A DNA stretch of 64,000 bases, taken from contig NZ_CP094974.1 in assembly GCF_022869805.1 (NCBI RefSeq), positions 4,278,001 to 4,342,000 on the forward strand, read 5' to 3'. The stretch's first letter is position 1, and the number at the start of each line of letters is the position of its first letter. The notes below the pieces were generated by a model. The model searched no databases, was not told where the DNA came from, and saw only the letters and a list, made by a program, of their open reading frames with translations. The stretch comes from Halosolutus halophilus (lineage in GTDB: Archaea > Halobacteriota > Halobacteria > Halobacteriales > Natrialbaceae). A program made the position numbers and the translations under genes. Of this stretch, positions 1 through 64,000 are shown piece by piece.

Positions 1-637
1 CGAGTTCGTCCATCACGGCCAGCACCTCGTTGCTCAGTTCCGGGTCGAGCGCGCTCGTCGGCTCGTCGAACAGCATGACTTCGGGGTCCATCGCGAGCGC
101 GCGAGCGATCCCGACGCGCTGTTTCTGCCCGCCCGACAGCTGTGCCGGGTAGGAGCCGACCTGATCGGCGAGTCCGACCCGCTCGAGTTCGGCGTCCGCG
201 CGCTCGCGAGCCGCCTCCGCGTCCATTCCGCGGACCTTTCGGAGGCCGAGCGTGACGTTCTCGCGCGCGGTCAGGTGCGCGAACAGATTGATGTCCTGGA
301 ACACCATCCCGATCTGCTGTCGAATCTCGTTCGGATCGGTGTCCGGACCGGTCACCTCGGTGTCGCCGAGGTAGATGTGCCCGCTGTCGGTCTCGGTCAA
401 CCGGTTGAGACACCGCAGCAGCGTCGACTTGCCGCTCCCGCTGGGGCCGACCAGCACCTCGACGTCGCCGCGATCGATCTCGAGGGAGATGCCACGAAGC
501 ACCTCCTCGTCGCCGTAGGACTTCCGGAGGTCTTCGATCCGTAACAGCGGTTCGCCCGCGATCGACTCGCGTCCGCCGGCCTCGGTTCGATTCCGTGCTG
601 TGCGTCCGCCCGCGCCGTCCGTTCGATAGTCGGTCAC
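1..637 (-). CDS. Polar amino-acid ABC transporter ATP-binding protein (C-terminus cut by window edge)
   Basis: ATPase subunit of a GlnQ/HisP-type importer, energising uptake of a polar amino acid at the cytoplasmic face of the membrane. Visible motifs are Walker [10 protein letters not shown], the ABC signature LSGGQKQRV, and Walker B followed by DEPTSALD near the left edge, so only the last part of the nucleotide-binding domain is missing. The start is taken as GTG at 637, which overlaps the permease stop in a GTGA arrangement and implies translational coupling. About 25 residues before the domain are poorly conserved in appearance. It is the last visible gene of a three-gene operon reading leftwards. 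Substrate specificity cannot be read from this subunit. Confidence 0.93.
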
Positions 638-1491
638 GACGACTCACCTGGAATTGCGAAGTAGTTGCTCACGTAATCGAGCGTGCGATTGGTGCTGAAG
701 GTCAACACGAAGTAGATCAGGCTGACGAAGAGGATGACCTCCAGAATCGCGGTGGTCTGCTGGGTGAACAGATCGTAGCTGCGTTTGAGCAGTTCCCCCA
801 GTCCGATCGCGAACGCGATCGACGTGTCCTTCAGCACGATCGTAAACTCGTTCTGGAACCCGGGGACGCTCCGGCGCAGCGCCTGCGGCACCATCACGTT
901 GCGGATCGCCTCGAGGCGACTCATGCCGATCGATCGTGCGGCCTCCATTTGTCCCTCGTCGATGCTCTGGAGCGCACCCCGGAAGATCTGGGACTGGTAA
1001 CTGGCGCTCCGGAAGCCGAGCGCGATCGTCGCGGCCATGAACGCCTCGGGAACGGCGGTCGGGACGGTAAACGGCGTCGGCCCGAGCACCCAGTCGATCG
1101 CTTCGAGGACCGCTGCCGTCGGTCCCAGGACGACGTCGATCGGCAACACGAAGTAGGTGAAGATGATGATGACGAGGATCGGCGTTCCCCGCAGCAAGAC
1201 GCCGACCTTGCGGACGAACGACCGGAGATAGCCGTCGCCGTACACCTCGATCGCCCCTGCCGGAAAGCCCGCTAAAAATCCGAGCAGAAGGCTGGCGATC
1301 GTCAGGACGATCGTGATGACCGTTCCGCCCAGTAGATAGTCGGCGTTCTCCGCGACGAACGCCCAGTCCTCGCCGAGCGCGCCGCTCACGACGCCCTGGA
1401 GCAACGGCAGCTGATCGAGCGCGGCGATCGTCTCCGTAACCGGGAGCGTCAGCGTCGTCAGAGGCCCGCCGATCGGTGCGACGAAATCCAT
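634..1491 (-). CDS. Polar amino-acid ABC transporter permease
   Basis: Membrane permease of the HisM/GlnP family (285 residues; the family usually has 220-300). Several hydrophobic segments are visible, and the cytoplasmic coupling (EAA-type) loop is recognisable around [18 protein letters not shown]. The N-terminal extension of about 50 residues before the first clear helix is longer than in bacterial relatives. It lies between the solute-binding lipoprotein gene (11-base gap upstream) and the ATPase gene (4-base overlap downstream), as expected for one operon. The ligand is not determined by the sequence; the binding protein places the system with polar or charged amino acids. Confidence 0.93.
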
Positions 1492-1502
1492 TCTGTATCA
1501 GG

Positions 1503-2357
1503 TTACTCGCCGAACCACTCGCGAGTGATCTCCTCGTACTGGCCCGACTCCTCGACGGCCGCGATGCCGTCGTTGAGCGCGGTCTGTAGGTCGTCTTCGC
1601 CCTGCCGGAGACCGAATCCGTACTCCTCGCCGGTCTCGAAGGTAAACGCCACCTCGACCTCGCGGTTCGCCGCGAACGTCTCGCCGACCGGTTCGTCGAG
1701 GACGACCGCGTCGAGCAGGCCGCTTTCGAGTTCCTCGACCGCCAGCACGTAGTTGTCGTAGGACCTGTAATTGACGTCTTCGAGTTCGTCTTCGACGACG
1801 CCCTCGCCGGTCGTCCCGGACTGGGCGCCGACGTCAGCCCCCTCGAGGTCGTCAAGGGACGACGCCTCGAAATCCCCACCCGACTGGACGAGCACCGACT
1901 GGTTGGCGCTGTAGTACGGATCGGAGAACGCGATGGATTCCTGGCGCTCCTCCGTGATCGTCATCGCGGCCGCGATGACGTCGATGTTTCCGTTGTCGAG
2001 GGCGGGAATCAGCGAGTCGAATTCCAGTTCCTCCCACCCCGTCAGTTCGTACTCGGTCTCCGCGACGACGGCCTCGAGGAGGTCGATGTCGAACCCGACG
2101 AGTTCGCCCCCCTCGTTCATCTCGAACGGCGGGAATCCGGGCGCCGTTCCCGCGACGATCTGGTTCTCCTCACCGTCGCCGCCATCGCCACCGTCGTCGC
2201 CGCCGTCGCCGCCGTCGCCGCCGTCGCCGCCATCGCCGCCGTCTCCACCGTTGCCGCTGTCCTCGAGACAGCCGGCCAGTCCGACCGTCGTGAGACCCGC
2301 TGCACCGGTCACCTTGAGGTAACTCCGCCTGTCGATCGAGTTCGAGCGTTCGCTCAT
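1503..2357 (-). CDS. Amino-acid ABC transporter substrate-binding lipoprotein
   Basis: Extracellular family-3 solute-binding protein. The N-terminus has a twin-arginine signal (RRSYLK) and a lipobox (LAGC), so it is probably exported folded by Tat and lipid-anchored. A Gly/Asp spacer made of GGD repeats separates the lipid anchor from the domain. The core has the family motifs FPPFEM, GFDIDLLEAV and AAAMTITEERQESIAFSDPYY. I chose ATG at 2357, which puts the RR motif close to the N-terminus; GTG at 2372 would add only five residues. First gene of the importer operon. Confidence 0.92.
   Translation of the reverse strand: MSERSNSIDRRSYLKVTGAAGLTTVGLAGCLEDSGNGGDGGDGGDGGDGGDGGDDGGDGGDGEENQIVAGTAPGFPPFEMNEGGELVGFDIDLLEAVVAETEYELTGWEELEFDSLIPALDNGNIDVIAAAMTITEERQESIAFSDPYYSANQSVLVQSGGDFEASSLDDLEGADVGAQSGTTGEGVVEDELEDVNYRSYDNYVLAVEELESGLLDAVVLDEPVGETFAANREVEVAFTFETGEEYGFGLRQGEDDLQTALNDGIAAVEESGQYEEITREWFGE
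2165..2262 (-). repeat. Gly-Gly-Asp codon repeat in lipoprotein spacer
   Basis: An imperfect 9-base repeat encodes consecutive GGD units between the lipobox cysteine and the folded domain. Such flexible acidic spacers are common in haloarchaeal lipoproteins, and copy number is likely to vary between strains. Confidence 0.85.
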
Positions 2358-2520
2358 GGTTAATACTGCCACGGGTACCCCTTAGTCGTTAAGATCCCTT
2401 CGTTCCACTCGTGGGACCGTCGAATCACGCCGACTCGGGCCGATCGCTCGGTCCGGCGCGCGTTGGCAGGCGATCGCAGGTCGGCACACACTTGTAGGAT
2501 CGCCAGTAAGGCCCCTGTAG

Positions 2521-3714
2521 ATGGTCGAGATCGCGACGATTGGGACGTTTCTGGTCGCCGCGATCGCCAGCCTCTTTATGGCCTGGGCGATCGGCGCCGG
2601 ATCGAGTGGATCGACACCGTTTGCACCCGCTGTCGGCGCAAACGCGATCTCGGTGATGCGAGCCGGCTTTCTCGTCGGCCTGCTCGGGTTCGCCGGCGCT
2701 GTCCTGCAGGGAGCGAACGTCTCCGAAGCGGTCGGAGCGGAGTTGATCGGCGGAGTGACCCTCAACGCCGAAGCAGCGACGATCGCGCTCCTCATCGCGG
2801 CCGTCCTGGTTGCGCTCGGCGTCTTCGCGGGGTATCCGATAGCGACGGCGTTCACGGTCACCGGCGCCGTCATCGGCGTCGGACTGGCCATGGGCGGCGA
2901 TCCCGCGTGGCCGAAGTACACCGAAATCGCCACGCTGTGGATCCTGACGCCGTTCGTCGGGGGCGGTCTCGCCTACGCGATCGCCCGGACGCTCCGTGCC
3001 GAACCGGTCTCCGAGGAGACGCTCATCGTCGTGCTCGCGGCCTTCGTCGGCGCGCTCGTCGCCAACATCGAGTTCGCGATCCTCGGCCCGGAGGAGGCCG
3101 GCGGCGCGTCGATCGCCCAGGTTGCCGGCGGCTGGCTCCCCGGCCCGACGATCGCCGGTACCGCGGCCGCGTCCATCGCGATCGCGGCCGCCTGGGCGCT
3201 CGCGATCGGCTTCGATCTCCGGCAGGGCACCGAGCGCGGGGAGCGACACTTCCTGCTCGTCCTCGGTGGCCTGGTCGCGTTCTCCGCTGGCGGGAGCCAG
3301 GTCGGGCTGGCAGTCGGCCCGCTGATACCGCTGTCGGGCGACGTCGGTCTCCCGCTTCCCGCCCTGCTGCTCGGCGGCGGGTTCGGCCTCCTGCTTGGCT
3401 CCTGGACCGGCGCGCCGCGGATGATCAAGGCGATCTCGCAGGACTACTCCTCGCTCGGACCGCGGCGATCGATCGCCGCACTCATCCCGTCGTTCATCAT
3501 CGCCCAGACCGCCGTCCTCTACGGCATCCCAGTCTCCTTCAACGAGATCATCGTCAGCGCGATCATCGGCAGCGGCTACGCCGCGGCCGGGGCCGGTGGC
3601 GGCGTCAGCGCCAGCAAGATGGGCTACACCGTCCTCGCGTGGATCGGCTCGCTCGCCGGCTCGATCGTCGTCTCCTACGTCGGCTTCGTCGTCGTCTTCT
3701 CGCTGATCGGCTGA
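2521..3714 (+). CDS. Inorganic phosphate transporter, PiT family
   Basis: Integral membrane symporter for phosphate. The 397-residue length fits the family. The signature occurs twice as an inverted-topology repeat: near the N-terminus a GAGSSGSTPFAPAVGAN segment, and near residue 355 GSGYAAAGAGGGVSASKMG. Ten to twelve hydrophobic segments surround these motifs. It is a single gene with its own short upstream region, divergent from the amino-acid importer. Substrate is phosphate by family; sulfate permeases of the same superfamily are a less likely alternative. Confidence 0.9.
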   Translation: MVEIATIGTFLVAAIASLFMAWAIGAGSSGSTPFAPAVGANAISVMRAGFLVGLLGFAGAVLQGANVSEAVGAELIGGVTLNAEAATIALLIAAVLVALGVFAGYPIATAFTVTGAVIGVGLAMGGDPAWPKYTEIATLWILTPFVGGGLAYAIARTLRAEPVSEETLIVVLAAFVGALVANIEFAILGPEEAGGASIAQVAGGWLPGPTIAGTAAASIAIAAAWALAIGFDLRQGTERGERHFLLVLGGLVAFSAGGSQVGLAVGPLIPLSGDVGLPLPALLLGGGFGLLLGSWTGAPRMIKAISQDYSSLGPRRSIAALIPSFIIAQTAVLYGIPVSFNEIIVSAIIGSGYAAAGAGGGVSASKMGYTVLAWIGSLAGSIVVSYVGFVVVFSLIG

Positions 3715-3769
3715 GGGCACTGCTCCGAGATATCGAACCGCCTTTACACGAACGGTACCCAGATCCGGT

Positions 3770-4492
3770 ATGGACGACTCCGAACCGATAAGCTGGCGAC
3801 GGGACGCCACGACCTCCCGGACGGTCCGCGTTCTGTGGTCGCTCGGCGTCGGTACCTTCCTCGCTGCCGTCGCGATCGTCGTCTTCTGGCGTTTCTACGA
3901 CCTGACCGGCCAGATCGGCGGCCAGTCGATCGTCGTCGCCGTCGCCGCCGGACTCGTGGCGACGATCCTCGCGCTCGCCGTCTCCGATCGGACCGAACGG
4001 CACGTCGAGGCACTCGGCCGACGACTGCCGATCACCACCCCGACGGGCGAGAGTCTCGACCGTGCGATGGACGCCGCGATCGGCGCGATCGTCATGGCGA
4101 CGATCATCGGCTCGCTGATGGCGATCGGCAGAGTCGTCTCCCAGCGCGAACTCCTCGCGGTCGGTGCCGGCCCGTTCACGGGTCTCGCCGCGCTGACGAT
4201 CCCGCTCGCACTCGTCGCCATCGCGCTGGCGGTGTTCCTCAAATCGGTCGGAACCTTCGATCCCGAGAACGAAGCGATCTACCTCTACGACCCCGACCAG
4301 GCGATCGATCTCGACGTGATCCGGGACGCGTCGATCCGGCACGTCGGCGACACTGCGGTCGTGAAATTCGAGTACGCACAGCCCGACGGCCAGTACGTCC
4401 AGGGGCCGCGCCGGCTGACGATGCCGCCGGAGGTCGCCCGCGAGGTGCAGGCGCTGGTTCGATCCCGGTCCCGGACCTCGGCGACGCAGTAA
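3770..4492 (+). CDS. Conserved haloarchaeal membrane protein, function unknown
   Basis: 240-residue protein with four to five predicted membrane helices (about residues 20-42, 48-68, 98-118 and 128-150), followed by a soluble C-terminal domain of about 80 residues rich in charged residues. I recognise no catalytic motif. It follows the phosphate transporter on the same strand after 55 bases, so co-transcription is possible, but a functional link is only an inference. The ATG is preceded by AT-richer sequence containing a possible TATA element. Confidence 0.75.
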   Translation: MDDSEPISWRRDATTSRTVRVLWSLGVGTFLAAVAIVVFWRFYDLTGQIGGQSIVVAVAAGLVATILALAVSDRTERHVEALGRRLPITTPTGESLDRAMDAAIGAIVMATIIGSLMAIGRVVSQRELLAVGAGPFTGLAALTIPLALVAIALAVFLKSVGTFDPENEAIYLYDPDQAIDLDVIRDASIRHVGDTAVVKFEYAQPDGQYVQGPRRLTMPPEVAREVQALVRSRSRTSATQ

Positions 4493-4534
4493 CAGGGCCG
4501 ACAGAGTGCCGTGTGACGGCGGGTTCGACCGAAC

Positions 4535-5914
4535 TCAGTTCTCGCGTTCCGCTTCGAGGTCGTCCGGTTCGTCCGGTTCCTGCTCGAGTTTCCGCAGCCG
4601 AGCTTTCATAATGCGGGTGTTCTCGACGTCTTCGACGGTGATCCGGACGCCGTCGAACTCGGTCTCCTCACCCTCCTCGACGAGTCGGCCCGCACGGTTG
4701 AAGATGAAGCCGGCGATCGTCTCGAACTCCTCACCCTCCGGGAGGTCGATGTCGAGGGCCTCGTTGACGTCCTCGATGTTGACCTCGCCCCGGACGAGGA
4801 CGGTGTCGTCGTCGATTTCCTCGATCGGCTGTTCTTCGCCGCCCTCCAGAATCTCGCCGATGATTTCCTCGACCATGTCCTCCATCGTCACCAGCCCCTC
4901 GGTGGTGCCGAACTCGTCGATGACGATGGCCATGTGCATCCGGTTTTCCCGCATCTCGGACAGCAGTTCGTCGACGTTCTTCGACTCGGGAACGTGCAGC
5001 GTCGGCTGGATGAGGTCCGCGAGTTCGAGGGCCTCGGCCTCGGTCTCACCGTAGTTGAGGTCGCGCACGAGGTCGCGAATGTGGACGACGCCGAGGACGT
5101 TGTCGAGGCTCCCCTCGTAGACGGGGATCCGAGCGTGCCCGCTCTGGATACAGGTCTCGATCGCCTCGTCGATGCCGGCGTCTTTCGGCACCGCGGTCAT
5201 GTCCAGTCGCGGCGTCATTACCTCCTTGACGATCGTGTTGTTGAAGCGGAAGATCCGCGTCAGCATCTCGTGTTCCTCCTCTTCGAGGACCCCCTCTCGC
5301 TCGCCCGACTCGATCATCTCCTGGATCTCGTCGCGGGTGACGTACGGCGACTCGATCGCCCCCGTCGATCCCGTGAGTCTGTTGACCTGCCGGGTGAGGT
5401 AGTCGAAGAGGACGATCAGCGGGAACAGCAGGTACTCCGTGGCCTTCAGCGGCTTCGAGATGCGGACGGCCCAGGATTCGGTGTTCTCGACCGCGTAGGA
5501 CTTGGGGACGCTCTCGCCGAACAGCAACACGAGGGCGGTGATTCCGAACGTCGCCAGCAACACGCCGACCAGTCCGCCGAAGTAAATCGACAGGATCGCC
5601 GTCGCGATCGAGGACATCGCGATGTTGACGATGTTGTTGCCGACGAGGATCGTCACGAGCAACCGGTGTGGATCGTCCTTCAGCGTCTTCACCATCGTCG
5701 CCCCATCGATTCCCTCCTCGACCATCCCCTCGAGACGGTGTTTGGGGAGATTGAACATCGCGATCTCGGACGAGGAAAAGAACGCGGAGAGGCCGATGAG
5801 GATCACGACTGCCAGCACACCGAGGATCGTCACCGTCGACCGATCGAACTCGAGACCCACGACTGGGACGTCGTAAGCGGCGAGCACGACCTCGAACAGC
5901 GGAGACAGCGCCAT
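4535..5914 (-). CDS. CNNM/CorC (hemolysin-C) family CBS-domain membrane protein
   Basis: 459-residue protein with the order typical of this family: an N-terminal DUF21/CNNM membrane domain (residues about 20-210, several helices), a CBS pair (about 225-345, with MTPRLDMTAV and the second repeat containing MAIVIDEFGTTEGLVTMED), and a C-terminal CorC_HlyC transporter-associated domain (about 360-440, with LPEGEEFETIAGFIFNRAGR). Bacterial relatives such as CorC/MpfA are linked to Mg2+ efflux and Mg2+/Co2+ resistance, so divalent metal homeostasis at the cell membrane is likely. The historical hemolysin name is not meaningful here. Monocistronic, convergent with the gene to its left. Confidence 0.88.
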   Translation of the reverse strand: MALSPLFEVVLAAYDVPVVGLEFDRSTVTILGVLAVVILIGLSAFFSSSEIAMFNLPKHRLEGMVEEGIDGATMVKTLKDDPHRLLVTILVGNNIVNIAMSSIATAILSIYFGGLVGVLLATFGITALVLLFGESVPKSYAVENTESWAVRISKPLKATEYLLFPLIVLFDYLTRQVNRLTGSTGAIESPYVTRDEIQEMIESGEREGVLEEEEHEMLTRIFRFNNTIVKEVMTPRLDMTAVPKDAGIDEAIETCIQSGHARIPVYEGSLDNVLGVVHIRDLVRDLNYGETEAEALELADLIQPTLHVPESKNVDELLSEMRENRMHMAIVIDEFGTTEGLVTMEDMVEEIIGEILEGGEEQPIEEIDDDTVLVRGEVNIEDVNEALDIDLPEGEEFETIAGFIFNRAGRLVEEGEETEFDGVRITVEDVENTRIMKARLRKLEQEPDEPDDLEAEREN

Positions 5915-6016
5915 TGATGTGGAGACTTGTTACCGGATCGGTTAACCGTTTACTGTTTTGCGGTCGGAACCACCGCCGACGACACGCTTACCCGCCTCTT
6001 TCCCGAACGAACGTCT

Positions 6017-6346
6017 ATGACCGCATCAGACAGCGCAGTGACGGACGCACCGATCACGTTCTACCGACTGCAGGGATGTCCCTACTGCGAACGCGTGGCT
6101 CGACTATTCGAGGAGTACGATCTCGCGTACACGTCGCGGTTCGTCGAACCGATGCACTCCCGGCGCGACGTCGTCAAGCGCGTCGCGGGCGTCCGGACCG
6201 TGCCCGTCGTCGTCGACGAGACCACGGGCATCACGATGGCAGAGAGCGCGAACATCGTCGACTACCTGGAGTCGACCTACGGCGATCGCGCCGACGCGGA
6301 CGGCCCCGCAGAGACGGCCGCCGTCGACGCTGGAGGTGAAGACTGA
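6017..6346 (+). CDS. Glutaredoxin / GST N-terminal-domain-like redox protein
   Basis: 109-residue thioredoxin-fold protein with the redox motif GCPYCERV (CxxC) close to the N-terminus, the cis-proline region VRTVPVVVDE and the helix MAESANIVDYLE. This matches stand-alone glutaredoxin-like or GST-N domains used in haloarchaea, which have no glutathione, so a small thiol such as gamma-glutamylcysteine is the probable partner. ATG at 6017 is preferred; an upstream in-frame start at 5927 would add about 30 residues outside the fold. Its stop overlaps the start of the next gene (TGATG), which indicates coupled translation. Confidence 0.85.
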   Translation: MTASDSAVTDAPITFYRLQGCPYCERVARLFEEYDLAYTSRFVEPMHSRRDVVKRVAGVRTVPVVVDETTGITMAESANIVDYLESTYGDRADADGPAETAAVDAGGED

Positions 6347-6855
6347 TGCCGGACTTCGATGTCGTCGACCTCGGCCCCGCCGACGGTCTCGACCCCGGCG
6401 ACGTCGCACCCGACTTCACCCGCCCGCTCGTCACCGACGAGTTCTGGCAGGATCGGACCCTCTCCGACCTCGCGAGCGAGGGCCGGACGATTCTCGTGTT
6501 CACGCCGATGGTCGGCTCGTTCCTCGCCAAGTACGTCTGGGACGAACTCGACGAACGAGGGTGGGACGAACTCGACGAACGCGTCGTCGGCATTAGCGCC
6601 GCGACGCCGTACGGGATCTCCCGCTTCCTCGACGAGAACGAGTACCCGTTTTCGCTGTTCAGCGACCCCGGCAACGAGGTCGCGAAGTCGTACGGCATCG
6701 CACACGACCTCGACGGGATGACCGGGATCAGCGAACCGCGTCCCGCCTTCGTCGCGCTCGACGCGGACCGCACCGTCGAGGCCGCGTGGGTCGCGACCGA
6801 GTGGCCCGACTTCCCCGACTACGACGACCTCGAGGAACGGCTCGGGCTCGCGTAG
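6346..6855 (+). CDS. Peroxiredoxin-like (redoxin) domain protein without any cysteine
   Basis: 169-residue thioredoxin-fold protein of the AhpC/TSA-redoxin type: the N-terminal VAPDFTRPL, the strand ILVFTPM, the region VVGISAATPYGISRFLDEN and the FSLFSDPGNEVAKSYGI block are all recognisable. Where peroxiredoxins carry the peroxidatic cysteine in a TPxC motif, this protein reads TPMVGSF, and there is no cysteine anywhere in it. Direct peroxide reduction by the family mechanism is therefore not possible. Residues about 65-80 show a tandem duplication (WDELDERG repeated). It is translationally coupled to the CxxC protein upstream, so the two may work together. Known haloarchaeal redoxin families include such divergent members. 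Confidence 0.85.
   Translation: MPDFDVVDLGPADGLDPGDVAPDFTRPLVTDEFWQDRTLSDLASEGRTILVFTPMVGSFLAKYVWDELDERGWDELDERVVGISAATPYGISRFLDENEYPFSLFSDPGNEVAKSYGIAHDLDGMTGISEPRPAFVALDADRTVEAAWVATEWPDFPDYDDLEERLGLA
6538..6585 (+). repeat. 24-base in-frame tandem duplication
   Basis: Two near-identical 24-base units beginning at 6538 and 6562 duplicate the peptide WDELDERG within the redoxin-like gene. The frame is kept. Confidence 0.8.
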
Positions 6856-6899
6856 CGACGCGGTACGCTTTTGCCGGTTACGGCCCGATGGTCGATCGA

Positions 6900-7484
6900 A
6901 TGAGTGAGATCGATCGTGCGGCAGCCGCGATCACGAACGGGGACCTCGTCGTCTACCCCACGGAGACCGTCTACGGGCTGGGTGCGGACGCGCTCGACCC
7001 CGAGGCCGTCGGCCGCGTCTTCGACGCCAAGGGGCGGGACCGTTCGAAGCCGATCTCGCTGGCCGTGCCCTCGGTCCCGGCCGCGTTCCAGTACGTGCGG
7101 GCGACCGATCGAGAGCGCCACTTCATGGCCCGGTTCCTGCCCGGTCCCGTGACGGTGCTCTGTCGGCGGCGCGAGGCAGTCCCGGACGAACTCACGGCCG
7201 GGCGCGATCGGGTCGGCGTCCGGATCCCGGACCACGACCTCGCGCTGGCGCTCTGTGAACGGGCCGACACGCCGCTCACCGCGACGAGCGCGAACGTCAG
7301 CGGGCAGGGGAGCGTTCGGCGTCTCGACGACCTCGATCCGGCGATCCGCGAGGCGGCCGCGGTGGCGCTGGACGACGGGGAGACGCCCGGCACCGAGAGT
7401 ACCGTCGTCGACGTCTCGAGCGCCACGATCCATCGACGGGGAGCGATGGCCGACGAGATCGAGGACTGGCTCGATCGGCACTGA
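6900..7484 (+). CDS. L-threonylcarbamoyladenylate synthase (Sua5/YciO/YrdC family)
   Basis: Makes threonylcarbamoyl-AMP from threonine, bicarbonate and ATP for the t6A37 modification of ANN-decoding tRNAs. The family core is clear: VVYPTETVYGLGADA at the N-terminus, KGRDRSKPISLAV, LPGPVTVL, VGVRIPDH, TATSANVSGQ and the C-terminal PGTESTVVD. At 194 residues it is a YrdC-type single-domain enzyme without the Sua5 C-terminal domain. ATG at 6900 is preferred, because a TATA-like run (about 6864-6871) lies about 27 bases before a leaderless start; ATG at 6888 is the alternative. Stand-alone gene between the redox pair and the Cas4-like gene. Confidence 0.9.
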   Translation: MSEIDRAAAAITNGDLVVYPTETVYGLGADALDPEAVGRVFDAKGRDRSKPISLAVPSVPAAFQYVRATDRERHFMARFLPGPVTVLCRRREAVPDELTAGRDRVGVRIPDHDLALALCERADTPLTATSANVSGQGSVRRLDDLDPAIREAAAVALDDGETPGTESTVVDVSSATIHRRGAMADEIEDWLDRH

Positions 7485-7525
7485 CCAGCCGAGGCTACCA
7501 GTTTCCGACGCGGCGAGCACCGCGA

Positions 7526-8254
7526 TCAGCCGAACCCGAGCAGGGATCGCAGCGTCCGCGTCCGGACACCACACTCGTCGGCGAACTCGCAGGCCGCGCA
7601 CTTCGATCGGTTGTCGATCCGCGGCGGTGGCCCGTCGAGTTCCCGGACCGTCCGCAGCGCCGCCCGGTACTCGGCTTTCCGGCGCGTCGTGAGTTCGACC
7701 CGCCGGATCACGCCGGAGGCAGGGTACTCCAGCCACGCCCGTTCGACGGGCGTCTCGTGCTCCCAGGCGAGCGCCTTGGCCGCCGCGACGGCGTGGACCG
7801 ACTGGGGCTGCCAGACGCCCCGTTCGGGCGGTTTTCCGGCCGAGACGATCGCGGGCTCGACCGGCTCTGCCAGCACCTTGTGGACGATGCCCCGACAGTC
7901 ACGCCCGGTGGCGAGGACGTCGCGATCGGCCGGGTCGCGGAGTCTGTCCCAGTGGTTCGTGTCGTCCTCGCCGTCCTCGCCGTCCACACCGTCCGCGCCG
8001 TCTCCACCACCGAGACGATCCCGCGCGGTCGCCAGACGCTCGCGGTACGTGGCGGGCGGAACGGCGATCGGTTCGGTCGCGAGTTCGTCGGGGCACGCGT
8101 CGAGCAACTCGTCGTACCGGGTCGCGAGGCCCCTGATTGCGGCGACCTCGGGCGGCGACGCCCGATCGTGATCGTCCCGCGTTCGCTGGTAGTAGCACTT
8201 CCGCGGGCAGTAGGCGACCGTTCGGAGATCGCTGAACGCGACGTGTCGAGTCAC
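7526..8254 (-). CDS. Cas4-like PD-(D/E)xK nuclease with Fe-S cluster cysteines (no CRISPR nearby)
   Basis: 242-residue protein of the Cas4/Dna2-C superfamily. It opens with FSDLRTVAYCPRKCYY, giving the first cluster cysteine, and ends with CAACEFADECG, giving the remaining three in the usual order. The nuclease core between them includes GRDCRGIVHKVL and a following region with WLEYPASG and the helical TTRRKAEYRAALR. An acidic Gly/Asp insertion (about residues 80-98) interrupts the domain. Such solitary Cas4-like genes occur in many archaea without CRISPR loci and may act in repair or as general 5'-to-3' nucleases. A TATA box lies about 25 bases upstream of the ATG. Confidence 0.82.
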   Translation of the reverse strand: MTRHVAFSDLRTVAYCPRKCYYQRTRDDHDRASPPEVAAIRGLATRYDELLDACPDELATEPIAVPPATYRERLATARDRLGGGDGADGVDGEDGEDDTNHWDRLRDPADRDVLATGRDCRGIVHKVLAEPVEPAIVSAGKPPERGVWQPQSVHAVAAAKALAWEHETPVERAWLEYPASGVIRRVELTTRRKAEYRAALRTVRELDGPPPRIDNRSKCAACEFADECGVRTRTLRSLLGFG

Positions 8255-8275
8255 GGGACGTCTGGCCGCCCGATC

Positions 8276-8286
8276 GTATAAAAAGG
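8276..8286. promoter_or_regulatory. TATA-like element, possibly bidirectional
   Basis: An A-run preceded by TATA on the + strand reads TTTTTATA on the - strand, centred about 25 bases before the ATG at 8254, which suits a leaderless mRNA for the Cas4-like gene. The same element could also fire rightwards into the hairpin-rich intergenic stretch. Confidence 0.5.
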
Positions 8287-8341
8287 TACGTCCGAAAATC
8301 GGCGTCGATGACTGTCACTATCCGCGGTGTGCAGTTGTACC

Positions 8342-8422
8342 GAGTGCGCCGCTGGCGCGCTCAGCTTTTCATCGAAGGTTGTGCCCGGGTTCGAGCGCGC
8401 TTTTGGCGCGCGAGGATCCGGG
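8342..8422 (+). ncRNA. Candidate structured RNA: two strong GC hairpins in the intergenic region
   Basis: Two adjacent stem-loops are visible. Hairpin 1 (8342-8362) has 9-base arms GAGTGCGCC/GGCGCGCTC around a GCT loop. Hairpin 2 (8384-8422) pairs CCCGG with CCGGG and GCGCGC with GCGCGC around a TTTT loop and an internal bulge. A TATA-like element at 8276-8286 could start a + strand transcript near 8310. The second hairpin is followed by AAAAAG on the + strand, which is not a T-run terminator in that direction. An H/ACA-type or regulatory RNA is possible; no homology was recognised. Confidence 0.3.
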
Positions 8423-8436
8423 TAAAAAGTTCGTTT

Positions 8437-9027
8437 CTAGAACTCCACGTCCGTCTCCATCCCTTCCGTAGCGTCCTCGAGACCGTCCTCGCGGACGTCC
8501 GAGGCCATCCGATCGGTCAGATCGGCGTCGGCGAGGATGCTGTCGAACTCGTCACGGTAGCGGTCGTTGGCCGCTCGCGACTCGTTTTTTGCTGCGGCAA
8601 CCTTCCGGTAGCGGCGGATCTGAGCCTCGCTGACGTCGTACTCGGCGGCGAGCGTGGCGTCGTCTTCCTCCCGATCGCGGATCGCGACGAGATCGACCTC
8701 GTCGGCGTCGTCGTCGGCCACGAGGTGCAGCGACAGGCGGGTCTCGAAGACGACGTCCTCGTCGACGTCCAGTTCGTCGGCGATCGCGGCGTCGCTCTCG
8801 TCGTCGTAGAACGCCTTGGCGAGGGCGATGAGTTGCGCGTCGGTCAGCGGCGTCTCGAACTCGTATCGCTCTCGCATCTGCGTGATGACGTTCTCGAGCC
8901 GGTCCTCGACGGTCCGTTCGTCTTTCTCGAGGGAGCCGCGAGTATCCTCCTGTGATTCGGTGACGGTCGCCTCACCGTCGGTGACGTCGGTGAAGATATC
9001 CCGGAGCTCCTCGGTTTTGTCGTTCAT
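8437..9027 (-). CDS. Conserved haloarchaeal protein resembling conditioned-medium-induced protein 4
   Basis: 196-residue, very acidic, cytosolic-looking protein without signal or membrane segment. It starts MNDKTEELRDIFTDVTDG and has a central helical region that looks like a winged or HTH-type fold repeated twice (LTDAQLIALAKAFYDDESD, then ATLAAEYDVSEAQIRRYRK). This pattern matches the haloarchaeal family annotated as conditioned-medium-induced protein 4 (Cmi4), recalled rather than searched. The HTH-like repeats suggest a DNA-binding or sigma-like role, but function is unknown. The last codons are followed by a T-run on the - strand that can end transcription. Confidence 0.7.
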   Translation of the reverse strand: MNDKTEELRDIFTDVTDGEATVTESQEDTRGSLEKDERTVEDRLENVITQMRERYEFETPLTDAQLIALAKAFYDDESDAAIADELDVDEDVVFETRLSLHLVADDDADEVDLVAIRDREEDDATLAAEYDVSEAQIRRYRKVAAAKNESRAANDRYRDEFDSILADADLTDRMASDVREDGLEDATEGMETDVEF

Positions 9028-9206
9028 GGGTGGACACTCCCGACGGGCGGCTATTTAAGCCTGTTGCCAGATAGCGTCGGCCGCGAACAGACCACGGACA
9101 ACGCTTATAAACTCACAATCCCAGAATTATTTTCGCAAGAAGGCGACGGTGTAGCGGGCCGATCGGTGTGACAAGAGTTAAGTCTCATCCCTCCGGGTGA
9201 TAGAAC

Positions 9207-11408
9207 ATGAACATCGTAGCCCAGTCGGAGGTGAGTCGGGAAACCTACTGGGGGATAAGCAGTACCGAGTACGCGCTGTTCTATCTCCTCGCGTCCATCA
9301 CGATCGTCGTCCTCCTCTACGGCGTCTACCGGCGTTTCAGTCGCTACGCCGAGGGGGACGACGATCCGTTCGCCCGACTCGACGACCTGCCGGACCGAAT
9401 CGTCAGCGCGGCCAAAATCGTGCTCTCGAACGAGAAGAACTTCAATCGGGACCTCTACGGCGGCCTGATGCACTCGTTTATTCTCTGGGGGTTCCTGACC
9501 CTGTTCATCGCGACGTCGATCATCGCGTTCAACCAGTACGGTACCGACCTGCTGTTGGGCATCCACTTCTGGCAGGGTGACTTCTACCTCGGCTACCAGT
9601 TCATGGTCGACGCCATGGGCCTGCTGTTCGTCGTCGGAATCGGCATGGCGATCTACCGGCGCTACTGGGTTCGCAACGAGCGCCTCTGGGACCGCCACAC
9701 CTCCAGCGAGGACGACATCTTCATCTGGACGCTGTTCGGCCTCGGCCTCGGCGGATTCCTGCTCGAAGGATTTCGCATCTACGCGACCGGCATGCCCGAA
9801 CACGAAATCGTCAGCTTCGTCGGCTACGGCCTCGCGATGGTGTTCGACGCGATCGGACTCCCGACGATCGAGGGAACGGCGACCGATCCGAACTACACCG
9901 CGGTGAGCGTGCTCGGGGTCAACGCCGAGACGCTCCACTGGCTGACCTGGTGGTCGCACTCGCTGCTCGCGTTCTTCTTCATCGCGTGGATCCCCTACGC
10001 CAAGCCGTTCCACATGATCTCCTCGTTCGCGAACGTCATCACTCGCGACGAGAAGGCCGGAAAGCGCCTCCCGAACGTTCCCTCCGACCTGGACGCGACC
10101 AACGCAGAATCCATCGACGACTTCACCTGGAAGGAGATCCTCGACCAGGACGCCTGTACCAAGTGTGGTCGTTGTTCCTCGGTCTGTCCCGCGAAAGCGT
10201 CCGATCGCCCCCTCGACCCGCGGAACGTCATCCTCGACCTGAAGACGTACCGCGAGAGCCTCGACGCCGGCGGCGAGGAGCAGCCGATCATCGCCGACGG
10301 CGGCACCTCGGTGATCGACGCGGAGACGATGGAGTCCTGCATGGCCTGTATGGCCTGTATGGACGCCTGTCCGGTCGAGATCGAGCACCTCCAGTCCTTT
10401 ACCCGGCTCAACCGCCAGTTGACCGACCAGGGCGACGTCTCCTCCAGCATGCAGGACGTCTTCCAGAACGTCATGCAGAACGGCAACACGTTCGGCGACT
10501 CGCCGCGCAACCGGGGCGACTGGGCCGACGACCTCGAGTTCGACGTCCCCGACGCCCGCGAGGAGGAGGTCGACTACCTCTGGTACGTCGGCGACTTCCC
10601 GAGTTACGACGAGCGCAACAAGAAGGTCGCTCGATCGCTGGCGGCGATCTTACAGGAGGCCGACGTCAGCTTCGGCATCCTCTTCGACGACGAGAAGTAC
10701 GACGGCAACGACATCCGCCGCGTCGGTGAGGAGTTCCTCTACGTCGAACTCGCCGGCCACCACGTCGAGACGTGGGAAGACTGCGAGTTCGACACGATCG
10801 TCTGTACGGACCCACACTCCTACAACACCTTCAAGAACGAGTACCCGGAGGTCGACTTCGAGGAGTTCGCCGACGACCCGATGATGCCGTTCGACTACGA
10901 GGAGCAGTGGAACGCGGACGGCGAGATCGACGTCCTCCACTGGACGCAGGCGGTCGAGGAGATCGTTCAGGATGGCCGACTCGACCTGACCGGGACGGAA
11001 CTCGACTACACGGTCACCTACCACGACCCCTGCCATCTGGGCCGGTACAACGACGAGTACGAGGCCCCGCGCGAACTCATCCGGGCGACGGGATGCGAAC
11101 TCGACGAGATGCCCCGCAACCGCGACAACTCCTTCTGTTGTGGCGGCGGCGGCGGCGGCCTCTGGATGGACTTCGAAGAGGAGCCGAAACCGAGCAAGGA
11201 GCGTATCCGCGAGGCGCTCGAGGACACCGACGCCGGGAGCGACGTCGAGAAGTTCGTCGTCGCCTGCCCGATGTGCATGACGATGTACGAGGACGGCCGC
11301 AAGACCGGCGGCTACGAGGACGAGATCGAGATCGTCGACGTCGCCGAACTGATCGTCGAGGCGATCGGCGCCGAAGAGACGGCGAAGGTCACGGCGGCGG
11401 CCGACTGA
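9207..11408 (+). CDS. HdrD-like membrane Fe-S oxidoreductase (NarI-like N-domain + 2x[4Fe-4S] + CCG domains)
   Basis: 733-residue protein. Residues 1-300 contain about six membrane helices of the NarI/HdrE cytochrome-b type with histidines (MHSFILWGF, HWLTWWSHS). Two [4Fe-4S] motifs follow: C317-C320-C323-C327 (CTKCGRCSSVCP) and C378-C381-C384-C388 (CMACMACMDACP). The C-terminal part has two cysteine-rich CCG regions. The second is intact (CHLGR at 609, CCGGGGGG at 644, CPMC at 687); the first has lost its cysteines (YVGDFPSYDERN). Such fusions pass electrons between the quinone pool and a soluble dehydrogenase or thiol substrate. It stands alone, so the partner is unknown; a link to acyl-CoA/ETF or lactate oxidation is plausible but inferred. 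Confidence 0.88.
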   Translation: MNIVAQSEVSRETYWGISSTEYALFYLLASITIVVLLYGVYRRFSRYAEGDDDPFARLDDLPDRIVSAAKIVLSNEKNFNRDLYGGLMHSFILWGFLTLFIATSIIAFNQYGTDLLLGIHFWQGDFYLGYQFMVDAMGLLFVVGIGMAIYRRYWVRNERLWDRHTSSEDDIFIWTLFGLGLGGFLLEGFRIYATGMPEHEIVSFVGYGLAMVFDAIGLPTIEGTATDPNYTAVSVLGVNAETLHWLTWWSHSLLAFFFIAWIPYAKPFHMISSFANVITRDEKAGKRLPNVPSDLDATNAESIDDFTWKEILDQDACTKCGRCSSVCPAKASDRPLDPRNVILDLKTYRESLDAGGEEQPIIADGGTSVIDAETMESCMACMACMDACPVEIEHLQSFTRLNRQLTDQGDVSSSMQDVFQNVMQNGNTFGDSPRNRGDWADDLEFDVPDAREEEVDYLWYVGDFPSYDERNKKVARSLAAILQEADVSFGILFDDEKYDGNDIRRVGEEFLYVELAGHHVETWEDCEFDTIVCTDPHSYNTFKNEYPEVDFEEFADDPMMPFDYEEQWNADGEIDVLHWTQAVEEIVQDGRLDLTGTELDYTVTYHDPCHLGRYNDEYEAPRELIRATGCELDEMPRNRDNSFCCGGGGGGLWMDFEEEPKPSKERIREALEDTDAGSDVEKFVVACPMCMTMYEDGRKTGGYEDEIEIVDVAELIVEAIGAEETAKVTAAAD

Positions 11409-11584
11409 TCGGCCGACATCCGAGTCGTTCTTCGTGTGGCCCCTGTTCGTCGTCGCTTACGCACCGTTTGCTGACGACTCGGAATCCTCGCGGAACATCT
11501 CGATTGCCGCACCTTTCGACTCGTAGGCGTCCTACGATGTGTTCGAGCAACTCCTGCTTCGTCAGAAGTAGCGCCGCCCGAAAG

Positions 11585-12325
11585 CTAGTCAGACCTCCCG
11601 ACGTTCGCAGCGCGTTCCGAGGTGTCCGCTTCGACGGCCACATCGGTTGCGTTCACCTCGCGGACGAACTGGACGAAGTTGTCGAAGACCAGCTTCGCCT
11701 CGCAGGCGTTCCGGTAGTTCGCCTCGGTGATCTCGTCGAGGACGGACTCGCGCCGATCGTCGGAGAGTTCTTTGCGGTGGACGAGTTCGCGTGCGGTTTT
11801 CGCGTCGTACTCGGGATGGAACTGAACGCCGAAGACCCGATCCTTTCGGAACCCGTGGTTCGAGTACCGGTTCGTCGCGAGGGGTTCGGCCCCCGGCGGG
11901 AGGTCGGCCACCTCGTCGGAGTGGCTCGTGAAGGCCGTGAACTCCCGGGCGATGCCGTCGAACAGCCGCGAGTCGGTGACCTGCTCGATCGTACTGTAGC
12001 CGACCTCGTAGGCGCCCATGTCCGCGACCGTGCCGCCGAGCACGTCCGCGAGCAGCTGGTGGCCCCAGCAGACCCCGAGGGCCGGAATCCCGCGATCGAT
12101 CGCCGAGTCCACCCACTCTCTGGTGGACTCGATCCACTCCTCGTCCCAGTAGACCGACGAGCGCGACCCGGTGACGACGGCCCCGTCGAACTCGAAGCCG
12201 TCGGGGAGCGTCCCGTCGGTGACGTCGAACTCCGCCAGCGAGGCGTCGAGTTCGCGCCGAAAGTTTCGCGTCGTGTTCGCGTCCTGATGGGCCGCGTTCA
12301 GGACGGCGAGACGGAGCTGACTCAT
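11585..12325 (-). CDS. Class I glutamine amidotransferase (GuaA-N-like) protein
   Basis: 246-residue stand-alone GATase1 domain. The nucleophile elbow GVCWGHQ contains the catalytic cysteine, and the His-Glu pair is in GVQFHPEYD. The oxyanion/strand region TGSRSSVYWD resembles the family of free-standing GMP-synthase-like amidotransferases. These hydrolyse glutamine to deliver ammonia to a partner synthase or cleave gamma-glutamyl bonds; no synthase partner lies next to it. The C-terminal 60 residues (RKELSDDRRESVLDEIT onward) form a helical extension typical of haloarchaeal members. Convergent with the Fe-S oxidoreductase gene; the 176-base gap between them holds nothing I recognise. Confidence 0.87.
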   Translation of the reverse strand: MSQLRLAVLNAAHQDANTTRNFRRELDASLAEFDVTDGTLPDGFEFDGAVVTGSRSSVYWDEEWIESTREWVDSAIDRGIPALGVCWGHQLLADVLGGTVADMGAYEVGYSTIEQVTDSRLFDGIAREFTAFTSHSDEVADLPPGAEPLATNRYSNHGFRKDRVFGVQFHPEYDAKTARELVHRKELSDDRRESVLDEITEANYRNACEAKLVFDNFVQFVREVNATDVAVEADTSERAANVGRSD

Positions 12326-12448
12326 TGGGGACTAGTGACGACTCGATAAAAATAGACCTTCCGTCGCGTACCGGCGTTGCCGCGACTGCCGACCGAGTTC
12401 GAGCGTCCGTGACCGGGACGACCCGCCGCTCCTGATCGAGGGGGTCAA

Positions 12449-13738
12449 TTACCGCAGATAATAGGTTCCATCCGCGTCACGACGGAACGGCTCCCCGGTA
12501 TCGAACCAGCCATCCGCGAACCGGCCGCGATCGTCGCCGTCTACGACTTCGGCCGATCCGGCGGTCTCCTCGGCGACAGGCTCGAACCAGTCCTCGTCGT
12601 CGGTTCCGGCAGCGGTTACGTAGCCGTCGGCGAGCACGGGTCCCGACAACTGGAGAGTGCCCTCGGCTGCCCCCTCGAGAACAGTGCCGTCGGCGTCGAC
12701 GAGGCGGGTCCGACAGTCCGGGACCGGGCGGCCGACACTGGTTCCGTCACCAGGCTCGTCACCGTCGCGATCGGTTTCGATCGACTGACTCAGGGCGACG
12801 GGACACTCGAGGCGACCGTAGGCGCGTGCGACCGAAACGCCGCGATCGCCGTACGGCTCCAGCGCCGCCGGCGGAGTCGACTCGTCGCAGATCGTCCGGT
12901 CGAGCCCCTCGATAGCGTCGAATCCCTCGTCCGCCGCGAGTTCGCGGACAGCCGACGATCGGCAGGACAGCGTCGTCACCCCGTGGTCGGCGACGGCGGT
13001 CAGCGTGTCGCCGGGATCGAAGGCCCGGTCGAGCAGGACGGTCCCGCCGACGTACAGCACGGGGAGCGCGACCCGGAACAGCCCGTCAACCGTCGAGAGC
13101 GGAGTACACACGATCGCCGAGTCGGTCCCGCAGAGTCCCCACGTCACGGCGGCCGCGATACAGTTCCACTCGACGGTACTCGCCGAGAATCCGACGATCG
13201 GACGACCCGACTCGCCGTGGGGTGCGAGCAGCGGCACGTTCGCGTCGTCACCCCGGCGTTCGATCCCGGCTGAGGTCTCGTCCGCGAGTTCGTCGAGCGT
13301 CACCGACCGATCGAACGGGATCGAGCGGACGAGATCCCGCTGGGCGGTCTCGGAGACGACGATGTCGGGATCGACCGCGTCGAACGGCCGCTCGACCGTG
13401 GCCGGCGTCAACCGGTGGGAGATCGGAGCGTAAGTCGCACCCAGCCGCCGGCAGGCGAACAGGAGCGCGAGCGAGGCGACCCGATTGCGCGAGACGAAGC
13501 AGACGGTGTCGCCGCCCTCGATTCCCAGCGACGCGAGCCGACCGGCAGTTCTGCCGGCGATGGCCGAGAGTTCCCCGTACGAGACGCGGTCCTCGTGGAC
13601 GGTCTCGGCGGACGCGTACAGACGTTCCTCGGAGACGTCGACGACCGCGGACCGGTCCGGGAACCGATCGGCCCGGCGAGCCAGCGAAAGGGTCACGAGC
13701 GGCGTTTCCACGCGCGGGCTCGTAGTAGGGTGGGGCAC
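12449..13738 (-). CDS. Acyl-CoA-synthetase-like (ANL superfamily) protein, truncated and catalytically degenerate
   Basis: 429 residues with the N-terminal architecture of AMP-forming acyl-CoA ligases: VSYGELSAIAGRTAGRLASLGI, GGDTVCFVSRNRVASLALLFACRRLGA (start region) and a late RFADGWFDTGEPFRRDADG equivalent to the WFxTGD motif. Two essential parts are missing. The ATP-binding motif (normally TSGTTGxPK) reads APHGESGRPIVGF, and the protein stops right after the WFDTG motif, so the whole mobile C-terminal domain with the catalytic lysine is absent. Usual length is 500-580. It ends at a stop codon, not a frameshift. The start is GTG at 13738. It lies beside a hydrolase-like gene that has also lost its nucleophile. 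It could be a ligand-binding or regulatory paralogue. Confidence 0.78.
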   Translation of the reverse strand: MPHPTTSPRVETPLVTLSLARRADRFPDRSAVVDVSEERLYASAETVHEDRVSYGELSAIAGRTAGRLASLGIEGGDTVCFVSRNRVASLALLFACRRLGATYAPISHRLTPATVERPFDAVDPDIVVSETAQRDLVRSIPFDRSVTLDELADETSAGIERRGDDANVPLLAPHGESGRPIVGFSASTVEWNCIAAAVTWGLCGTDSAIVCTPLSTVDGLFRVALPVLYVGGTVLLDRAFDPGDTLTAVADHGVTTLSCRSSAVRELAADEGFDAIEGLDRTICDESTPPAALEPYGDRGVSVARAYGRLECPVALSQSIETDRDGDEPGDGTSVGRPVPDCRTRLVDADGTVLEGAAEGTLQLSGPVLADGYVTAAGTDDEDWFEPVAEETAGSAEVVDGDDRGRFADGWFDTGEPFRRDADGTYYLR

Positions 13739-13786
13739 ACTGGCAAGCAGTGCGCTCGCGGAACTGGCCGGAAGCTCCCGGCTCGA

Positions 13787-14569
13787 TCAGACCGCGGCGG
13801 TATGGTCCTCGAGAAAGCCGAGGAGTCGATCGTTGACCGTCCGCGAGCGCTCGATAAACGCCAGGTGCCCTGCCTCGTCGAGTTCGACGAACTCCCCGCG
13901 CGGGAGGCCGCGTGCAAGGTCTCGGCCGGCTTCGAGAGAAACGAGTTCGTCGCCGGCCCCGTGAAGCACCAGCGTCGGCTGGGTCACCGCCACGAGCCAG
14001 TCGGTCGCGTCGAAGCCCTCGAGCGCGGCAACCTGCGCGTCCCAGCCCTCGCGGGTCGCGTCGCCGTCGGCCCGCCAGTCGACGATTCCGTCGCAGACGT
14101 CCGGCTGAGCGGTTCGAAAGTCGTCGGAGAGACCCGCGGCGAGCGAATCACGGAGCGCCGCCCGATCGTCCGGCGGGGCGAACAGCGGGTCGAGGTCGTA
14201 CTCGTCTCCGCGGGCGGCGGTTCCGAACAGGGTCAGGCTCTCGACCCGACTCGAGGACCGGGCCGCGGCGAGCGCGATCGCGCCGCCGAGCCCGCAGCCG
14301 ACGAGGTGAGCGGTCCGGATCTCGCAGTCGGTCAGGACCGCCTCGAGGTCGTCGACGAGCGTCTCCATCGTGTACGGGCCCGGCGGCGCGTCCGATCGGC
14401 CGGTCCCCCGGAGGTCCCAGACGACGGCCTCGTAGGGGCCGGCGATAGCGGCGTGTTGCCACCCCCAAGACCAGCCGCCGAGGCCGGCTTCGGGGACGAA
14501 GACGACGGGCTCGCCGCTCCCCTCGCGATCGTAGTACAGCGAGACGGAGCCGTTCGAGGCAATCGGCAT
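13787..14569 (-). CDS. Alpha/beta-hydrolase-fold protein lacking the canonical nucleophile serine
   Basis: 260-residue alpha/beta-hydrolase: oxyanion segment FVPEAGLGGWSWGWQ, VVWDLRGTGRSD, and the catalytic acid/His region (LHGAGDELV, then AGHLAFIERS). The nucleophile elbow, GxSxG in active members (often VGHSLGG), reads VGCGLGG, with glycine where the serine should be. The preceding cysteine is one position off. The histidine and acid remain. ATG at 14569 is chosen because the family usually starts MPxAxNGSVSLYY; a start eight codons upstream is possible. It is upstream of the degenerate ligase-like gene on the same strand, 48 bases apart, so the two may be co-expressed. Enzyme activity is doubtful unless a different nucleophile is used. 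Confidence 0.83.
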   Translation of the reverse strand: MPIASNGSVSLYYDREGSGEPVVFVPEAGLGGWSWGWQHAAIAGPYEAVVWDLRGTGRSDAPPGPYTMETLVDDLEAVLTDCEIRTAHLVGCGLGGAIALAAARSSSRVESLTLFGTAARGDEYDLDPLFAPPDDRAALRDSLAAGLSDDFRTAQPDVCDGIVDWRADGDATREGWDAQVAALEGFDATDWLVAVTQPTLVLHGAGDELVSLEAGRDLARGLPRGEFVELDEAGHLAFIERSRTVNDRLLGFLEDHTAAV

Positions 14570-14689
14570 ACGCGTATCGTCCGGCCGTAGCAAGGCGACA
14601 GTTTCGGTTCCGCGCGGCGTCGACGGCCAGCGATCGCCGCGACGAATAATACGCCGGTATCGATATTGGATTCGATTCGGCAGACATGA

Positions 14690-14745
14690 TGTTATACCAT
14701 AAAGTATAGATAAATTATAAGTGTAGAGATTTATTTATCCCGAGT
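14690..14745 (+). promoter_or_regulatory. AT-rich promoter region of the VWA/toxin-like gene
   Basis: The 55 bases before the ATG at 14746 are by far the most AT-rich in this part of the window, with overlapping TATA-like stretches (TATACC, TATAGATAAATTATAAG, TTTATTTATC). Several positions would suit transcription starts 5-15 bases before the ATG. I cannot choose one without mapping. Confidence 0.55.
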
Positions 14746-17700
14746 ATGGGTTTCAGCAAGGAGCGATTAGGGGCAGTACTCTTCGCCGTGCTGATGGCGA
14801 CCTCGCTGGTCGCCATGCCCGCACTCGCCAGCGGGCCGAGTGCGAGCGCGGCGGACGAGCGAACGACCGCATTCGCGGCCCAGACCGGTGGCTCGCCCGG
14901 GGCGGACGACGGGCCGCCGGGGCGGAGCGGCGGTGGACCGCCCGGACAAGATGGCGGCCCACCCGGACACGATCGCGGCGACGCGAACGTCACGATTCCC
15001 GACCTCGAGGCGAACACGACCCTCGAGGCGATCGTGAGCGCGACCGAACGTCTCGGTGAACTCGAGATCGACGGCGACGACGCCGCGACGACGCCGGCGA
15101 ACGACACCGTCGAGGCGGTCAACGCCTCGCTGCAGGAGTACCGGCGGGTCCGGTACGCCGATTCGCGAGCGGCGTTCGAACACCTGGCCGAGGCCCAGCG
15201 AGCGCTCGCGACGCTGCGAGGCGAAGTCGACGGCGAGGACGAGGCGATCGTCGACGCGATCAGCGCCGACCTGTACGCGGCGGGCAACGCGACCGCGCGG
15301 CTCGCCGTGTCCGACGCGAACGTCGTCGTCGCGGCGAACGAGGGCGGGTTCCGCGACCCCGGTCAGCGACAGAAGGCCGAGAGCGCGCTCGGAAACGCCG
15401 TCGACGCGCTCGATCGGGCCGACGAAACCGTCTCTCGGGACGCCCCCGGCGGGGGGAAGGGGAAGAAGAACGGCAAGTCCACGGGACCGGACCGAACGAT
15501 CAGTCCCGACGACCGCGCGAAAGCACTGACCCACCTCGAGAACGCCTGGAAACACGCCGAGCGAGCGCTGGACACGGTCGAGGCCAACAGCGAACCGTCG
15601 CTCTCGCTCTCGCAGGGGCGGGCGTTCGAGCGCAACGGCACGGTCCTCGTTCAACTGGGTGCGACCCTCACCGACGTCCGCCCGTACGCCTACGACGAGG
15701 CCAACGTGACCGTCGACGGTGACGCCGACGCCGAGCCGCTGTCGCTCGTGGCCGGCGAGTCGGCCGGGTCGATCGCGAGCGGAACGACCCTCGTCGACGT
15801 CGGGCCGGACCTCGAGAACGTCACCGTGACGGTGACGGCGACGGCGGCACACGACGCCGATCGAACGGTCGAGGCGACCCACGAGATTCGCGTCGACGAA
15901 GACGACGTCATTCCGGATCGACCCGCTCCCGACGAATACCGGGAGGTCGAGGTGTCGGACGAGTCGTCTGGCGTCTCCGTCGATGTGGGCGGCGACGGCC
16001 TCCACGAAACCGATATCTCGATCACCGACGAGACTCCGGAAACCGACGACGCCTACCGCGCGGGGCCGATGGTTCGCATCGAGAGCCAGCGCGACATCGA
16101 CGAGGCGACGGTCGAGATCCCCCTCGACGAGACGGCTCTCGAGCGCGAGGGCAACCTCTCGATCGCCACGTGGGATCCCGACAGCGACGAGCCGTGGACG
16201 CCGGTCGAGACCGAGATCGACCACGATAACGGCACGGCGACCGCCGAAGTCGACCACTTCTCGTTCTTCTCGGTGTTCTGGATCGAGGAGTGGGAGGACG
16301 AGACCAGCGACACGATCACGCTCGACGACAACGCGACCGACGGCGGCAACGGTGGTGCCGAGTTCGAGCTGATCGACGTCATGTTCGTCGTCGACGAGAG
16401 CGGCAGTATGGGCGGCTCCCGGATTCGCAACGCCCGGGAGGCGTCCAAGCGGTTCGTCGGCGCACTGACCGACGAGGAACAGGCCGGCCTCGTCGGCTAC
16501 GCCTACGGCGGCAGTCTGAAACACCGCCTCACGCGAGACCACGACTCGCTCAACCAGAGCATCGACGACCTGAACGCCGGCGGCTCGACCAACACCGGCG
16601 CCGGGCTTCAGGAGGCACTCGACGAATTCGAACGCAACGGCTGGGAGAACCGCTCCCAGACGATCATCCTCCTGTCCGACGGCCACACCAACCGCGGCCC
16701 CGATCCCGTCGGCGTCGCCGAAACCGCCGCCGACCGCGGCATCGAGATCAGCACCATCGGCGTCGGCAACGGGATCGACGAGAACGAACTCCGCGAGATC
16801 GCCGCCACCACCGGCGGCGACTTCTACCACGTCGAAAACGCCGACGACCTGCCCGAAACCTTCGAACGCGTCGCCGAAAATGAAACCCAGGTCCAGCTGC
16901 AGGACACCAACCGCGACGGCATTCCGGATCTGGTTGCCGAGATGAACCTCTCGATGCCGACCGGCGGGCCCGGCGTCGTCGGCGAACCGCTGGACCTCGA
17001 TCCGATCGCGCTCGACACCAGCGGTGACGGCATTCGGGACAACGAGACCGTCGACATCGACTACCGCGTCTTCCAGGAGGACAACGAAACGAAGCTCTAC
17101 GCCTCCGTCGCGTACGCCGAACACCACCCGGCGCGGATCGATACGACCGGCGACGGACTGACCGACGCCGAACAGCTCGAGGAGCGCGAGATCAGGTACA
17201 CGGCCTCTCGCGAGGATTCGCTCGACCTGCTCTCGGAACTCGAGGGCGCCGACGACGTCGACGATCTGGACGGACTGGAGGACGACCTCCTCGAGACCGA
17301 TCGCGTCACCGCCGATCCGCTGGTGAACGACACCGACGGCGACGGCGTGTCGGACGTCGACGAAGTCCAGCTCGGCACGAACCCCGAATCGCGCGACACG
17401 ACCGGCGACGGGATCTCGGACGGCGAGGCGCTCGACCGGGGGGACGATCCGACCCTGTTCGACATCGCCCCGCCCGAGATCACCGTCACGTATGCGACGT
17501 TCAACGATCCGGACGCGGACCTCTCCGGCTGGGATCCCCGCGACTGGTCGGTCCGGGTCTCCGGGAGCTACGAGGTCGAGTTCTTCGTGTACGATCCGGC
17601 CGGCCTCGACGAGGCGCGGGTCGTTCGCGACGGCGACGTCGAAGAGACCGTCTCGCTGTCCGGGACGAGCGACGACGGCGACGTGGAGTTCGAGATCGGA

Positions 17701-19407
17701 ACCGTCGATACCTTTACCGACGCCTTCGCGGGCTCGCGGGTGACGGTCCAGGCCGAAGATCGCCACGGGACCGTCGACGGGTACGGCACCGCCGAGGTCG
17801 CCGCCGTCGAAGTGGGCGGCGTCTGGAGCGCCGCTTCGGACGCAATCCGGGCCCAGGGGATCACGCACACCGCGATCGAACGCGATCTCGGCTTCCTCCA
17901 GGGGATGACGACCGGGGCCGGCGAATCGATCGACGGCCTGCGCGCGCTGTACAACGAGCCCGTCGAGACCATCGCCGCGCTGCGGGAGATTCCCAACGCC
18001 ATCCTCAACCTCGACGAGATCATCGCGTCGATGCCCGACGCGATCGACGCCCAGCAGGAGCGCAACAACCCCCACGATCCCGAGGAAGACGAGGACCTCT
18101 ACGAAGCGTACCGCCAGGGCTGGTACGGCGGCTACCTCTCCTGGTTCGTCGTCGAGGCCGTCATCCCGGCCGGCGAGGCAGGTAAGGCCCTCTCGAGTTC
18201 CAAGCGGGTCCAGTCGGCCGTCGACACCATCAGCACGCCCCAGATGCGCCGGGCGGCCCAGATGGCGGGTCGAGCGAGTCACACCGCGAAAGCGCCGGTG
18301 CGGTACAGTCGGTATCAGCTCTCACGGGCGCTCGCCGGAACCTTCTCGCTGGGGGACGACGCCGTGAGTCGGCTTCTTGGCCCGGGTCGATCCACCGGGA
18401 AACAGGTCGATAATGTAAAAACCGCGGGCAAACTCGACGAGCAAACCGTCAGAATCGTTGCGGATGGATCGGGCGAACTCGACGAGTCGTTCCGACGGGC
18501 GGTCTACAGAGCGGCCGACGACGACGCCGTTAGCTATAGTCAGATAGATCGGGCGGTACGAAAAGTCGACGAGTTAGACGGCGTTCACCGACAGCGCACG
18601 AAGGAACTCATCGCCGACGCACCTGGTGCGGGCGTCAAATTCGTCGACGAAATCGACGCGAATACGATACGACGTCTTACAGATTACGACGGCGATAGCG
18701 CTGCAGGAATGCGGGAGTCACTCGCGAGACACTACAGCAGTGGCACCGTGACGGACGATCAAATCGATGCGTTCGGGCGAAATCTGAACGACCTTCACGG
18801 AAACGTGGACGGCGTCGAAGGCGTGATTGCAAAGGACATCGCTCCACCGTCCAGCACGAACAACGTTCGAGGCGCTCTCTACGAATTCCGTGTCGCAAAC
18901 GAGTACGTCGACAACCCAAACAACGTCAGATATATTGGGAAAGAATACGACGGGATCGACGCGACTGAGCTCACTGACGACCAGTTCGATCGAATCATCG
19001 ACGAGATTAGCTTTGCAGATGCGGACACCAGAGCGGAAAGATTGCGTATAATCGATAATGCTCTCGGTGGTGGCCCTGAGCTCGATGTCGTGAAAACGAA
19101 CGGTAAGTATCTCGAAGCGAAGTCGAGCACAGGTGCGGTCCGGTACCGGGACATTCGGGAGAAAATAATTCGGTACAAGGCGCAACAGGCCAAAGGAAAT
19201 ATCGATCCATCTGCCCAGATGGAAGTCGTTGCTCCAGATGGAGCATTCACCAAGCAAAATGGAGGGCTAAATAAGATCGGAAAGCTGATCGAGGAAACTG
19301 ACGGTGTGACCAAAGGAACTCTCGATTCACTCGGAGAACCATCCCCCAGTACCACATCGATATACGGACCGGGTGTCATCGGCACTCCTGCACAAGGGGC
19401 TCCATAA
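14746..19407 (+). CDS. Giant secreted VWA protein with C-terminal PD-(D/E)xK nuclease-like domain (candidate polymorphic toxin)
   Basis: 1553 residues. Residues 1-28 are a Sec signal peptide ending ALAS. Then come a Gly/Pro/Asp-rich linker (50-80), helical and beta-rich regions (80-520), and a VWA domain (about 544-708) with an intact MIDAS: D550-S552-S554 in DESGS, and later LLSDGHTN. Five Ca-binding DxxGDGxxD-type repeats lie between about 720 and 890 (for example DTDGDGVSDVDE). A helical pre-toxin-like region (about 1030-1200) contains GWYGGYLSWFVVEAVIPAGEAG without reaching a clear TM anchor. The C-terminal about 330 residues have AT-richer codon use and end in a restriction-endonuclease-like motif set: E1380 (ALYEFRVA), D1447 (PELDVV) and E1457-x-K1459 (YLEAKSS). 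No C-terminal sorting anchor is visible. The downstream gene is a candidate immunity gene. Domain boundaries are read by eye; toxin function is inferred. Confidence 0.8.
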   Translation: MGFSKERLGAVLFAVLMATSLVAMPALASGPSASAADERTTAFAAQTGGSPGADDGPPGRSGGGPPGQDGGPPGHDRGDANVTIPDLEANTTLEAIVSATERLGELEIDGDDAATTPANDTVEAVNASLQEYRRVRYADSRAAFEHLAEAQRALATLRGEVDGEDEAIVDAISADLYAAGNATARLAVSDANVVVAANEGGFRDPGQRQKAESALGNAVDALDRADETVSRDAPGGGKGKKNGKSTGPDRTISPDDRAKALTHLENAWKHAERALDTVEANSEPSLSLSQGRAFERNGTVLVQLGATLTDVRPYAYDEANVTVDGDADAEPLSLVAGESAGSIASGTTLVDVGPDLENVTVTVTATAAHDADRTVEATHEIRVDEDDVIPDRPAPDEYREVEVSDESSGVSVDVGGDGLHETDISITDETPETDDAYRAGPMVRIESQRDIDEATVEIPLDETALEREGNLSIATWDPDSDEPWTPVETEIDHDNGTATAEVDHFSFFSVFWIEEWEDETSDTITLDDNATDGGNGGAEFELIDVMFVVDESGSMGGSRIRNAREASKRFVGALTDEEQAGLVGYAYGGSLKHRLTRDHDSLNQSIDDLNAGGSTNTGAGLQEALDEFERNGWENRSQTIILLSDGHTNRGPDPVGVAETAADRGIEISTIGVGNGIDENELREIAATTGGDFYHVENADDLPETFERVAENETQVQLQDTNRDGIPDLVAEMNLSMPTGGPGVVGEPLDLDPIALDTSGDGIRDNETVDIDYRVFQEDNETKLYASVAYAEHHPARIDTTGDGLTDAEQLEEREIRYTASREDSLDLLSELEGADDVDDLDGLEDDLLETDRVTADPLVNDTDGDGVSDVDEVQLGTNPESRDTTGDGISDGEALDRGDDPTLFDIAPPEITVTYATFNDPDADLSGWDPRDWSVRVSGSYEVEFFVYDPAGLDEARVVRDGDVEETVSLSGTSDDGDVEFEIGTVDTFTDAFAGSRVTVQAEDRHGTVDGYGTAEVAAVEVGGVWSAASDAIRAQGITHTAIERDLGFLQGMTTGAGESIDGLRALYNEPVETIAALREIPNAILNLDEIIASMPDAIDAQQERNNPHDPEEDEDLYEAYRQGWYGGYLSWFVVEAVIPAGEAGKALSSSKRVQSAVDTISTPQMRRAAQMAGRASHTAKAPVRYSRYQLSRALAGTFSLGDDAVSRLLGPGRSTGKQVDNVKTAGKLDEQTVRIVADGSGELDESFRRAVYRAADDDAVSYSQIDRAVRKVDELDGVHRQRTKELIADAPGAGVKFVDEIDANTIRRLTDYDGDSAAGMRESLARHYSSGTVTDDQIDAFGRNLNDLHGNVDGVEGVIAKDIAPPSSTNNVRGALYEFRVANEYVDNPNNVRYIGKEYDGIDATELTDDQFDRIIDEISFADADTRAERLRIIDNALGGGPELDVVKTNGKYLEAKSSTGAVRYRDIREKIIRYKAQQAKGNIDPSAQMEVVAPDGAFTKQNGGLNKIGKLIEETDGVTKGTLDSLGEPSPSTTSIYGPGVIGTPAQGAP

Positions 19408-19570
19408 ACGCCCTCTCAGCAGCTTTCTATCTGGATATTTATAGCGGTACCATCATAGAATGGAAAGACTGAAACGATAGAGTGTTCGAACCGATTCAGC
19501 TATCCGCACACAATTTTATCTGAATGGAGAATGATAGTAAACGCATACTGCGGTCGGAGTGTGAAATTCA

Positions 19571-20281
19571 ATGGCAAGAACGATCGATAATCTGTCATCT
19601 GAAGAAGATATTTATATTTATTTCATCTATCAAGATGGCGAACGCGATTCGCTAAAAAACGCACACAGGGCTGCATTCGACCAGCACAGCGAGTTTGGGA
19701 CTATAGGAGGGATCATCACAACAGATCACGGAGATATCGAAATCCTCACCGATTATGTTTCAGGAATTACTAACATGTCTTACAAATATAATTATATATA
19801 CGAAGACAATGATACATCAGTCAATTTGTGGTATTCTCCACTGATTACGTATGCGGTTAGACCCTCGTTTCTGTATGAGAAAGATGATCGCATAACCGAC
19901 TCGCTCGACGACGAAGCGCTCGATACGTTGATCGAAAGTGTCAGTACTGGCTATACCGCCACGGACGATCGTCCCATCGCGATCTACGTTGAAACGCCGA
20001 AACATCGCTTCTACGAGGGCGAGGTCAAACAGCCGCCCGTTACGGCCGAGTCGCTCACTCACGACGAGTACGCCTGCCTGAGTTGGCTGACGGTCTTCAC
20101 TCCACCGATGGTCGAAACATATGGTCGTGAAACGCTGTTGTCCGCACCAGCCTATCGCATCGAAGAACTCGATGGCGGCGCGATCATACTCGTCTGTCAC
20201 GACAAGCCGCTCGACTGGGACACCGATTGCCGCGCTGTCGCCGATCACATCGGCCTTCCGCTATTACAGGATTTGATGTAG
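19571..20281 (+). CDS. Candidate immunity protein for the upstream nuclease-like toxin; unknown family
   Basis: 236-residue acidic cytosolic protein with no signal peptide or membrane helix. I recognise no known domain. The N-terminal half is rich in Tyr/Ile/Asp and coded by AT-rich DNA (IYIYFIYQDGERD; NYIYEDND). From about residue 120 codons return to high GC (TDDRPIAIYVETPKHRFYEGE; LSWLTVFTPPMVE). It lies 163 bases after the toxin-like gene on the same strand, with its own AT-rich leader, exactly where polymorphic-toxin immunity genes sit. Position, lack of secretion signal and matching odd composition support this role; no sequence motif proves it. It could instead be an unrelated acquired gene. 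Confidence 0.55.
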   Translation: MARTIDNLSSEEDIYIYFIYQDGERDSLKNAHRAAFDQHSEFGTIGGIITTDHGDIEILTDYVSGITNMSYKYNYIYEDNDTSVNLWYSPLITYAVRPSFLYEKDDRITDSLDDEALDTLIESVSTGYTATDDRPIAIYVETPKHRFYEGEVKQPPVTAESLTHDEYACLSWLTVFTPPMVETYGRETLLSAPAYRIEELDGGAIILVCHDKPLDWDTDCRAVADHIGLPLLQDLM

Positions 20282-20330
20282 CCGATCGTCATTTTTTTGA
20301 TATCAAGTTCGGCTATACGAAGCAATAGAA

Positions 20331-20624
20331 ATGGAAGATATCGAATTTACCCATAACGAACTCGAAACCGACGGGGAGTCGGTCCTGCTTCCGGACCCGA
20401 TTCAGAACATCATGACGATCGATGACCTGGTGATAGTACTATTTCGACCACCTGATGACGAGGCAAGCGGTAGAAATAGCAGAGCCTTCGATCGATCCGG
20501 AACGGTGGTTGGTAGAACCTGCAACGATGCCAACGGGATGAGAAACTCGTATCGAACCTGTTCAGACACAGTGACGAGATCGACTTCGAACGCGTCGTCG
20601 ACGACCTCGAGGAACTGAGTCTTC
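20331..20624 (+). pseudogene. Degraded small gene, possibly a second immunity-type gene
   Basis: The frame opening at 20331 gives an orderly N-terminus (MEDIEFTHNELETDG, then IDDLVIVLFRPPDDEASGRN and AFDRSGTVV) that resembles small haloarchaeal proteins carrying a D-D-x-V-I-V-L-x-x-P-P-D-D pattern, recalled and not searched. After about residue 65 the frame turns into Ser/Thr/Arg-rich sequence, while another frame of the same DNA reads SNLFRHSDEIDFERVVDDLEEL, which looks like real protein. A frameshift near 20520-20545 would join the two. The recovered frame runs into the 3' end of alaS. I read it as a frameshifted remnant. No stop falls inside the annotated frame before 20618. Confidence 0.45.
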
Positions 20625-23399
20625 CTACGCGTCCTGGACCTGCCGCAACACGTCCGGCGCGTCCTCGAGCGCGTCGTCGAGGTCCTCGACGTTGGGCCCG
20701 CCACCCTGTGCGAAGTCCGGCGGACCGCCGCCACCGCCGCCGACGCGGCCGGCGAGTTCGCCGACGACCTCGCCGGCGTTGACGCCCACGCCGTCGGGGA
20801 CGGCGACGACGAACTGGGCACCGCTCTCGCCGCTGCCGAGGACGGCGATCTTGCCCTCGCCGGCGATCGCGTTCGCGGTCGCGCGCAGTTCGTCCATATC
20901 GGCGTCGATCCGATCCACGACGGCCGTCGTGTCGCCGACCGCGACCTCCTCACCGCCGCCTCCGCCGCCGGCGCGGGCGGCGGCGAGCTGTTCTTTCAGG
21001 TCCTCGATCTGCTTGCCCCGATCCTTCCACTCCTCGAAGAACCGCTCGGCGGTGTCGGGAACCTCCTCGGGCGAGACGTCGAGAATTTCGGCGGCCTCGT
21101 AGAGGGCGTCTTCTTTCACCTGGGTCGCCTCGATTGCGGCCTCGCCGGCTGCGAAGGTGATCCGCTCGACGCCGTCCTGGACGCGCTCGGCGTTCAGAAT
21201 CTTGATCGCGCCGATGTCGCCGGTCCGGGCGACGTGCGTGCCACCGCAGGCCTGGACGTCCTCGTCGACGTGGATCAGCCGGATCTGCTCGCCCGGCGGG
21301 ATGCCGCCCTGGTAGAGATCGAAGCCGTGTTCGGCCTCCGCGTCGTGGCGATCGGGCCACTCCTGCGACACGGTGGTGTTGTCCATCACGATCTCGTTGG
21401 CGAGGCGTTCGATTCGCTTGACGTCCGCGCGATCGATCCGCTCGTAGTGACGCAGGTCGATCCGGGAACTCTCGACGCCCTTCTGGGCCCCGGCCTGGCG
21501 GACGTGATCGCCGAGCACCTGTCGTGCGGCGTGGATGACGATGTGGGTCGCCGTGTGGTGGCGCATGAGCTGCCGACGGCGGCCGCCGTCGACCTGCCCG
21601 TTGACGAACTCGCCCTTGCCGGGGCTCTCGTCGGTGCGGTGGAGGATCACGCCGTCCTCGATCTGGACGTCCTCGACCTCGACGGTGACGTCGTCGGTCG
21701 AGAGCGTCCCGGTGTCTGCGGGCTGGCCGCCGCCCTCGGGATAGAACATCGTCTGGTCGAGGACGACGTCGTAGCCGTCCTCGCGCTCGAAGATGTCCAG
21801 GACGACTGCCTCGAACTGGGTTCGCTGCTGGTCGTCGTAGTAGAGTTTCTCCGTCTCCGGGAGGTCCTCGAAGCGATCGTCGCCCTCCTCGGCGACCGTC
21901 TCGACGCCCTCGGGGGTGTCGTGACGCTGGGCGACGAGGCTGTAGAAGTCGTCGGGGACGTCGACGTCCGCGCCGGCCTCTTCGGCGATCTCCGCGACCA
22001 TGTCGGGCTGGATGCCGTGGGAGTCGTAGAGTTCGATCAGTTCGTCGGTCGGGATCGGCTTCCCCCTCTTCGCGTACTCCTCGGCGAGGCTCTCGACTCG
22101 CCGACCGCCGCGTTCCAGCGTCTCGCGGTACTTCTCGACCTCGGTCCGGACGATGTCGCGGATGGTGTCGCGGTTCTCGTACTCGAGGCGCTCGGCCTGC
22201 ATGTCGACGAGTTCGTCCAGCGGGGCGTCGACGCCGACGTTGTCACACAGCCGCTTCGTCCGCCGGAGCACCATTCGCGCGAGATAGCCCGTGCCGACGT
22301 TCGAGGGGACGATACCGTCGCCCAGCATGTACGCGAGGGTCCGGCAGTGGTCCGCGATCGCGTAGATGTCCTCGAGCGGTTCGACCAGATCGCGGAGTTC
22401 GTCCGTGGAGACGTCCAGTTGCGCGGCGATATCGTCGCGGGCGGCCTCGACGTCGTCGACGTCGTCGATGTCGAGCTGTCCCGAGAGCCGGGCGGCGCGG
22501 TTGACGAGTTCGGCCTCCTCGTCGGTGTGCTCGATCGCCGCGTTGTCCCTCAGGAACGCGATCATGTCGGGGTAGATCGCCTCGTAGACCGTCGGGGTCC
22601 CCTGGCTCATCCAGGTCCAGCGTTCGAGTCCGTACCCCGTGTCGACGACGTAGGTGTCCATGTAGGAGTAGCGGTTCCCGTCCTTGAGTTCGTACTCGCC
22701 CTCGGGGTCCTGCTCCATGCACATGAAGACCAGCGTGGCGAGTTCGAGTCCCCTGTAGATGACCTCGATCGCGGGACCCGCGTTACCGCCGCCGACCCAC
22801 GGATCCTCGATGTAGGTGACGTCGGTGACGTCCGCGCCCATCGAGTCGAGGAGTTCGTCGCAGAGTTCGACGGTGCGGTCCTTCCAGTAGACCTCGCCCT
22901 CGTAGGCGTACTCCTCGTCGGCGTCCTCGCGCACGTTGAACGCGTGGTGGGCCATCATTTCGAAGGCCATCGTGTGCCGGCCCGTCTTGCCGACGTTGTC
23001 GATGTCCTGCATCCGGATGCAGGGCTGGGAGATGGTCAGCGGGTTGGCCGGCGGCGGCGTCTCGCCGCTCGTGACCAGCGGCTGGAAGTCGTAGATCGAC
23101 GCCTGCGTGAGCAGGACGTCGTCTCGCCAGCGGTTGGCCGCGACGGGGTACGGATCGATCCGCTCGTGGCCGTGGTCCTCGAAGAACGAGAGGAACGCCT
23201 CGCGCATCTCCGACAGACTGTGCTCCTCCGCGAATCCGGGCTCGCCGATGAAGTCGTACTCCGCACACGGCGGCTCACCACAGGTCTCGCGGTCGTGGTC
23301 GCGCGTCCAGAAGTGAGCCCCGCAGTCGGGACACTCCTTGCGCTCGAATCCTTCCTCCTCGAAGTACTCGAGGCGGTATTCCTCCGCCAGTTCGCTCAT
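20625..23399 (-). CDS. alaS: Alanyl-tRNA synthetase
   Basis: 924 residues, the usual length of archaeal AlaRS; charges tRNA-Ala in the cytosol. It begins with the archaeal N-terminal extension ([13 protein letters not shown] with paired cysteines, CGEPPC). The class II catalytic core follows: ALL-type motif [18 protein letters not shown] and the glycine-rich [14 protein letters not shown]. The editing/second domain has the zinc ligands HHTATH and [13 protein letters not shown]. The C-terminal C-Ala region is helical with a Gly-rich hinge ([10 protein letters not shown] and [11 protein letters not shown]). Single gene; the broken immunity-like gene converges on its 3' end. Start ATG at 23399 gives the conserved N-terminus. 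Confidence 0.97.
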
Positions 23400-23609
23400 T
23401 GTACGTGTTTGACCGTGCAGCGGGTAAAACAGTTCCGCAACTGGTATGCCACGTCGTTCTCGCGACGGGAGTTCGGGCGATACAGCCCGTGAACCGACGC
23501 TCGAACCGGCGTTCTGTTTGTATTATACCTCACGCGGAATTCGACCATCGCCGCCTCTCGCCGCGGCTCACAGATAACGGTTTTTATGTGAGTATTCCAG
23601 ATAGACCGT

Positions 23610-24176
23610 ATGAAACGCCGCACGGTCCTCGCGGGCACTGGAAGCGGCCTTTCTTCCCTCGTTGTCGGGTGTCTACAGGAGACGAACGACACCGAACCGG
23701 ACGAGAGTAGCACTGAGACGTACGAACTCGTGCAGTTTAGTGCCCCGACCGGAACCTCTGACTGGGCCGGTCACGAAGAACGGTCGGGATATCTCGAATT
23801 CTATGGCTCGACGGATGTCGCATTTGCCAACCTCGACTTCAACTACGTCGAGGAAGAGCGACGGGACGCGGTCGAATCCTTCGTCGAGGAAACCGAGTTC
23901 GACGACGAAGCCCTCCTGTACATCGCTTCAAGAGGCCCAGATACGTCATACACGGAAATTGCCGTTGAGGAACTCGAAACCGATGCTGGCGTTATTATCG
24001 GGACAGCAAGAGCAAAAAGACCGCAAAACGGCGGCGGCGGTGGCGGCAGTGCGGTTACCTATCCCTCGGCTCTCGTTCGCATCATCGGTCCGATGGAGGC
24101 ACCCGAACGAGCCGAAATAACAGTCGTTGACGGTTGGGGTGAAAAAACCGAACTTGTGGCAGAGATGCAACGATAA
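23610..24176 (+). CDS. Haloarchaeal lipoprotein of unknown function
   Basis: 188 residues. The N-terminus MKRRTVLAGTGSG is a short Tat-type signal, and LVVGC is a lipobox, so the mature protein is probably anchored on the outer face of the membrane. The soluble part is acidic with a mixed alpha/beta look (VEEERRDAVESFVEETEFDDEALLYIAS) and a short Gly-run linker (GGGGGG, residues about 140-145) before a final beta segment (ITVVDGWGEKTELVAEMQR). No known domain recognised. Stand-alone, divergent from alaS. An AT-richer stretch before 23610 (GTTTTTATGTG) could be its TATA element. Confidence 0.78.
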   Translation: MKRRTVLAGTGSGLSSLVVGCLQETNDTEPDESSTETYELVQFSAPTGTSDWAGHEERSGYLEFYGSTDVAFANLDFNYVEEERRDAVESFVEETEFDDEALLYIASRGPDTSYTEIAVEELETDAGVIIGTARAKRPQNGGGGGGSAVTYPSALVRIIGPMEAPERAEITVVDGWGEKTELVAEMQR

Positions 24177-24293
24177 GCCCACCAACCGATTACAGGTAGC
24201 TGCCGTGGTGAGTGACCGGTACATATTTAGTGCCGTTCGCTCGCTGTCTGTGACGAGGACCTGCCCACAGCACGCACCGATCGGCCCACTCAC

Positions 24294-25808
24294 ATGATCG
24301 ACATCGTCCTGTACGTCGCGGCAACCGAATCCGACGCCGTCTCGGGGGCCGCCGACCTCGAGCGCGTCGCCGCCGGCCCCTCCGTAGTGCCGGCCGTCTC
24401 GATCGAGACGATCCGCGAGCGAGCGCCGGCGGCCGACTGCGTCGTCTTCGCGGAGACGCCGACGACCGCAGCCGGTGCGCACCTGCTGGACGTGATCGAG
24501 GCCTGCGACGCGACGCCGCTGGTGCTCTACACCGATTCGGAGTACGCGCCGACGACCGCGCGAGCAACCGACGGGATCGATGGGTACGTCCGTCGCGACG
24601 GTGATCGAGCCACCATACACCTCGTCGACGAAATCCGCTGGGTGTGCCACGAACCGGAACGCGGGACCGCGCAGGCACCGATCCCGATCGAACCGCCAGG
24701 CGAGACACCCTCGAGCGAACCGGACGAGGACTGGTTCGAACCCCTTCTCGATGCTATTCCGGACCCCGCCGTTCGGTACGCGATCCCGGACGGCGACGCC
24801 GTCGTCCGAAACGTCAACACGGCCTTCGAGGACGCGTTCGGGGACGATCGTGCGACGCTCCGCGGGACGCCGCTCGCGGACCACTACGTCCTCGATTCCA
24901 TCGCGGACGCGCCGCCGGTCGGGCAGCATGCGGCCGACGACCCGCTCCGCGTCGTCGAACACTGCGAGACCACGGACGGTCACCGGACCCTCCTCGTCAC
25001 CGCCGTCGCGCTCGAGCGTGAGGACGAGTCGACCGGCGGACTCGCAACGTTGAGGGACGTCACCGAACGAAAGCGCCGCAAACGGGAACTCGCCGCCCAG
25101 CGGAAGCGATTCGAGAAGTTCGAGCGGATCGTCGAGGGAGAACTCCGCGACCTGCTCAACGTGGCGGAGGCCTATCTCATGGTCGCACAGGAGACGGACG
25201 ATCCGGACCACTTCGCGGAGGTCGAGACGGCCCACGACCGACTCGTCGAGTGGATCGACACCCTGTCCACACTCGCGCGCCGGCGGGACGTGATCGCCAC
25301 CGTCGAACCCGTCGCCCTGCAGGACGTCACCCGCCGCGCGTTGGCGCGACTGGACGGAGAGGCCGATCTGAACCTCCACCTCGAGGACGATCGCCTGCTC
25401 GAGGCGGACAAGGAACGGCTGACGGACGTTCTCGAGTACCTGTTCCGGACCGCCGAACCGGACGTCGGGACCGGGTCCGACGCTGCCGGCAAGCCCGACA
25501 GCGGCGGGCCGGTCACGATCCGCGTCGGCACGTGTTCGGACGGGTTCTTCGTCGCTGACGACGGCGCCACCGTCACGGAGGAACAGCGCGAGATGCTACT
25601 CGAACCGGATACCGAGACGGGCGATCGACGGGGCTACGCCCTGGCGATCGTGCGACGAATCGCCGAGGCCCACGGCTGGTCGGTGGCGATCGACGAGAGC
25701 GACGCGGGCGGCACGCGCGTCGAGTTCAGCGGGGCAGCAGCCGACGCGACGGACGTCTTTCCCGATTCGCTTCAGGAGCCGGTGATCGATCGGGACGTCG
25801 ACCGGTGA
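24294..25808 (+). CDS. PAS-domain histidine-kinase-like protein with degenerate kinase motifs
   Basis: 504 residues, cytosolic. Residues 1-115 look like a receiver-type or HalX-less fold (IVLYVAATESDA start), 145-265 are a PAS domain (LLDAIPDPAVRYAI, VTERKRRKRELAAQ), then a dimerisation helix and HATPase-like region. The H-box, usually SHDLRNPL in haloarchaeal kinases, reads VEGELRDLL, with Glu for the phospho-acceptor His. The N-box LFRNA is LFRTA, and the DDGPGI ATP-lid motif is DDGATV. It therefore probably does not autophosphorylate. The late GYALAIVRRIAEAHGW helix is kept. It may act as a sensor or scaffold partner to an active kinase. A TATA-like CATATTTA lies about 70 bases upstream. 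Confidence 0.82.
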   Translation: MIDIVLYVAATESDAVSGAADLERVAAGPSVVPAVSIETIRERAPAADCVVFAETPTTAAGAHLLDVIEACDATPLVLYTDSEYAPTTARATDGIDGYVRRDGDRATIHLVDEIRWVCHEPERGTAQAPIPIEPPGETPSSEPDEDWFEPLLDAIPDPAVRYAIPDGDAVVRNVNTAFEDAFGDDRATLRGTPLADHYVLDSIADAPPVGQHAADDPLRVVEHCETTDGHRTLLVTAVALEREDESTGGLATLRDVTERKRRKRELAAQRKRFEKFERIVEGELRDLLNVAEAYLMVAQETDDPDHFAEVETAHDRLVEWIDTLSTLARRRDVIATVEPVALQDVTRRALARLDGEADLNLHLEDDRLLEADKERLTDVLEYLFRTAEPDVGTGSDAAGKPDSGGPVTIRVGTCSDGFFVADDGATVTEEQREMLLEPDTETGDRRGYALAIVRRIAEAHGWSVAIDESDAGGTRVEFSGAAADATDVFPDSLQEPVIDRDVDR

Positions 25809-25826
25809 TCGATCGGGACGCCGACC
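25781..25826 (+). repeat. 23-base tandem duplication across a stop codon
   Basis: Two copies of a 23-base unit (25781-25803 and 25804-25826, one mismatch) cover the last codons and stop of the PAS protein and extend to the end of rfcS. The stop codon lies in the second copy. Confidence 0.85.
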
Positions 25827-25829
25827 GGG

Positions 25830-26816
25830 TTATTCCTCGAGTGCCAGCGACGCGAGCAGCGCTTCCAGTTGTAGCCGCTCGTTGGCCCCCTCGGTGATCC
25901 GGTAGTCCACTTCGCCGAGTCGCTCGAGCAGATGCACCGTCGTCCGCTCGGGGACGTCGAACTCCCACGCGGAGCGGTGAAGCTGGTCGATGACGTCCCC
26001 GCCGGCGAGACCGCGATCGGTCAGCAGATCGTCCAGCGCCGCACGGGCGGCCGTGAAGTCGCCGTCGATCGCGTGCTCGACCATCGCTTCGACTTCCTCG
26101 GGGCGGGCCGTCGAGGTGAGCGCGAAGACGGTGTCCTCGTCGACGGTCTCGCCCATTACTGCGGCGGCCTGCAGGGCGTTGATCGCCTTGCGCATGTCGC
26201 CGTCGGCCGCGTAGACGAGCGCGTCGACGCCGTCGTCGGTCACCTCGATCGCCTCGGTCTCGGCGATCTCGCGCACCTGCGCCTCGATCGCCTCCCCGGA
26301 GAGTTCGGTAAAGCGGAAGACTGCGCACCGCGACTGGATGGGGTCGATGATCTGGCTCGAGTAGTTACACGAGAGGATGAACCGGGTGTTGTTCGAGAAC
26401 TGCTCCATCGTTCGGCGCAGCGCGGATTGGGCGTCGCTGGTCAGCGCGTCGGCCTCGTCCAGGAAGATGATTCGGTGGTCGTAGCCGCCGAAGGAGGAGC
26501 GCGCGAAGTCCTTGATCCGATCGCGAACGACGTCGATCCCGCGCTGGTCGGAGGCGTTGAGTTCGAGGAAGTTCTCGCGCCAGTCGTTACCGTATATTTC
26601 GCGGGCTACAGCCTGTGACGCGGTGGTTTTTCCGGTTCCGGCCGGCCCCGCAAACATGAGGTGGGGGAGGTCGTCCTGCTCGACGTACCGCTGCAGTCGC
26701 GGGATGATATTCTCGTGGCCCTTGATCTCGTCGAGCCGTTCCGGCCGGTACTTCTCGATCCAGACCTCGGTCTTGCCGGGAGTCGGCTCCGCCGCCTCGG
26801 CGTCGGCCTCGCTCAT
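25830..26816 (-). CDS. rfcS: Replication factor C small subunit
   Basis: 328-residue AAA+ subunit of the clamp loader that places PCNA on primed DNA. Motifs: [17 protein letters not shown] (N-terminal RFC box), Walker [12 protein letters not shown], Walker [11 protein letters not shown], sensor 1 [12 protein letters not shown] and the arginine-finger/SRC motif [12 protein letters not shown] at 26816 is chosen because it gives the family N-terminus ([19 protein letters not shown]); a longer frame to 26936 reads through promoter-like DNA. A TATA-like GATTTATCTG lies about 25 bases before this ATG. Length fits inteinless haloarchaeal RfcS. Confidence 0.95.
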
Positions 26817-27042
26817 ACCGATCGCAAAGGGCGGCCCGCAGATAAATCGCCCGAAGGCCGTGCTCGCCGAGTGCTGGCTGCAGCCCAAGTGGCCGCCAGT
26901 CCCGCGTACGAACGACGGTGGCCCGAGAACTGTCACGGGCGGACCGACGCCCGATCCCGCCGAACCGACAGCGAATTTGTATTTTCATCACTCCCGACGA
27001 GAGCGGTGTCCGTTTTTGCCGTTCGAGGATGAAGTTAGCTGT

Positions 27043-28122
27043 GTGACACGCACGACGCGGCTCCGGAGGGTCCTGACGGTCGCGATCCTGCTCGGGATCG
27101 TCGCCGGAACGATCGCGATACCGACGGCCGTCGCCCAGTCGGACGAGCGGGCCGGCGGCACGGTCGTCGTCGAGGAGGGCGAGACGGTCGACGAGATAGA
27201 GACCTTCGCCGGAAACGTGATCGTCCGCGGCACCGTCACCGGCGACGTGAGCGCCTTCGCCGGGAACGTCCACATCGAGGGCGATGTCGGCGGCAACGTC
27301 GAGGCGGTGGCCGGCAACGTCGAGATCAGCGGCACCGTCGACGGCGACGTCAGCGGCGCGGGCGGGAACCTCGTCGTCGCCGAGGGGGCGACGATCGGCG
27401 GCTCGCTCGAGGCGGGCGCCGGCACGGTCGAGATCGACGGGACGATCGAGGGCGACGCCGCGATCGGCGCGGAGACGATCCGACTCGGCGAGAACGCCGC
27501 GATCGACGGCGACCTCCGGTACGGCGGCACGCTCGAGGGGAACACCGACGCGGTCGCGGGCACGATCACGGAGGATTCGCGGATCGGGGTGGGGACCGAA
27601 CCGACGCTCCAGCCGATCACCGAATGGCTCTTCGCGGCCTACGCGTTCGTCATGAACCTCTTGCTCGGCGCGGCCCTGCTCGCGCTGTTCCCCCGGTTCT
27701 CCGCCGACGTCGCCCGTCGGGTCGCGACCGACCCGGTCAGGACCGGCCTCGCAGGACTCGGCGTGCTCGTCGGCGTGCCGATCCTGCTGGTCGCGATCGC
27801 GATCACGATCGTCGGCATCCCCGTCAGCATCGTCGGCGGCTTCCTGTTCGGACTCCTGGTGTGGATCGGCGTCGTCTACGGTCGGTTCGCCGTCGCCGCG
27901 TGGCTCCTCGCCGCCGCCGGCGTCGAGAACCGCTGGCTCGCGCTCGTCGTCGGCCTGCTCGGCGGCGCGATCCTCGGGCTGATCCCCGTTCTCGGCGACC
28001 TCATCAACTTCGTGATCCTCCTGCTCGGCCTCGGCGCGCTCTCGATCGGGCTCTACGCGCGCCGCCGCCAGACCCGCGAGACCCCGACGCCGGCCCAGAC
28101 CGGGGGCCCCGCCGCGGAGTAG
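27043..28122 (+). CDS. Bactofilin-like (polymer-forming) membrane protein
   Basis: 359 residues starting at GTG 27043 with a signal-like helix (VTRTTRLRRVLTVAILLGI to about residue 30, ending VAQ). Residues 40-180 are short Gly/Asn/Val repeats of a right-handed beta-helix type (FAGNVIVRGTVTGDVSAFAG), as in bactofilin/DUF583 proteins. Four hydrophobic segments follow (about 200-330), with LLLGAALLALFPRF and IPVLGDLINFVILLLGLGAL, and a short Arg/Thr tail. The topology suggests an extracytoplasmic beta-helix tethered by membrane helices. The related bacterial proteins include envelope scaffold components. Upstream start codons lie inside the rfcS region and are not credible. Confidence 0.85.
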   Translation: MTRTTRLRRVLTVAILLGIVAGTIAIPTAVAQSDERAGGTVVVEEGETVDEIETFAGNVIVRGTVTGDVSAFAGNVHIEGDVGGNVEAVAGNVEISGTVDGDVSGAGGNLVVAEGATIGGSLEAGAGTVEIDGTIEGDAAIGAETIRLGENAAIDGDLRYGGTLEGNTDAVAGTITEDSRIGVGTEPTLQPITEWLFAAYAFVMNLLLGAALLALFPRFSADVARRVATDPVRTGLAGLGVLVGVPILLVAIAITIVGIPVSIVGGFLFGLLVWIGVVYGRFAVAAWLLAAAGVENRWLALVVGLLGGAILGLIPVLGDLINFVILLLGLGALSIGLYARRRQTRETPTPAQTGGPAAE

Positions 28123-28215
28123 GGCGGCGGCGATCGCGTATCCGCGGTTCTCGGCTCTCCGGGGCTCGAACCGCGCAAACAACGACCTCAAGAACCCCCG
28201 CTCGTAAGGACGGGT

Positions 28216-28437
28216 ATGCACGTCACCGTCGACGTCAAGGGCGAGGACACCCACGAGTTCGATCTCGACGCGGTGGGGACCGACGGCGATCGCGGGCCGA
28301 CCTACGCCGATCTGCTCCGCGAAGTCGACCTCAGCCCCCACGAGGTGAGCGTCCTCGTCGACGGCCGCCCCGTCCCCGAGGATCAGCCGGTCGAACACGA
28401 CCACGTGACGGTGTTGCGGCTGATCAAAGGCGGGTGA
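28216..28437 (+). CDS. samp2: Ubiquitin-like small archaeal modifier protein SAMP2
   Basis: 73-residue beta-grasp protein ending in the diglycine RLIKGG. The core LSPHEVSVLVDGRPVPEDQ and VTVLRLIKGG match SAMP2 of haloarchaea, which is activated by the E1-like UbaA, attached to lysines of target proteins, and also serves as sulfur carrier in tRNA wobble-uridine thiolation. Only one insertion (GTDGDRG) lengthens it slightly compared with the 66-residue Haloferax protein. The gene is monocistronic, with the ATG about 15 bases after a purine-rich stretch. No E1 gene is in the window. Confidence 0.92.
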   Translation: MHVTVDVKGEDTHEFDLDAVGTDGDRGPTYADLLREVDLSPHEVSVLVDGRPVPEDQPVEHDHVTVLRLIKGG

Positions 28438-28561
28438 GGGGCGACCTCGAACGCCGATGACGGTCGTCCGTCCGTGCGCACCGATCGAAGGTGAGCGAAC
28501 TTTTCAACGGGTCGATCACCTGTGAGCAAGATACTTGGACGGATTGCTCGATGGTTATGGT

Positions 28562-29806
28562 ATGCCATCCCCACTCAAAGAAGTCGATCCGGCGGTCGCC
28601 GACGCCGTCGAGCGGGAACGCGAGCGACAGGAGTCGACGCTCGGAATGATCGCGTCGGAGAACCACGTTTCCGAGGCCGTTCTGGCGGCCCAGGGAACGG
28701 TACTGACCAACAAGTACGCCGAAGGCTATCCCGGGGCGCGCTACTACGGCGGTTGCGAATACGTCGACGAAGTCGAGCGGCTGGCCATCGAACGGGCGAA
28801 GGGGCTGTGGGGAGCCGATCACGTCAACGTCCAGCCTCACTCGGGGACCCAGGCGAACATGGGCGTCTACTTCGCCGCCCTCGAGCCGGGCGACACGATC
28901 CTCTCACTGGACCTGACACACGGCGGCCACCTCAGCCACGGCCACCACGTCAACTTCTCCGGTCAGTTGTACGAGGTCGACCAGTACGAGGTCGACCCCG
29001 AGACCGGGTACATCGACTACGACGCGCTCGCCGAACAGGCCCACGAGGTCGACCCCGACGTGATCGTCAGCGGCTCCTCGGCGTATCCCCGCGAGTTCGA
29101 CTGGGAGCGCATCGGCGACATCGCCGCCGAGGTCGACGCACACCACCTCGCTGACATCGCCCACATCACGGGCCTCGTCGCGGCGGGCGTCCACTCGAGT
29201 CCGATCGGGCACGCGGCGTTCGTCACCGGGAGCACGCACAAGACCATTCGGTCCGGTCGCGGCGGCATCATCATGTGCGACGAGGAGTACGCGGACGACG
29301 TCGACAGCGCGGTCTTCCCGGGCAGCCAGGGCGGTCCGCTCATGCACAACATCGCCGGCAAGGCCGTCGGCTTCGAGGAGGCGTCGACGCCGGCGTTCGA
29401 GGAGTACGCCGAGCGAACCGTCACGAACGCGACGGCGCTCGCGGACGTCCTCCAGGATCGAGGGGTTTCGCTGGTCTCCGGCGGCACCGACAAACACCTC
29501 GTGCTCGTCGACCTCCGCGAGTCTCACCCCGACCTCACCGGGGCGGACGCCGAGGCTGCACTGTCGGCCGTCGGCATCGTCGTCAACAAGAACACGGTCC
29601 CGGGCGAGACGCGATCGCCGTTCGTCACCAGCGGGATCCGGATCGGCACGCCCGCACTGACGACGCGCGGGTTCGGTGCCGAGGGGATCGAAACGGTCGC
29701 CCACCTCATCGCCGACGTCCTCGAGGCTCCCGAAGACGACGCGACGCTCGAACGGGTTTCCGGGACGGTCGACGACCTCTGCGAGTCGTTCCCCGTCTAC
29801 GAGTAG
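28562..29806 (+). CDS. glyA: Serine hydroxymethyltransferase
   Basis: 414-residue PLP enzyme that interconverts serine and glycine with tetrahydrofolate. Motifs: IASENHVSEAV, YGGCEYVDEVE, VQPHSGTQANMGVY, DLTHGGHLSHGH, and the PLP lysine in VTGSTHKTIRSGRGG. ATG at 28562 starts the canonical MPSPLKEVDPAVADA; the ATG nine codons upstream would be preceded by a closer TATA and is less likely. In the context of the nearby betaine-to-glycine genes it could take the glycine produced there to serine, using one-carbon units freed by demethylation. As a housekeeping gene it would also be expected in any genome. Confidence 0.96.
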   Translation: MPSPLKEVDPAVADAVERERERQESTLGMIASENHVSEAVLAAQGTVLTNKYAEGYPGARYYGGCEYVDEVERLAIERAKGLWGADHVNVQPHSGTQANMGVYFAALEPGDTILSLDLTHGGHLSHGHHVNFSGQLYEVDQYEVDPETGYIDYDALAEQAHEVDPDVIVSGSSAYPREFDWERIGDIAAEVDAHHLADIAHITGLVAAGVHSSPIGHAAFVTGSTHKTIRSGRGGIIMCDEEYADDVDSAVFPGSQGGPLMHNIAGKAVGFEEASTPAFEEYAERTVTNATALADVLQDRGVSLVSGGTDKHLVLVDLRESHPDLTGADAEAALSAVGIVVNKNTVPGETRSPFVTSGIRIGTPALTTRGFGAEGIETVAHLIADVLEAPEDDATLERVSGTVDDLCESFPVYE

Positions 29807-29943
29807 TCGCACTCACCGATCGCGCCGCGATACGGGCCCCCCGACGAGTCTCGTGTCGCCGAGACCGACGGAATCGTTAATACTGGTTGTGTTGAACTAT
29901 CGACAGCCTTGCCGGAGCGGCCGACCGGCGGGAGGGGATACGC

Positions 29944-30294
29944 ATGACAACGACCGAATCCGTACTAGAGCACCACCTCGAGGCCTTCGGAAACCAGGAT
30001 CTCGAGGCGGTCATGGAGGATTACACCGACGAATCGACCGTCGTCACCAACATGGGAACGTTTCGCGGACTCGAGGAGATCGAGGGACTGTTCACGAACC
30101 TCTTCGACGAGTTCGACGATCCGGACGCGTCGATCACTATGGAGGAAGAACTCGTCGAAGGCGAGTTCGCCTACATCATCTGGACCGCCGAGACGCCGGA
30201 GAACGACTACGAGTTCGCGACGGACACCTTCCACATCCCGGACGAGACGATCACCTTCCAGACGTTTGCGGGGAAGATCAGTCCGAAGGAGTGA
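29944..30294 (+). CDS. SnoaL-like / NTF2-fold protein
   Basis: 116-residue single-domain protein with the cone-shaped NTF2/SnoaL pattern: an N-terminal helix pair (VLEHHLEAFGNQDLEAVMEDY), then ESTVVTNMGTFRGLEEIEGLFTNLF and a beta-sheet ending FQTFAGKISPKE. Such proteins bind or isomerise small hydrophobic ligands, or act in polyketide-like or ketosteroid chemistry, but no catalytic dyad is obvious. It is a single gene between glyA and the small membrane protein, and its substrate cannot be guessed. Confidence 0.82.
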   Translation: MTTTESVLEHHLEAFGNQDLEAVMEDYTDESTVVTNMGTFRGLEEIEGLFTNLFDEFDDPDASITMEEELVEGEFAYIIWTAETPENDYEFATDTFHIPDETITFQTFAGKISPKE

Positions 30295-30421
30295 GGTCCA
30301 TCGAACGGACCGACGAGCGGCGAATCACTTATTTTTCCGCGTCCCGGTAGCTACGCGTTCACGGCGTCTAGGCCGGTCTATTTCGGTACGATGAAGCGTC
30401 GCTACGGACACTCGATGATCC

Positions 30422-30652
30422 CTACGACTTCGTGAGCGGAAGGAAGATTCCGAAGACGAACGGCGAGAAAAAGCCGATCAGAAGACCGACTATTTCGGAG
30501 TACAAAAACAGCGTCTCTTCCCACGTCGGGAGTTGATCGAAGAACGCGTGGCCGATGAGTTCACCACCCGCTCCGAGTGCGAACAGCCCGAGTCCGATCA
30601 GGAACCCGGTTTTGGTCAGGAATGCGTAATCAGGGGAACTGTACTGTCCCAT
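30422..30652 (-). CDS. Small haloarchaeal two-helix membrane protein
   Basis: 76 residues with two membrane helices (about 15-34 and 47-70) separated by an acidic/polar loop (HAFFDQLPTWEET). The pattern MGxYxxxDYxxLTKxGFLxG with a C-terminal FVFGIFLPL is one I associate with a conserved haloarchaeal family of unknown function (DUF-type), recalled and not searched. It is monocistronic, antisense to nothing recognised, and starts at ATG 30652 after an AT-rich leader with a TATA-like stretch (TTAATTTGCAG on the - strand). Confidence 0.75.
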   Translation of the reverse strand: MGQYSSPDYAFLTKTGFLIGLGLFALGAGGELIGHAFFDQLPTWEETLFLYSEIVGLLIGFFSPFVFGIFLPLTKS

Positions 30653-30802
30653 ACGATGGAGTATGTGGACTGCAAATTAATGGTTTCGTCCATCAACGAA
30701 CCGTAGAGGACGTCCTGTTCCGCGGGTCGAATATGTTCCGTACTATCTGTCGGGATACCGTTGACCCGAGGAGATACCAGACGGTCCACGTCGGCATCTG
30801 AC

Positions 30803-30886
30803 CGAAGAGAGGTTTTCGCTACGAGACGGCACCCACTATCGGGGCGAAGAGAGGTTCTTCCCACGAGACGGCGCCCGCTATCGGGA
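30803..30886. repeat. Imperfect 42-base direct tandem repeat
   Basis: Two units starting at 30803 and 30845 share GAAGAGAGGTT, ACGAGACGGC and CCCCTATCGGG-like segments with a few substitutions. The 42-base period keeps a - strand reading frame, which repeats the peptide PI(A/V)GAVS. Confidence 0.7.
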
Positions 30887-30971
30887 CGACTAAGCCCGTC
30901 TCGCTGGTCCCGAGGTAACCGCCGTCGACCTTCCGGCGGAGGCAGAGAAATACGAGGATTGTCACCAGCAC
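30819..30971 (-). CDS. Possible small membrane peptide gene downstream of BCCT carrier (weak)
   Basis: A 50-codon frame starting at GTG 30971 follows the BCCT gene on the same strand. It begins inside a hydrophobic segment (VTILVFLCLRRK) followed by GGYLGTSETG and the repeated PIAGAVS/PIVGAVS. A stop seven codons upstream of the GTG forbids a longer start, so the helix is cut short. It could be a remnant of a BCCT-linked small membrane protein. Evidence is limited to strand, hydrophobicity and frame-preserving repeat. Confidence 0.22.
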   Translation of the reverse strand: MLVTILVFLCLRRKVDGGYLGTSETGLVVPIAGAVSWEEPLFAPIVGAVS

Positions 30972-31136
30972 GATCCAGACTGTCGGGCGGAACTGTGCCT
31001 ATCAACCCTGTCGTTTGAGCACGGGCTCTATTCTTCGGGCCGCCGCTCCTGTCGTCCAGTGGGCGTTTCGACGAGTTCGTCTCGGCATCACTCGGAGCCA
31101 GCGTCGAACGGGCAGCGACGGACGGGCAGCGACGCC

Positions 31137-32759
31137 TCAGTCGTCGTCCTGTGCGCCGCCGATGACGTCGCCCGAACCGGGCACCTCGACGCCGTCCTCG
31201 TCCCGGAGGAACAGCGGGCGTTCGGTCCCGAACGAGAGCCCCATCGAGGCGACGGCGATCAGGGCGATAACCGAGAACGGTCCGCCGGTGATAATCGCGG
31301 CCGCCTGCAGCGCGTCGACGCCGCCGGTGACCATCAGTAGCGACGCGAGCGCGCCGATGAGGAATCCCCAGATGACCCGGTTGACGGTCGAGGGCCGTTC
31401 GACACCGCCGGTGGTGAGCATCCCGAGTGCCAGCGTCGAGGAATCGGCCGACGTGACGAGGAAGGTCGTCACGAGCACGAGGAACAGCACCGTCAGCAGT
31501 CCGCCGAGCGGCAGCGCTTCGAACAGCGGGTAGCCGGACCCGGCCTCGCCCAGTTCGCTGATGACGGTGAGGATGTCGGCCTGGCCGGTCTCCTGCATGA
31601 AGATCGCCGTCCCGCCCATCGTGGCGAACCACGGGATGGTCACGCCAGTGGACGCGACCACGCCCGTGACCGCGACCTGTCTGACCGTGCGGCCGCGCGA
31701 GATGCGGGCGATGAACAGCCCGACGAACGGCGTCCAGGAGAACCACCACGCCCAGTAGAAGACCGTCCAACCGCCGACCCATCCGGCGACGCCGCCCCCC
31801 GTTGCCTCCCCGGCACCGGTGTAGAAGCTCATCGTGATGAACTGGTTGAGGTAGGCGCCGAGCGCTTCGGTCCCGATCGACATGATGTACGTCGTGGGGC
31901 CGAGGAGGAACGTCGCGACGGTCATCACGGCGAACAGCGCCATGTTGAAGTACGAGAGCCGACGGATCCCCTTTCGCACGCCGAGTGCGACCGAGACGGT
32001 GAACGCGACGGTGAGTCCGGTGATCACCAGCACGGTACCGGCGTCGCCGACGCTCGCGCCGGTCATCCACTCGACGCCGACGAGGAACTGGTTCCCCACC
32101 AGCCCGAGCGTCGTCGCGACGCCGCCGATCGTCGCGAACACTGCGAGCACGTCCACGAACTTCGCGACCGGTCCGTCCAAGTTCTCGATCCCGACCCAGG
32201 GGGCGAGCACCGTCGAGATCCGCAACGGCGCGTCGTGGCGGTAGGCGTAGTACGCGATCGGCAGGGCCATGACCACGTAGGCGGTCCATGCGGAGATGCC
32301 CCAGTGGAAGAACGTGTACTGGATCGCACCGACGGCGGCCTCCGGCGTCTGCGACTCCGCACCGACGAACGGCGAGACGGCGTCGTAGTGGAAGATCGCT
32401 TCGGCCGGCCCCCAGAACACGATCCCGGCGGCGATCCCCGCCGAATACAGCATCGCGAAGTACGCGAGGAACGTAAACTCGGGTTCCTCGTCGTCGCCCC
32501 CGAGTTTGATGTTCCCCCAGGGCCCGAATATCAGGAACGCGACGAACGCGACGAGGGCGAACATCGCGATCAGGTACCACCACCCGAGCGCCGTCCACAG
32601 GAAATTGTTCACACTGTCCATGTAGCCGTACGCGGTATCCGGTCTGAGAACGAACCCGAGTACCGCGACGGCCGCGACGACGAACCCGATCCCGAAGACG
32701 ACGGTGTCGAGTTCGTCGAAGAACTGGCTTGCCGTACTGCGTGTGGCTGAATCATCCAT
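31137..32759 (-). CDS. BCCT-family betaine/choline/carnitine transporter
   Basis: 540 residues and about twelve membrane helices, typical of secondary carriers for trimethylammonium compounds. Family signatures are visible: GWWYLIAMFALVAFVAF, the glycine-rich AGIAAGIVFWGPAE, WGISAWTAYVV, and the Trp-rich substrate box (WWFSWTPFVGLFIARISRGRT). No long C-terminal osmosensory domain is present, only a short acidic tail (residues about 515-540). It lies beside genes that degrade betaine, so it may supply glycine betaine as nutrient as well as osmolyte. A 7-base inverted repeat sits about 90 bases upstream of the ATG and may be an operator. Confidence 0.93.
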   Translation of the reverse strand: MDDSATRSTASQFFDELDTVVFGIGFVVAAVAVLGFVLRPDTAYGYMDSVNNFLWTALGWWYLIAMFALVAFVAFLIFGPWGNIKLGGDDEEPEFTFLAYFAMLYSAGIAAGIVFWGPAEAIFHYDAVSPFVGAESQTPEAAVGAIQYTFFHWGISAWTAYVVMALPIAYYAYRHDAPLRISTVLAPWVGIENLDGPVAKFVDVLAVFATIGGVATTLGLVGNQFLVGVEWMTGASVGDAGTVLVITGLTVAFTVSVALGVRKGIRRLSYFNMALFAVMTVATFLLGPTTYIMSIGTEALGAYLNQFITMSFYTGAGEATGGGVAGWVGGWTVFYWAWWFSWTPFVGLFIARISRGRTVRQVAVTGVVASTGVTIPWFATMGGTAIFMQETGQADILTVISELGEAGSGYPLFEALPLGGLLTVLFLVLVTTFLVTSADSSTLALGMLTTGGVERPSTVNRVIWGFLIGALASLLMVTGGVDALQAAAIITGGPFSVIALIAVASMGLSFGTERPLFLRDEDGVEVPGSGDVIGGAQDDD

Positions 32760-32847
32760 TGTTGGTCACCGTGTCGCGTCGTTGCCCCGAGACTCGAGCG
32801 ACTGACGGCCAGTCGAGCGGCACATCCACCCGCCATACGACGGCCAT

Positions 32848-32868
32848 TCATGTCACAGGACGACATGA
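32848..32868. promoter_or_regulatory. Inverted-repeat operator candidate upstream of the BCCT gene
   Basis: TCATGTC and GACATGA arms are separated by 7 bases, 89-109 bases before the BCCT start. A TATA-like GCTTTTAAGC (32919-32928) lies upstream on the - strand, so the repeat would fall shortly after a transcription start near 32895. Confidence 0.4.
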
Positions 32869-32963
32869 CACCTGTTGACAAGCCCCCCCCATCAGTGTTC
32901 ATCTTAATTACCAGCAATGCTTTTAAGCGCTCGGACGGGAGGAGACTCGCGCTCACAGTAGCG

Positions 32964-34199
32964 TCACGCGTTGACGTGTCTGACCTCGTATCCGTGATCG
33001 CGTATCGATCGGATGATCGCTCGAGACTGCCCCGCACCGCTGGTCTCGATCTGAAAGAGCAGATGGGCCTCACCGACGTCGAGTTCCGGCGCCGATCGAT
33101 CGTGACGGACGGTCTGGATGTTGGCGTTGTGGCTGGCGATGAGCCCCGAAATCTCCTCCATCTTTCCCGGCTGGTCGTCGATCCGAACGCGCAAGCGCAA
33201 CAGTTGCTCCCGATCGCTCAACGCGTGGACGAGCACCGTCTGGAGCATCGTCATATCGAGGTTGCCGCCACACAGAAGCGGCATCACCGTCTCGCCCGCG
33301 ACGTCCAGTTCCTCGCTGATGACGGCCGCGACCGAGGCCGCACCCGCCCCTTCGACGACCTGTTTCGCCCGCTCGAGCAGCAACAGGATCGCACGGGCGA
33401 TCTCGCCGTCGGTCACCGTCACCACCTCGTCGACGTGCTCCTCGATGTGCGAGAGCGTCAACCGGGAGATCCCGCCCGTGGCGATGCCGTCGGCGATCGT
33501 CGTCACCGACTCGAGGGAGACCGGATCGCCCTTCTGCAGGCTCTCTGGAACGGTCGCCGCCCCCGCGGCCTGGACGCCGACGACGCGCGTCTCCGGCGAC
33601 AGTTCGGCGAAGGCAGTCGCGATGCCGGAGATGAGCCCGCCACCGCCGATCGGGACGACGATCGTGTCCACCTCGGGCAGGTCCTCGTACATCTCGAGGC
33701 CGAGCGTTCCCTGGCCGGCGACGATCGCAGGGTCGTCGTAGGCGTGGACGAACGTCGTCGCGTCGTCGTCGACGAGTCCGCGCGCGTGGCGCATCGCGTC
33801 CCGGAAGTCGGTCCCGACGAGTTCGACGTCGGCGCCGTAGCTTCGAGTCGCGTCGACTTTCGCCTGAGGTGCCCCTTTCGGCATGACGATCGTCGAGTCG
33901 ACGCCGAGTTTCGTCGCCGCGAGGGCGACGCCCTGCGCGTGGTTGCCGGCGCTGGCCGCGACGACCCGCTCGGTCCCGCCGTCGGCCGCGCACTGCGCGA
34001 TCTTGTTGTACGCGCCGCGGGTCTTGAACGAGCCGGTCCACTGCAGGTGTTCCATCTTGAGGTGGACCTCGCCCCCCGTTAGCTCGTCGAGGGACGTGCT
34101 TCGCTCGACCGGCGTGTGCTTGACGACCGACTCGTCGTCGAGTCGATCGCGAGCGGCCTCGATATCGGCGAATTCGACGGTCCTTGACTCCCGGCTCAT
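32964..34199 (-). CDS. ilvA: Threonine (serine) dehydratase with C-terminal ACT domain
   Basis: 411-residue fold-type II PLP enzyme that deaminates threonine to 2-oxobutyrate and, in many homologues, serine to pyruvate. The PLP lysine lies in GSFKTRGAYNK. AASAGNHAQGVA, the glycine-rich phosphate cup PIGGGGLISGIATA and the late LLCGGNLDM are present. An ACT-type domain (from about residue 330: LRVRIDDQPGKMEEISGLIA) suggests amino-acid feedback. ATG at 34199 is the family start; a longer upstream frame runs into the next gene. Only four bases separate it from the dimethylglycine-dehydrogenase-like gene upstream, so the two are co-transcribed, which points to serine catabolism here. Confidence 0.93.
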   Translation of the reverse strand: MSRESRTVEFADIEAARDRLDDESVVKHTPVERSTSLDELTGGEVHLKMEHLQWTGSFKTRGAYNKIAQCAADGGTERVVAASAGNHAQGVALAATKLGVDSTIVMPKGAPQAKVDATRSYGADVELVGTDFRDAMRHARGLVDDDATTFVHAYDDPAIVAGQGTLGLEMYEDLPEVDTIVVPIGGGGLISGIATAFAELSPETRVVGVQAAGAATVPESLQKGDPVSLESVTTIADGIATGGISRLTLSHIEEHVDEVVTVTDGEIARAILLLLERAKQVVEGAGAASVAAVISEELDVAGETVMPLLCGGNLDMTMLQTVLVHALSDREQLLRLRVRIDDQPGKMEEISGLIASHNANIQTVRHDRSAPELDVGEAHLLFQIETSGAGQSRAIIRSIRDHGYEVRHVNA

Positions 34200-34203
34200 T
34201 GGC

Positions 34204-36726
34204 TCACCGGAGCATTCGTTCGCGGTCGGGATCGAACAGCGGTCCGTCCCGTACCGTCGCGGCGTGGCGCTCGTTCTCGTAGCGAATCTCGACCGCACGG
34301 CCCGCCTCGGCGACGTCGGCTGGCAGGTAGGCGTAGGCGATACCCGCGTCGATCGTGTAGCCGTAGTCCGCGCGAGCGACGTATCCGAGCACCTCGTCGC
34401 CGTCGGTGTCCGGATCGAGCACCGGGTGGCCCGCGTCGACGAGTGACCCGGGTTCGTCGAGCGTGATCGGAGCGATCTTTCGGTCGATGCCCTCGTCACG
34501 CGCCGCGACCAGCGCGTCCTTGCCGACGAAATCGGTTTCGAGGTCGACCGCGAATCCGATGCCCGCCTCGTACGGATTGTACTCGGGAGTGACGTCGGTG
34601 CCCCACAGCCGGAACCCCTTCTCCATGCTCGTCGAATCGAGGGCCGCCCAGCCCATCGGGACGATGCCGTACTCGTCCCCGGCGTCTTCGATCGTCTCCC
34701 ACAGCCGCGCGCCGTACTCCATCGGCGCGTAGAGTTCCCAGCCCAGTTCGCCGGCGTAGGAGAGCCGGAGCATCGTGACGGGAAGGCTCTCGAGGTGGGT
34801 CTCCCGTGCGGTGTAGAACGGGAACGCGTCGTTCGAGAGATCGGCCTCGACGAGCGGCGACAGGACGTTGCGGGCGTCGGGGCCGAAGACGCCGACGCCG
34901 CAGAGACTCGAGTCGCGGGTCGTCACTGACACGGAGCCGTCGTCGGGCGCGTGCTCGCGGACCCACCGGGAGTGCAGGGTCGCGGAGTTGCCGCCGCCCG
35001 TGAACAGCACGTACCGATCGGCCGCGAGTCGGGCGGCCGTCACGTCCGCGAGGACGCCGCCGTCCTCGTTGCACATCGCGGCGTAGCGAATCCGGCCCGG
35101 TGAGACGTCGACGTCGTTCGTCAGGAGGCTCTGGAGGAACTCGCAGGCCCCCTCGCCCGTCACCTCGATCCCGGTGTAGGTGGTCATGTCGACCATCGCG
35201 ACGCGGTCGCGGACGGCCTGGTGCTCGACGCCCTGGGCCTTCGACCAGCCCCGATCGAGCCAATCCGGCCTGTCTGGAACGTCGTACTCCTCGAGCAGGG
35301 ATTCGTTGGTCTCGTACCACTGCGGCGTCTCCCAGCCGCCGGCGTCGTAGAACTCCGCACCGAGTTCGGCCTGGCGCTCGTAGAACGGGCTTCGGCGGAG
35401 CGACCGCTGCACTTCGGGCTGTTCGCGCGGATGGATCAGCTGATACACTTCTTGGTACTGCTGTGCGCCGCGACCCCGGGTATACTCGCGCGACCCGGCG
35501 TGGGGCTGGAACCGGGAGAGGTGGGCCGGCGTGGCGTCGACGCGCTCGCCGTCGAGTCGCGGAACGCCGTCTTCCATCCAGTAAGCGACGATACTCCCGG
35601 CACCGCCCGACTGGGTGACCCAGATGGCTAGCGCCCACCAGAGGCCGTCGATCGATTCCGTCGGTCCCAGGATCGGCATCCCGTCGGGAGTAAAGCAGAA
35701 CATGCCGTTGATCGCGGACTCGAACTCGGCGTCCCGAAGTTCGGGAACGAGTTCGCAGGCCGCGTCGTAGGCCGTCTGGTCGTGATCCGGGTGGGTATTC
35801 TCGTAGAAGTGCTCCGCGGTAAACTCCCGCAGCGACGGGTACTCCAGACCCAGGTCCTCGAGTTTCTCCGGGCCGTAGATGTCCTCGGGGTCGACCAGCA
35901 GCGGTTCGTGGTTGTACGAGCCGACGCCGTAGGATTCGCCGTGCTGGCGGAAGTACAGCGATCGGTCCTGGTGGCGCAACAGCGGCTGTTCGATCTCGCG
36001 GTTCGCGCCCCGAAGCGCCTCGAGACCGTCGGAGACGAGATACTGGTGCGCGCAGGGAACGAGCGGGATATCGACGTCGACCATGTCGCCGAACAGCGGG
36101 CCCCAGATGTTCGTCGCGATGAGAACCTCGTCCGCCGCGATACGTCCGCGATCGGTGACGACCGCCTCGACCCCGCCGTCGCTCGTCTCGAGGTCGGTCA
36201 CGGTCGTCTCGCCGTAGAACTCGGCACCCGCCGAGCGAGCCTGCTCGGCCATCGTCGCCGAGGCGTCGACGGCGTGGGCCTTGCCGTCCGTCGGGACGTA
36301 GTAACCGCCGTGGATGACTCCCTCGTCGATCTGTGGGACGCGCTCGGCCACCTCGCCGGGGGAGAGGAGTTCGCCGTCCTCGATACCGTGGGCCTGACCC
36401 CGCTCGCGCTTTCGTTTCAGGTAGTTCCAGCGGTCCTCGGTGTACGCGACCTCGATGCCGCCACACGTCCGGAAGCTCTCGAGGTCCTCGTACAACTCGC
36501 GCGTGTACGATGCCATCCGGGTCATCAGCCTGTTTCCGGCCGTCTGGAACACCAGCCCGGGTGCGTGCGAGGTGGAACCGCCGGTCTCGAACAGGGGCCC
36601 CTGGTCGACGACGACGACGTCCTCGCGACCGAGACGAGCCAGGTGGTAGGCGGCGCTACAGCCGACGCAACCGGCGCCGACGATGACGGTCCCCGCGGTG
36701 TCGGGAAGTGTGGTCCCTGTACTCAT
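34204..36726 (-). CDS. Dimethylglycine/sarcosine dehydrogenase-like flavoprotein (DAO + GcvT fusion)
   Basis: 840 residues. The N-terminal half is a DAO-type FAD oxidoreductase (GAGCVGCSAAYHLARLG; covalent-FAD histidine candidate H54 in GSTSHAPGL). The C-terminal half (from about residue 440) is an FAO_M/GcvT aminomethyltransferase domain, with GIEVTGEGACEFLQSLLTNDV and ESLPVTMLRLSYAGELGWE. This fusion oxidises N-methyl groups of dimethylglycine or sarcosine and passes formaldehyde units to tetrahydrofolate. The likely substrate here is dimethylglycine, since a separate sarcosine-oxidase-like gene lies upstream on the same strand. It forms an operon with the dehydratase gene. The electron acceptor (ETF or oxygen) is not evident. 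Confidence 0.9.
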   Translation of the reverse strand: MSTGTTLPDTAGTVIVGAGCVGCSAAYHLARLGREDVVVVDQGPLFETGGSTSHAPGLVFQTAGNRLMTRMASYTRELYEDLESFRTCGGIEVAYTEDRWNYLKRKRERGQAHGIEDGELLSPGEVAERVPQIDEGVIHGGYYVPTDGKAHAVDASATMAEQARSAGAEFYGETTVTDLETSDGGVEAVVTDRGRIAADEVLIATNIWGPLFGDMVDVDIPLVPCAHQYLVSDGLEALRGANREIEQPLLRHQDRSLYFRQHGESYGVGSYNHEPLLVDPEDIYGPEKLEDLGLEYPSLREFTAEHFYENTHPDHDQTAYDAACELVPELRDAEFESAINGMFCFTPDGMPILGPTESIDGLWWALAIWVTQSGGAGSIVAYWMEDGVPRLDGERVDATPAHLSRFQPHAGSREYTRGRGAQQYQEVYQLIHPREQPEVQRSLRRSPFYERQAELGAEFYDAGGWETPQWYETNESLLEEYDVPDRPDWLDRGWSKAQGVEHQAVRDRVAMVDMTTYTGIEVTGEGACEFLQSLLTNDVDVSPGRIRYAAMCNEDGGVLADVTAARLAADRYVLFTGGGNSATLHSRWVREHAPDDGSVSVTTRDSSLCGVGVFGPDARNVLSPLVEADLSNDAFPFYTARETHLESLPVTMLRLSYAGELGWELYAPMEYGARLWETIEDAGDEYGIVPMGWAALDSTSMEKGFRLWGTDVTPEYNPYEAGIGFAVDLETDFVGKDALVAARDEGIDRKIAPITLDEPGSLVDAGHPVLDPDTDGDEVLGYVARADYGYTIDAGIAYAYLPADVAEAGRAVEIRYENERHAATVRDGPLFDPDRERMLR

Positions 36727-36925
36727 ATGACATAGCTACTGCCAGACGACCGGGCATAGCTATCCGGGTGAATAACCTGTGGCGTATAACAACGGTCGGG
36801 ACTGAGCGCGGGACGACGGGAGACGACGACGGAACTGACATCCCTCGATCGACCGGAAAGGCGACGCGCCGCGAATAGGTCGACCGCTCGCTGGCGCGCT
36901 ACTCCCCCGGCGGACGCTCGACGGG

Positions 36926-38077
36926 TTACTCCTCCTCGTCGAACCGATCGAGTCGGAACATGTCGATCGGGTGGTCGGTGTCGCCGTCGACGGCGAAATC
37001 GGCGAGAATCTCGCCGATGACGCTGGCGAACTTGAAGCCGTGACCCGAGAAACCCGCGCCGACGGCCACCTGCGGGTGGTCGGGGAGCGTATCGAGGATG
37101 AAGTGCTCGTCGGGAGAGTTCGTGAACATGCAGGTCGCCAGCCGCATCGTCGGACCGTTCGCCTCGGGGAAGTAGTTCGCCGTGACCTCGCGGAGTAGCC
37201 GTTCGTCTTCGGGTTCGGGCTCGGTGGCGTAGTCGTCGGGATCGACCTGCTCGTCGCGGTGGTGGTACTTGCCGATCTTGAACCCGGGCACGTCGTAGAT
37301 CGGGAGTCCGTAGAACCGTCCCTCGGGCACCTTCAGGTTCCAGACGGGGAAGTTCTCGGGTTCGAACGCCGACGGCCGCTCGGGCTGGAACCAGCCCAGC
37401 ACCTGTCGTTCGGGGACCGCGAGCCCCTCAAGCGCGTCGGTGAACTTGTAGTTCCACGCGCCGGCGGCGAGCACCAGGTTCTCGGCCTCGTACGTGCCGC
37501 GATCGGTCTCGACGCGGACGCCGTCGTCCGAGGTCGGCTCCCAGTCGCGTACCCGTTCGCGGGCGCGTACCTCGGCACCGGCAGCCTGTGCCGCCTCGAC
37601 GTGGCCGATGATCGACTGTTCGGGGACGACGAACCCGCCGTCGGGCTGGTACAGCGCCCGGTGTCTGTCCGGGAGTCGGTAGCCGGGGAACCGCTCGCTG
37701 ACCTCCTCGCTCGTGAGGACCTCGTGAGGGATGTCGTACTCCCGGCACGAGCGCAGCGAGCCCTCGAAGACGACGTTGTCCTCGGGACCAGCGTCGATCG
37801 AGCCGGTTCGGTGGATCACCGGTCGGCCGGTCTCGTCCGCGAGGTCGTCCCAGAGTTCGTACGCCCGCTCGATGAGGGGGATGTACGACGGGTGCTCGTA
37901 GTAGGCCCGTCGGATGATCCGCGTGATTCCGTGCGACGATCCCATCGTGTGGGGAACGTCGTATCGCTCGAGTCCCAGCACGTCGTATCCGCGCCCGGCG
38001 AGGTGAAACGTCGTCGCGCTGCCCATCCCGCCGACGCCGATGACGATGACGTCGTACCGCTCTGCTGTCGTCGGCAT
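36926..38077 (-). CDS. Monomeric sarcosine oxidase / N-methyl-amino-acid oxidase family protein
   Basis: 383-residue SoxA/SolA-type flavoprotein. The dinucleotide fold is at the N-terminus (VIGVGGMGSATTFHLA), and the covalent-flavin cysteine region reads ATCMFTNSPDEHF with C316. GMGSSHGITRIIRRAYY is the substrate-side loop, as in MSOX/MTOX. Such enzymes oxidise sarcosine or N-methyltryptophan to glycine or tryptophan with hydrogen peroxide and formaldehyde as products. Its place between dimethylglycine-dehydrogenase-like and Rieske oxygenase genes favours sarcosine. ATG at 38077 gives MPTTAERYDVIVIG; the upstream start at 38107 adds ten residues. It is divergent from the Rieske gene across a 201-base shared regulatory region. 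Confidence 0.9.
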   Translation of the reverse strand: MPTTAERYDVIVIGVGGMGSATTFHLAGRGYDVLGLERYDVPHTMGSSHGITRIIRRAYYEHPSYIPLIERAYELWDDLADETGRPVIHRTGSIDAGPEDNVVFEGSLRSCREYDIPHEVLTSEEVSERFPGYRLPDRHRALYQPDGGFVVPEQSIIGHVEAAQAAGAEVRARERVRDWEPTSDDGVRVETDRGTYEAENLVLAAGAWNYKFTDALEGLAVPERQVLGWFQPERPSAFEPENFPVWNLKVPEGRFYGLPIYDVPGFKIGKYHHRDEQVDPDDYATEPEPEDERLLREVTANYFPEANGPTMRLATCMFTNSPDEHFILDTLPDHPQVAVGAGFSGHGFKFASVIGEILADFAVDGDTDHPIDMFRLDRFDEEE

Positions 38078-38278
38078 ACTGCAGTCCATTTCGACGAACA
38101 CGGTCAATAGCGTTCGGCTGTCTCACGTCACACCTTTTTGACGTCGGCCGTCGAGCGCGGAGCGGTCTCGAGCGGCGCTTTCGGACCGACTCCGCCCGCC
38201 GTGGTGGCACGACCGTCCGCCACCACTTATACGTCCGAACCATCTGCGATCAACCCTTATTGAACGGTACGCCATGGC
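38078..38278. promoter_or_regulatory. Divergent promoter region between oxidase and Rieske oxygenase genes
   Basis: On the + strand CTTATACG (about 38225-38232) lies some 50 bases before ATG 38279 and AT-rich CCTTATTGAA follows it. On the - strand an AAAAAGG run at about 38131-38137 lies about 55 bases before the oxidase start. The 200-base space is large enough for shared operators; none is obvious. Confidence 0.5.
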
Positions 38279-39439
38279 ATGGCACAGAGCATGACCAGAT
38301 GGAACAACGGTCTCGACGAGGTAGAGCGAGTGAGCCCCGACATCACCGACGAGACGAACGCCCTCCCGGCGCGGTACTTTACCGATCCGGACGTCCACGA
38401 GATGGAGAAAGACGCGGTGTTCGGCCAGTACTGGGTGTACGCCGGCCACGCGAACTGCATCCCGGACTCCGGGGATTACTTCACTCGGACGATCGGCGAT
38501 CGGGAGATCATCGTCCTCCGGAACCACGACGGCGAGGTTCAGGCGTTCTACAACGTCTGCGCACACCGGGGGTCCGCGATCGTCGAGGAAACGCCGATGA
38601 CCGATCCGGGCAACGCGCGACGGATCCAGTGTCCGTACCACCTCTGGACGTACGACCTGGACGGCGACCTCGCGAGCACGCCCCGGAGTTTCGAGGAGGC
38701 ACCGTTGAATCCGGACCTCGAAGACGAGGACGTCCCCGAGCTGGACGCCGAAGAGAACTCCCTCATGGAGGTCCACAGCGATCGCATCGGGCCGTTCGTC
38801 TTCGTCAACTTCGCCGACGATCCGATGCCCCTCGCGGAACAGGCCGGACGGCTCGAGACCGAGCTCGAGTCGCTCCCGCTCGAGGAGTACCAGCTCGCCC
38901 GGCGAATCGTCTCGGAAGTCGAGTGCAACTGGAAGGTCTTCGGCGGCAACTACTCGGAGTGCGATCACTGCCAGGCCAACCACCAGGACTGGGTCGAAAA
39001 CCTCGAACTGCTCGAGTCCGAACTCGAGGTCGACGATTATCACTGGGTCCTCCACTACAAGCACAAGGAAGACGTCGACGACGAGATGCGCATCCACGAC
39101 GAGCACGAAGCCCAGTTCCACTACTTCTGGCCGAACTTCGCGGTCAACATGTACGGGACCGCCGACGGGTACGGCACCTACATCATCGATCCGATCGACG
39201 AGGGGCGGTTCCAGCTCGTCGCGGACTACTACTTCAGAGAGTCCGAACTCACCGAGGAGGAAGAGCAGTTCGTTCGGACGAGCAGACAGCTCCAGGAGGA
39301 GGACTTCGAACTGGTCGAGCGCCAGCAGCGGGGGCTACAATCCGGCGCGATCGCCCAGGCCCAGCTCGGCCCGAACGAACACACGGTGCACAGACTCCAC
39401 CTACTCGCACAGGAGGCCTACGAAACGTACGATGCGTAA
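38279..39439 (+). CDS. Rieske non-heme iron oxygenase, probable glycine betaine monooxygenase (GbcA-like)
   Basis: 386-residue ring-hydroxylating-oxygenase-type alpha subunit. The Rieske [2Fe-2S] ligands are C94-x-H96 (CAHRG) and C118-x-x-H121 (CPYHLW). The mononuclear iron site is in NYSECDHCQANH. The fold is shared by choline monooxygenase, carnitine monooxygenase and glycine-betaine demethylase GbcA. The surrounding BCCT, dimethylglycine and sarcosine genes favour betaine N-demethylation to dimethylglycine. No reductase (GbcB-type) gene is adjacent, so electrons must come from elsewhere. ATG at 38279 is used; an in-frame ATG at 38291 is equally possible. The 118-residue protein gene follows after 27 bases. 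Confidence 0.88.
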   Translation: MAQSMTRWNNGLDEVERVSPDITDETNALPARYFTDPDVHEMEKDAVFGQYWVYAGHANCIPDSGDYFTRTIGDREIIVLRNHDGEVQAFYNVCAHRGSAIVEETPMTDPGNARRIQCPYHLWTYDLDGDLASTPRSFEEAPLNPDLEDEDVPELDAEENSLMEVHSDRIGPFVFVNFADDPMPLAEQAGRLETELESLPLEEYQLARRIVSEVECNWKVFGGNYSECDHCQANHQDWVENLELLESELEVDDYHWVLHYKHKEDVDDEMRIHDEHEAQFHYFWPNFAVNMYGTADGYGTYIIDPIDEGRFQLVADYYFRESELTEEEEQFVRTSRQLQEEDFELVERQQRGLQSGAIAQAQLGPNEHTVHRLHLLAQEAYETYDA

Positions 39440-39466
39440 CCGCCCGACGCGCCACGATCACGACAC

Positions 39467-39823
39467 ATGAGTCCCCAACAGCAGGCCCCGTTCGCCGCCA
39501 CGTGTCCGGACTGTGAGGTCACCAGCGACGCCACGGAGGCAAACGAGATCGTCGATTTCTACCGCCGTCACCACCGCCACACGGGACACGACGTCGTGGT
39601 CGCCCGCGCCGACATCGCGTTCGATGTGCCGGCGACCGACGACGTGCTGGCGATCGTCGACGCCCTCGACGCACGGTACGAAGACGGCGTTCCCGTCGGG
39701 ATCGTCGTCGCGGCGGCAAGCGAGCAAGGGGTCACCGTCGGCGAGACGCTCGACGCGATCCGCGAGGTGCGACTGACCGGCGCGCTCGCCGAACCTCGTG
39801 ACGATCACCTCACCGCCGTGTGA
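39467..39823 (+). CDS. Small zinc-finger-like protein of unknown function in the betaine cluster
   Basis: 118 residues. The N-terminal third has CPDC and a downstream HHRHTGHD segment that could complete a C2H2-like zinc site. The rest is a compact alpha/beta segment (VLAIVDALDARYEDGVPVGIVVAAASEQG; ETLDAIREVRLTG). I do not recognise the family. It follows the Rieske oxygenase gene by 27 bases on the same strand and is therefore probably in the same transcript. A role as regulator or redox helper of betaine oxidation is possible but unproven. Confidence 0.7.
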   Translation: MSPQQQAPFAATCPDCEVTSDATEANEIVDFYRRHHRHTGHDVVVARADIAFDVPATDDVLAIVDALDARYEDGVPVGIVVAAASEQGVTVGETLDAIREVRLTGALAEPRDDHLTAV

Positions 39824-39887
39824 GCGGTGGTTGCGACCGGCGCCGTTCGAAATTCCGCCCCGTCGACCACGCCGGCACCCGTCGTTG

Positions 39888-40532
39888 CTAGTCCTCCAGC
39901 AGCGTCATTTCGACGAGTTTGCCCGTGCCGCGACGGATGCGACCGCCGACGGCCGTCGGCGAGATATCGAGCTGGTCGGCGAGTTCCTCGAGCGAGGTTT
40001 CGCGAGGCTCCTCGAAGTACCCGTCCTCGTAGGCACTCACCAGCGCGGCCTGTTGTTCGTCGGTCAGTTTCGGCGTCAGTCCGTTCGACCACTCGTTCTG
40101 GCGGAACATTCGGTGCAGTTCGAAGGAGATGTCCGTCTCCTCGCAGAACTCCCACAGCGTGGCGATCGCGTCCCGATCGGGGAGGTGGAGACGAACGGTC
40201 CAGCCGCGATCGTTGCTCTCCGCTTTCAGCATCAATCCCCCGAGTTCGGTCGTCGTCGGCGAGATGAGTTTCGTCTCGTCGGTGTGTTGTAACCGGTAGA
40301 TGCGCGTCGAACCGAGATCGTCGACGAGCGTCCAGTTCGCGACCGTGTGATCCCGGTCGAGCGCATCGTCGAACGTCTCGTCCGTCCCTTCGACGAGGAA
40401 AAAGAACAGGCCCGTCTCCGGATCCGTCGTCGAGTGTGGGATGACCTCGATGGACGCGTCCGGACGCTCGCGAATCGTCGGCGTCAGCGCGAGATCCGGA
40501 TGCGCGATGTCAACGATCGCGATCAGGCTCAT
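39888..40532 (-). CDS. Bat-type (HTH_10) transcription regulator
   Basis: 214-residue protein of the bacterio-opsin-activator family. The C-terminal HTH is clear: LTDEQQAALVSAYEDGYFEEPRETSLEELADQLDISPTA, followed by VGGRIRRGTGKLVEM. The N-terminal part (residues 1-140) is a variable sensor-like domain starting IAIVDIAHPDLALTPTI. It converges on the Rieske/small-protein genes and would be the natural regulator of the betaine cluster, but targets are inferred from position only. The ATG at 40532 is the first in frame with the HTH; no strong TATA box stands out. Confidence 0.85.
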   Translation of the reverse strand: MSLIAIVDIAHPDLALTPTIRERPDASIEVIPHSTTDPETGLFFFLVEGTDETFDDALDRDHTVANWTLVDDLGSTRIYRLQHTDETKLISPTTTELGGLMLKAESNDRGWTVRLHLPDRDAIATLWEFCEETDISFELHRMFRQNEWSNGLTPKLTDEQQAALVSAYEDGYFEEPRETSLEELADQLDISPTAVGGRIRRGTGKLVEMTLLED

Positions 40533-40940
40533 CGGCTCTCACCCCCCGGTCGGGCCATCGTTCGGAGACAGAGCACCTGGTGGTGTCTACGGAGCGGTAT
40601 CGAATACGACCGTGCTCGTGTCCCATCTTGCGAAGAAGTAGCACACACCATCCCTTAATCATTTCCTCCGGCACACGACGTAATGATAACCGGTACCAGT
40701 TACGGACGCGGCAGTCCTCGGTGACGCTGTCGCGCCACCGCAGTTCCGTCGGATACGGCACGGGGAACCCGTCGAGACGATCGCGGACGACGAAAGCCCA
40801 CCCGTTTTGAGGACGGGCGGCGTAGCCCGAGCCATGAGACGGACCGCCGTCGTCGCGACCGATCGGGACGACTCGATCCGGGACCGGCCCGAAATCGACG
40901 CGTTGTTGACCGACGTCGATCGACGACCGTAACGAGCGAG
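40533..40940. other. Intergenic region upstream of regulator and acetyltransferase genes
   Basis: About 408 bases without a convincing gene. It contains a short hairpin at 40797-40820 (CCCGT/ACGGG stem with a TTTGAGG loop) and a 32-codon open frame starting at 40834 that I do not credit. The left part should hold the promoter of the Bat-type regulator on the - strand; no clear TATA box is seen. Confidence 0.5.
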
Positions 40941-41360
40941 ATGTACGTCCGCACCGCAACCCTCGACGACGTCCTCGAGATCCGGCGCATCCTCGACGCG
41001 GCGATGCTCGAACCCGGCGACGTCGAGTCCCGAACCGCAGCGGGAGACGTTCTCGTCGCCGGCGATCGACGCGGCGGCACGGACGGGAACGACCGCGACG
41101 ACGCCGAACGGATCCTGGGCACGCTCGTCCTCGAACCCCTCGATCGGGGCAGCCACGTCGCCGCGATCGGCGTTCGCCGTCGCCACCGGGGTCGCGGGAT
41201 CGGTCGCGCGCTGATCGAGCGCGCGCTCGAACGCGAGGGCCGACTGACGGCGCGGTTCGACGACGGCGTCCGACCGTTCTACGAGACGCTCGGGTTCGCG
41301 ATCGAACCGATCGACGACGAGCGCCACCGGGGAGTCGCGGAGACGAGCGAACGGGTGTAG
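40941..41360 (+). CDS. GNAT-family N-acetyltransferase
   Basis: 139-residue GNAT domain. It begins MYVRTATLDDVLEIRRILDAAML, has the acetyl-CoA pyrophosphate-binding signature VRRRHRGRGIGRALIERAL (R/QxxGxG/A) and ends with the usual FYETLGFAIEP. A Gly/Asp/Asn-rich surface loop near residues 45-60 (RRGGTDGNDRDDAE) suits a halophilic protein. The acceptor substrate is unknown. Compact monocistronic gene. Confidence 0.88.
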   Translation: MYVRTATLDDVLEIRRILDAAMLEPGDVESRTAAGDVLVAGDRRGGTDGNDRDDAERILGTLVLEPLDRGSHVAAIGVRRRHRGRGIGRALIERALEREGRLTARFDDGVRPFYETLGFAIEPIDDERHRGVAETSERV

Positions 41361-41426
41361 TACGCTCTCGTTACCGGTCCGATCGCCAGCGGCTTTTATC
41401 AGAGAGAACGTAGTACGTCGGGTCGC

Positions 41427-41789
41427 ATGGCGCTACAACGGATGCTCAGCGGCGACCCCTCGCGGAGTTCGAAACTCTACCTCGCGATCGGCGTCATCTC
41501 GCTCGTGAAGGCGATCGCGGTCCGGAACGACTCGGAGCGGTTCCGACGGGAACTGGTCGACGCCGGCCTGTTCCTCGGGGTCGGACTCCTCTTGCGACAG
41601 TACAGCCAGATCAAGGCGGAAAAACAGGCCGAACTGGAGGCACAGCTACCCGACTGGGTCACCGGCGGCACGAGTGGACAGTCGACCGGACTGCGCTCCC
41701 GTGCGAAACAACGTCTCGGTAGCGAGTCCGAACCGGCCCCGGAGCCATCGCTCACGGATCGCGCCAGGAACGTCATCGCGGGGCGATAA
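41427..41789 (+). CDS. Conserved haloarchaeal membrane-associated protein
   Basis: 120 residues with one clear hydrophobic helix (about 18-33, YLAIGVISLVKAIAV) and a second at about 48-60 (AGLFLGVGLLLRQYS). The C-terminus is hydrophilic (Ser/Pro/Glu) with a short Arg/Lys helix (RSRAKQRLGSES). No domain recognised. A TATA-like CTTTTATC lies about 35 bases upstream, suggesting a nearly leaderless transcript. Neighbours give no functional hint. Confidence 0.75.
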   Translation: MALQRMLSGDPSRSSKLYLAIGVISLVKAIAVRNDSERFRRELVDAGLFLGVGLLLRQYSQIKAEKQAELEAQLPDWVTGGTSGQSTGLRSRAKQRLGSESEPAPEPSLTDRARNVIAGR

Positions 41790-41857
41790 CGGGACCCTGT
41801 CGCGGGCCGGGAACGCGGCTTTTCGACGGTCACGCGTTCGACGAGCCACGCCCGGCG

Positions 41858-43198
41858 TTACGACGGCACCGGTTCGAGGTCGGCGGTGAAGTGTCTGAGT
41901 TCGGGAATCGCCGGCTCGGTCGCGAGCTGGAGCCCGCCGACCTCCGATCGCGCCTCGAGGACCGTCTCGACCGTCTCGACGACGTGGTCGAAGTGCTCCC
42001 GGTGATAGGTCCGTCGCGGCACCGCGAGTCTGACCAGTTCGGGACGATCGGTCTCCGGGAACGCGAAGCTCCCCAGTTCGACGCCGCGGATGCCGCCCTC
42101 GCGGTAGAGTTCGCAGACGAGCGCCTGGCCGGGGAACACGTCGGACGAGAGGTGCGAGAGGACGGCCCCGGCGTCGAGATACACCGCGTGGCCGCCGGTG
42201 GCGACCGGGACGCCGGTCTCCCCGAGCAGCGACCCGAACTCGCGAACCTGTTCGACCCGATCGGCCACGTAGGCCTCCTCGACGGCCTCGCGCAGTCCGA
42301 CGGCCATCGCCGCGACGTCGCGACCGGCCATCCCGCCGTAGGTCAGGAACCCCTCGTAGAGGATCGCCCGCTGTTTGCATCGTTCGAAGAGGTCGGGGTC
42401 GTCGGTCGCGACGAACCCGCCGGCGTTTACCAGCCCGTCTTTCTTGCCGCTCATCACGACGGCGTCGGCGTACGAGAGCTGTTCGCGTGCGATCTCGGCC
42501 ACCGAAGCGTTCGCGAACTCGTCTTCGCGCTGCTTGACGAAGTAGGCGTTCTCCGCGAACCGGCAGGCGTCGACGACGAACGTCGCGTCGATCTCGTCCG
42601 CGAACGCCCGCACGCGACGGGTGTTCTCGACGCTGACCGGCTGGCCCGCCGCCGAGTTGTTCGTGATCGTCTGGATGACCAGCGGGACCCGTTCCGCACC
42701 GACTTCGTCGACGACCTCCCGGGCCCGATCGAGCGAGAGGTTCCCCCCGAAGGGGGCGTCGCTCTCGAAGTCGTAGGCCTCGTCGACCGGGCAATCGATC
42801 GGGTCGGCGTCCTGGTTCGCGACGTGGGCCCGCGTGGTGTCGAAGTGGGTGTTGTTCAGGGCGACGTCCCCGGTCGAGAGCAGCGTGCCGTAGAGGACGT
42901 TCTCCGCGCCCCGACCCTGGTGGGCCGGGATCACGTGCTCGAAGCCCATCACGTCCGCGACGGCCGACTCGAGCCGATCGAAGCTCCGCGAGCCGGCGTA
43001 CGCCTCGTCCGCCCGGACGAGCGCGGCCCACTGCTCGTCGCTCATCGCGCCGGTGCCGCTGTCGGTCAACAGATCGATGTACACGTCCTCGGCGGGAACG
43101 TTGAAAACGTTGTAGCCGGCCTCCGCGAGCGTTCGTTCACGTTGCTCCCGCGACGGGAGCCTGATCCGTTCGACCATCTTCGTCCGGTACGCGACCAT
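41858..43198 (-). CDS. tnaA: Tryptophanase / tyrosine-phenol-lyase family (beta-eliminating lyase)
   Basis: 446-residue fold-type I PLP enzyme that cleaves tryptophan to indole, pyruvate and ammonia (or tyrosine to phenol). PLP-lysine region: MSGKKDGLVNAGGF. Other family marks are IPAHQGRGAENVLY, THFDTTRAHVA and the conserved VVDACRFAENAYF. Length is near the 450-470 norm. The active-site residues that separate Trp from Tyr substrates cannot be judged reliably by eye; tryptophanase is the more common archaeal annotation. The start could be 43198 or ATG 43177 (MVERIRLPSREQ). Divergent from an acyl-CoA ligase gene. Confidence 0.88.
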   Translation of the reverse strand: MVAYRTKMVERIRLPSREQRERTLAEAGYNVFNVPAEDVYIDLLTDSGTGAMSDEQWAALVRADEAYAGSRSFDRLESAVADVMGFEHVIPAHQGRGAENVLYGTLLSTGDVALNNTHFDTTRAHVANQDADPIDCPVDEAYDFESDAPFGGNLSLDRAREVVDEVGAERVPLVIQTITNNSAAGQPVSVENTRRVRAFADEIDATFVVDACRFAENAYFVKQREDEFANASVAEIAREQLSYADAVVMSGKKDGLVNAGGFVATDDPDLFERCKQRAILYEGFLTYGGMAGRDVAAMAVGLREAVEEAYVADRVEQVREFGSLLGETGVPVATGGHAVYLDAGAVLSHLSSDVFPGQALVCELYREGGIRGVELGSFAFPETDRPELVRLAVPRRTYHREHFDHVVETVETVLEARSEVGGLQLATEPAIPELRHFTADLEPVPS

Positions 43199-43401
43199 AC
43201 GACCAGTCGAACGGCCACGCAGTTCAATTCGAGTGACCGGCGGTGTCGATCGGTGTAGCGAACCTGGCCGTCAACGTACCGATTCGCGACCGGAACGGCG
43301 AATCGGCGCACTCGATCCCAGACGTGGAACTCGGTGGCCAACGGCGGTCCGACACCTACTATTATTACAGTCGATTCGTTAGGAACCACTGGTACGAAAT
43401 T

Positions 43402-45027
43402 ATGGGAGGATACGACCAGACACTGAAGCCGTTTCTGTGGCGTGCCGAGCGCCTCCACCCCGAGCAGGAGGTCGTCTCGCGCACCCACGAGGGGATCGTC
43501 CGCAACACCTACAGCGAGTACGGCGATCGAACGCGACAGCTCGCGAACGCCCTCGAGGAGGCGGGCGTGGGGGACGGCGACCGGGTCGGGACGTTCTGCT
43601 GGAACCACCACCGGCACGCCGAAGTCTACTTCGCGGCCCCGAACATCGGCGGCCAGCTACACACGATCAACCCGCTGCTCCCGCCGGAACACGTCCAGTA
43701 CATCGTCCAGAACGCCGAGGACAAGGTGCTGTTCGTCGACCAGTCGCTGCTCGAGCCGTTCGAGGCGGCCTACGACGAGGAGGCCTTCGAGAGCGTCGAA
43801 CAGTTCGTCGTCATGGGCTCGGACGTCCCCGAGACCAGTCTCGAACCGGTCACCGACTACGAGTCGTTCGTCGGCGATCAGGACGACGAGTACGACTGGC
43901 CCGAACTCGACGAGGAGAACCCCGCCGGGATGTGTTACACCTCGGGGACCACGGGCAAGCCGAAGGGGGTCGAGTACACCCAGCAGATGCTCTGGGCGCA
44001 CACGATGGCAACTCTGACCCCGCAGGGCCTCGGCATCGAGGAGGACGACGTCGTCATGCCCGTCGTCCCGATGTTCCACGTCAACGCGTGGGGGCTGCCG
44101 TTCTCCACCACGGCCGCCGGCGCGAAACACGTCTACCCCGGGCCGTCGCCCGATCCCGCCGACCTGGTCCAGTTGATCGAGGAGGAAGGCGTCACGATGA
44201 CCGCCGGCGTCCCGACCGTCTGGCTCGGCGTCCTCGAGTACATAGCGGAGAACGACGCCGACCTCTCGAGCCTCGATCGCATCGTCATCGGCGGCTCCGC
44301 CGCCCCGGAGAGCCTCATCCGGCAGTACGACGACATGGGCGTCGAGGTCGTCCACGCCTGGGGGATGACCGAGATGTCCCCGATCGGGTCGGTCGCCCAC
44401 CTCAAGGCCGACCTCGAGGACATCCCGAAGGAAGAACAGTACGCGAAGCAGGCCAAGCAAGGCCTGATCGTCCCCGGCCTCGAGTTCAAGGTCGTCGACG
44501 ACGACGGCAACGAGATCCCCTGGAACGGCGAGGACTTCGGCGAACTCCTCGTTCGCGGTCCGTGGGTGACCGACTCCTACTTCAAGCGCCCCGAGGCCAA
44601 CGAGGAGGACTTCGAGGGGTCGTGGCTCAAGACCGGCGACATCGTCACCGTCGACGAGGACGGCTACATCAAGATCGTCGATCGCGCGAAAGACGTGATC
44701 AAGAGCGGCGGCGAGTGGATCTCCTCGCAGGAACTCGAGAACGCCATCATGGCCCACGAGGACGTCAGCGAGGCGACCGTCGTCGGCGCGCCACACGAGA
44801 AGTGGCAGGAACGACCGGTCGCGTTCGTCGTCCCGACGGACGACGACGCGATCGACGAGGACGCGTTCCTCGAGGAGATCAACGCGTTCCTCGCGGAGGA
44901 CTACCCGGACTGGTGGACCCCTGACGCCGTCGTTCACATCGACGAGGTGCCGAAGACCGCCACGGGCAAGTTCGACAAGAAGACGCTGCGCGAGCAACAC
45001 GAGATCGAGTCGCTGCTCGAGGACTGA
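43402..45027 (+). CDS. AMP-forming acyl-CoA synthetase (long/medium-chain fatty-acid ligase type)
   Basis: 541 residues with intact ANL signatures: P-loop [25 protein letters not shown], the [15 protein letters not shown] hinge region, [14 protein letters not shown], and the catalytic C-terminal lysine in [15 protein letters not shown]. It activates a carboxylic acid to acyl-AMP and then acyl-CoA. ATG at 43402 is used; a longer upstream frame begins in the TATA-like region (TATTATTACAG at 43359-43369) and is not credible. The [16 protein letters not shown] start fits haloarchaeal long-chain ligases. Chain-length preference is uncertain. Confidence 0.93.
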
Positions 45028-45239
45028 TCAGAACCGAACGCCGAGTAAGTCGGGTCTACGGCGCGTCTCGCACACGAAGTCTTCTCCCGCTTTCCGGCGA
45101 TCTCCGCCTTTAGGGCGATCGGATCGCTCGATTCGTTGCCTCTTTCGTCGTATTCGGCACGAATCGAGCAACGACCGATACGACATTCCCTGGAACGATT
45201 GACTTTTCACCGTCAGATGAAGTGATACGGGTACGAATA

Positions 45240-46790
45240 GTGAGTCGAGGCGACGAAGAAACGATTCCGGACGAGGAGCGAGAAGCCCTCCTGACTATCG
45301 CTCACGGTGCCGTCGTCACGTCCGGAGGCATTTCCGGACAACGAGTATTGACGACGGCCGTCGAGGTCGTCCTCGCGCGAGGCCTCGGTCCGATGGCGTA
45401 CGGCGTGTACGCGATGGCATGGCGGATCGCACAGATACTCGTCCGGATCGTGACCTTCGGGAGCGTGCCCGTGCTTCAGCGATACGTTCCCGCGTACGAA
45501 AGAACGCCGAAGCGCCAGTCGGTCATCGTCGGGTTAGCGTACGCGACGACGGTCGGATTTGGCGTCGTACTGGCGGTCAGTGTCTGGCGATTGGCCCCCC
45601 GGATCAACGAACTCACCGTCGACCAGCCGTCGTTCGTGCGGACGATGCGCGGGTTCGGAGTCCTCGTGTTGTTGCTCGGCGTCGTCACGATCGTCTCCGG
45701 AAGCTTCCGGGCAGTCGGCTCCGCCCGCGGCGAAGTCGTGTTCAACAAGTTGCTCCGCCCGGGGGTTCGGCTCGTCTGTGCGACCGCGGCACTCGCCCTC
45801 GGATACTCGGTAGTCGGAGTCACCGGCGCGATCGTCATCAGCGCGGGCGTACTCGCGGCGTTCGCCGTCCCGATAGCGGCGCATGTGACGGGAATCGTGC
45901 CGTCCCTGCGCGAGGCGCGAAGTGAGCTTCGACGATTCTACGATCATGCGGCTCCCGTCGCGATGAGTAGCCTCGGAAAAGTGTTCCAGAACCGCGTCGA
46001 CGTGCTTCTGGTGGGGCTGTTGCTGACGACGGTTTCGGCCGGCGTGTACAACGCCCTCCTCGTGTTGATAGCGATCGCGTGGATCCCGCTGCAGTCGTTC
46101 AACCAGCTGTTACCGCCGGTCGCATCGGGACTGTACGCCGACGATCGGATCGAGGTACTCAACGAGATTTACACGTCCGTCGCGCAGCTGATCGTCACCA
46201 CGGTCGTCCCCGTTCTCGCCGTACTAACCGTGTACGGGCGGGAACTCCTCGCGCTGTTCGGCCCAACGTACACGCAGGGGTACGTTCCACTGGTCGTGTA
46301 TCTCGGCGGCGTGTTCGTCGGCAGTGCCGTGGGGGCGACCGGGTGGCTACTGATGATGACCGACCATCAGTACGCTCGAATGCTGCTCGACTGGGTCCTC
46401 GCCGCGCTCAACATCGCGTTGACGTACACGTTCATCGTACAGTTCGGCCTCGTCGGTGCCGCCCTCGGCACTTCGTTTGCGATCTCCATTCAGAACGGAA
46501 TTCAGGTTCTCCTCCTCCGACGGTTCGAGGGCCTGTGGCCGTTCGACCGAACGCTCCTCACGCCGATCGCGGCTGGTGGCGTCACGCTGCTCGTCATGTG
46601 GGCGATCCGCGTCAGCGTTTCAAGTAGTCTCGCCCCCGTAATCGGCAGTGTCGCTGGGGTTGTCGCCTACATCGTGTCGCTCCACGTGCTCGGTATCGAT
46701 CCTCGCGATCGACTCGTCGTTCGCGAACTCGTCGATCGGTATCGGGCCGACCTGACCGATACGCTAAAAACGGCTACTCAATCCACGTAG
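45240..46790 (+). CDS. Polysaccharide/oligosaccharide flippase (MATE-like, MOP superfamily)
   Basis: 516-residue membrane protein with about 14 hydrophobic segments in the pattern of Wzx/MVF-type flippases: GVVTSGGISGQ-like start, ARGLGPMAYGVYAMAWRIAQ, and a mid-protein break before AAPVAMSSLGKVFQNRVDVLLVG. Such proteins move lipid-linked sugars across the membrane for cell-surface glycans or S-layer N-glycosylation. The GTG at 45240 gives a start just before the cytosolic acidic segment; GTG at 45222 would add six residues. No glycosyltransferase is adjacent, so substrate is unknown. Confidence 0.87.
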   Translation: MSRGDEETIPDEEREALLTIAHGAVVTSGGISGQRVLTTAVEVVLARGLGPMAYGVYAMAWRIAQILVRIVTFGSVPVLQRYVPAYERTPKRQSVIVGLAYATTVGFGVVLAVSVWRLAPRINELTVDQPSFVRTMRGFGVLVLLLGVVTIVSGSFRAVGSARGEVVFNKLLRPGVRLVCATAALALGYSVVGVTGAIVISAGVLAAFAVPIAAHVTGIVPSLREARSELRRFYDHAAPVAMSSLGKVFQNRVDVLLVGLLLTTVSAGVYNALLVLIAIAWIPLQSFNQLLPPVASGLYADDRIEVLNEIYTSVAQLIVTTVVPVLAVLTVYGRELLALFGPTYTQGYVPLVVYLGGVFVGSAVGATGWLLMMTDHQYARMLLDWVLAALNIALTYTFIVQFGLVGAALGTSFAISIQNGIQVLLLRRFEGLWPFDRTLLTPIAAGGVTLLVMWAIRVSVSSSLAPVIGSVAGVVAYIVSLHVLGIDPRDRLVVRELVDRYRADLTDTLKTATQST

Positions 46791-46856
46791 GCGAATGGAT
46801 CCGTTTTGGAACCGGGAGCAGCGAAATTACGTCGTGTACCGGTACCGTCGATCGAC

Positions 46857-47015
46857 TCAGAAGTCCATCAGCACGAACACGACGAGGTAGGAGATCACTC
46901 CAAAGGCGACGACAGCCCCCATCCAGACGGTGACGATGATCGCCGCCTGTCTGCCGGTCATCTCCTCCCCGTCGAGTATCGCTCCCAGTTCGGTGAGCGA
47001 GTCACGAAGGCTCAT
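46857..47015 (-). CDS. Small single-helix membrane protein (52 aa)
   Basis: 52 residues: a short soluble N-terminus (MSLRDSLTELGAILDGEEM), then one strong membrane helix from about residue 24 to 50 (AAIIVTVWMGAVVAFGVIS and following) ending LMDF. It opens with an ATG at 47015 and stops before the flippase end, convergent with it. The compact acidic head and single helix are typical of conserved haloarchaeal micro-membrane proteins, but I cannot name the family. Confidence 0.6.
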   Translation of the reverse strand: MSLRDSLTELGAILDGEEMTGRQAAIIVTVWMGAVVAFGVISYLVVFVLMDF

Positions 47016-47101
47016 GAACGGTGATATCCCGCAACGGGTGAAAAATTTGGCGTATTGATATCTCGGCGCCGATCGAACGCGCCGTACGGTAAAAGGAGGG
47101 T

Positions 47102-48280
47102 CTAGAACAGGTCTTGGGTCAACTCGAGCGTCTCTTCGCGATCGTCCCAGTCGACGAAGATGGCGACGCTGGTCGCGCTGGTGATGATGTCCTGGACGTT
47201 GATTCGCGCGTCCGACAGCGGGTTGACGATGTCGCTGATGACGCCGGGCTGGTTGGGGAGTTCACCGCCCGTCACGCGAACGACGGCCATCGGTTCGTCG
47301 ACGGTGACGCTCGAGAGTTCGTCGCGTGCGATGACCTCGCGGTGGAGGATGTTCTCGGCGCGTTCGGCCTCCTCCTCGTCGATGTAGAACGTGACGGTGT
47401 CGAGGCCGCTCGCGACGGCGTCGATGTTGACGTCGCTCTCGCTCAACGCCTCCGAGAGGTGATGGAAGACGCCGGGCTGGTTGCGGATCGCCCGGCCGGC
47501 GACGGTGAGACAGGCCAGCGGGCGCTCGCGCAGGTCGACGAGGTTCTGGAACTCGCCCTCGATGCTGGTCCCGCCCGACAGCAGATCGCCGTGCTGGTAG
47601 TGGACGACGCGGACGTCGAGGTTGCCGTCCTTGTACGACAGGGCGGACGGGGCGACGACCTCGGCGCCGCGGAACGAGAGGTTCCGGAGTTCGTCGACCG
47701 AAATCTCGCCGACGTTGCGGGCACCCTCGACGACGTTCGGGTCGCCGGTCATGACGCCCTCGACGTCGGTGACGATGACGACCTCGTCGGCGTCCATGTA
47801 TTTCCCCATCATGACCGCGGTCGTGTCGCTGCCACCGCGGCCGAGCGTCGTGATCGAGCCGTCCGGGCCTTCCGCGAGGAAGCCGGTGATGACCGGAACC
47901 GTCCCGTCGAGCTCCGCGGCCACCTCCTGGGCGCGCTGCTGGGTCTCCTCGACGTTTACCTCGCCGTACTCGTCGGTGACGACCGGCCAGTCGTCGCTGC
48001 CGGGTTCCAGGAACGTCGCGTCGATGTCCCGGGCCGACAGCGCCGCCTTGAGCATCCGGACGGAGGTCCGTTCGCCCATGCTGACGATCTGGGCCCGATC
48101 GGCCTCGTCGGTTTCGAAGGTAATCTCGTCGAGCAACTCGTCCGTGGTCGATCCCATCGCGCTCGCGACGACGGCGATCTCGTGGCCGTCCTCGACGGCC
48201 GCCGCGATCGAATCCGCCGCACGGTTGATTCGATCGCCGCTCCCGAGACTCGTCCCCCCGAATTTGGCTACGACGCGCAT
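47102..48280 (-). CDS. lysC: Aspartate kinase
   Basis: 392 residues. It phosphorylates aspartate, the first step to lysine, threonine and methionine. Motifs: VVAKFGGTSLGSGDRI, FLEPGSDDWPVVTDEYGE, TLGRGGSDTTAVMMGKY and the two C-terminal ACT domains (about 255-390: VAGRAIRNQPGVFHHLSEALS; VTGGELPNQPGVISDIV), which give amino-acid feedback. ATG at 48280 fits the family; the longer upstream frame starts in promoter-like DNA. Single gene; a T/A-rich element lies about 100 bases upstream on the - strand, leaving a leader of uncertain length. Confidence 0.94.
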   Translation of the reverse strand: MRVVAKFGGTSLGSGDRINRAADSIAAAVEDGHEIAVVASAMGSTTDELLDEITFETDEADRAQIVSMGERTSVRMLKAALSARDIDATFLEPGSDDWPVVTDEYGEVNVEETQQRAQEVAAELDGTVPVITGFLAEGPDGSITTLGRGGSDTTAVMMGKYMDADEVVIVTDVEGVMTGDPNVVEGARNVGEISVDELRNLSFRGAEVVAPSALSYKDGNLDVRVVHYQHGDLLSGGTSIEGEFQNLVDLRERPLACLTVAGRAIRNQPGVFHHLSEALSESDVNIDAVASGLDTVTFYIDEEEAERAENILHREVIARDELSSVTVDEPMAVVRVTGGELPNQPGVISDIVNPLSDARINVQDIITSATSVAIFVDWDDREETLELTQDLF

Positions 48281-48480
48281 ACTGACACCTCGCAGGTTCG
48301 ATTCGGTCGCGTACCGGTGGCGTGGCTCATGTGACAATGCGTAACCAGAGCGAGCAGATAACTGTGTCCCATCGCCCGTATTTTTACCGGGCGTCCAACA
48401 CGAACCGATCTGCGAACCGCCCTACTGAGCGGCGATCCATCAGCCGTCGTGACTGTTCGGCGATCGTGAACTGCGGGCGG

Positions 48481-48511
48481 GATTTATGTTTGTGGGTATC
48501 ATTACCACACA
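48481..48511 (+). promoter_or_regulatory. TATA box and overlapping inverted repeat before the acetyltransferase-like gene
   Basis: GATTTATG (48481-48488) is followed by TGTGGGTA and TACCACACA arms around TCAT (48491-48511), ending three bases before the ATG at 48515. A repressor bound here would block a leaderless start. Confidence 0.45.
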
Positions 48512-48514
48512 CAA

Positions 48515-48952
48515 ATGAACGTACGGGACGCACTCGAGGCCGATGCCGACGCGCTGGCGTCGATCGCGGACTCCCCCACGGACGTCATGCGGAACCTGGT
48601 TCACGATCGGACGGTACGCGTCGCCGAGGACGGCCCGCGCGACCCGAACGCCGACGTCGGCGACTCTCAGTACGACGGTTCGGATCCGGAAGATCTCCTC
48701 GGGTTCATCAGTTTCGACGCGCGGGAGGATACCGTCCACGTCACCCAGCTAGACGGCACGACCGACGCCTGCAAGCGGCTGCTGGCCGAACCGGTCCGGT
48801 TCGCCGAGCAGGAGTCGATGTCCGTCGAGGTGCTGGTCACACCCGGGTCCGAACAGATCGAAACGGCGGCCGAGGAACTCGGGTTCGAGAATCACGGGAC
48901 CGGTCCCCGATTCAACGGGTCGCAGACGGTCCGGTTCCGCCTCGAACCGTAG
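48515..48952 (+). CDS. GNAT-like acetyltransferase-fold protein
   Basis: 145 residues that start MNVRDALEADADALASIADSP, the usual GNAT N-terminus, with a beta-rich middle (FISFDAREDTVHVTQLDG) and the helix-strand end (SEQIETAAEELGFENHG). The central R/QxxGxG acetyl-CoA loop is not evident, so this may be a divergent or inactive member. Haloarchaeal genomes contain many such proteins of unknown substrate. Transcript is likely leaderless and controlled by the inverted repeat just upstream. Confidence 0.75.
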   Translation: MNVRDALEADADALASIADSPTDVMRNLVHDRTVRVAEDGPRDPNADVGDSQYDGSDPEDLLGFISFDAREDTVHVTQLDGTTDACKRLLAEPVRFAEQESMSVEVLVTPGSEQIETAAEELGFENHGTGPRFNGSQTVRFRLEP

Positions 48953-49076
48953 AGGGGCCTCGGTCGCCCTGGACGACCGTCGATCCGTCGCGGATCGACG
49001 GCAGATATTTTGTATCCGAATCGGACTCGAAATCATCCGAAGCAATTATTGCTGACAACGGTGCCTCCCGCCGTGT

Positions 49077-50810
49077 ATGGCATCGAACCACAACATGCCC
49101 GACTACGAGCAGGTTCGCGAGGGGTTCTCGTGGGAGGACATCTACGGGGCGGCGGACTGGGACGCACCGGACCGGATCAACATCGCGCACGAGGTCTGTG
49201 ATCGTCACGCAGAGAACAAGGAGAAGGTCGCGCTCTACCAGGTGGGCGAGGAGGGCGAGTTGACGACGCTGACGTTCTGGGAACTGGCCGAACGAACCAG
49301 CCGGTTCGCGAACGTGCTCGAATCGCTGGGGATCGAGCGGGGCGATCGGGTGTTCTCGTACATGCCGCGAATCCCGGAGCACTACGTCGCGCTGGTGGGG
49401 ACGCTCAAGCGCGGTGCCGTCTTCGGCGGGATCAACGAGCGGTTCGGTCCCGACGGGATCTCCTACCGCCTGGACGACTGCGACGCGAAGGCGATCGTCA
49501 CCACCGCCGAGAACCGCGACACCGTCGCCGACGCGCTCGAGGACGCGCCCGCCGTCGAACACGTCATCGTCGTCAGCGACGACGGGACGGGTATCCGGCG
49601 CGGGGACGTCAGCTACCACAGCGAGATGGAGACCGCGAGCCGCGAGTACGAACCGGCCGACACCGGCGGCGAGGACGATGCACTGCTGTACTACACCAGC
49701 GGGACGACCGGGCTGGCGAAAGGCGTCCTCCACGAGCACCGGTGGGTCACCGGCGTCGCCACGACCCAGAAGTACGCCGTCGACCTGCAGGAGGGCGATT
49801 GCTACTGGTCGACGGGCGACCTCGGCTGGCTGACCGGACCGATCAACACGCTCGGCGCCTGGTTCTGGGGAACCGCGCTGTTCACCTACGAGAGCGAGTT
49901 CGACCCCGAGGAGTGGGCCGACCTCCTCGATCGGTTCCCGATCACCGTGCTGTTCTCCGTTCCGACGGCCTACCGCATGCTCCGCGAGCACGAGGACGTC
50001 CTCGAGGGAGTATCGCTCGATCTACGGCACGCGCTGTCGATCGGCGAACCGCTCTCGGCGGGCGTCGTCGAGTGGGGCGAGGAGACGCTCGGCGTCACGA
50101 TCCACGACACTTACGGCCAGACCGAGACGGGGAACATGATCATCAACAACTACCCGACGATGGAGGTCCGGCCGGGGTCGATGGGGAAGCCGCTGCCCGG
50201 GATCGAGGCCGCCGTCGTCGATCCGGAGACCGGCGAAGTTCTGGAACCCGGCGAGACGGGCGAGATCGCCCAGCGCGGGGACTACCCCTGCTTCTTCGCG
50301 GAGTACTGGGAGAAACCCGAGAAGACCGCGTCGTGTTTCGTCGACGGTCCGGACGGGGGTGAGCAGAGCGATGCGGTGGGATCCACGCCAGACGCGGCGT
50401 CTGGCGACGAGTGGTACCTCTCGGGTGACCTCGCCCACACGGACGAAGACGGCTACTTCTGGTTCGAGGGTCGCGCCGACGACGTCATCCTCTCCTCTGG
50501 GTACCGGATCGGCCCGTTCGAGGTCGAGAGTTCGCTGGGCGAACACGAGGCCGTCGCCGAGGCCGCCGTCGTTCCGAAACCCCACCGGGAACGGGGCAAC
50601 ATCGTGAAAGCCTACATCGTTCCCAGCGAAGGGGCGACGACGTCCGAAGATCTGAAAGAGGAGATCAGGAATCACGTCCGGGACGAACTCTCGGCCCACG
50701 AGTACCCCCGCGAGATCGAGTTCCGCGACGAACTCCCGAAGACGGTCACGGGGAAGATCCGCCGAACGGAGCTCCAGGACGAGGCGGAAGAAGAGAGCGA
50801 AACCGCCTGA
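49077..50810 (+). CDS. AMP-forming acyl-CoA synthetase (acetyl/propionyl-CoA ligase type)
   Basis: 577 residues. Intact motifs: YYTSGTTGLAKGVLHEHR, DTYGQTETGNMI, YLSGDLAHTDEDGYFWFEG, RADDVILSSGYRIGPFEVE, and the catalytic lysine region PKTVTGKIRRTELQ. The architecture and the EEYDPEEW-like central part resemble medium-chain or acetoacetyl/acetyl-CoA ligases rather than long-chain ones. A short disordered insertion (residues about 423-442, DGGEQSDAVGSTPDAASGDE) precedes the YLSGD motif. ATG at 49077 or 49095 (MPDYEQVREGF). It precedes, on the opposite strand, an amidohydrolase; no pathway link evident. Confidence 0.9.
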   Translation: MASNHNMPDYEQVREGFSWEDIYGAADWDAPDRINIAHEVCDRHAENKEKVALYQVGEEGELTTLTFWELAERTSRFANVLESLGIERGDRVFSYMPRIPEHYVALVGTLKRGAVFGGINERFGPDGISYRLDDCDAKAIVTTAENRDTVADALEDAPAVEHVIVVSDDGTGIRRGDVSYHSEMETASREYEPADTGGEDDALLYYTSGTTGLAKGVLHEHRWVTGVATTQKYAVDLQEGDCYWSTGDLGWLTGPINTLGAWFWGTALFTYESEFDPEEWADLLDRFPITVLFSVPTAYRMLREHEDVLEGVSLDLRHALSIGEPLSAGVVEWGEETLGVTIHDTYGQTETGNMIINNYPTMEVRPGSMGKPLPGIEAAVVDPETGEVLEPGETGEIAQRGDYPCFFAEYWEKPEKTASCFVDGPDGGEQSDAVGSTPDAASGDEWYLSGDLAHTDEDGYFWFEGRADDVILSSGYRIGPFEVESSLGEHEAVAEAAVVPKPHRERGNIVKAYIVPSEGATTSEDLKEEIRNHVRDELSAHEYPREIEFRDELPKTVTGKIRRTELQDEAEEESETA

Positions 50811-50897
50811 CCTCTCTCCGCGAGCCGATCGGTCCGTGCTTCCGGTACAACCGCGAGAACGGAGCGGGACGACACTTCTCGTCCGTTCACGCGTGTA

Positions 50898-51806
50898 CTA
50901 CTCGCTCTCGGTTTCGAGCGCAGGCCCCTCCTCGAGTCCCAGGTAATCGATCGCGGTCCGGTAGAAGACGTCCCGCGCCGTCTTCCGGGGCAGGTCGCGA
51001 GCCAGCAGTCCGGCCCGCTCCTCGCGGTACGGGTACGGGATGTTCGGAAAGTCGGACCCGTACATGATCGACTCGGAGAGTTCGACGAGGGTCTCGTCGG
51101 CGATCGTCGACGGGTCGAATCCCACCGTCTCCTCGGCCGACGCCGACATCGCGACCGTCGTGTCGAGGTAGACGTGCTCGTTGTCCCGCGCGAGGTCGAG
51201 GAACGCCTCGACCTCGTAGGTGCCCATGTGCGCACAGCAGATCCGAAGCTCCGGGTAGGAACCGACCAGTTCCGCGAACACGTCCGCGCCGACGTACGGA
51301 CTGTCCTCGAACATCGGCGCGGTGCCGCCGTGATAGGTGATCGGGCGATCGTACGCCGCCGCGACGTCGAGCGCCGGGGCGAGTCGCGAATCCGCGGGCC
51401 GGCACTCCTGGACCGGACAGTGGAACTTCAGGCCTCTCGCGCCCTCCTCGAACGCCTCGCGGACGACGCCCGCGACGTCCTCGTCGTCAGGATGGACCGT
51501 CGCGAACGGGACCAGAGAGGACGACGCGTCGGCCTGTTCTACGAGCCACTCGTTCAGGTCGCTCGCGATTCCGGCCTCGTGTGCGTACGGAAGGGCGACG
51601 TAGGCGGCGACACCCGCCGAACGAAGGACCGCTTCGATCCCGGTCCGACCGGTCGGCGTCGAGAACTCCCAGCCGGCCTCGGCGCGGAGCGAGCGCTGGA
51701 TCGCATCGGCGAGCCGTCCGGGGAACAGGTGGGTGTGGGAGTCGATCGCGGGACGAAAAGACGTCTCGCGTGCTTCGGAGGGGTCTCGTTGGTCTGGGGG
51801 AGACAT
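50898..51806 (-). CDS. Amidohydrolase-superfamily (TIM-barrel) metal-dependent hydrolase
   Basis: 302 residues of the amidohydrolase_2 type. The metal site begins with DSHTHLFPG (HxH), then KFHCPVQECRP, TYHGGTAPM, CCAHMGTYEVEAFLDLA and the late MYGSDFPNIPYPYRE (catalytic Asp). These enzymes hydrolyse or decarboxylate cyclic or aromatic acid substrates (ACMSD-like, aminocarboxymuconate decarboxylase relatives); the substrate here is unknown. Monocistronic, with a 22-base repeat array just upstream of its start, between it and polD1. Confidence 0.85.
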   Translation of the reverse strand: MSPPDQRDPSEARETSFRPAIDSHTHLFPGRLADAIQRSLRAEAGWEFSTPTGRTGIEAVLRSAGVAAYVALPYAHEAGIASDLNEWLVEQADASSSLVPFATVHPDDEDVAGVVREAFEEGARGLKFHCPVQECRPADSRLAPALDVAAAYDRPITYHGGTAPMFEDSPYVGADVFAELVGSYPELRICCAHMGTYEVEAFLDLARDNEHVYLDTTVAMSASAEETVGFDPSTIADETLVELSESIMYGSDFPNIPYPYREERAGLLARDLPRKTARDVFYRTAIDYLGLEEGPALETESE

Positions 51807-51850
51807 ATCGATCGGACGGGAGTTGCTAACGAGGTCGCGGGCATTAGCTG

Positions 51851-51916
51851 TACTGCTAGCAGCGACCAGATATACTGCTGGCAGCGACCAGATATACTGC
51901 TGGCAGCGGTCCGACC
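51851..51916. repeat. 22-base tandem repeat, about three copies
   Basis: Units start at 51851, 51873 and 51895 with the core TACTGCTGGCAGCGACCAGA (the third diverges after GCAGCG). They lie upstream of the amidohydrolase start and past the 3' end of polD1. No spacer structure, so not CRISPR. Confidence 0.8.
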
Positions 51917-51951
51917 GCCGGCAGCGGACCGATCGACGTACCAGCGACCCG

Positions 51952-53544
51952 CTAGCTGAACTTCTGAACCGTCACGTCGAGCGTATCGAGGTCGACGATC
52001 GGGGCGAAGCCGGCGTCGGGGTCGATGTTGACGCTCTTCTGGAAGTCGGTCTGTGCCTGCCAGCAGCCGGAGTTGATCGCGAGGACGTTGTGGTACTTTC
52101 CGAACCCGAGTTTGTGGACGTGGCCCGTGTGGAAGATGTCGGGCACCTCGTCGATGACGAGGTAGTCCCGTTCTTCGGGTGCGAGACGGGTGTGTCCGCC
52201 AAATTGCGGTGCGACGTGGCGTTTCTTCAGGAGCTGGTACATCGCCCTGTGGGGCTCGTCGTAGCTCGCCTTCTCCTCGGGGAGTTCCGCGATGACCTCG
52301 TCGAGGCTGACGCCGTGGTACATGAGCACGGAGACGCCCTCGATCGTCACCGTCGACGGGTTGCTCACGATGCGCGGATCGTGGGCCGACATGATCTCCC
52401 GGAGTTCCTCGTCGAATCCGGGCTGAGGTTCGGCGAGTCGCACCGCGTCGTGGTTGCCGGGAATCATAACGATCTCGATGTCACCGGGTACCTGTTTCAG
52501 CCGCTCGTTGAACGTCTCGTACTGCTCGTAGATGTCGACGATGTCGAGTTCCTCGTCCTGGTCGGGGTAGACCCCGACGCCTTCGACCATGTCACCCGCG
52601 AGCAACAGGTACTCCACGCGTTCTCCCGCCTCGGTGTGGAGCCAGTCGGCGAAGCGGTTCCACGCGCCCGCCATGAACTCCTGACTGCCGACGTGGACGT
52701 CGCTGATGAGCGCCGCCTGTACGTGGCGATCGGCCGTCGAGGGTTCGTGGGTCCGAGGGATGTCCGGGAACTGCATCGAATCGACGAAGGCAATGCCGGA
52801 ATCGTCCGCCAGCGTCCCCTCCATCGCGAGCACCTCGTCACAGAGCAGTTCGTCCACGAGGTCGACGTACTCCCGGTCTTTCATTACGAGCCACGGGAAC
52901 GACCCCGTCGCGTCCTCGAGTTCGATCAGCCAGTGGCCGCTGGCCGTCGATCGGATGTCGTTTACCAGTCCGACCATCGCGACCTCTTCGCCGCCCGGCA
53001 TCGACTCGATAGCCGTCGCCGGGCGGTGATTGACCCGACTCCGCAGTTTCGAGCCGAGTCGATCGAGACGATCCCGGAAGACCGAGACGAAGTCGCTGTA
53101 CTCGCCGGTCCCGGTACTCCCCCCGGTCATGTCGTTGCTGATCTCGAGCGATCGGAGGTCGGGATCGACCGATCGGTCGGCCGTCGGGGGAGACCCCCCT
53201 GTTTCAACTGGAGCCGACCGGCCCCCGTGCTTCGAATGTGGCGAGGGATCTCCAGTTGAAACGGAGGGGTCGTCCGGCGGGTCACTCGCGACGGATCGGC
53301 CCGCGGTGTCGGACGCCTCGACGGATCGATCGGAGGAGGACTCGGATGGCACCTCTGCTTCGAGGGCCGATTCGACGTGGTCGGTCGTGACGACGAGGGC
53401 CTCCTCGGAAAGCGACTCGATGACGCGCTCGAGGACGGCCTGCGAATCGTCCGCGGACGCGATCCGCGTCACCGCCTCGCGTTCGGCGTTGTATCCGTGA
53501 CTGGTGAGTTCGCTGACGATCCGGGCAGGGCCCTCGAGTGGCAC
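51952..53544 (-). CDS. polD1: DNA polymerase II (PolD) small subunit DP1
   Basis: 530 residues; the exonuclease subunit of euryarchaeal replicative polymerase D. After a short N-terminal helical region, residues about 60-145 form a Ser/Pro/Asp-rich linker. The OB-fold (GLVNDIRSTASGHWLIELEDATG) and the calcineurin-type phosphoesterase core follow: ISDVHVGS, LLLAGDMVEG, IPGNHDAVRL, HTGHVHKLGFG. GTG at 53544 (VPLEGPARIVSELTSHGY) is the family start; a longer frame to 54255 covers the sec11 promoter region and is rejected. The linker DNA carries an inverted pair of origin-box-like sequences (53194-53269). Neighbours sec11 and orc1 are the usual haloarchaeal oriC1 partners. Confidence 0.93.
   Translation of the reverse strand: MPLEGPARIVSELTSHGYNAEREAVTRIASADDSQAVLERVIESLSEEALVVTTDHVESALEAEVPSESSSDRSVEASDTAGRSVASDPPDDPSVSTGDPSPHSKHGGRSAPVETGGSPPTADRSVDPDLRSLEISNDMTGGSTGTGEYSDFVSVFRDRLDRLGSKLRSRVNHRPATAIESMPGGEEVAMVGLVNDIRSTASGHWLIELEDATGSFPWLVMKDREYVDLVDELLCDEVLAMEGTLADDSGIAFVDSMQFPDIPRTHEPSTADRHVQAALISDVHVGSQEFMAGAWNRFADWLHTEAGERVEYLLLAGDMVEGVGVYPDQDEELDIVDIYEQYETFNERLKQVPGDIEIVMIPGNHDAVRLAEPQPGFDEELREIMSAHDPRIVSNPSTVTIEGVSVLMYHGVSLDEVIAELPEEKASYDEPHRAMYQLLKKRHVAPQFGGHTRLAPEERDYLVIDEVPDIFHTGHVHKLGFGKYHNVLAINSGCWQAQTDFQKSVNIDPDAGFAPIVDLDTLDVTVQKFS
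53194..53269. repeat. Inverted pair of ORB-like sequences inside polD1
   Basis: Left arm 53194-53213 and right arm 53250-53269 are reverse complements except for two positions (shared core GTTTCAACTGGAG and a C/G-run). They are separated by 36 bases. They match the haloarchaeal ORB with G-string (consensus recalled) and lie in frame in the linker, where they encode VSTG and PVETGG peptides. Confidence 0.8.
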
Positions 53545-53649
53545 ACCCCTCGCATTCGTGACCGCGGGGAAAAACGTAGCGAATCCCCGATCGAGTGGAG
53601 TAGCGATTATCCTTCGAGGAGGGATCCGAATTCCAATTCGAGCGTGAAT

Positions 53650-53701
53650 CCGGAATCCGACGATCGGTCGAGACGCCGGAATCCGACGATCGGTCGAGAC
53701 G
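53650..53701. repeat. 26-base perfect tandem duplication
   Basis: Units 53650-53675 and 53676-53701 are identical (CCGGAATCCGACGATCGGTC and six further bases). They lie in the divergent region between polD1 and sec11 and may hold protein-binding sites, since GATCGGTCGAGACG also occurs elsewhere nearby. Confidence 0.8.
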
Positions 53702-53815
53702 CTTCGAGACCCCGAACATCGCGCGCACGGTCGCGATCGATCCACAGCGACGGCCGACGACCGACGACCCGGCCGAACAGAAAGTTGATTGCTGGCCCCT
53801 GCAAAACGGGGAACG

Positions 53816-54709
53816 ATGAGCGGTCCCGATTTCGGAGACTCCGCCGACGACGGCCACGGTGACGACGATCGAGACGCCAACGCGGACGCGACAAGCACCG
53901 GCGAGTCGTCCGACGAGAACGCGGTCTCCATCGAGGACGACGGCGTGATCCGCTGGTTTCTGAAAACCGACGACGGAACCGTCGTCTTCGCCCGCGACGT
54001 GGCGAGCAGCGTCGCGATCGTCGCGATCGTCGGCCTCCTGCTGTTCGGTCTCAGCGGGATCTGGCCACCACTCGTCGCCGTCGAGAGCGGGAGCATGGAA
54101 CCGAACATGGAACGCGGCGACCTCATCTTCGTCGTCGACGACGATCGGTTCGTCGGCGACGATCCCGCCGACGGAACCGGCGTCGTCACGCTCGAGAACG
54201 GACAGGAGAGTAACCACGAGAAGTTCGGCAACCCCGGCGACGTCATCGTCTTCAAGCCCGACGGGAGCGATCGCCGGACGCCGATTATCCACCGCGCTCA
54301 TTTCTGGGTCGAAGACGGAGAGAACTGGGTCGCGACCCAGGCCGACCCAGCGTACCTCAACGGGAACGACTGCGACGACATCAGTACCTGCCCGGCCCCG
54401 CACGACGGATTCGTCACGAAAGGCGACGCGAACTACAACTACGACCAGATCGGGATGAATCCGAAATCCAACATCGTCAGGCCCGACTGGGTCTCCGGGA
54501 AGGCGATGGTCCGGATCCCGTGGCTCGGCCACGTTCGACTGACCTTCGACACGATTTTCGGCGGGACTGCCACCACGTCACCGACGGTCGTCGGCGCCAG
54601 TCCGGACGGACAGGGATCCGCCGCGATAGGTGCACACGCCGTCGGAACGGCGGGCGTCGCAGCAGCCGGTGTTACCGCTGCCGTCGCCGTCACCCGACGA
54701 CGGTTCTGA
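53816..54709 (+). CDS. sec11: Signal peptidase I (Sec11-type, S26B)
   Basis: 297 residues; membrane endopeptidase that removes Sec signal peptides outside the cell. After an acidic cytosolic tail (residues 1-60), a membrane helix (about 66-90, VAIVAIVGLLLFGLSG) leads to the catalytic serine motif VESGSMEPNMERGD. The catalytic histidine is in PIIHRAHFW, as in archaeal/eukaryal Ser-His type peptidases without a lysine. A late MVRIPWLGHV and a C-terminal Gly/Ala helix (VGTAGVAAAGVTAAVAV) complete it. ATG at 53816 is chosen after the tandem repeat region. Position beside orc1 and polD1 is conserved in haloarchaea. Confidence 0.92.
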   Translation: MSGPDFGDSADDGHGDDDRDANADATSTGESSDENAVSIEDDGVIRWFLKTDDGTVVFARDVASSVAIVAIVGLLLFGLSGIWPPLVAVESGSMEPNMERGDLIFVVDDDRFVGDDPADGTGVVTLENGQESNHEKFGNPGDVIVFKPDGSDRRTPIIHRAHFWVEDGENWVATQADPAYLNGNDCDDISTCPAPHDGFVTKGDANYNYDQIGMNPKSNIVRPDWVSGKAMVRIPWLGHVRLTFDTIFGGTATTSPTVVGASPDGQGSAAIGAHAVGTAGVAAAGVTAAVAVTRRRF

Positions 54710-54800
54710 CGGCGATCCTCGACGATACCGAACACACCCGTTTCTGGTGACTGATCGACATCCGGGTAGCAAAGCCGTTTCTGGCGGAAACACGACATTC

Positions 54801-54871
54801 GAGTAGCGAGCCGAAACGCGGGTAGCGAGCCGAAACCTGGGTGGCGAACCGAAACGCGGTAGGGAACCGAT
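54801..54871. repeat. 19-base tandem repeat (three copies and part of a fourth)
   Basis: Units start at 54801, 54820 and 54839 (GGGTAGCGAGCCGAAAC type), then a shortened copy at 54858. They lie between the converging ends of sec11 and orc1. Confidence 0.8.
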
Positions 54872-54876
54872 CTCGA

Positions 54877-56592
54877 TCAGTTCTCGAACCGGGCCTGGAC
54901 GAACGGCTGGACGTCGTCGATGTCGCTCAGCCGGGAGTCGGACAGCAGGACGGCCTCCGTCTCGTCGAGTGGAACCGAGAGACTGATCTCCTTGGTTCGA
55001 CCGTACCGGCCCTTCGAGACGACGACCGCGTTCACGATCCCCAGCATGTCGAGTTCGCTGATGAGGTCCGTCACCCGCCGCTGGGTCAGTACGTCGGCGT
55101 CGATCTCCTCGCACAGGCGCTTGTAGATGTTGAACACCTCGCCCGTGTTGATGCTGTGGACGCCGTTCTTCTCGAGGAGGATGATCGCGAAGAGGACGAG
55201 TTTGCTCTGTGTCGGGAGCGTGCGGACGACCTCGACGACACGATCGAGTTCGATCTTGTCCTGCGCCTGACGGACGTGTTCTTCGACGATAGTCTCCGTC
55301 TGTGCACGCTCGGCGAGTTCGCCCGCGGTCCGGAGCAGATCGAGGGCGCGGCGAGCGTCCCCGTGTTCCTGCGCAGCGAAGGCAGCACACAGTGGAATCA
55401 CGTCGTCCGAGAGTGCGCCCTGCTTGAACGCGACGTCCGATCGGTGCTGGAGAATGTCCCGGAGCTGGTTCGCGTCGTACGGCGGGAAGACGATCTCCTC
55501 CTCGCCGAGCGAGGATTTGACGCGGGGGTCGAGGAAATCCGTGAACTTCAGGTCGTTGCTGATCCCGATGATCGAAACCCGGGAGTTCTCGAGTTCGGAG
55601 TTCATCCGCGAGAGGTTATAGAGCGTATCGTCGCCGCTCTTCTCGACGAGTTTGTCGATCTCGTCGAGCATGATCACGACTACTCGCTCGTCGTAATCGA
55701 CGGCGTCGAAGAAGACGCTGTAGACCCGATCGGTCGGCCAGCCGGTCATCGGGACCTCCTCGAACGAGTCCCGATCGGCTTCGAGTTCGTCGATCCGCCC
55801 CTCGAGTTCCGCACGCGAAGTAAACGGCGTCGAGGCGAGCGGGTGGTCCGGTGGGAATTCGCCATCGCTGGCTTCGGCGTCGACGATCGACGACCCCCCT
55901 GTTTCGACTGGAGAGTCGCCAGACACGGCGTCGGTATCGGTTCCAGTTGAAACCAGATCGCTGGGGTCGTTCGTATCCGATTCGACCGGTTCCTCCGACG
56001 CGACGTCCGCGAAGAGATCGGACTGATCGTCTGCCGATCGCACAGGAGACGCGTCCTCGTACTCGTCGAGGTCAGCACGCACCGATTCGAGCGTCTCGAT
56101 CCGCTCGTCGATGCGCGCTTCGTTTTTTTCGATGAACTTGTTGGCCAGCTGTGCGAGGACCCGATACTGGGTATCGGTCACCTCGCAGTTGATGTACTCG
56201 ACGTCACACGGGACGCTGTACTTCTTGGAGGTGCTCTCGAGTTCTTTGCTGACGAACTTTGCACTCGCGGTCTTTCCGGTTCCGGTTTTCCCGTAGATGA
56301 GGATGTTCGACGGCGTCTCGCCCCGGAGCGCGGCGACGAGGATCGTCGCCATCTTGTTGATCTGATCGCTCCGGTGAGGGAGTTCGTGTGGCGTATATGA
56401 CGGACGGAGAACTTCCTTGTTCTCGAAGATCGGTTCCCCGCTGAGAAGGTCGTCGAACAGCCCCTGGTTCGACTCGTCCTCGGTAATGTCGGAACTCCCG
56501 AAGTCCGTCGAGAACCCGGCCGTCCGCTCGCCCTCGACGGTTACGTCGTCAACGTCTACGTCGTTCCTCGTGGTTTCAGTATCGTCTGACAT
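54877..56592 (-). CDS. orc1: Orc1/Cdc6 replication initiator
   Basis: 571 residues; AAA+ initiator that binds origin recognition boxes. N-terminal region, then Walker A IYGKTGTGKTASAKF, Walker B VVIMLDEIDKLV and sensor 1 SIIGISNDLKF; the C-terminal winged helix (about 480-570: LFAIILLEKNGVHSINTGEV). An acidic Ser/Thr-rich insertion of about 100 residues (about 173-275) splits the AAA+ domain; it is longer than in most archaeal Orc1 proteins (usual length about 400-450) and contains the ORB-derived VSTG and SPVETGGS peptides. The adjacent 1.7-kb intergenic region is the origin. ATG at 56592 lies just downstream of another ORB-like site. Confidence 0.95.
   Translation of the reverse strand: MSDDTETTRNDVDVDDVTVEGERTAGFSTDFGSSDITEDESNQGLFDDLLSGEPIFENKEVLRPSYTPHELPHRSDQINKMATILVAALRGETPSNILIYGKTGTGKTASAKFVSKELESTSKKYSVPCDVEYINCEVTDTQYRVLAQLANKFIEKNEARIDERIETLESVRADLDEYEDASPVRSADDQSDLFADVASEEPVESDTNDPSDLVSTGTDTDAVSGDSPVETGGSSIVDAEASDGEFPPDHPLASTPFTSRAELEGRIDELEADRDSFEEVPMTGWPTDRVYSVFFDAVDYDERVVVIMLDEIDKLVEKSGDDTLYNLSRMNSELENSRVSIIGISNDLKFTDFLDPRVKSSLGEEEIVFPPYDANQLRDILQHRSDVAFKQGALSDDVIPLCAAFAAQEHGDARRALDLLRTAGELAERAQTETIVEEHVRQAQDKIELDRVVEVVRTLPTQSKLVLFAIILLEKNGVHSINTGEVFNIYKRLCEEIDADVLTQRRVTDLISELDMLGIVNAVVVSKGRYGRTKEISLSVPLDETEAVLLSDSRLSDIDDVQPFVQARFEN
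55894..55956. repeat. Inverted pair of ORB-like sequences inside orc1
   Basis: Left arm 55894-55913 (C-run followed by TGTTTCGACTGGAG) and right arm 55941-55956 (TTCCAGTTGAAACCAG) are inverted relative to each other and 27 bases apart. They encode VSTG and SPVETGGS in the Orc1 insertion, matching the linker peptide of DP1. Confidence 0.78.
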
Positions 56593-56606
56593 CCGTCGTA
56601 CACGTA

Positions 56607-56626
56607 CCCCCTTGTTTCGAGTGGAA
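56607..56626 (-). other. ORB-like site at the orc1 start
   Basis: On the - strand TTCCACTCGAAACAAGGGGG lies 14 bases upstream of the orc1 ATG. Binding by Orc1 here could autoregulate its own expression. Confidence 0.6.
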
Positions 56627-57411
56627 TGCGGACCCCGGATACAGGAATATCGGGACGTAGATGGCCACTTGAGGCATATCTACTATTCCGCGTCCCCGGC
56701 CCGAGTCCAGTTGATGCAAACGAAACAGTGGAAGACCGTAGTATTAAATTCTTCCATTCAGTTCAACGTGTCGACGTCATCGTCAGTCGTGATCGATCCG
56801 TACCGGGCCCCAGTTCGACGACGATGACGACCACGGGACCGACGAGGAACTCACCGACCTCGGCAGGGGATCGCACGGAGGTCCGTTTCGGGTCGACGAT
56901 TCCGTCCGCCGTTTCGTTACTCCCGCCTTCGAATATCAGTCTGACATCGATACTCGTGTTCCAACATCGCGACGGTCGTGCCCTGATCATCGTGACGAAT
57001 TCGTTCAGCGATAGGGGAATGTGAACGAAACAGATACGGAGTTGAACAGACTGGATGCTCGATCGGAGACTGTGTAACCGACGTGGAGCCACAGGAGTCC
57101 ATCTCAGTCTGGGCATCGATCGAGCTGGGGCGTCGATCGAGCCGACGAGAATTTCACGACTGCCGACGACTGGGGCCACCGCGATACAGAAGTGGTGTAT
57201 CGTTCGGGAGACCTGTGGGAAAAGAGTTCTCGACCTGTCTCACGGCGAGACGACCGATCGGATGGTGAGGAGGAACCGATCGAGTGGAGAAGGGAGGCCG
57301 GTCGGAGGGAAAGAAGTGACGAAGAAGACGTACGACGAAAAAGACGCACTGATAAGCCACGGCAATGCTAGTGTTGTTCATTCTAGTATCCTAATACAAC
57401 GTGTCACCTAG

Positions 57412-57440
57412 CCCCCCACCCCTTCGTTTCAGGTGGAACG
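57412..57440 (-). other. Origin recognition box with G-string (left, inverted)
   Basis: Reads, on the - strand, GTTCCACCTGAAACGAAGGG followed by a GTGGGGGG run. Archaeal ORBs are of the form TTCCAxTGGAAACGAAxGGGG, and haloarchaeal ones carry an extended G-string; both are visible. The G-string points left, away from the AT-rich region. Confidence 0.8.
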
Positions 57441-57457
57441 CTCCGAAGGAGGGGTGG
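57417..57457. repeat. Inverted repeat CCACCCCTTCG / CGAAGGAGGGGTGG at the left ORB
   Basis: Arms at about 57417-57427 and 57444-57457 can pair over the ORB core (one 3-base bulge). It may be an ORB partly duplicated in inverse orientation. Confidence 0.6.
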
Positions 57458-57470
57458 TGGGGGGAGGGGA

Positions 57471-57620
57471 TCTAGAACGGGAAGCTTTATGATGGTAGAC
57501 CAGAAACAGCATCCGCAATCCTAGCAAAAACAAATATTTACTAGGAGAGTGGTGGTTTATTGCTAGATTCTACTAGATCTACTGTCTTCCAGCCGCTTCT
57601 GTTACTAGATCCTGCTCTTC
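57471..57620. other. AT-rich duplex-unwinding region with dense CTAG sites
   Basis: The most AT-rich stretch of the origin (CAAAAACAAATATTTACTAG and neighbours) lies between the two inverted ORBs. CTAG occurs at 57472, 57521, 57541, 57563, 57573 and 57605 inside it, and at 57368, 57383 and 57408 to the left. Confidence 0.7.
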
Positions 57621-57732
57621 ACCGCGATTCTCCCCGTAGCGGGTCTGGCGAACGGACTCGAGCCGAAACGAAGGGTGTCCTACTCGTCCCGGCCACGCAG
57701 AACCGCTCGTCGGGAGGGGTCCACTCGACTCT

Positions 57733-57760
57733 CTCCAGTTGAAACGAAGGGGTGGGGGTG
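57733..57760 (+). other. Origin recognition box with G-string (right)
   Basis: CTCCAGTTGAAACGAAGGGG followed by TGGGGGTG; inverse in orientation to the box at 57412-57440. The pair flanks the AT-rich region with G-strings pointing outward, the arrangement known from haloarchaeal oriC1. Confidence 0.82.
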
Positions 57761-58090
57761 TTCTGATCCGCAGTGGTCGACCCGGATCGATCGACCCCTG
57801 TATCATTCATCATGGGGATCGTTCACCACGGCACCGTACTCGGTACAGCGAATCATCCACTCGGGCAATTACAAGAGAGTCTGATCGCCGGGATCGCGTG
57901 GCTCCTGCAACGTGCGTTCTCGGATCGATTCCCCGCCGAAAGCGTTTCTGGAACCCCTCGAAGGTCACCGTTCTCGAGTCTCCCGGTGACTCACGATCCG
58001 TGCTCACCCCGACGACCGCATTCCTCGCGTCCAGCGATCGGTTCGTTCTGTCGCGATAGCCGAGGTTCAGTGCGCGTGGCCTGGAATCCG

Positions 58091-58134
58091 ACGATCCAAT
58101 CGTTGCGGGATCTGAAAGCTAACGATCCGATCGT
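58091..58134. promoter_or_regulatory. Twin near-palindromes upstream of oapA
   Basis: ACGATCCAATCGTTGCGGGA (58091-58110) and ACGATCCGATCGTTGCGAGA (58122-58141) are near-identical, 31 bases apart, about three helical turns. Each has ACGAT/ATCGT arms around three bases. They lie about 140 bases before the oapA start and could bind a dimeric regulator. Confidence 0.45.
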
Positions 58135-58276
58135 TGCGAGACCTTACATTCACCCTGTAATTCTCTATTAAATCGCATTCACTGCTGTAAGACAGTACAC
58201 ATGTCTGACGTAGGCTTAAGTGAATTCAGTCAGTAGTACGCGCAGATGCACCCCGCGGTGCTGGAGGTCCCCAAGG

Positions 58277-58915
58277 ATGGGATTGTTCACAGAACTCAAA
58301 GATAGTATCTCTCGGGTGACGGAGCGCCTGTTCTCCGAACAGGAACCGAAACGAATCGGCATCTATGGACCGCCAAATGCCGGCAAAACGACGCTCGCGA
58401 ACCGCATCGCACGCGACTGGACAGGCGACGCGATCGGGACGGAAAGTCGCGTGCCACACGAAACCCGGCGCGCACGTCGGAAGGAGGGCATCGAGATCGA
58501 ACGGGACGGCAAGACGGTGACGATCGACATCGTCGACACGCCGGGTGTGACGACGAAAGTCGACTACGAGGAGTTCATGGACGACATGGAGGAGGACGAC
58601 GCCATCCGCCGATCGCGCGAGGCCACCGAGGGTGTCGCCGAGGCGATGCACTGGCTGCGCGAGGACGTCGATGGCGTCATCTACGTCCTGGATAGCGCGG
58701 TGGATCCGATCACCCAGGTCAACACGATGCTCATCGGGATCATCGAATCCCGCGATCTGCCGGTCCTCATCTTCGCGAACAAGATCGACCTCGACGAGTC
58801 GAGCGTCAAGCGGATCGAGGACGCGTTCCCGCAGCACACGACCGTCCCGCTCTCCGCGAAGGAGGGCGACAACATGGACGAAGTGTACGACAGCATCGCG
58901 GAGTACTTCGGGTGA
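58277..58915 (+). CDS. oapA: Origin-associated Era-like GTP-binding protein OapA
   Basis: 212-residue small GTPase. G1 GIYGPPNAGKTTLANRIARD, switch region and G3 IDIVDTPGVTTKVDY, G4 FANKIDLDES and G5 VPLSAKEGDN are in order. ATG at 58277 (MGLFTELKDSISRVTERLFS) precedes the G domain by a short helix; a start at 58220 would add sequence outside the family. In haloarchaea this gene is next to oriC1 and named OapA (origin-associated) or annotated as Era-like. It is the first gene of a likely oapABC operon (6-base gap, then a 1-base overlap). Molecular role in replication is not established. Confidence 0.85.
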   Translation: MGLFTELKDSISRVTERLFSEQEPKRIGIYGPPNAGKTTLANRIARDWTGDAIGTESRVPHETRRARRKEGIEIERDGKTVTIDIVDTPGVTTKVDYEEFMDDMEEDDAIRRSREATEGVAEAMHWLREDVDGVIYVLDSAVDPITQVNTMLIGIIESRDLPVLIFANKIDLDESSVKRIEDAFPQHTTVPLSAKEGDNMDEVYDSIAEYFG

Positions 58916-58921
58916 GCAGGC

Positions 58922-59323
58922 ATGCCAAAAGCAACCAATACGGACGATCTGGACGGTCCCGACGGCGTCCAGATCGATCTCATCAGCAGTGAGCGCATGG
59001 ACGGGATGGCGACCATGGAGAAGATCCGAATGATCCTAGACGGGGTCCACGAGGGTAACATCGTCATCCTCGAGGAGGGGTTGACCCCCGACGAGGAGAG
59101 CAGACTCATCGAAGTGACGATGTCCGAAATTAGCCCCGACGAGTTCAACGGGATCGAAATCGAAACGTACCCCAAATCGGAGACCCGCGACTCGTCGCTG
59201 CTCGGGCGGCTCATTGGCTCGGGGGGATCGACGGCGAAACTGACGGTGATCGGTCCGGCAAACCAGATCAAAACGCTACACAAGGACGAAACGCTCATCA
59301 GCGCGCTCGTGTCCCGAAACTAA
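58922..59323 (+). CDS. oapB: Origin-associated protein OapB (DUF2073)
   Basis: 133-residue compact protein of the DUF2073 (OapB/ArvB) family: DGVQIDLISSERMDGMATMEKIRMILD, GNIVILEEGLTPDEES, IEIETYPKSETRDSSLLGRLIGSGGS and the final TLHKDETLISALVSR-like end. No catalytic residues are obvious; the ending with a Ser/Gly patch may bind nucleic acid or nucleotide, but this is only appearance. It lies six bases after oapA, and its stop overlaps the oapC ATG (TAATG), so translation of the operon is coupled. Confidence 0.85.
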   Translation: MPKATNTDDLDGPDGVQIDLISSERMDGMATMEKIRMILDGVHEGNIVILEEGLTPDEESRLIEVTMSEISPDEFNGIEIETYPKSETRDSSLLGRLIGSGGSTAKLTVIGPANQIKTLHKDETLISALVSRN

Positions 59324-60255
59324 TGCCACACGAATGCACGAACTGCGGCCACATGTTTCCCGACGGTTCGAAAGAGATGCTCTCCGGCTGTCCCGACTGC
59401 GGGGGGAACAAGTTCCAGTTCGCACCGAACGCGACGGCCGCACGGGGATCGTCCGAACGGGCCGGAAACGCCGGTACGACCGATCGGCCCCGGTCGACCG
59501 AACGGGCCGGACCTGACGCCGGTTCCGAAGACGCGGACGGCGTCGCGACTCGGGCGGCGGAGACAGTTCGTGATCTGGTATCCTCCGACTCGTCGGACGC
59601 CGCCCGATCGGGGACGGAGCGTACGGACGGTCCCACCGACGCCAGCGGGTCGTGGCCCACCACGGACACCGGGTCGTCGGTCGCCGGTGACACCGACCCG
59701 AACACCAATTCGTCCGGCGCGGAAGAGTTCTCGGAGTGGCCGGACACGGCACGTCGGCCCGAAGACCGATCGTCCCGTACCGAAACGTCGGATTCGTCGG
59801 TCACGGATCCCTCGGCGCCCGCCGATCGCTCAGCGTCCGCGGATCCGTCGCTGTCCGCCGAGTCGACTTCGTTTGCGGACGACGAAGACACGGCACAGGC
59901 GGACGCCCGAAGCGAAGTCGTCAGCCGGGACGACCTCCCGTCGGACTCGGTCCACTCGGGCAACGGGACGTCAGGAGGCGAGTCGGACCGCCCATCCCGG
60001 TCGGCGGACGACGAGGACGCGCCGCCGGATCACGGCCGCGTCGTCAGCGAACCGTCGGCCGATCGCCCGTCGATCGAAGACCTACGCGAGGAACTCAATG
60101 AACAGTTCGAGAGCATCAAGATCCTCAATCCCGGCCAGTACGAACTCAATCTCATGGAACTGTACAACCGCGAGGAGTACATTATTTCGCTGCAGGAGGA
60201 CGGCCGATACGTCATCGACGTCCCGGACTCGTGGCGCGGTGGCGACTCCGAGTGA
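59323..60255 (+). CDS. oapC: Origin-associated zinc-ribbon protein OapC
   Basis: 310 residues of three parts. The N-terminal zinc ribbon (residues about 3-40) has CTNCGHMF and CPDCGGNKF. A very long Ser/Asp/Thr/Pro-rich disordered middle (about 45-245) follows. The C-terminal domain (about 245-310) is folded (SIEDLREELNEQFESIKILN, NLMELYNREEYIISLQEDG) and ends in WRGG. This is the OapC/ArvC family. The middle is much longer than the folded parts and low in complexity, with repeated SSGADPS-like segments. Coupled to oapB. A role in origin function is inferred from conserved linkage. Confidence 0.87.
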   Translation: MPHECTNCGHMFPDGSKEMLSGCPDCGGNKFQFAPNATAARGSSERAGNAGTTDRPRSTERAGPDAGSEDADGVATRAAETVRDLVSSDSSDAARSGTERTDGPTDASGSWPTTDTGSSVAGDTDPNTNSSGAEEFSEWPDTARRPEDRSSRTETSDSSVTDPSAPADRSASADPSLSAESTSFADDEDTAQADARSEVVSRDDLPSDSVHSGNGTSGGESDRPSRSADDEDAPPDHGRVVSEPSADRPSIEDLREELNEQFESIKILNPGQYELNLMELYNREEYIISLQEDGRYVIDVPDSWRGGDSE

Positions 60256-60324
60256 ACGCCCCACCGCGGAGCCGATGCCGCCGCCACAGCCCGATACCGC
60301 CGCCACAGCAATTTTCCGACCGCA

Positions 60325-60402
60325 CAGTTTCGACTGGAGCAACCGTTACCTATGGAGAATCGAACGACTACAGTAGAATATCACTTCCAGGTGAAACGGT
60401 GG
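60325..60402. repeat. Inverted ORB-like pair outside the origin
   Basis: CAGTTTCGACTGGAG (60325-60339) and CTTCCAGGTGAAACGGTGG (60384-60402) face each other across 44 bases. The G-string is weak or absent compared with the origin ORBs. Confidence 0.55.
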
Positions 60403-60497
60403 ATCGCGTTCCGCCGCGGATCGGATCACGTTCCGTCGCGGGACGGACCACGTCCGGTCCCTGACGCCGTCGTGTGACTCGACCCAACTGGTCTCGG

Positions 60498-60600
60498 CTC
60501 GACCGGACGCGAACGATCGACTCGACCGGACGCGAACGATCGACTCGACCGGACGCGAACGATCGACTCGACCGGACGCGAACGATCGACTCGACTGGAC
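60498..60600. repeat. 23-base tandem repeat, four copies plus part
   Basis: Perfect units at 60498-60520, 60521-60543, 60544-60566 and 60567-60589, followed by an 11-base partial copy. The unit starts CTCGACCGGACGCGAACGAT. Such arrays are candidates for length variation between strains. Confidence 0.9.
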
Positions 60601-60817
60601 CGAACAACTCACTTCGCGCGCGGCCCTAATTTACGTCGACCGGTCCTGATCCACCTCGATCGGCCCGCCCCATCTCTCGGCCGGACCGATTACTGCAACG
60701 ACGGAGTCAGGTCCCTTACCGACCAGTGCCGATCGGACGGCACGGTCGTCTCCCGGGCAGGGGGCGATTTCGACCGAGACAGGTGGATTTAAGCGACGTG
60801 GCCGACAGCCACCGAGT

Positions 60818-60907
60818 ATGAGCACTGCAACCAAGGTCGTCCTCGGTACGGTGGCTGCATCGGCACTGCTATCGGTCCTGATCATCTTCCAGACCGTCTT
60901 CGTCTGA
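60818..60907 (+). CDS. 29-residue single-helix membrane peptide
   Basis: MSTATKVVLGTVAASALL continues SVLIIFQTVFV, one hydrophobic helix with a short Lys-bearing head. A TATA-like GATTTAAGC lies about 25 bases before the ATG, and an inverted repeat GTGGC/GCCAC sits between them. Its stop overlaps the next gene's ATG in TGATG, so the pair is translationally coupled. Very small, but start, helix and coupling all look deliberate. No family recognised. Confidence 0.6.
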   Translation: MSTATKVVLGTVAASALLSVLIIFQTVFV

Positions 60908-61689
60908 TGTTCGAAACCCGGCCGCTTTCGAATCGGCTCGAAGCGGTCCGCGCGGAGCACGCACCCGATGTGCAGGTCGTCGACTGTTCGAGAGACTTCG
61001 AGACCCTCCCGCCAGCGCAGGCAGAGGACCTCGGGTTGCTCGCGGACGCGCTCGATCCCGCGAGCTATCCCGCCGAGTGGCTTCCGGACGACGCGCCCAC
61101 GCTCCTGTCCCGCTATGCGAGTTCGGATTTCACGATCGGGATGCCGGGCGACGGGAGCGTCGTCTGGACGCGCCAGACCGAACCCCCGACGATCATCGTC
61201 AAACCGCGGGTCGAGGGATCGCCCGAATTGTTCGTCGAGTTCCTGATCGCGGAAGCGATCGTCGAACTGGCCCTCGGGGTACCCGAACACTTCCTCGGGT
61301 TCTTCGAGGACGACAATCACGCCCTCGCCCGAGCGGTCGAACTCGATCCCGGCGGCACCTACCAGGTCGCCGCGGCGCTGTTCGACGGCTGGGTTGGCCT
61401 CCAGAGCCGCGACGTCTTCGCCGACTGGCACGGCGACCACCCGGAACTCGCCGCCGCGTGGCAGGACGCGGGAACCCGGCTCGAGGATCGCGTCGCCGAC
61501 CTCCCGCGGGCGGTTGCTCGCGGCGACACCGAGTTCGCCGACGCGACCGAACTCGCCTGTGCGGCGATCAAGCACGCGATCGAGTTACCGGCCCCGTTCG
61601 CTGCGCTCGACACCGAGGCCTACCGGGATCACGGACCCGATTACGCGATCCGGTGGGCAGAGAAGACCTTCGACTCCCTGGCGGAGTGA
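60907..61689 (+). CDS. Conserved haloarchaeal protein, coupled to the 29-residue peptide
   Basis: 260 residues, cytosolic, mainly helical, no membrane segment. It begins MFETRPLSNRLEAVRAEHAPD and has conserved-looking blocks (VWTRQTEPPTIIVKPRVEGS; FVEFLIAEAIVELALGVPEH; ALFDGWVGLQSRDVFADWH; CAAIKHAIELPAPFAALD). It matches a DUF-only haloarchaeal family I recall without a known role. The start overlaps the preceding peptide's stop, implying co-translation. Possible function: membrane-tethered complex with the peptide; not shown by motifs. Confidence 0.78.
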   Translation: MFETRPLSNRLEAVRAEHAPDVQVVDCSRDFETLPPAQAEDLGLLADALDPASYPAEWLPDDAPTLLSRYASSDFTIGMPGDGSVVWTRQTEPPTIIVKPRVEGSPELFVEFLIAEAIVELALGVPEHFLGFFEDDNHALARAVELDPGGTYQVAAALFDGWVGLQSRDVFADWHGDHPELAAAWQDAGTRLEDRVADLPRAVARGDTEFADATELACAAIKHAIELPAPFAALDTEAYRDHGPDYAIRWAEKTFDSLAE

Positions 61690-61796
61690 TCGGTGTCGAT
61701 CGTCAGTATCGGATCAGTGCCGTTCGGCGATACCGGTTCGTTGTCGTTCGGCGATACTGGTTCGTCGATACCGCGCCGTTGCTGGGGTTCGATCCG

Positions 61797-62114
61797 TTAC
61801 TCGGGTTCGACTCGCTCGAGGACGATCCGGTCCTCGAACCCGCCTCGCTCGGCTCGTTTCTCGCGGCGACGCGTCTCGAGGTCGGCCATCGTCCGTCCCC
61901 GATCCTCGAGAATCGCGTGAAGCACCGCCAGCACGTCGGCCAGTTCCTCGAGTTCTCGCGAGTCCTGGTACTCGACGGCCTCTTCCGTGAGTTTCGCCGC
62001 GAGCCTGTCGGCGTACTCCTCGTCGTCTGCGATATGGATCACCGGCTGCTCGTCGGTTGCGTCGATGAGTTCCGGAATTCGATCGCGAACGAGTTTGTCG
62101 TATTCAGTCGGCAT
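61797..62114 (-). CDS. MazG-like / phosphoribosyl-ATP pyrophosphohydrolase-fold protein
   Basis: 105 residues. The EEAxE and ELADxL helix pattern is seen in KLTEEAVEYQDSRELEELADVLAVLHAI, which holds the Mg-binding acidic residues. The N-terminus MPTEYDKLVRDRIPELI is typical of the nucleotide pyrophosphohydrolase of the house-cleaning type. It probably hydrolyses a non-canonical nucleoside triphosphate to monophosphate. Convergent with the conserved protein gene to its left. Confidence 0.85.
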   Translation of the reverse strand: MPTEYDKLVRDRIPELIDATDEQPVIHIADDEEYADRLAAKLTEEAVEYQDSRELEELADVLAVLHAILEDRGRTMADLETRRREKRAERGGFEDRIVLERVEPE

Positions 62115-62163
62115 GGAATGTCGTGTTCGGCCGGCATGGGGTCGAGTCCGGTGGAACGGCCGC

Positions 62164-62742
62164 TCAGAACTCGGCGTCGACGTTCCCGTCCTCGTCGAGG
62201 TCGATCACGCCGTCGAATAGACCGCGGAACTCGTCGACCAGCGCCTCGTCGTGGGGTTCTTCGGAGAGATGGAAGAGACCGATCGCGTCGTACTCCTCGA
62301 GCAGGACGAGTATCCGCTCGACGGCTTCCAGTGCCCGTTCGTCGCCGGCGTAGTAGGCGAGTTCGGTGACGGAATCGAAGCTGATTCGGAGTTTGCCGTC
62401 GTGGTCGTCGAGAAAGCCGTCGATGTGGTCGACGATGCCGTCGACGTCGTCGGGCGCAGCGACGTAGTGGACCGTATCGCTCGTGCGCCGGGAGTAGCCG
62501 CGTTCGATGCTCAGCGTGTCGAGAATCTCGGCGCGTTTTTCGTCGACGTCGTAGTACTCGAGTTTCTGCTTGACTTCGCGGGCAGTGGTTCGGGTGGAGA
62601 CGACGAGGAAGTTGTCCGTGTCCGTCTTGAGGAAATCGGTGTCGATCCGATCGGTCTCACCGGTGCTGGGATGTAGAAGGAGGACGCCAGTCCCACCTGG
62701 CACCGTCTCGGGAGTGCCGTCGATTTCGAGCGTGTACTCCAT
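62164..62742 (-). CDS. Conserved haloarchaeal protein, RecA-like fold without Walker A
   Basis: 192 residues, soluble. MEYTLEIDGTPETVPGGTGVLLLHPSTGETDRIDTDF start, then repeated strand-helix units (FLVVSTRTTAREVKQKLEYY; DGKLRISFDSVTELAYYAGD; VERILVLLEEYDAIGLFHL) and an acidic end (DGVIDLDEDGNVDAEF). The layout resembles haloarchaeal RecA/KaiC-like proteins that have lost the nucleotide P-loop; I recall it as a DUF family. ATG at 62742 is preferred, with TATA-like TCTTAAGT (about 62769-62777) for a leaderless start. It lies 49 bases upstream of the MazG-like gene and probably shares its transcript. Confidence 0.78.
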   Translation of the reverse strand: MEYTLEIDGTPETVPGGTGVLLLHPSTGETDRIDTDFLKTDTDNFLVVSTRTTAREVKQKLEYYDVDEKRAEILDTLSIERGYSRRTSDTVHYVAAPDDVDGIVDHIDGFLDDHDGKLRISFDSVTELAYYAGDERALEAVERILVLLEEYDAIGLFHLSEEPHDEALVDEFRGLFDGVIDLDEDGNVDAEF

Positions 62743-63191
62743 ATTGGAGAGAACAACTTTCGGCACTGACTTAAGAGTGGGGATGTGGGTCCCGACGCAA
62801 TCGTGCGATCGATTCTCGTGTGCGATCGTCGTTGCTCCTGTGCGATCGGGGGCCGGGCGAGGACGTCCGGTGGCCGGTGCGATCCGTAGCCCGAGATCGA
62901 GTCCGGACACCGTCAGCGTATCGTAAAGGGGACGAGAGGACGAAACGACGGTCGGCGTTCGATCGGCCTCCATCCGATGCCCACGGATCGTGGCCCGCCT
63001 GGTCCTCTCCGGACGTACGTTTTTTAGGCAAACCTAAAAATATGTCGATGTCGACTCCCTTCGTGGGAGTCCCCCGAGGTCAGTGGTTCCGGAAAGTCGG
63101 TCATTCCTGGAGCCGACGACCGATCGCGTAGCCAGTGGCCGATCGGCGTCGAGTCGAATCCATTTTGGCTCCCGGGGCTGATCCTCCACGT
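62743..63191. other. Intergenic region with iron-box-like palindrome
   Basis: 449 bases without a gene I credit. The main element is the palindrome at 63021-63040. The left end holds the leaderless promoter of the gene at 62742. Confidence 0.6.
63021..63040. promoter_or_regulatory. Iron-box-like palindrome without an iron gene
   Basis: TTTTTAGG and CCTAAAAA arms around CAAA form a near-perfect palindrome of the DtxR/IdeR/SirR box type (TTAGG...CCTAA). It lies 152 bases before the methyltransferase ATG; a short open frame of 29 codons starting three bases after it seems not to be a gene. It may be the remnant of a regulated promoter. Confidence 0.5.
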
Positions 63192-63872
63192 ATGAGCGTA
63201 CGTGAGGAGTTCGACGAGTGGGCCGCGAGCGGTCGCGACAAGGGCATGGAGGAGCGTCACTGGCACACCGCCAAACACGCCCTCGCACGGATGCCCGTCG
63301 AACCGGGCGATACCGTCCTCGATCTCGGTTGTGGGAGCGGCTACGCCGGTCGCGCGCTCCGGGACACTAACGATGCCGGTCGGGTCTACGGACTCGACGG
63401 CGCACCCGAAATGGCTCGCAACGCGGGCGAGTACACCGACGACGATCGGGTCGGCTACGTCGTCGGCGACTTCGGCGCGCTGCCCTTCGCCGACGACTCG
63501 ATCGACCACGTCTGGAGTATGGAAGCGTTCTACTACGCCGCGGATCCCTCCCGGACGCTAGAGGAGATCGCCCGAGTCCTCCGACCGGGCGGCACGTTCT
63601 ACTGTGCGGTGAACTATTACGAGGAGAACGTCCACTCCCACGAGTGGCAGGAGTTCATCGCCATCGATATGACTCGCTGGAACCGCGAGCAGTATCGCGA
63701 GGCCTTCCGCGATGCGGGCCTGTACGTCGTCGAACAGGACAATATCCCCGATCGGGAGATCGCCATTCCGGGCGAGGCCGAGTTCCCCACCGAAGACTGG
63801 GACACCCGGGACGACATGGTCGAACGGTACCGCGAATTCGGCACGCTGCTTACCGTCGGGGTCGTGCCCTGA
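63192..63872 (+). CDS. Class I SAM-dependent methyltransferase
   Basis: 226 residues. The Rossmann SAM site is clear: TVLDLGCGSGYAGRAL, YGLDGAPEM, the acidic loop VGDFGALPFADDSIDHVWSMEA and motif RVLRPGGTFYCAVNYYE. The fold resembles UbiE/Trm9-type small-molecule or tRNA methyltransferases; the substrate is unknown. ATG at 63192 gives the family start; GTG at 63135 would extend it by 19 residues over the upstream region. An ORB-like sequence lies downstream near the right window edge. Confidence 0.9.
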   Translation: MSVREEFDEWAASGRDKGMEERHWHTAKHALARMPVEPGDTVLDLGCGSGYAGRALRDTNDAGRVYGLDGAPEMARNAGEYTDDDRVGYVVGDFGALPFADDSIDHVWSMEAFYYAADPSRTLEEIARVLRPGGTFYCAVNYYEENVHSHEWQEFIAIDMTRWNREQYREAFRDAGLYVVEQDNIPDREIAIPGEAEFPTEDWDTRDDMVERYREFGTLLTVGVVP

Positions 63873-63936
63873 TTCTCGGAGCGTCACTCGGCGATTCGCG
63901 ATCGGCGTCCACTCTCGAGTCCGGCGATCGGCGCAA

Positions 63937-63955
63937 CCCCTACGTTTCAACTGCA
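63937..63955 (-). other. ORB-like sequence near the right edge
   Basis: CCCCTACGTTTCAACTGCA on the + strand; reads TGCAGTTGAAACGTAGGGG on the - strand. It differs from the right origin ORB in a few positions and lies 6 kb from it. Its partner, if any, would be beyond the window. Confidence 0.55.
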
Positions 63956-64000
63956 CCGACCGGATCCACGTGGGTACTTCGGGATCGTCCGGTCCGGCGT

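Follow-up and report, generated by a model that had tools for sequence, protein, structure and literature searches.

Why are nine copies of CTAG crowded into 241 bases at the replication origin oriC1 of Halosolutus halophilus, when the DNA around them avoids this tetranucleotide? The locus lies in a stretch of 64,000 bases which was analysed at its full length (the window). An exact search finds CTAG at positions 57368, 57383, 57408, 57472, 57521, 57541, 57563, 57573, and 57605, and every coordinate in the original prediction proved to be correct. Its by-eye count of "a dozen or so" copies elsewhere and its claim that CTAG is generally rare are also borne out: the window holds 22 copies in total, 13 of them outside the cluster, compared to 79 ± 8 in dinucleotide-preserving shuffles. 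CTAG is under general avoidance in the window, a trend which the cluster opposes.

In a 464-kb sample of the 5.06-Mb genome to which the window belongs, including some stretches picked for their CTAG clusters, the density of CTAG is 0.37 per kb. More than six CTAG were found in no other 241-bp window of this sample. An equally high density in random AT-rich DNA, which the original prediction had named as evidence against itself, was not encountered: windows with 35-40% GC in this sample contain at most two CTAG each, so AT-richness alone is not the source of the cluster. When the whole 5.06-Mb genome was scanned for a tight pattern (three CTAG with gaps of at most 30 bp), four places were found, namely oriC1, two intergenic regions of the ordinary kind, and DNA located about 0.8 kb upstream of another orc1/cdc6 gene.

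Small non-origin clusters of three to five CTAG occur in intergenic DNA away from any Orc1 gene at C1:1256760-1256980 (L105), 2951479 (L112), and 3441653 (L114), one of which is located upstream of an apparent acetyl-CoA synthetase gene. A 33-bp repeat with CTAG at each end, CTAGAATTCCCGACATAGAGGCAATATTACTAG (or a one-base variant), was seen at C1:847912, 873606, 885531, 1096412, 1920679, and 3710877 and is probably part of a mobile element. An Rfam search of four stretches of this genome with CTAG clusters returned no RNA.

The oriC1 locus and its CTAG array

By its sequence features, the locus is recognised as a canonical haloarchaeal oriC1, with an orc1/cdc6 gene beside inverted ORBs that carry G-strings and an AT-rich unwinding region, as described for haloarchaea in PMC3528665. 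In the part of that publication considered here, CTAG is not mentioned, whereas oriC1 of the window has a CTAG array. The original identification as oriC1 is supported by the adjoining orc1/cdc6 gene and by the inverted ORB pair with G-string (25 nt, 92% complementary), between which the GC content falls to its minimum of 0.42. The features are listed in Table 1.

Six of the CTAG sites, from 57472 onward, are located between the inverted ORBs, with spacings of 49, 20, 22, 10, and 32 bp. The other three are found on the orc1 side, left of the first ORB. Placement of the cluster in the unwinding region was thus right for six sites and not for the remaining three. The TTTAT/CCG element is kept across the class, including genera which lack the CTAG methyltransferase (MTase) discussed below. 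Judged by its sequence, it is possibly a promoter into the unwinding region and CTAG array, or an origin element that has not been recognised as such.

Table 1. Features of the oriC1 locus (positions in the window)
Feature	Position	Strand	Basis
orc1/cdc6 initiator gene of oriC1	54877..56592	-	NCBIfam NF001625 652 bits (cut-off 501), TIGR02928 473 bits
Nine-site CTAG cluster	57368..57608	.	Exact search
ORB with G-string, inverted	57412..57439	-	Inverted repeat I1; core kept in 46/46 aligned sequences
G-rich element between left ORB and first core CTAG	57449..57470	+	Sequence; conserved G columns
Core array, six CTAG between inverted ORBs (unwinding region)	57472..57608	.	Family alignment and spacing table
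TATA-like TTTAT, conserved CCG block about 25 nt on	57486..57517	+	TTTA and CCG nearly or fully invariant, 43 Natrialbaceae
Weaker ORB-like copy	57657..57676
ORB with G-string, direct	57734..57762	+	Inverted repeat I1, direct repeat D3, alignment
Era-like small GTPase gene, conserved, opposite side of oriC1	58280..58915	+	NCBIfam small_GTP 62.6 bits

Conservation among relatives and the CTAG methyltransferase

Using as anchor the Era-like GTPase gene, which is present in all 174 genomes of the class that were searched, 80 oriC1 loci of relatives were fetched. Word enrichment was computed for 46 Natrialbaceae sequences (the window and 45 relatives), comparing 136 strand-collapsed tetramers between the orc1-GTPase intergenic region and its flanks. 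CTAG is the top enriched tetramer, 19-fold over the flanks, followed by TTAA (6-fold). At least four CTAG within 300 bp are found at oriC1 in all 44 Natrialbaceae loci from genomes that encode the MTase. A lack of conservation in relatives, also named beforehand as evidence against the prediction, was not observed either: within the Natrialbaceae, conservation extends to individual positions. In 41 of 44 unwinding regions, two CTAG separated by 10 bp are kept together with a third one that precedes them by 20-22 bp, and most loci have a further CTAG about 42 bp upstream and another about 41 bp downstream of the first site of the pair. Two sites are invariant, or nearly so, among 43 sequences. 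The information content is 1.59 bits for CTAG columns of the alignment and 0.77 bits for other inner columns (p = 4e-9); the second strongly conserved element is TTTAT with its CCG block. Of the three sites to the left of the first ORB, 57408 has a counterpart 11 bp away from the ORB in four relatives; for 57368 and 57383, no recurrence at fixed positions was seen among the tabulated relatives. The locus from a Natrinema pallidum strain (L033) has nine CTAG sites; m4C methylation of CTAG has been measured in another strain of this species (PMC12160562).

The spacing of CTAG is coherent at 10.25 bp in Natrialbaceae. Such coherence is seen neither in family f3 nor in the other families when pooled; phasing is therefore a trait of the Natrialbaceae, and helical phasing as a general rule was rejected. 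In three Natronococcus loci (L046, L047, and L050), the unwinding region appears flipped relative to the ORBs (CCTAGTAAATA, with the TATA/CCGTA block in reverse complement), which looks as if recombination had occurred between the inverted ORBs.

The genome encodes a homologue of a CTAG methyltransferase, P0003 (1909939-1910994), with the amino-MTase motifs SPPY and DPFWGTG. Its sequence identity with the MTase from plasmid pFZ1 is 48% over 93%; the plasmid enzyme adjoins a restriction endonuclease (REase) of the MjaI family, and we take it to be M.MthZI, a CTAG enzyme. Given this homology, P0003 is predicted to be specific for CTAG. An REase of the MjaI family was not found in the genome, and none was recognised among the neighbours of P0003, which thus appears to be an orphan. 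A homologue of the kind of enzyme that the original idea calls for, an orphan CTAG MTase, is present.

Of 174 well-assembled Halobacteria genomes, 152 have the MTase, and the remaining 22 are all members of family f4. The final comparison was based on Orc1-anchored regions. In genomes without the MTase, the oriC1 unwinding region contains 0.41 CTAG on average (observed/expected, O/E, 0.45; 22 genomes), compared to 3.8 in genomes with the MTase (O/E 3.6; 117 genomes), at similar AT content. None of the 22 genomes without the enzyme reaches three CTAG in its unwinding region. By group, O/E amounts to 4.9 for Natrialbaceae and to 3.5 for six further families with the MTase; it is 1.6 in f4 and f6 taken together, and 0.45 in genomes lacking the enzyme. 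Within f4, the difference between members with and without MTase has p = 0.0007 when genomes are compared and p = 0.016 when genera are compared, values which do not derive from a tree, and the losses, all in f4, may represent few independent events. A first comparison, which took the sequence preceding the GTPase gene and included loci without adjacent Orc1 (most of g22), had led to the same overall conclusion.

The link between enzyme and cluster is one-way: presence of the MTase is not sufficient for a cluster. Despite the MTase, the cluster is weak or absent in many f4 and f6 genomes; the average is 0.2 CTAG per unwinding region in five g27 genomes with the enzyme, and sites are also few in Halorussus (g29, f6). 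Going by published patterns, g27 might be Haloferax and g22 Halorubrum. Within g22, no association between MTase and cluster was found in the Orc1-anchored regions. Five g22 genomes (G191, G233, G250, G188, and G152) have the MTase and zero CTAG in the oriC1 unwinding region, in contrast to most families with the enzyme; they have possibly acquired it later.

A second origin with CTAG clusters

The tight pattern upstream of the second orc1/cdc6 gene belongs to a group of six CTAG; the array at the second origin is located mostly 0.6-0.9 kb upstream of the gene. The Orc1 paralogue encoded there shows 43% sequence identity to Orc1 of oriC1 over the matched part, and oriC1-type ORBs were not found at this second locus in the genome. 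At least three CTAG within 300 bp are seen in 21 of the 27 family members with enough upstream sequence. These clusters reach up to 8-9 CTAG per 100 bp, with sites often 5-7 bp and in all 4-8 bp apart, and the coding sequence of the second-origin Orc1 has 0.13 CTAG per kb. Plasmid-borne Orc origins, of which ten were sampled, have only 2-5 CTAG in 300 bp.

The second-origin clusters that were displayed have no obvious shared layout. It thus seems that the word CTAG itself, rather than a fixed sequence, is under selection. That one tetramer should be selected at unrelated origins points to a factor which reads CTAG itself.

Possible roles of the arrays and comparison with known systems

Non-random clusters at two unrelated origins, their conservation, the MTase gene, and the lack of clusters in genomes without this gene are directly established. 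The cluster is real and has been selected for, and a tie to the CTAG methyltransferase is most likely. As to its role, we see about an even chance that selected targets of the orphan m4C CTAG MTase make up the array, both in the oriC1 unwinding region and at the second origin, and that its methylation state times initiation. The sites would be fully methylated before the origin fires, and copying of the origin would leave all of them hemimethylated together. Until its methylation is restored, a dense array in the hemimethylated or unmethylated state might alter melting or the loading of the initiator, and it would then serve as a timer or licence, much as GATC/Dam does at oriC of E. coli. We hypothesise both that the array sites are methylated in the window organism and that their methylation state affects initiation.

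Genomes that encode the MTase and have no cluster count against this mechanism, as do the clusters of three to five CTAG at a few non-origin sites and observations on Haloferax volcanii. That species can grow without origins. Without its CTAG MTase it had no growth defect, and a high CTAG density was reported for only one of its origins, oriC2 (Ouellette et al., 2018; PMC5867850).

A different reading is that CTAG forms the core of a motif (about TTACTAGA) to which a sequence-specific protein, for instance a nucleoid protein or regulator, binds at oriC1 independent of methylation. The flanks in Natrialbaceae are biased, with TTA before and A after CTAG, the spacings near multiples of 10.25 bp are as for proteins on one face of the helix, and the two (nearly) invariant sites fit as well. 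However, phasing and flank bias were not seen in other families, the sites at the second origin are too close together for separate protein footprints, and the association with the MTase is left unexplained, so we consider a protein-binding motif unlikely. The position of six sites between the ORBs, where the unwinding region is AT-rich, would also suit a structural role, in which kinkable or readily melted CTAG steps help to open the region and methylation is incidental; CTAG has been tied to kinks in repressor-bound DNA (PMC6471742). Yet the unwinding regions of genomes without the MTase, of g27, and of Halorussus are just as rich in AT and contain few CTAG or none, so CTAG is not required for melting, and TTAA, TATA, and AATT are below expectation in the unwinding regions of Natrialbaceae. 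This makes a structural role improbable.

It is quite improbable that the sites control transcription at the origin, through the orc1/cdc6 promoter or the TATA-like element, and not replication directly. In Haloferax lucertense, CTAG is enriched in the 75 bp that precede transcription starts (PMC11001535), the array has a TATA-like element next to it, and one non-origin cluster precedes the apparent acetyl-CoA synthetase gene; however, the array is about 0.8-1.0 kb away from the start of orc1, the array at the second origin is similarly remote from its gene, and the densest clusters found are those at origins. Relaxed avoidance in non-coding AT-rich DNA, which would make the array functionless, agrees with the genome-wide avoidance of CTAG and its somewhat higher frequency in lower-GC windows. 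Site-level conservation speaks against it, and base composition or relaxed avoidance as the cause was rejected by the 4.9-fold excess over base-composition expectation, the enrichment over the flanks, and the counts in low-GC windows; the chance that it applies is practically negligible.

We thus return to the reading that the arrays act through methylation. It had been proposed with the remark that no role of CTAG in archaeal origins is described, which is wrong: haloarchaeal CTAG clusters upstream of orc1/cdc6, correlated with an orphan MTase, were reported by Blow et al. (2016; PMC4752239, Fig 6D), who suggested a putative role in replication, and the matter was revisited for H. volcanii (PMC5867850). 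Fullmer et al. (2019; PMC6471742) did not settle what CTAG methylation is for. The idea of origin methylation is therefore sound but not new. In the main text of PMC4752239 the motif is printed as CATG and in the figure legend as CTAG; our sequence data support CTAG, which is the enriched word, while CATG is depleted here (O/E 0.09).

The present arrays share with the clusters of Blow et al. (2016) the non-coding location upstream of orc1/cdc6 at orthologous origin locations, occurrence at more than one origin per genome, an orphan m4C MTase encoded in the genome, and the correlation across genomes. New are the site positions relative to the ORBs, the base-level conservation and phasing in Natrialbaceae, the free layout at an independent second origin, the quantified one-way dependence on the enzyme, and the lineages which have the MTase and no cluster. 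Direct testable predictions follow from the map of sites, from the independent second origin, and from the genera without MTase. They bear on how archaea prevent double firing of origins, which is poorly understood, and on the purpose of the conserved haloarchaeal CTAG MTase.

We know of no SeqA-like reader or hemimethylation-binding protein for CTAG arrays. With the GATC/Dam/SeqA system at E. coli oriC, the arrays have in common many copies of a MTase target in the origin, an orphan MTase, and a density that is conserved among relatives; they differ in using m4C CTAG and an archaeal initiator. We put forward, tentatively, that dense m4C CTAG arrays, kept up by an orphan methyltransferase, constitute an archaeal methylation timer which governs re-initiation at two unrelated chromosomal origins, has evolved independently of bacterial Dam/SeqA, and is lost in lineages together with the enzyme. 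If the arrays do act via methylation, this would be an archaeal epigenetic control of origins, convergent with bacterial Dam/SeqA.
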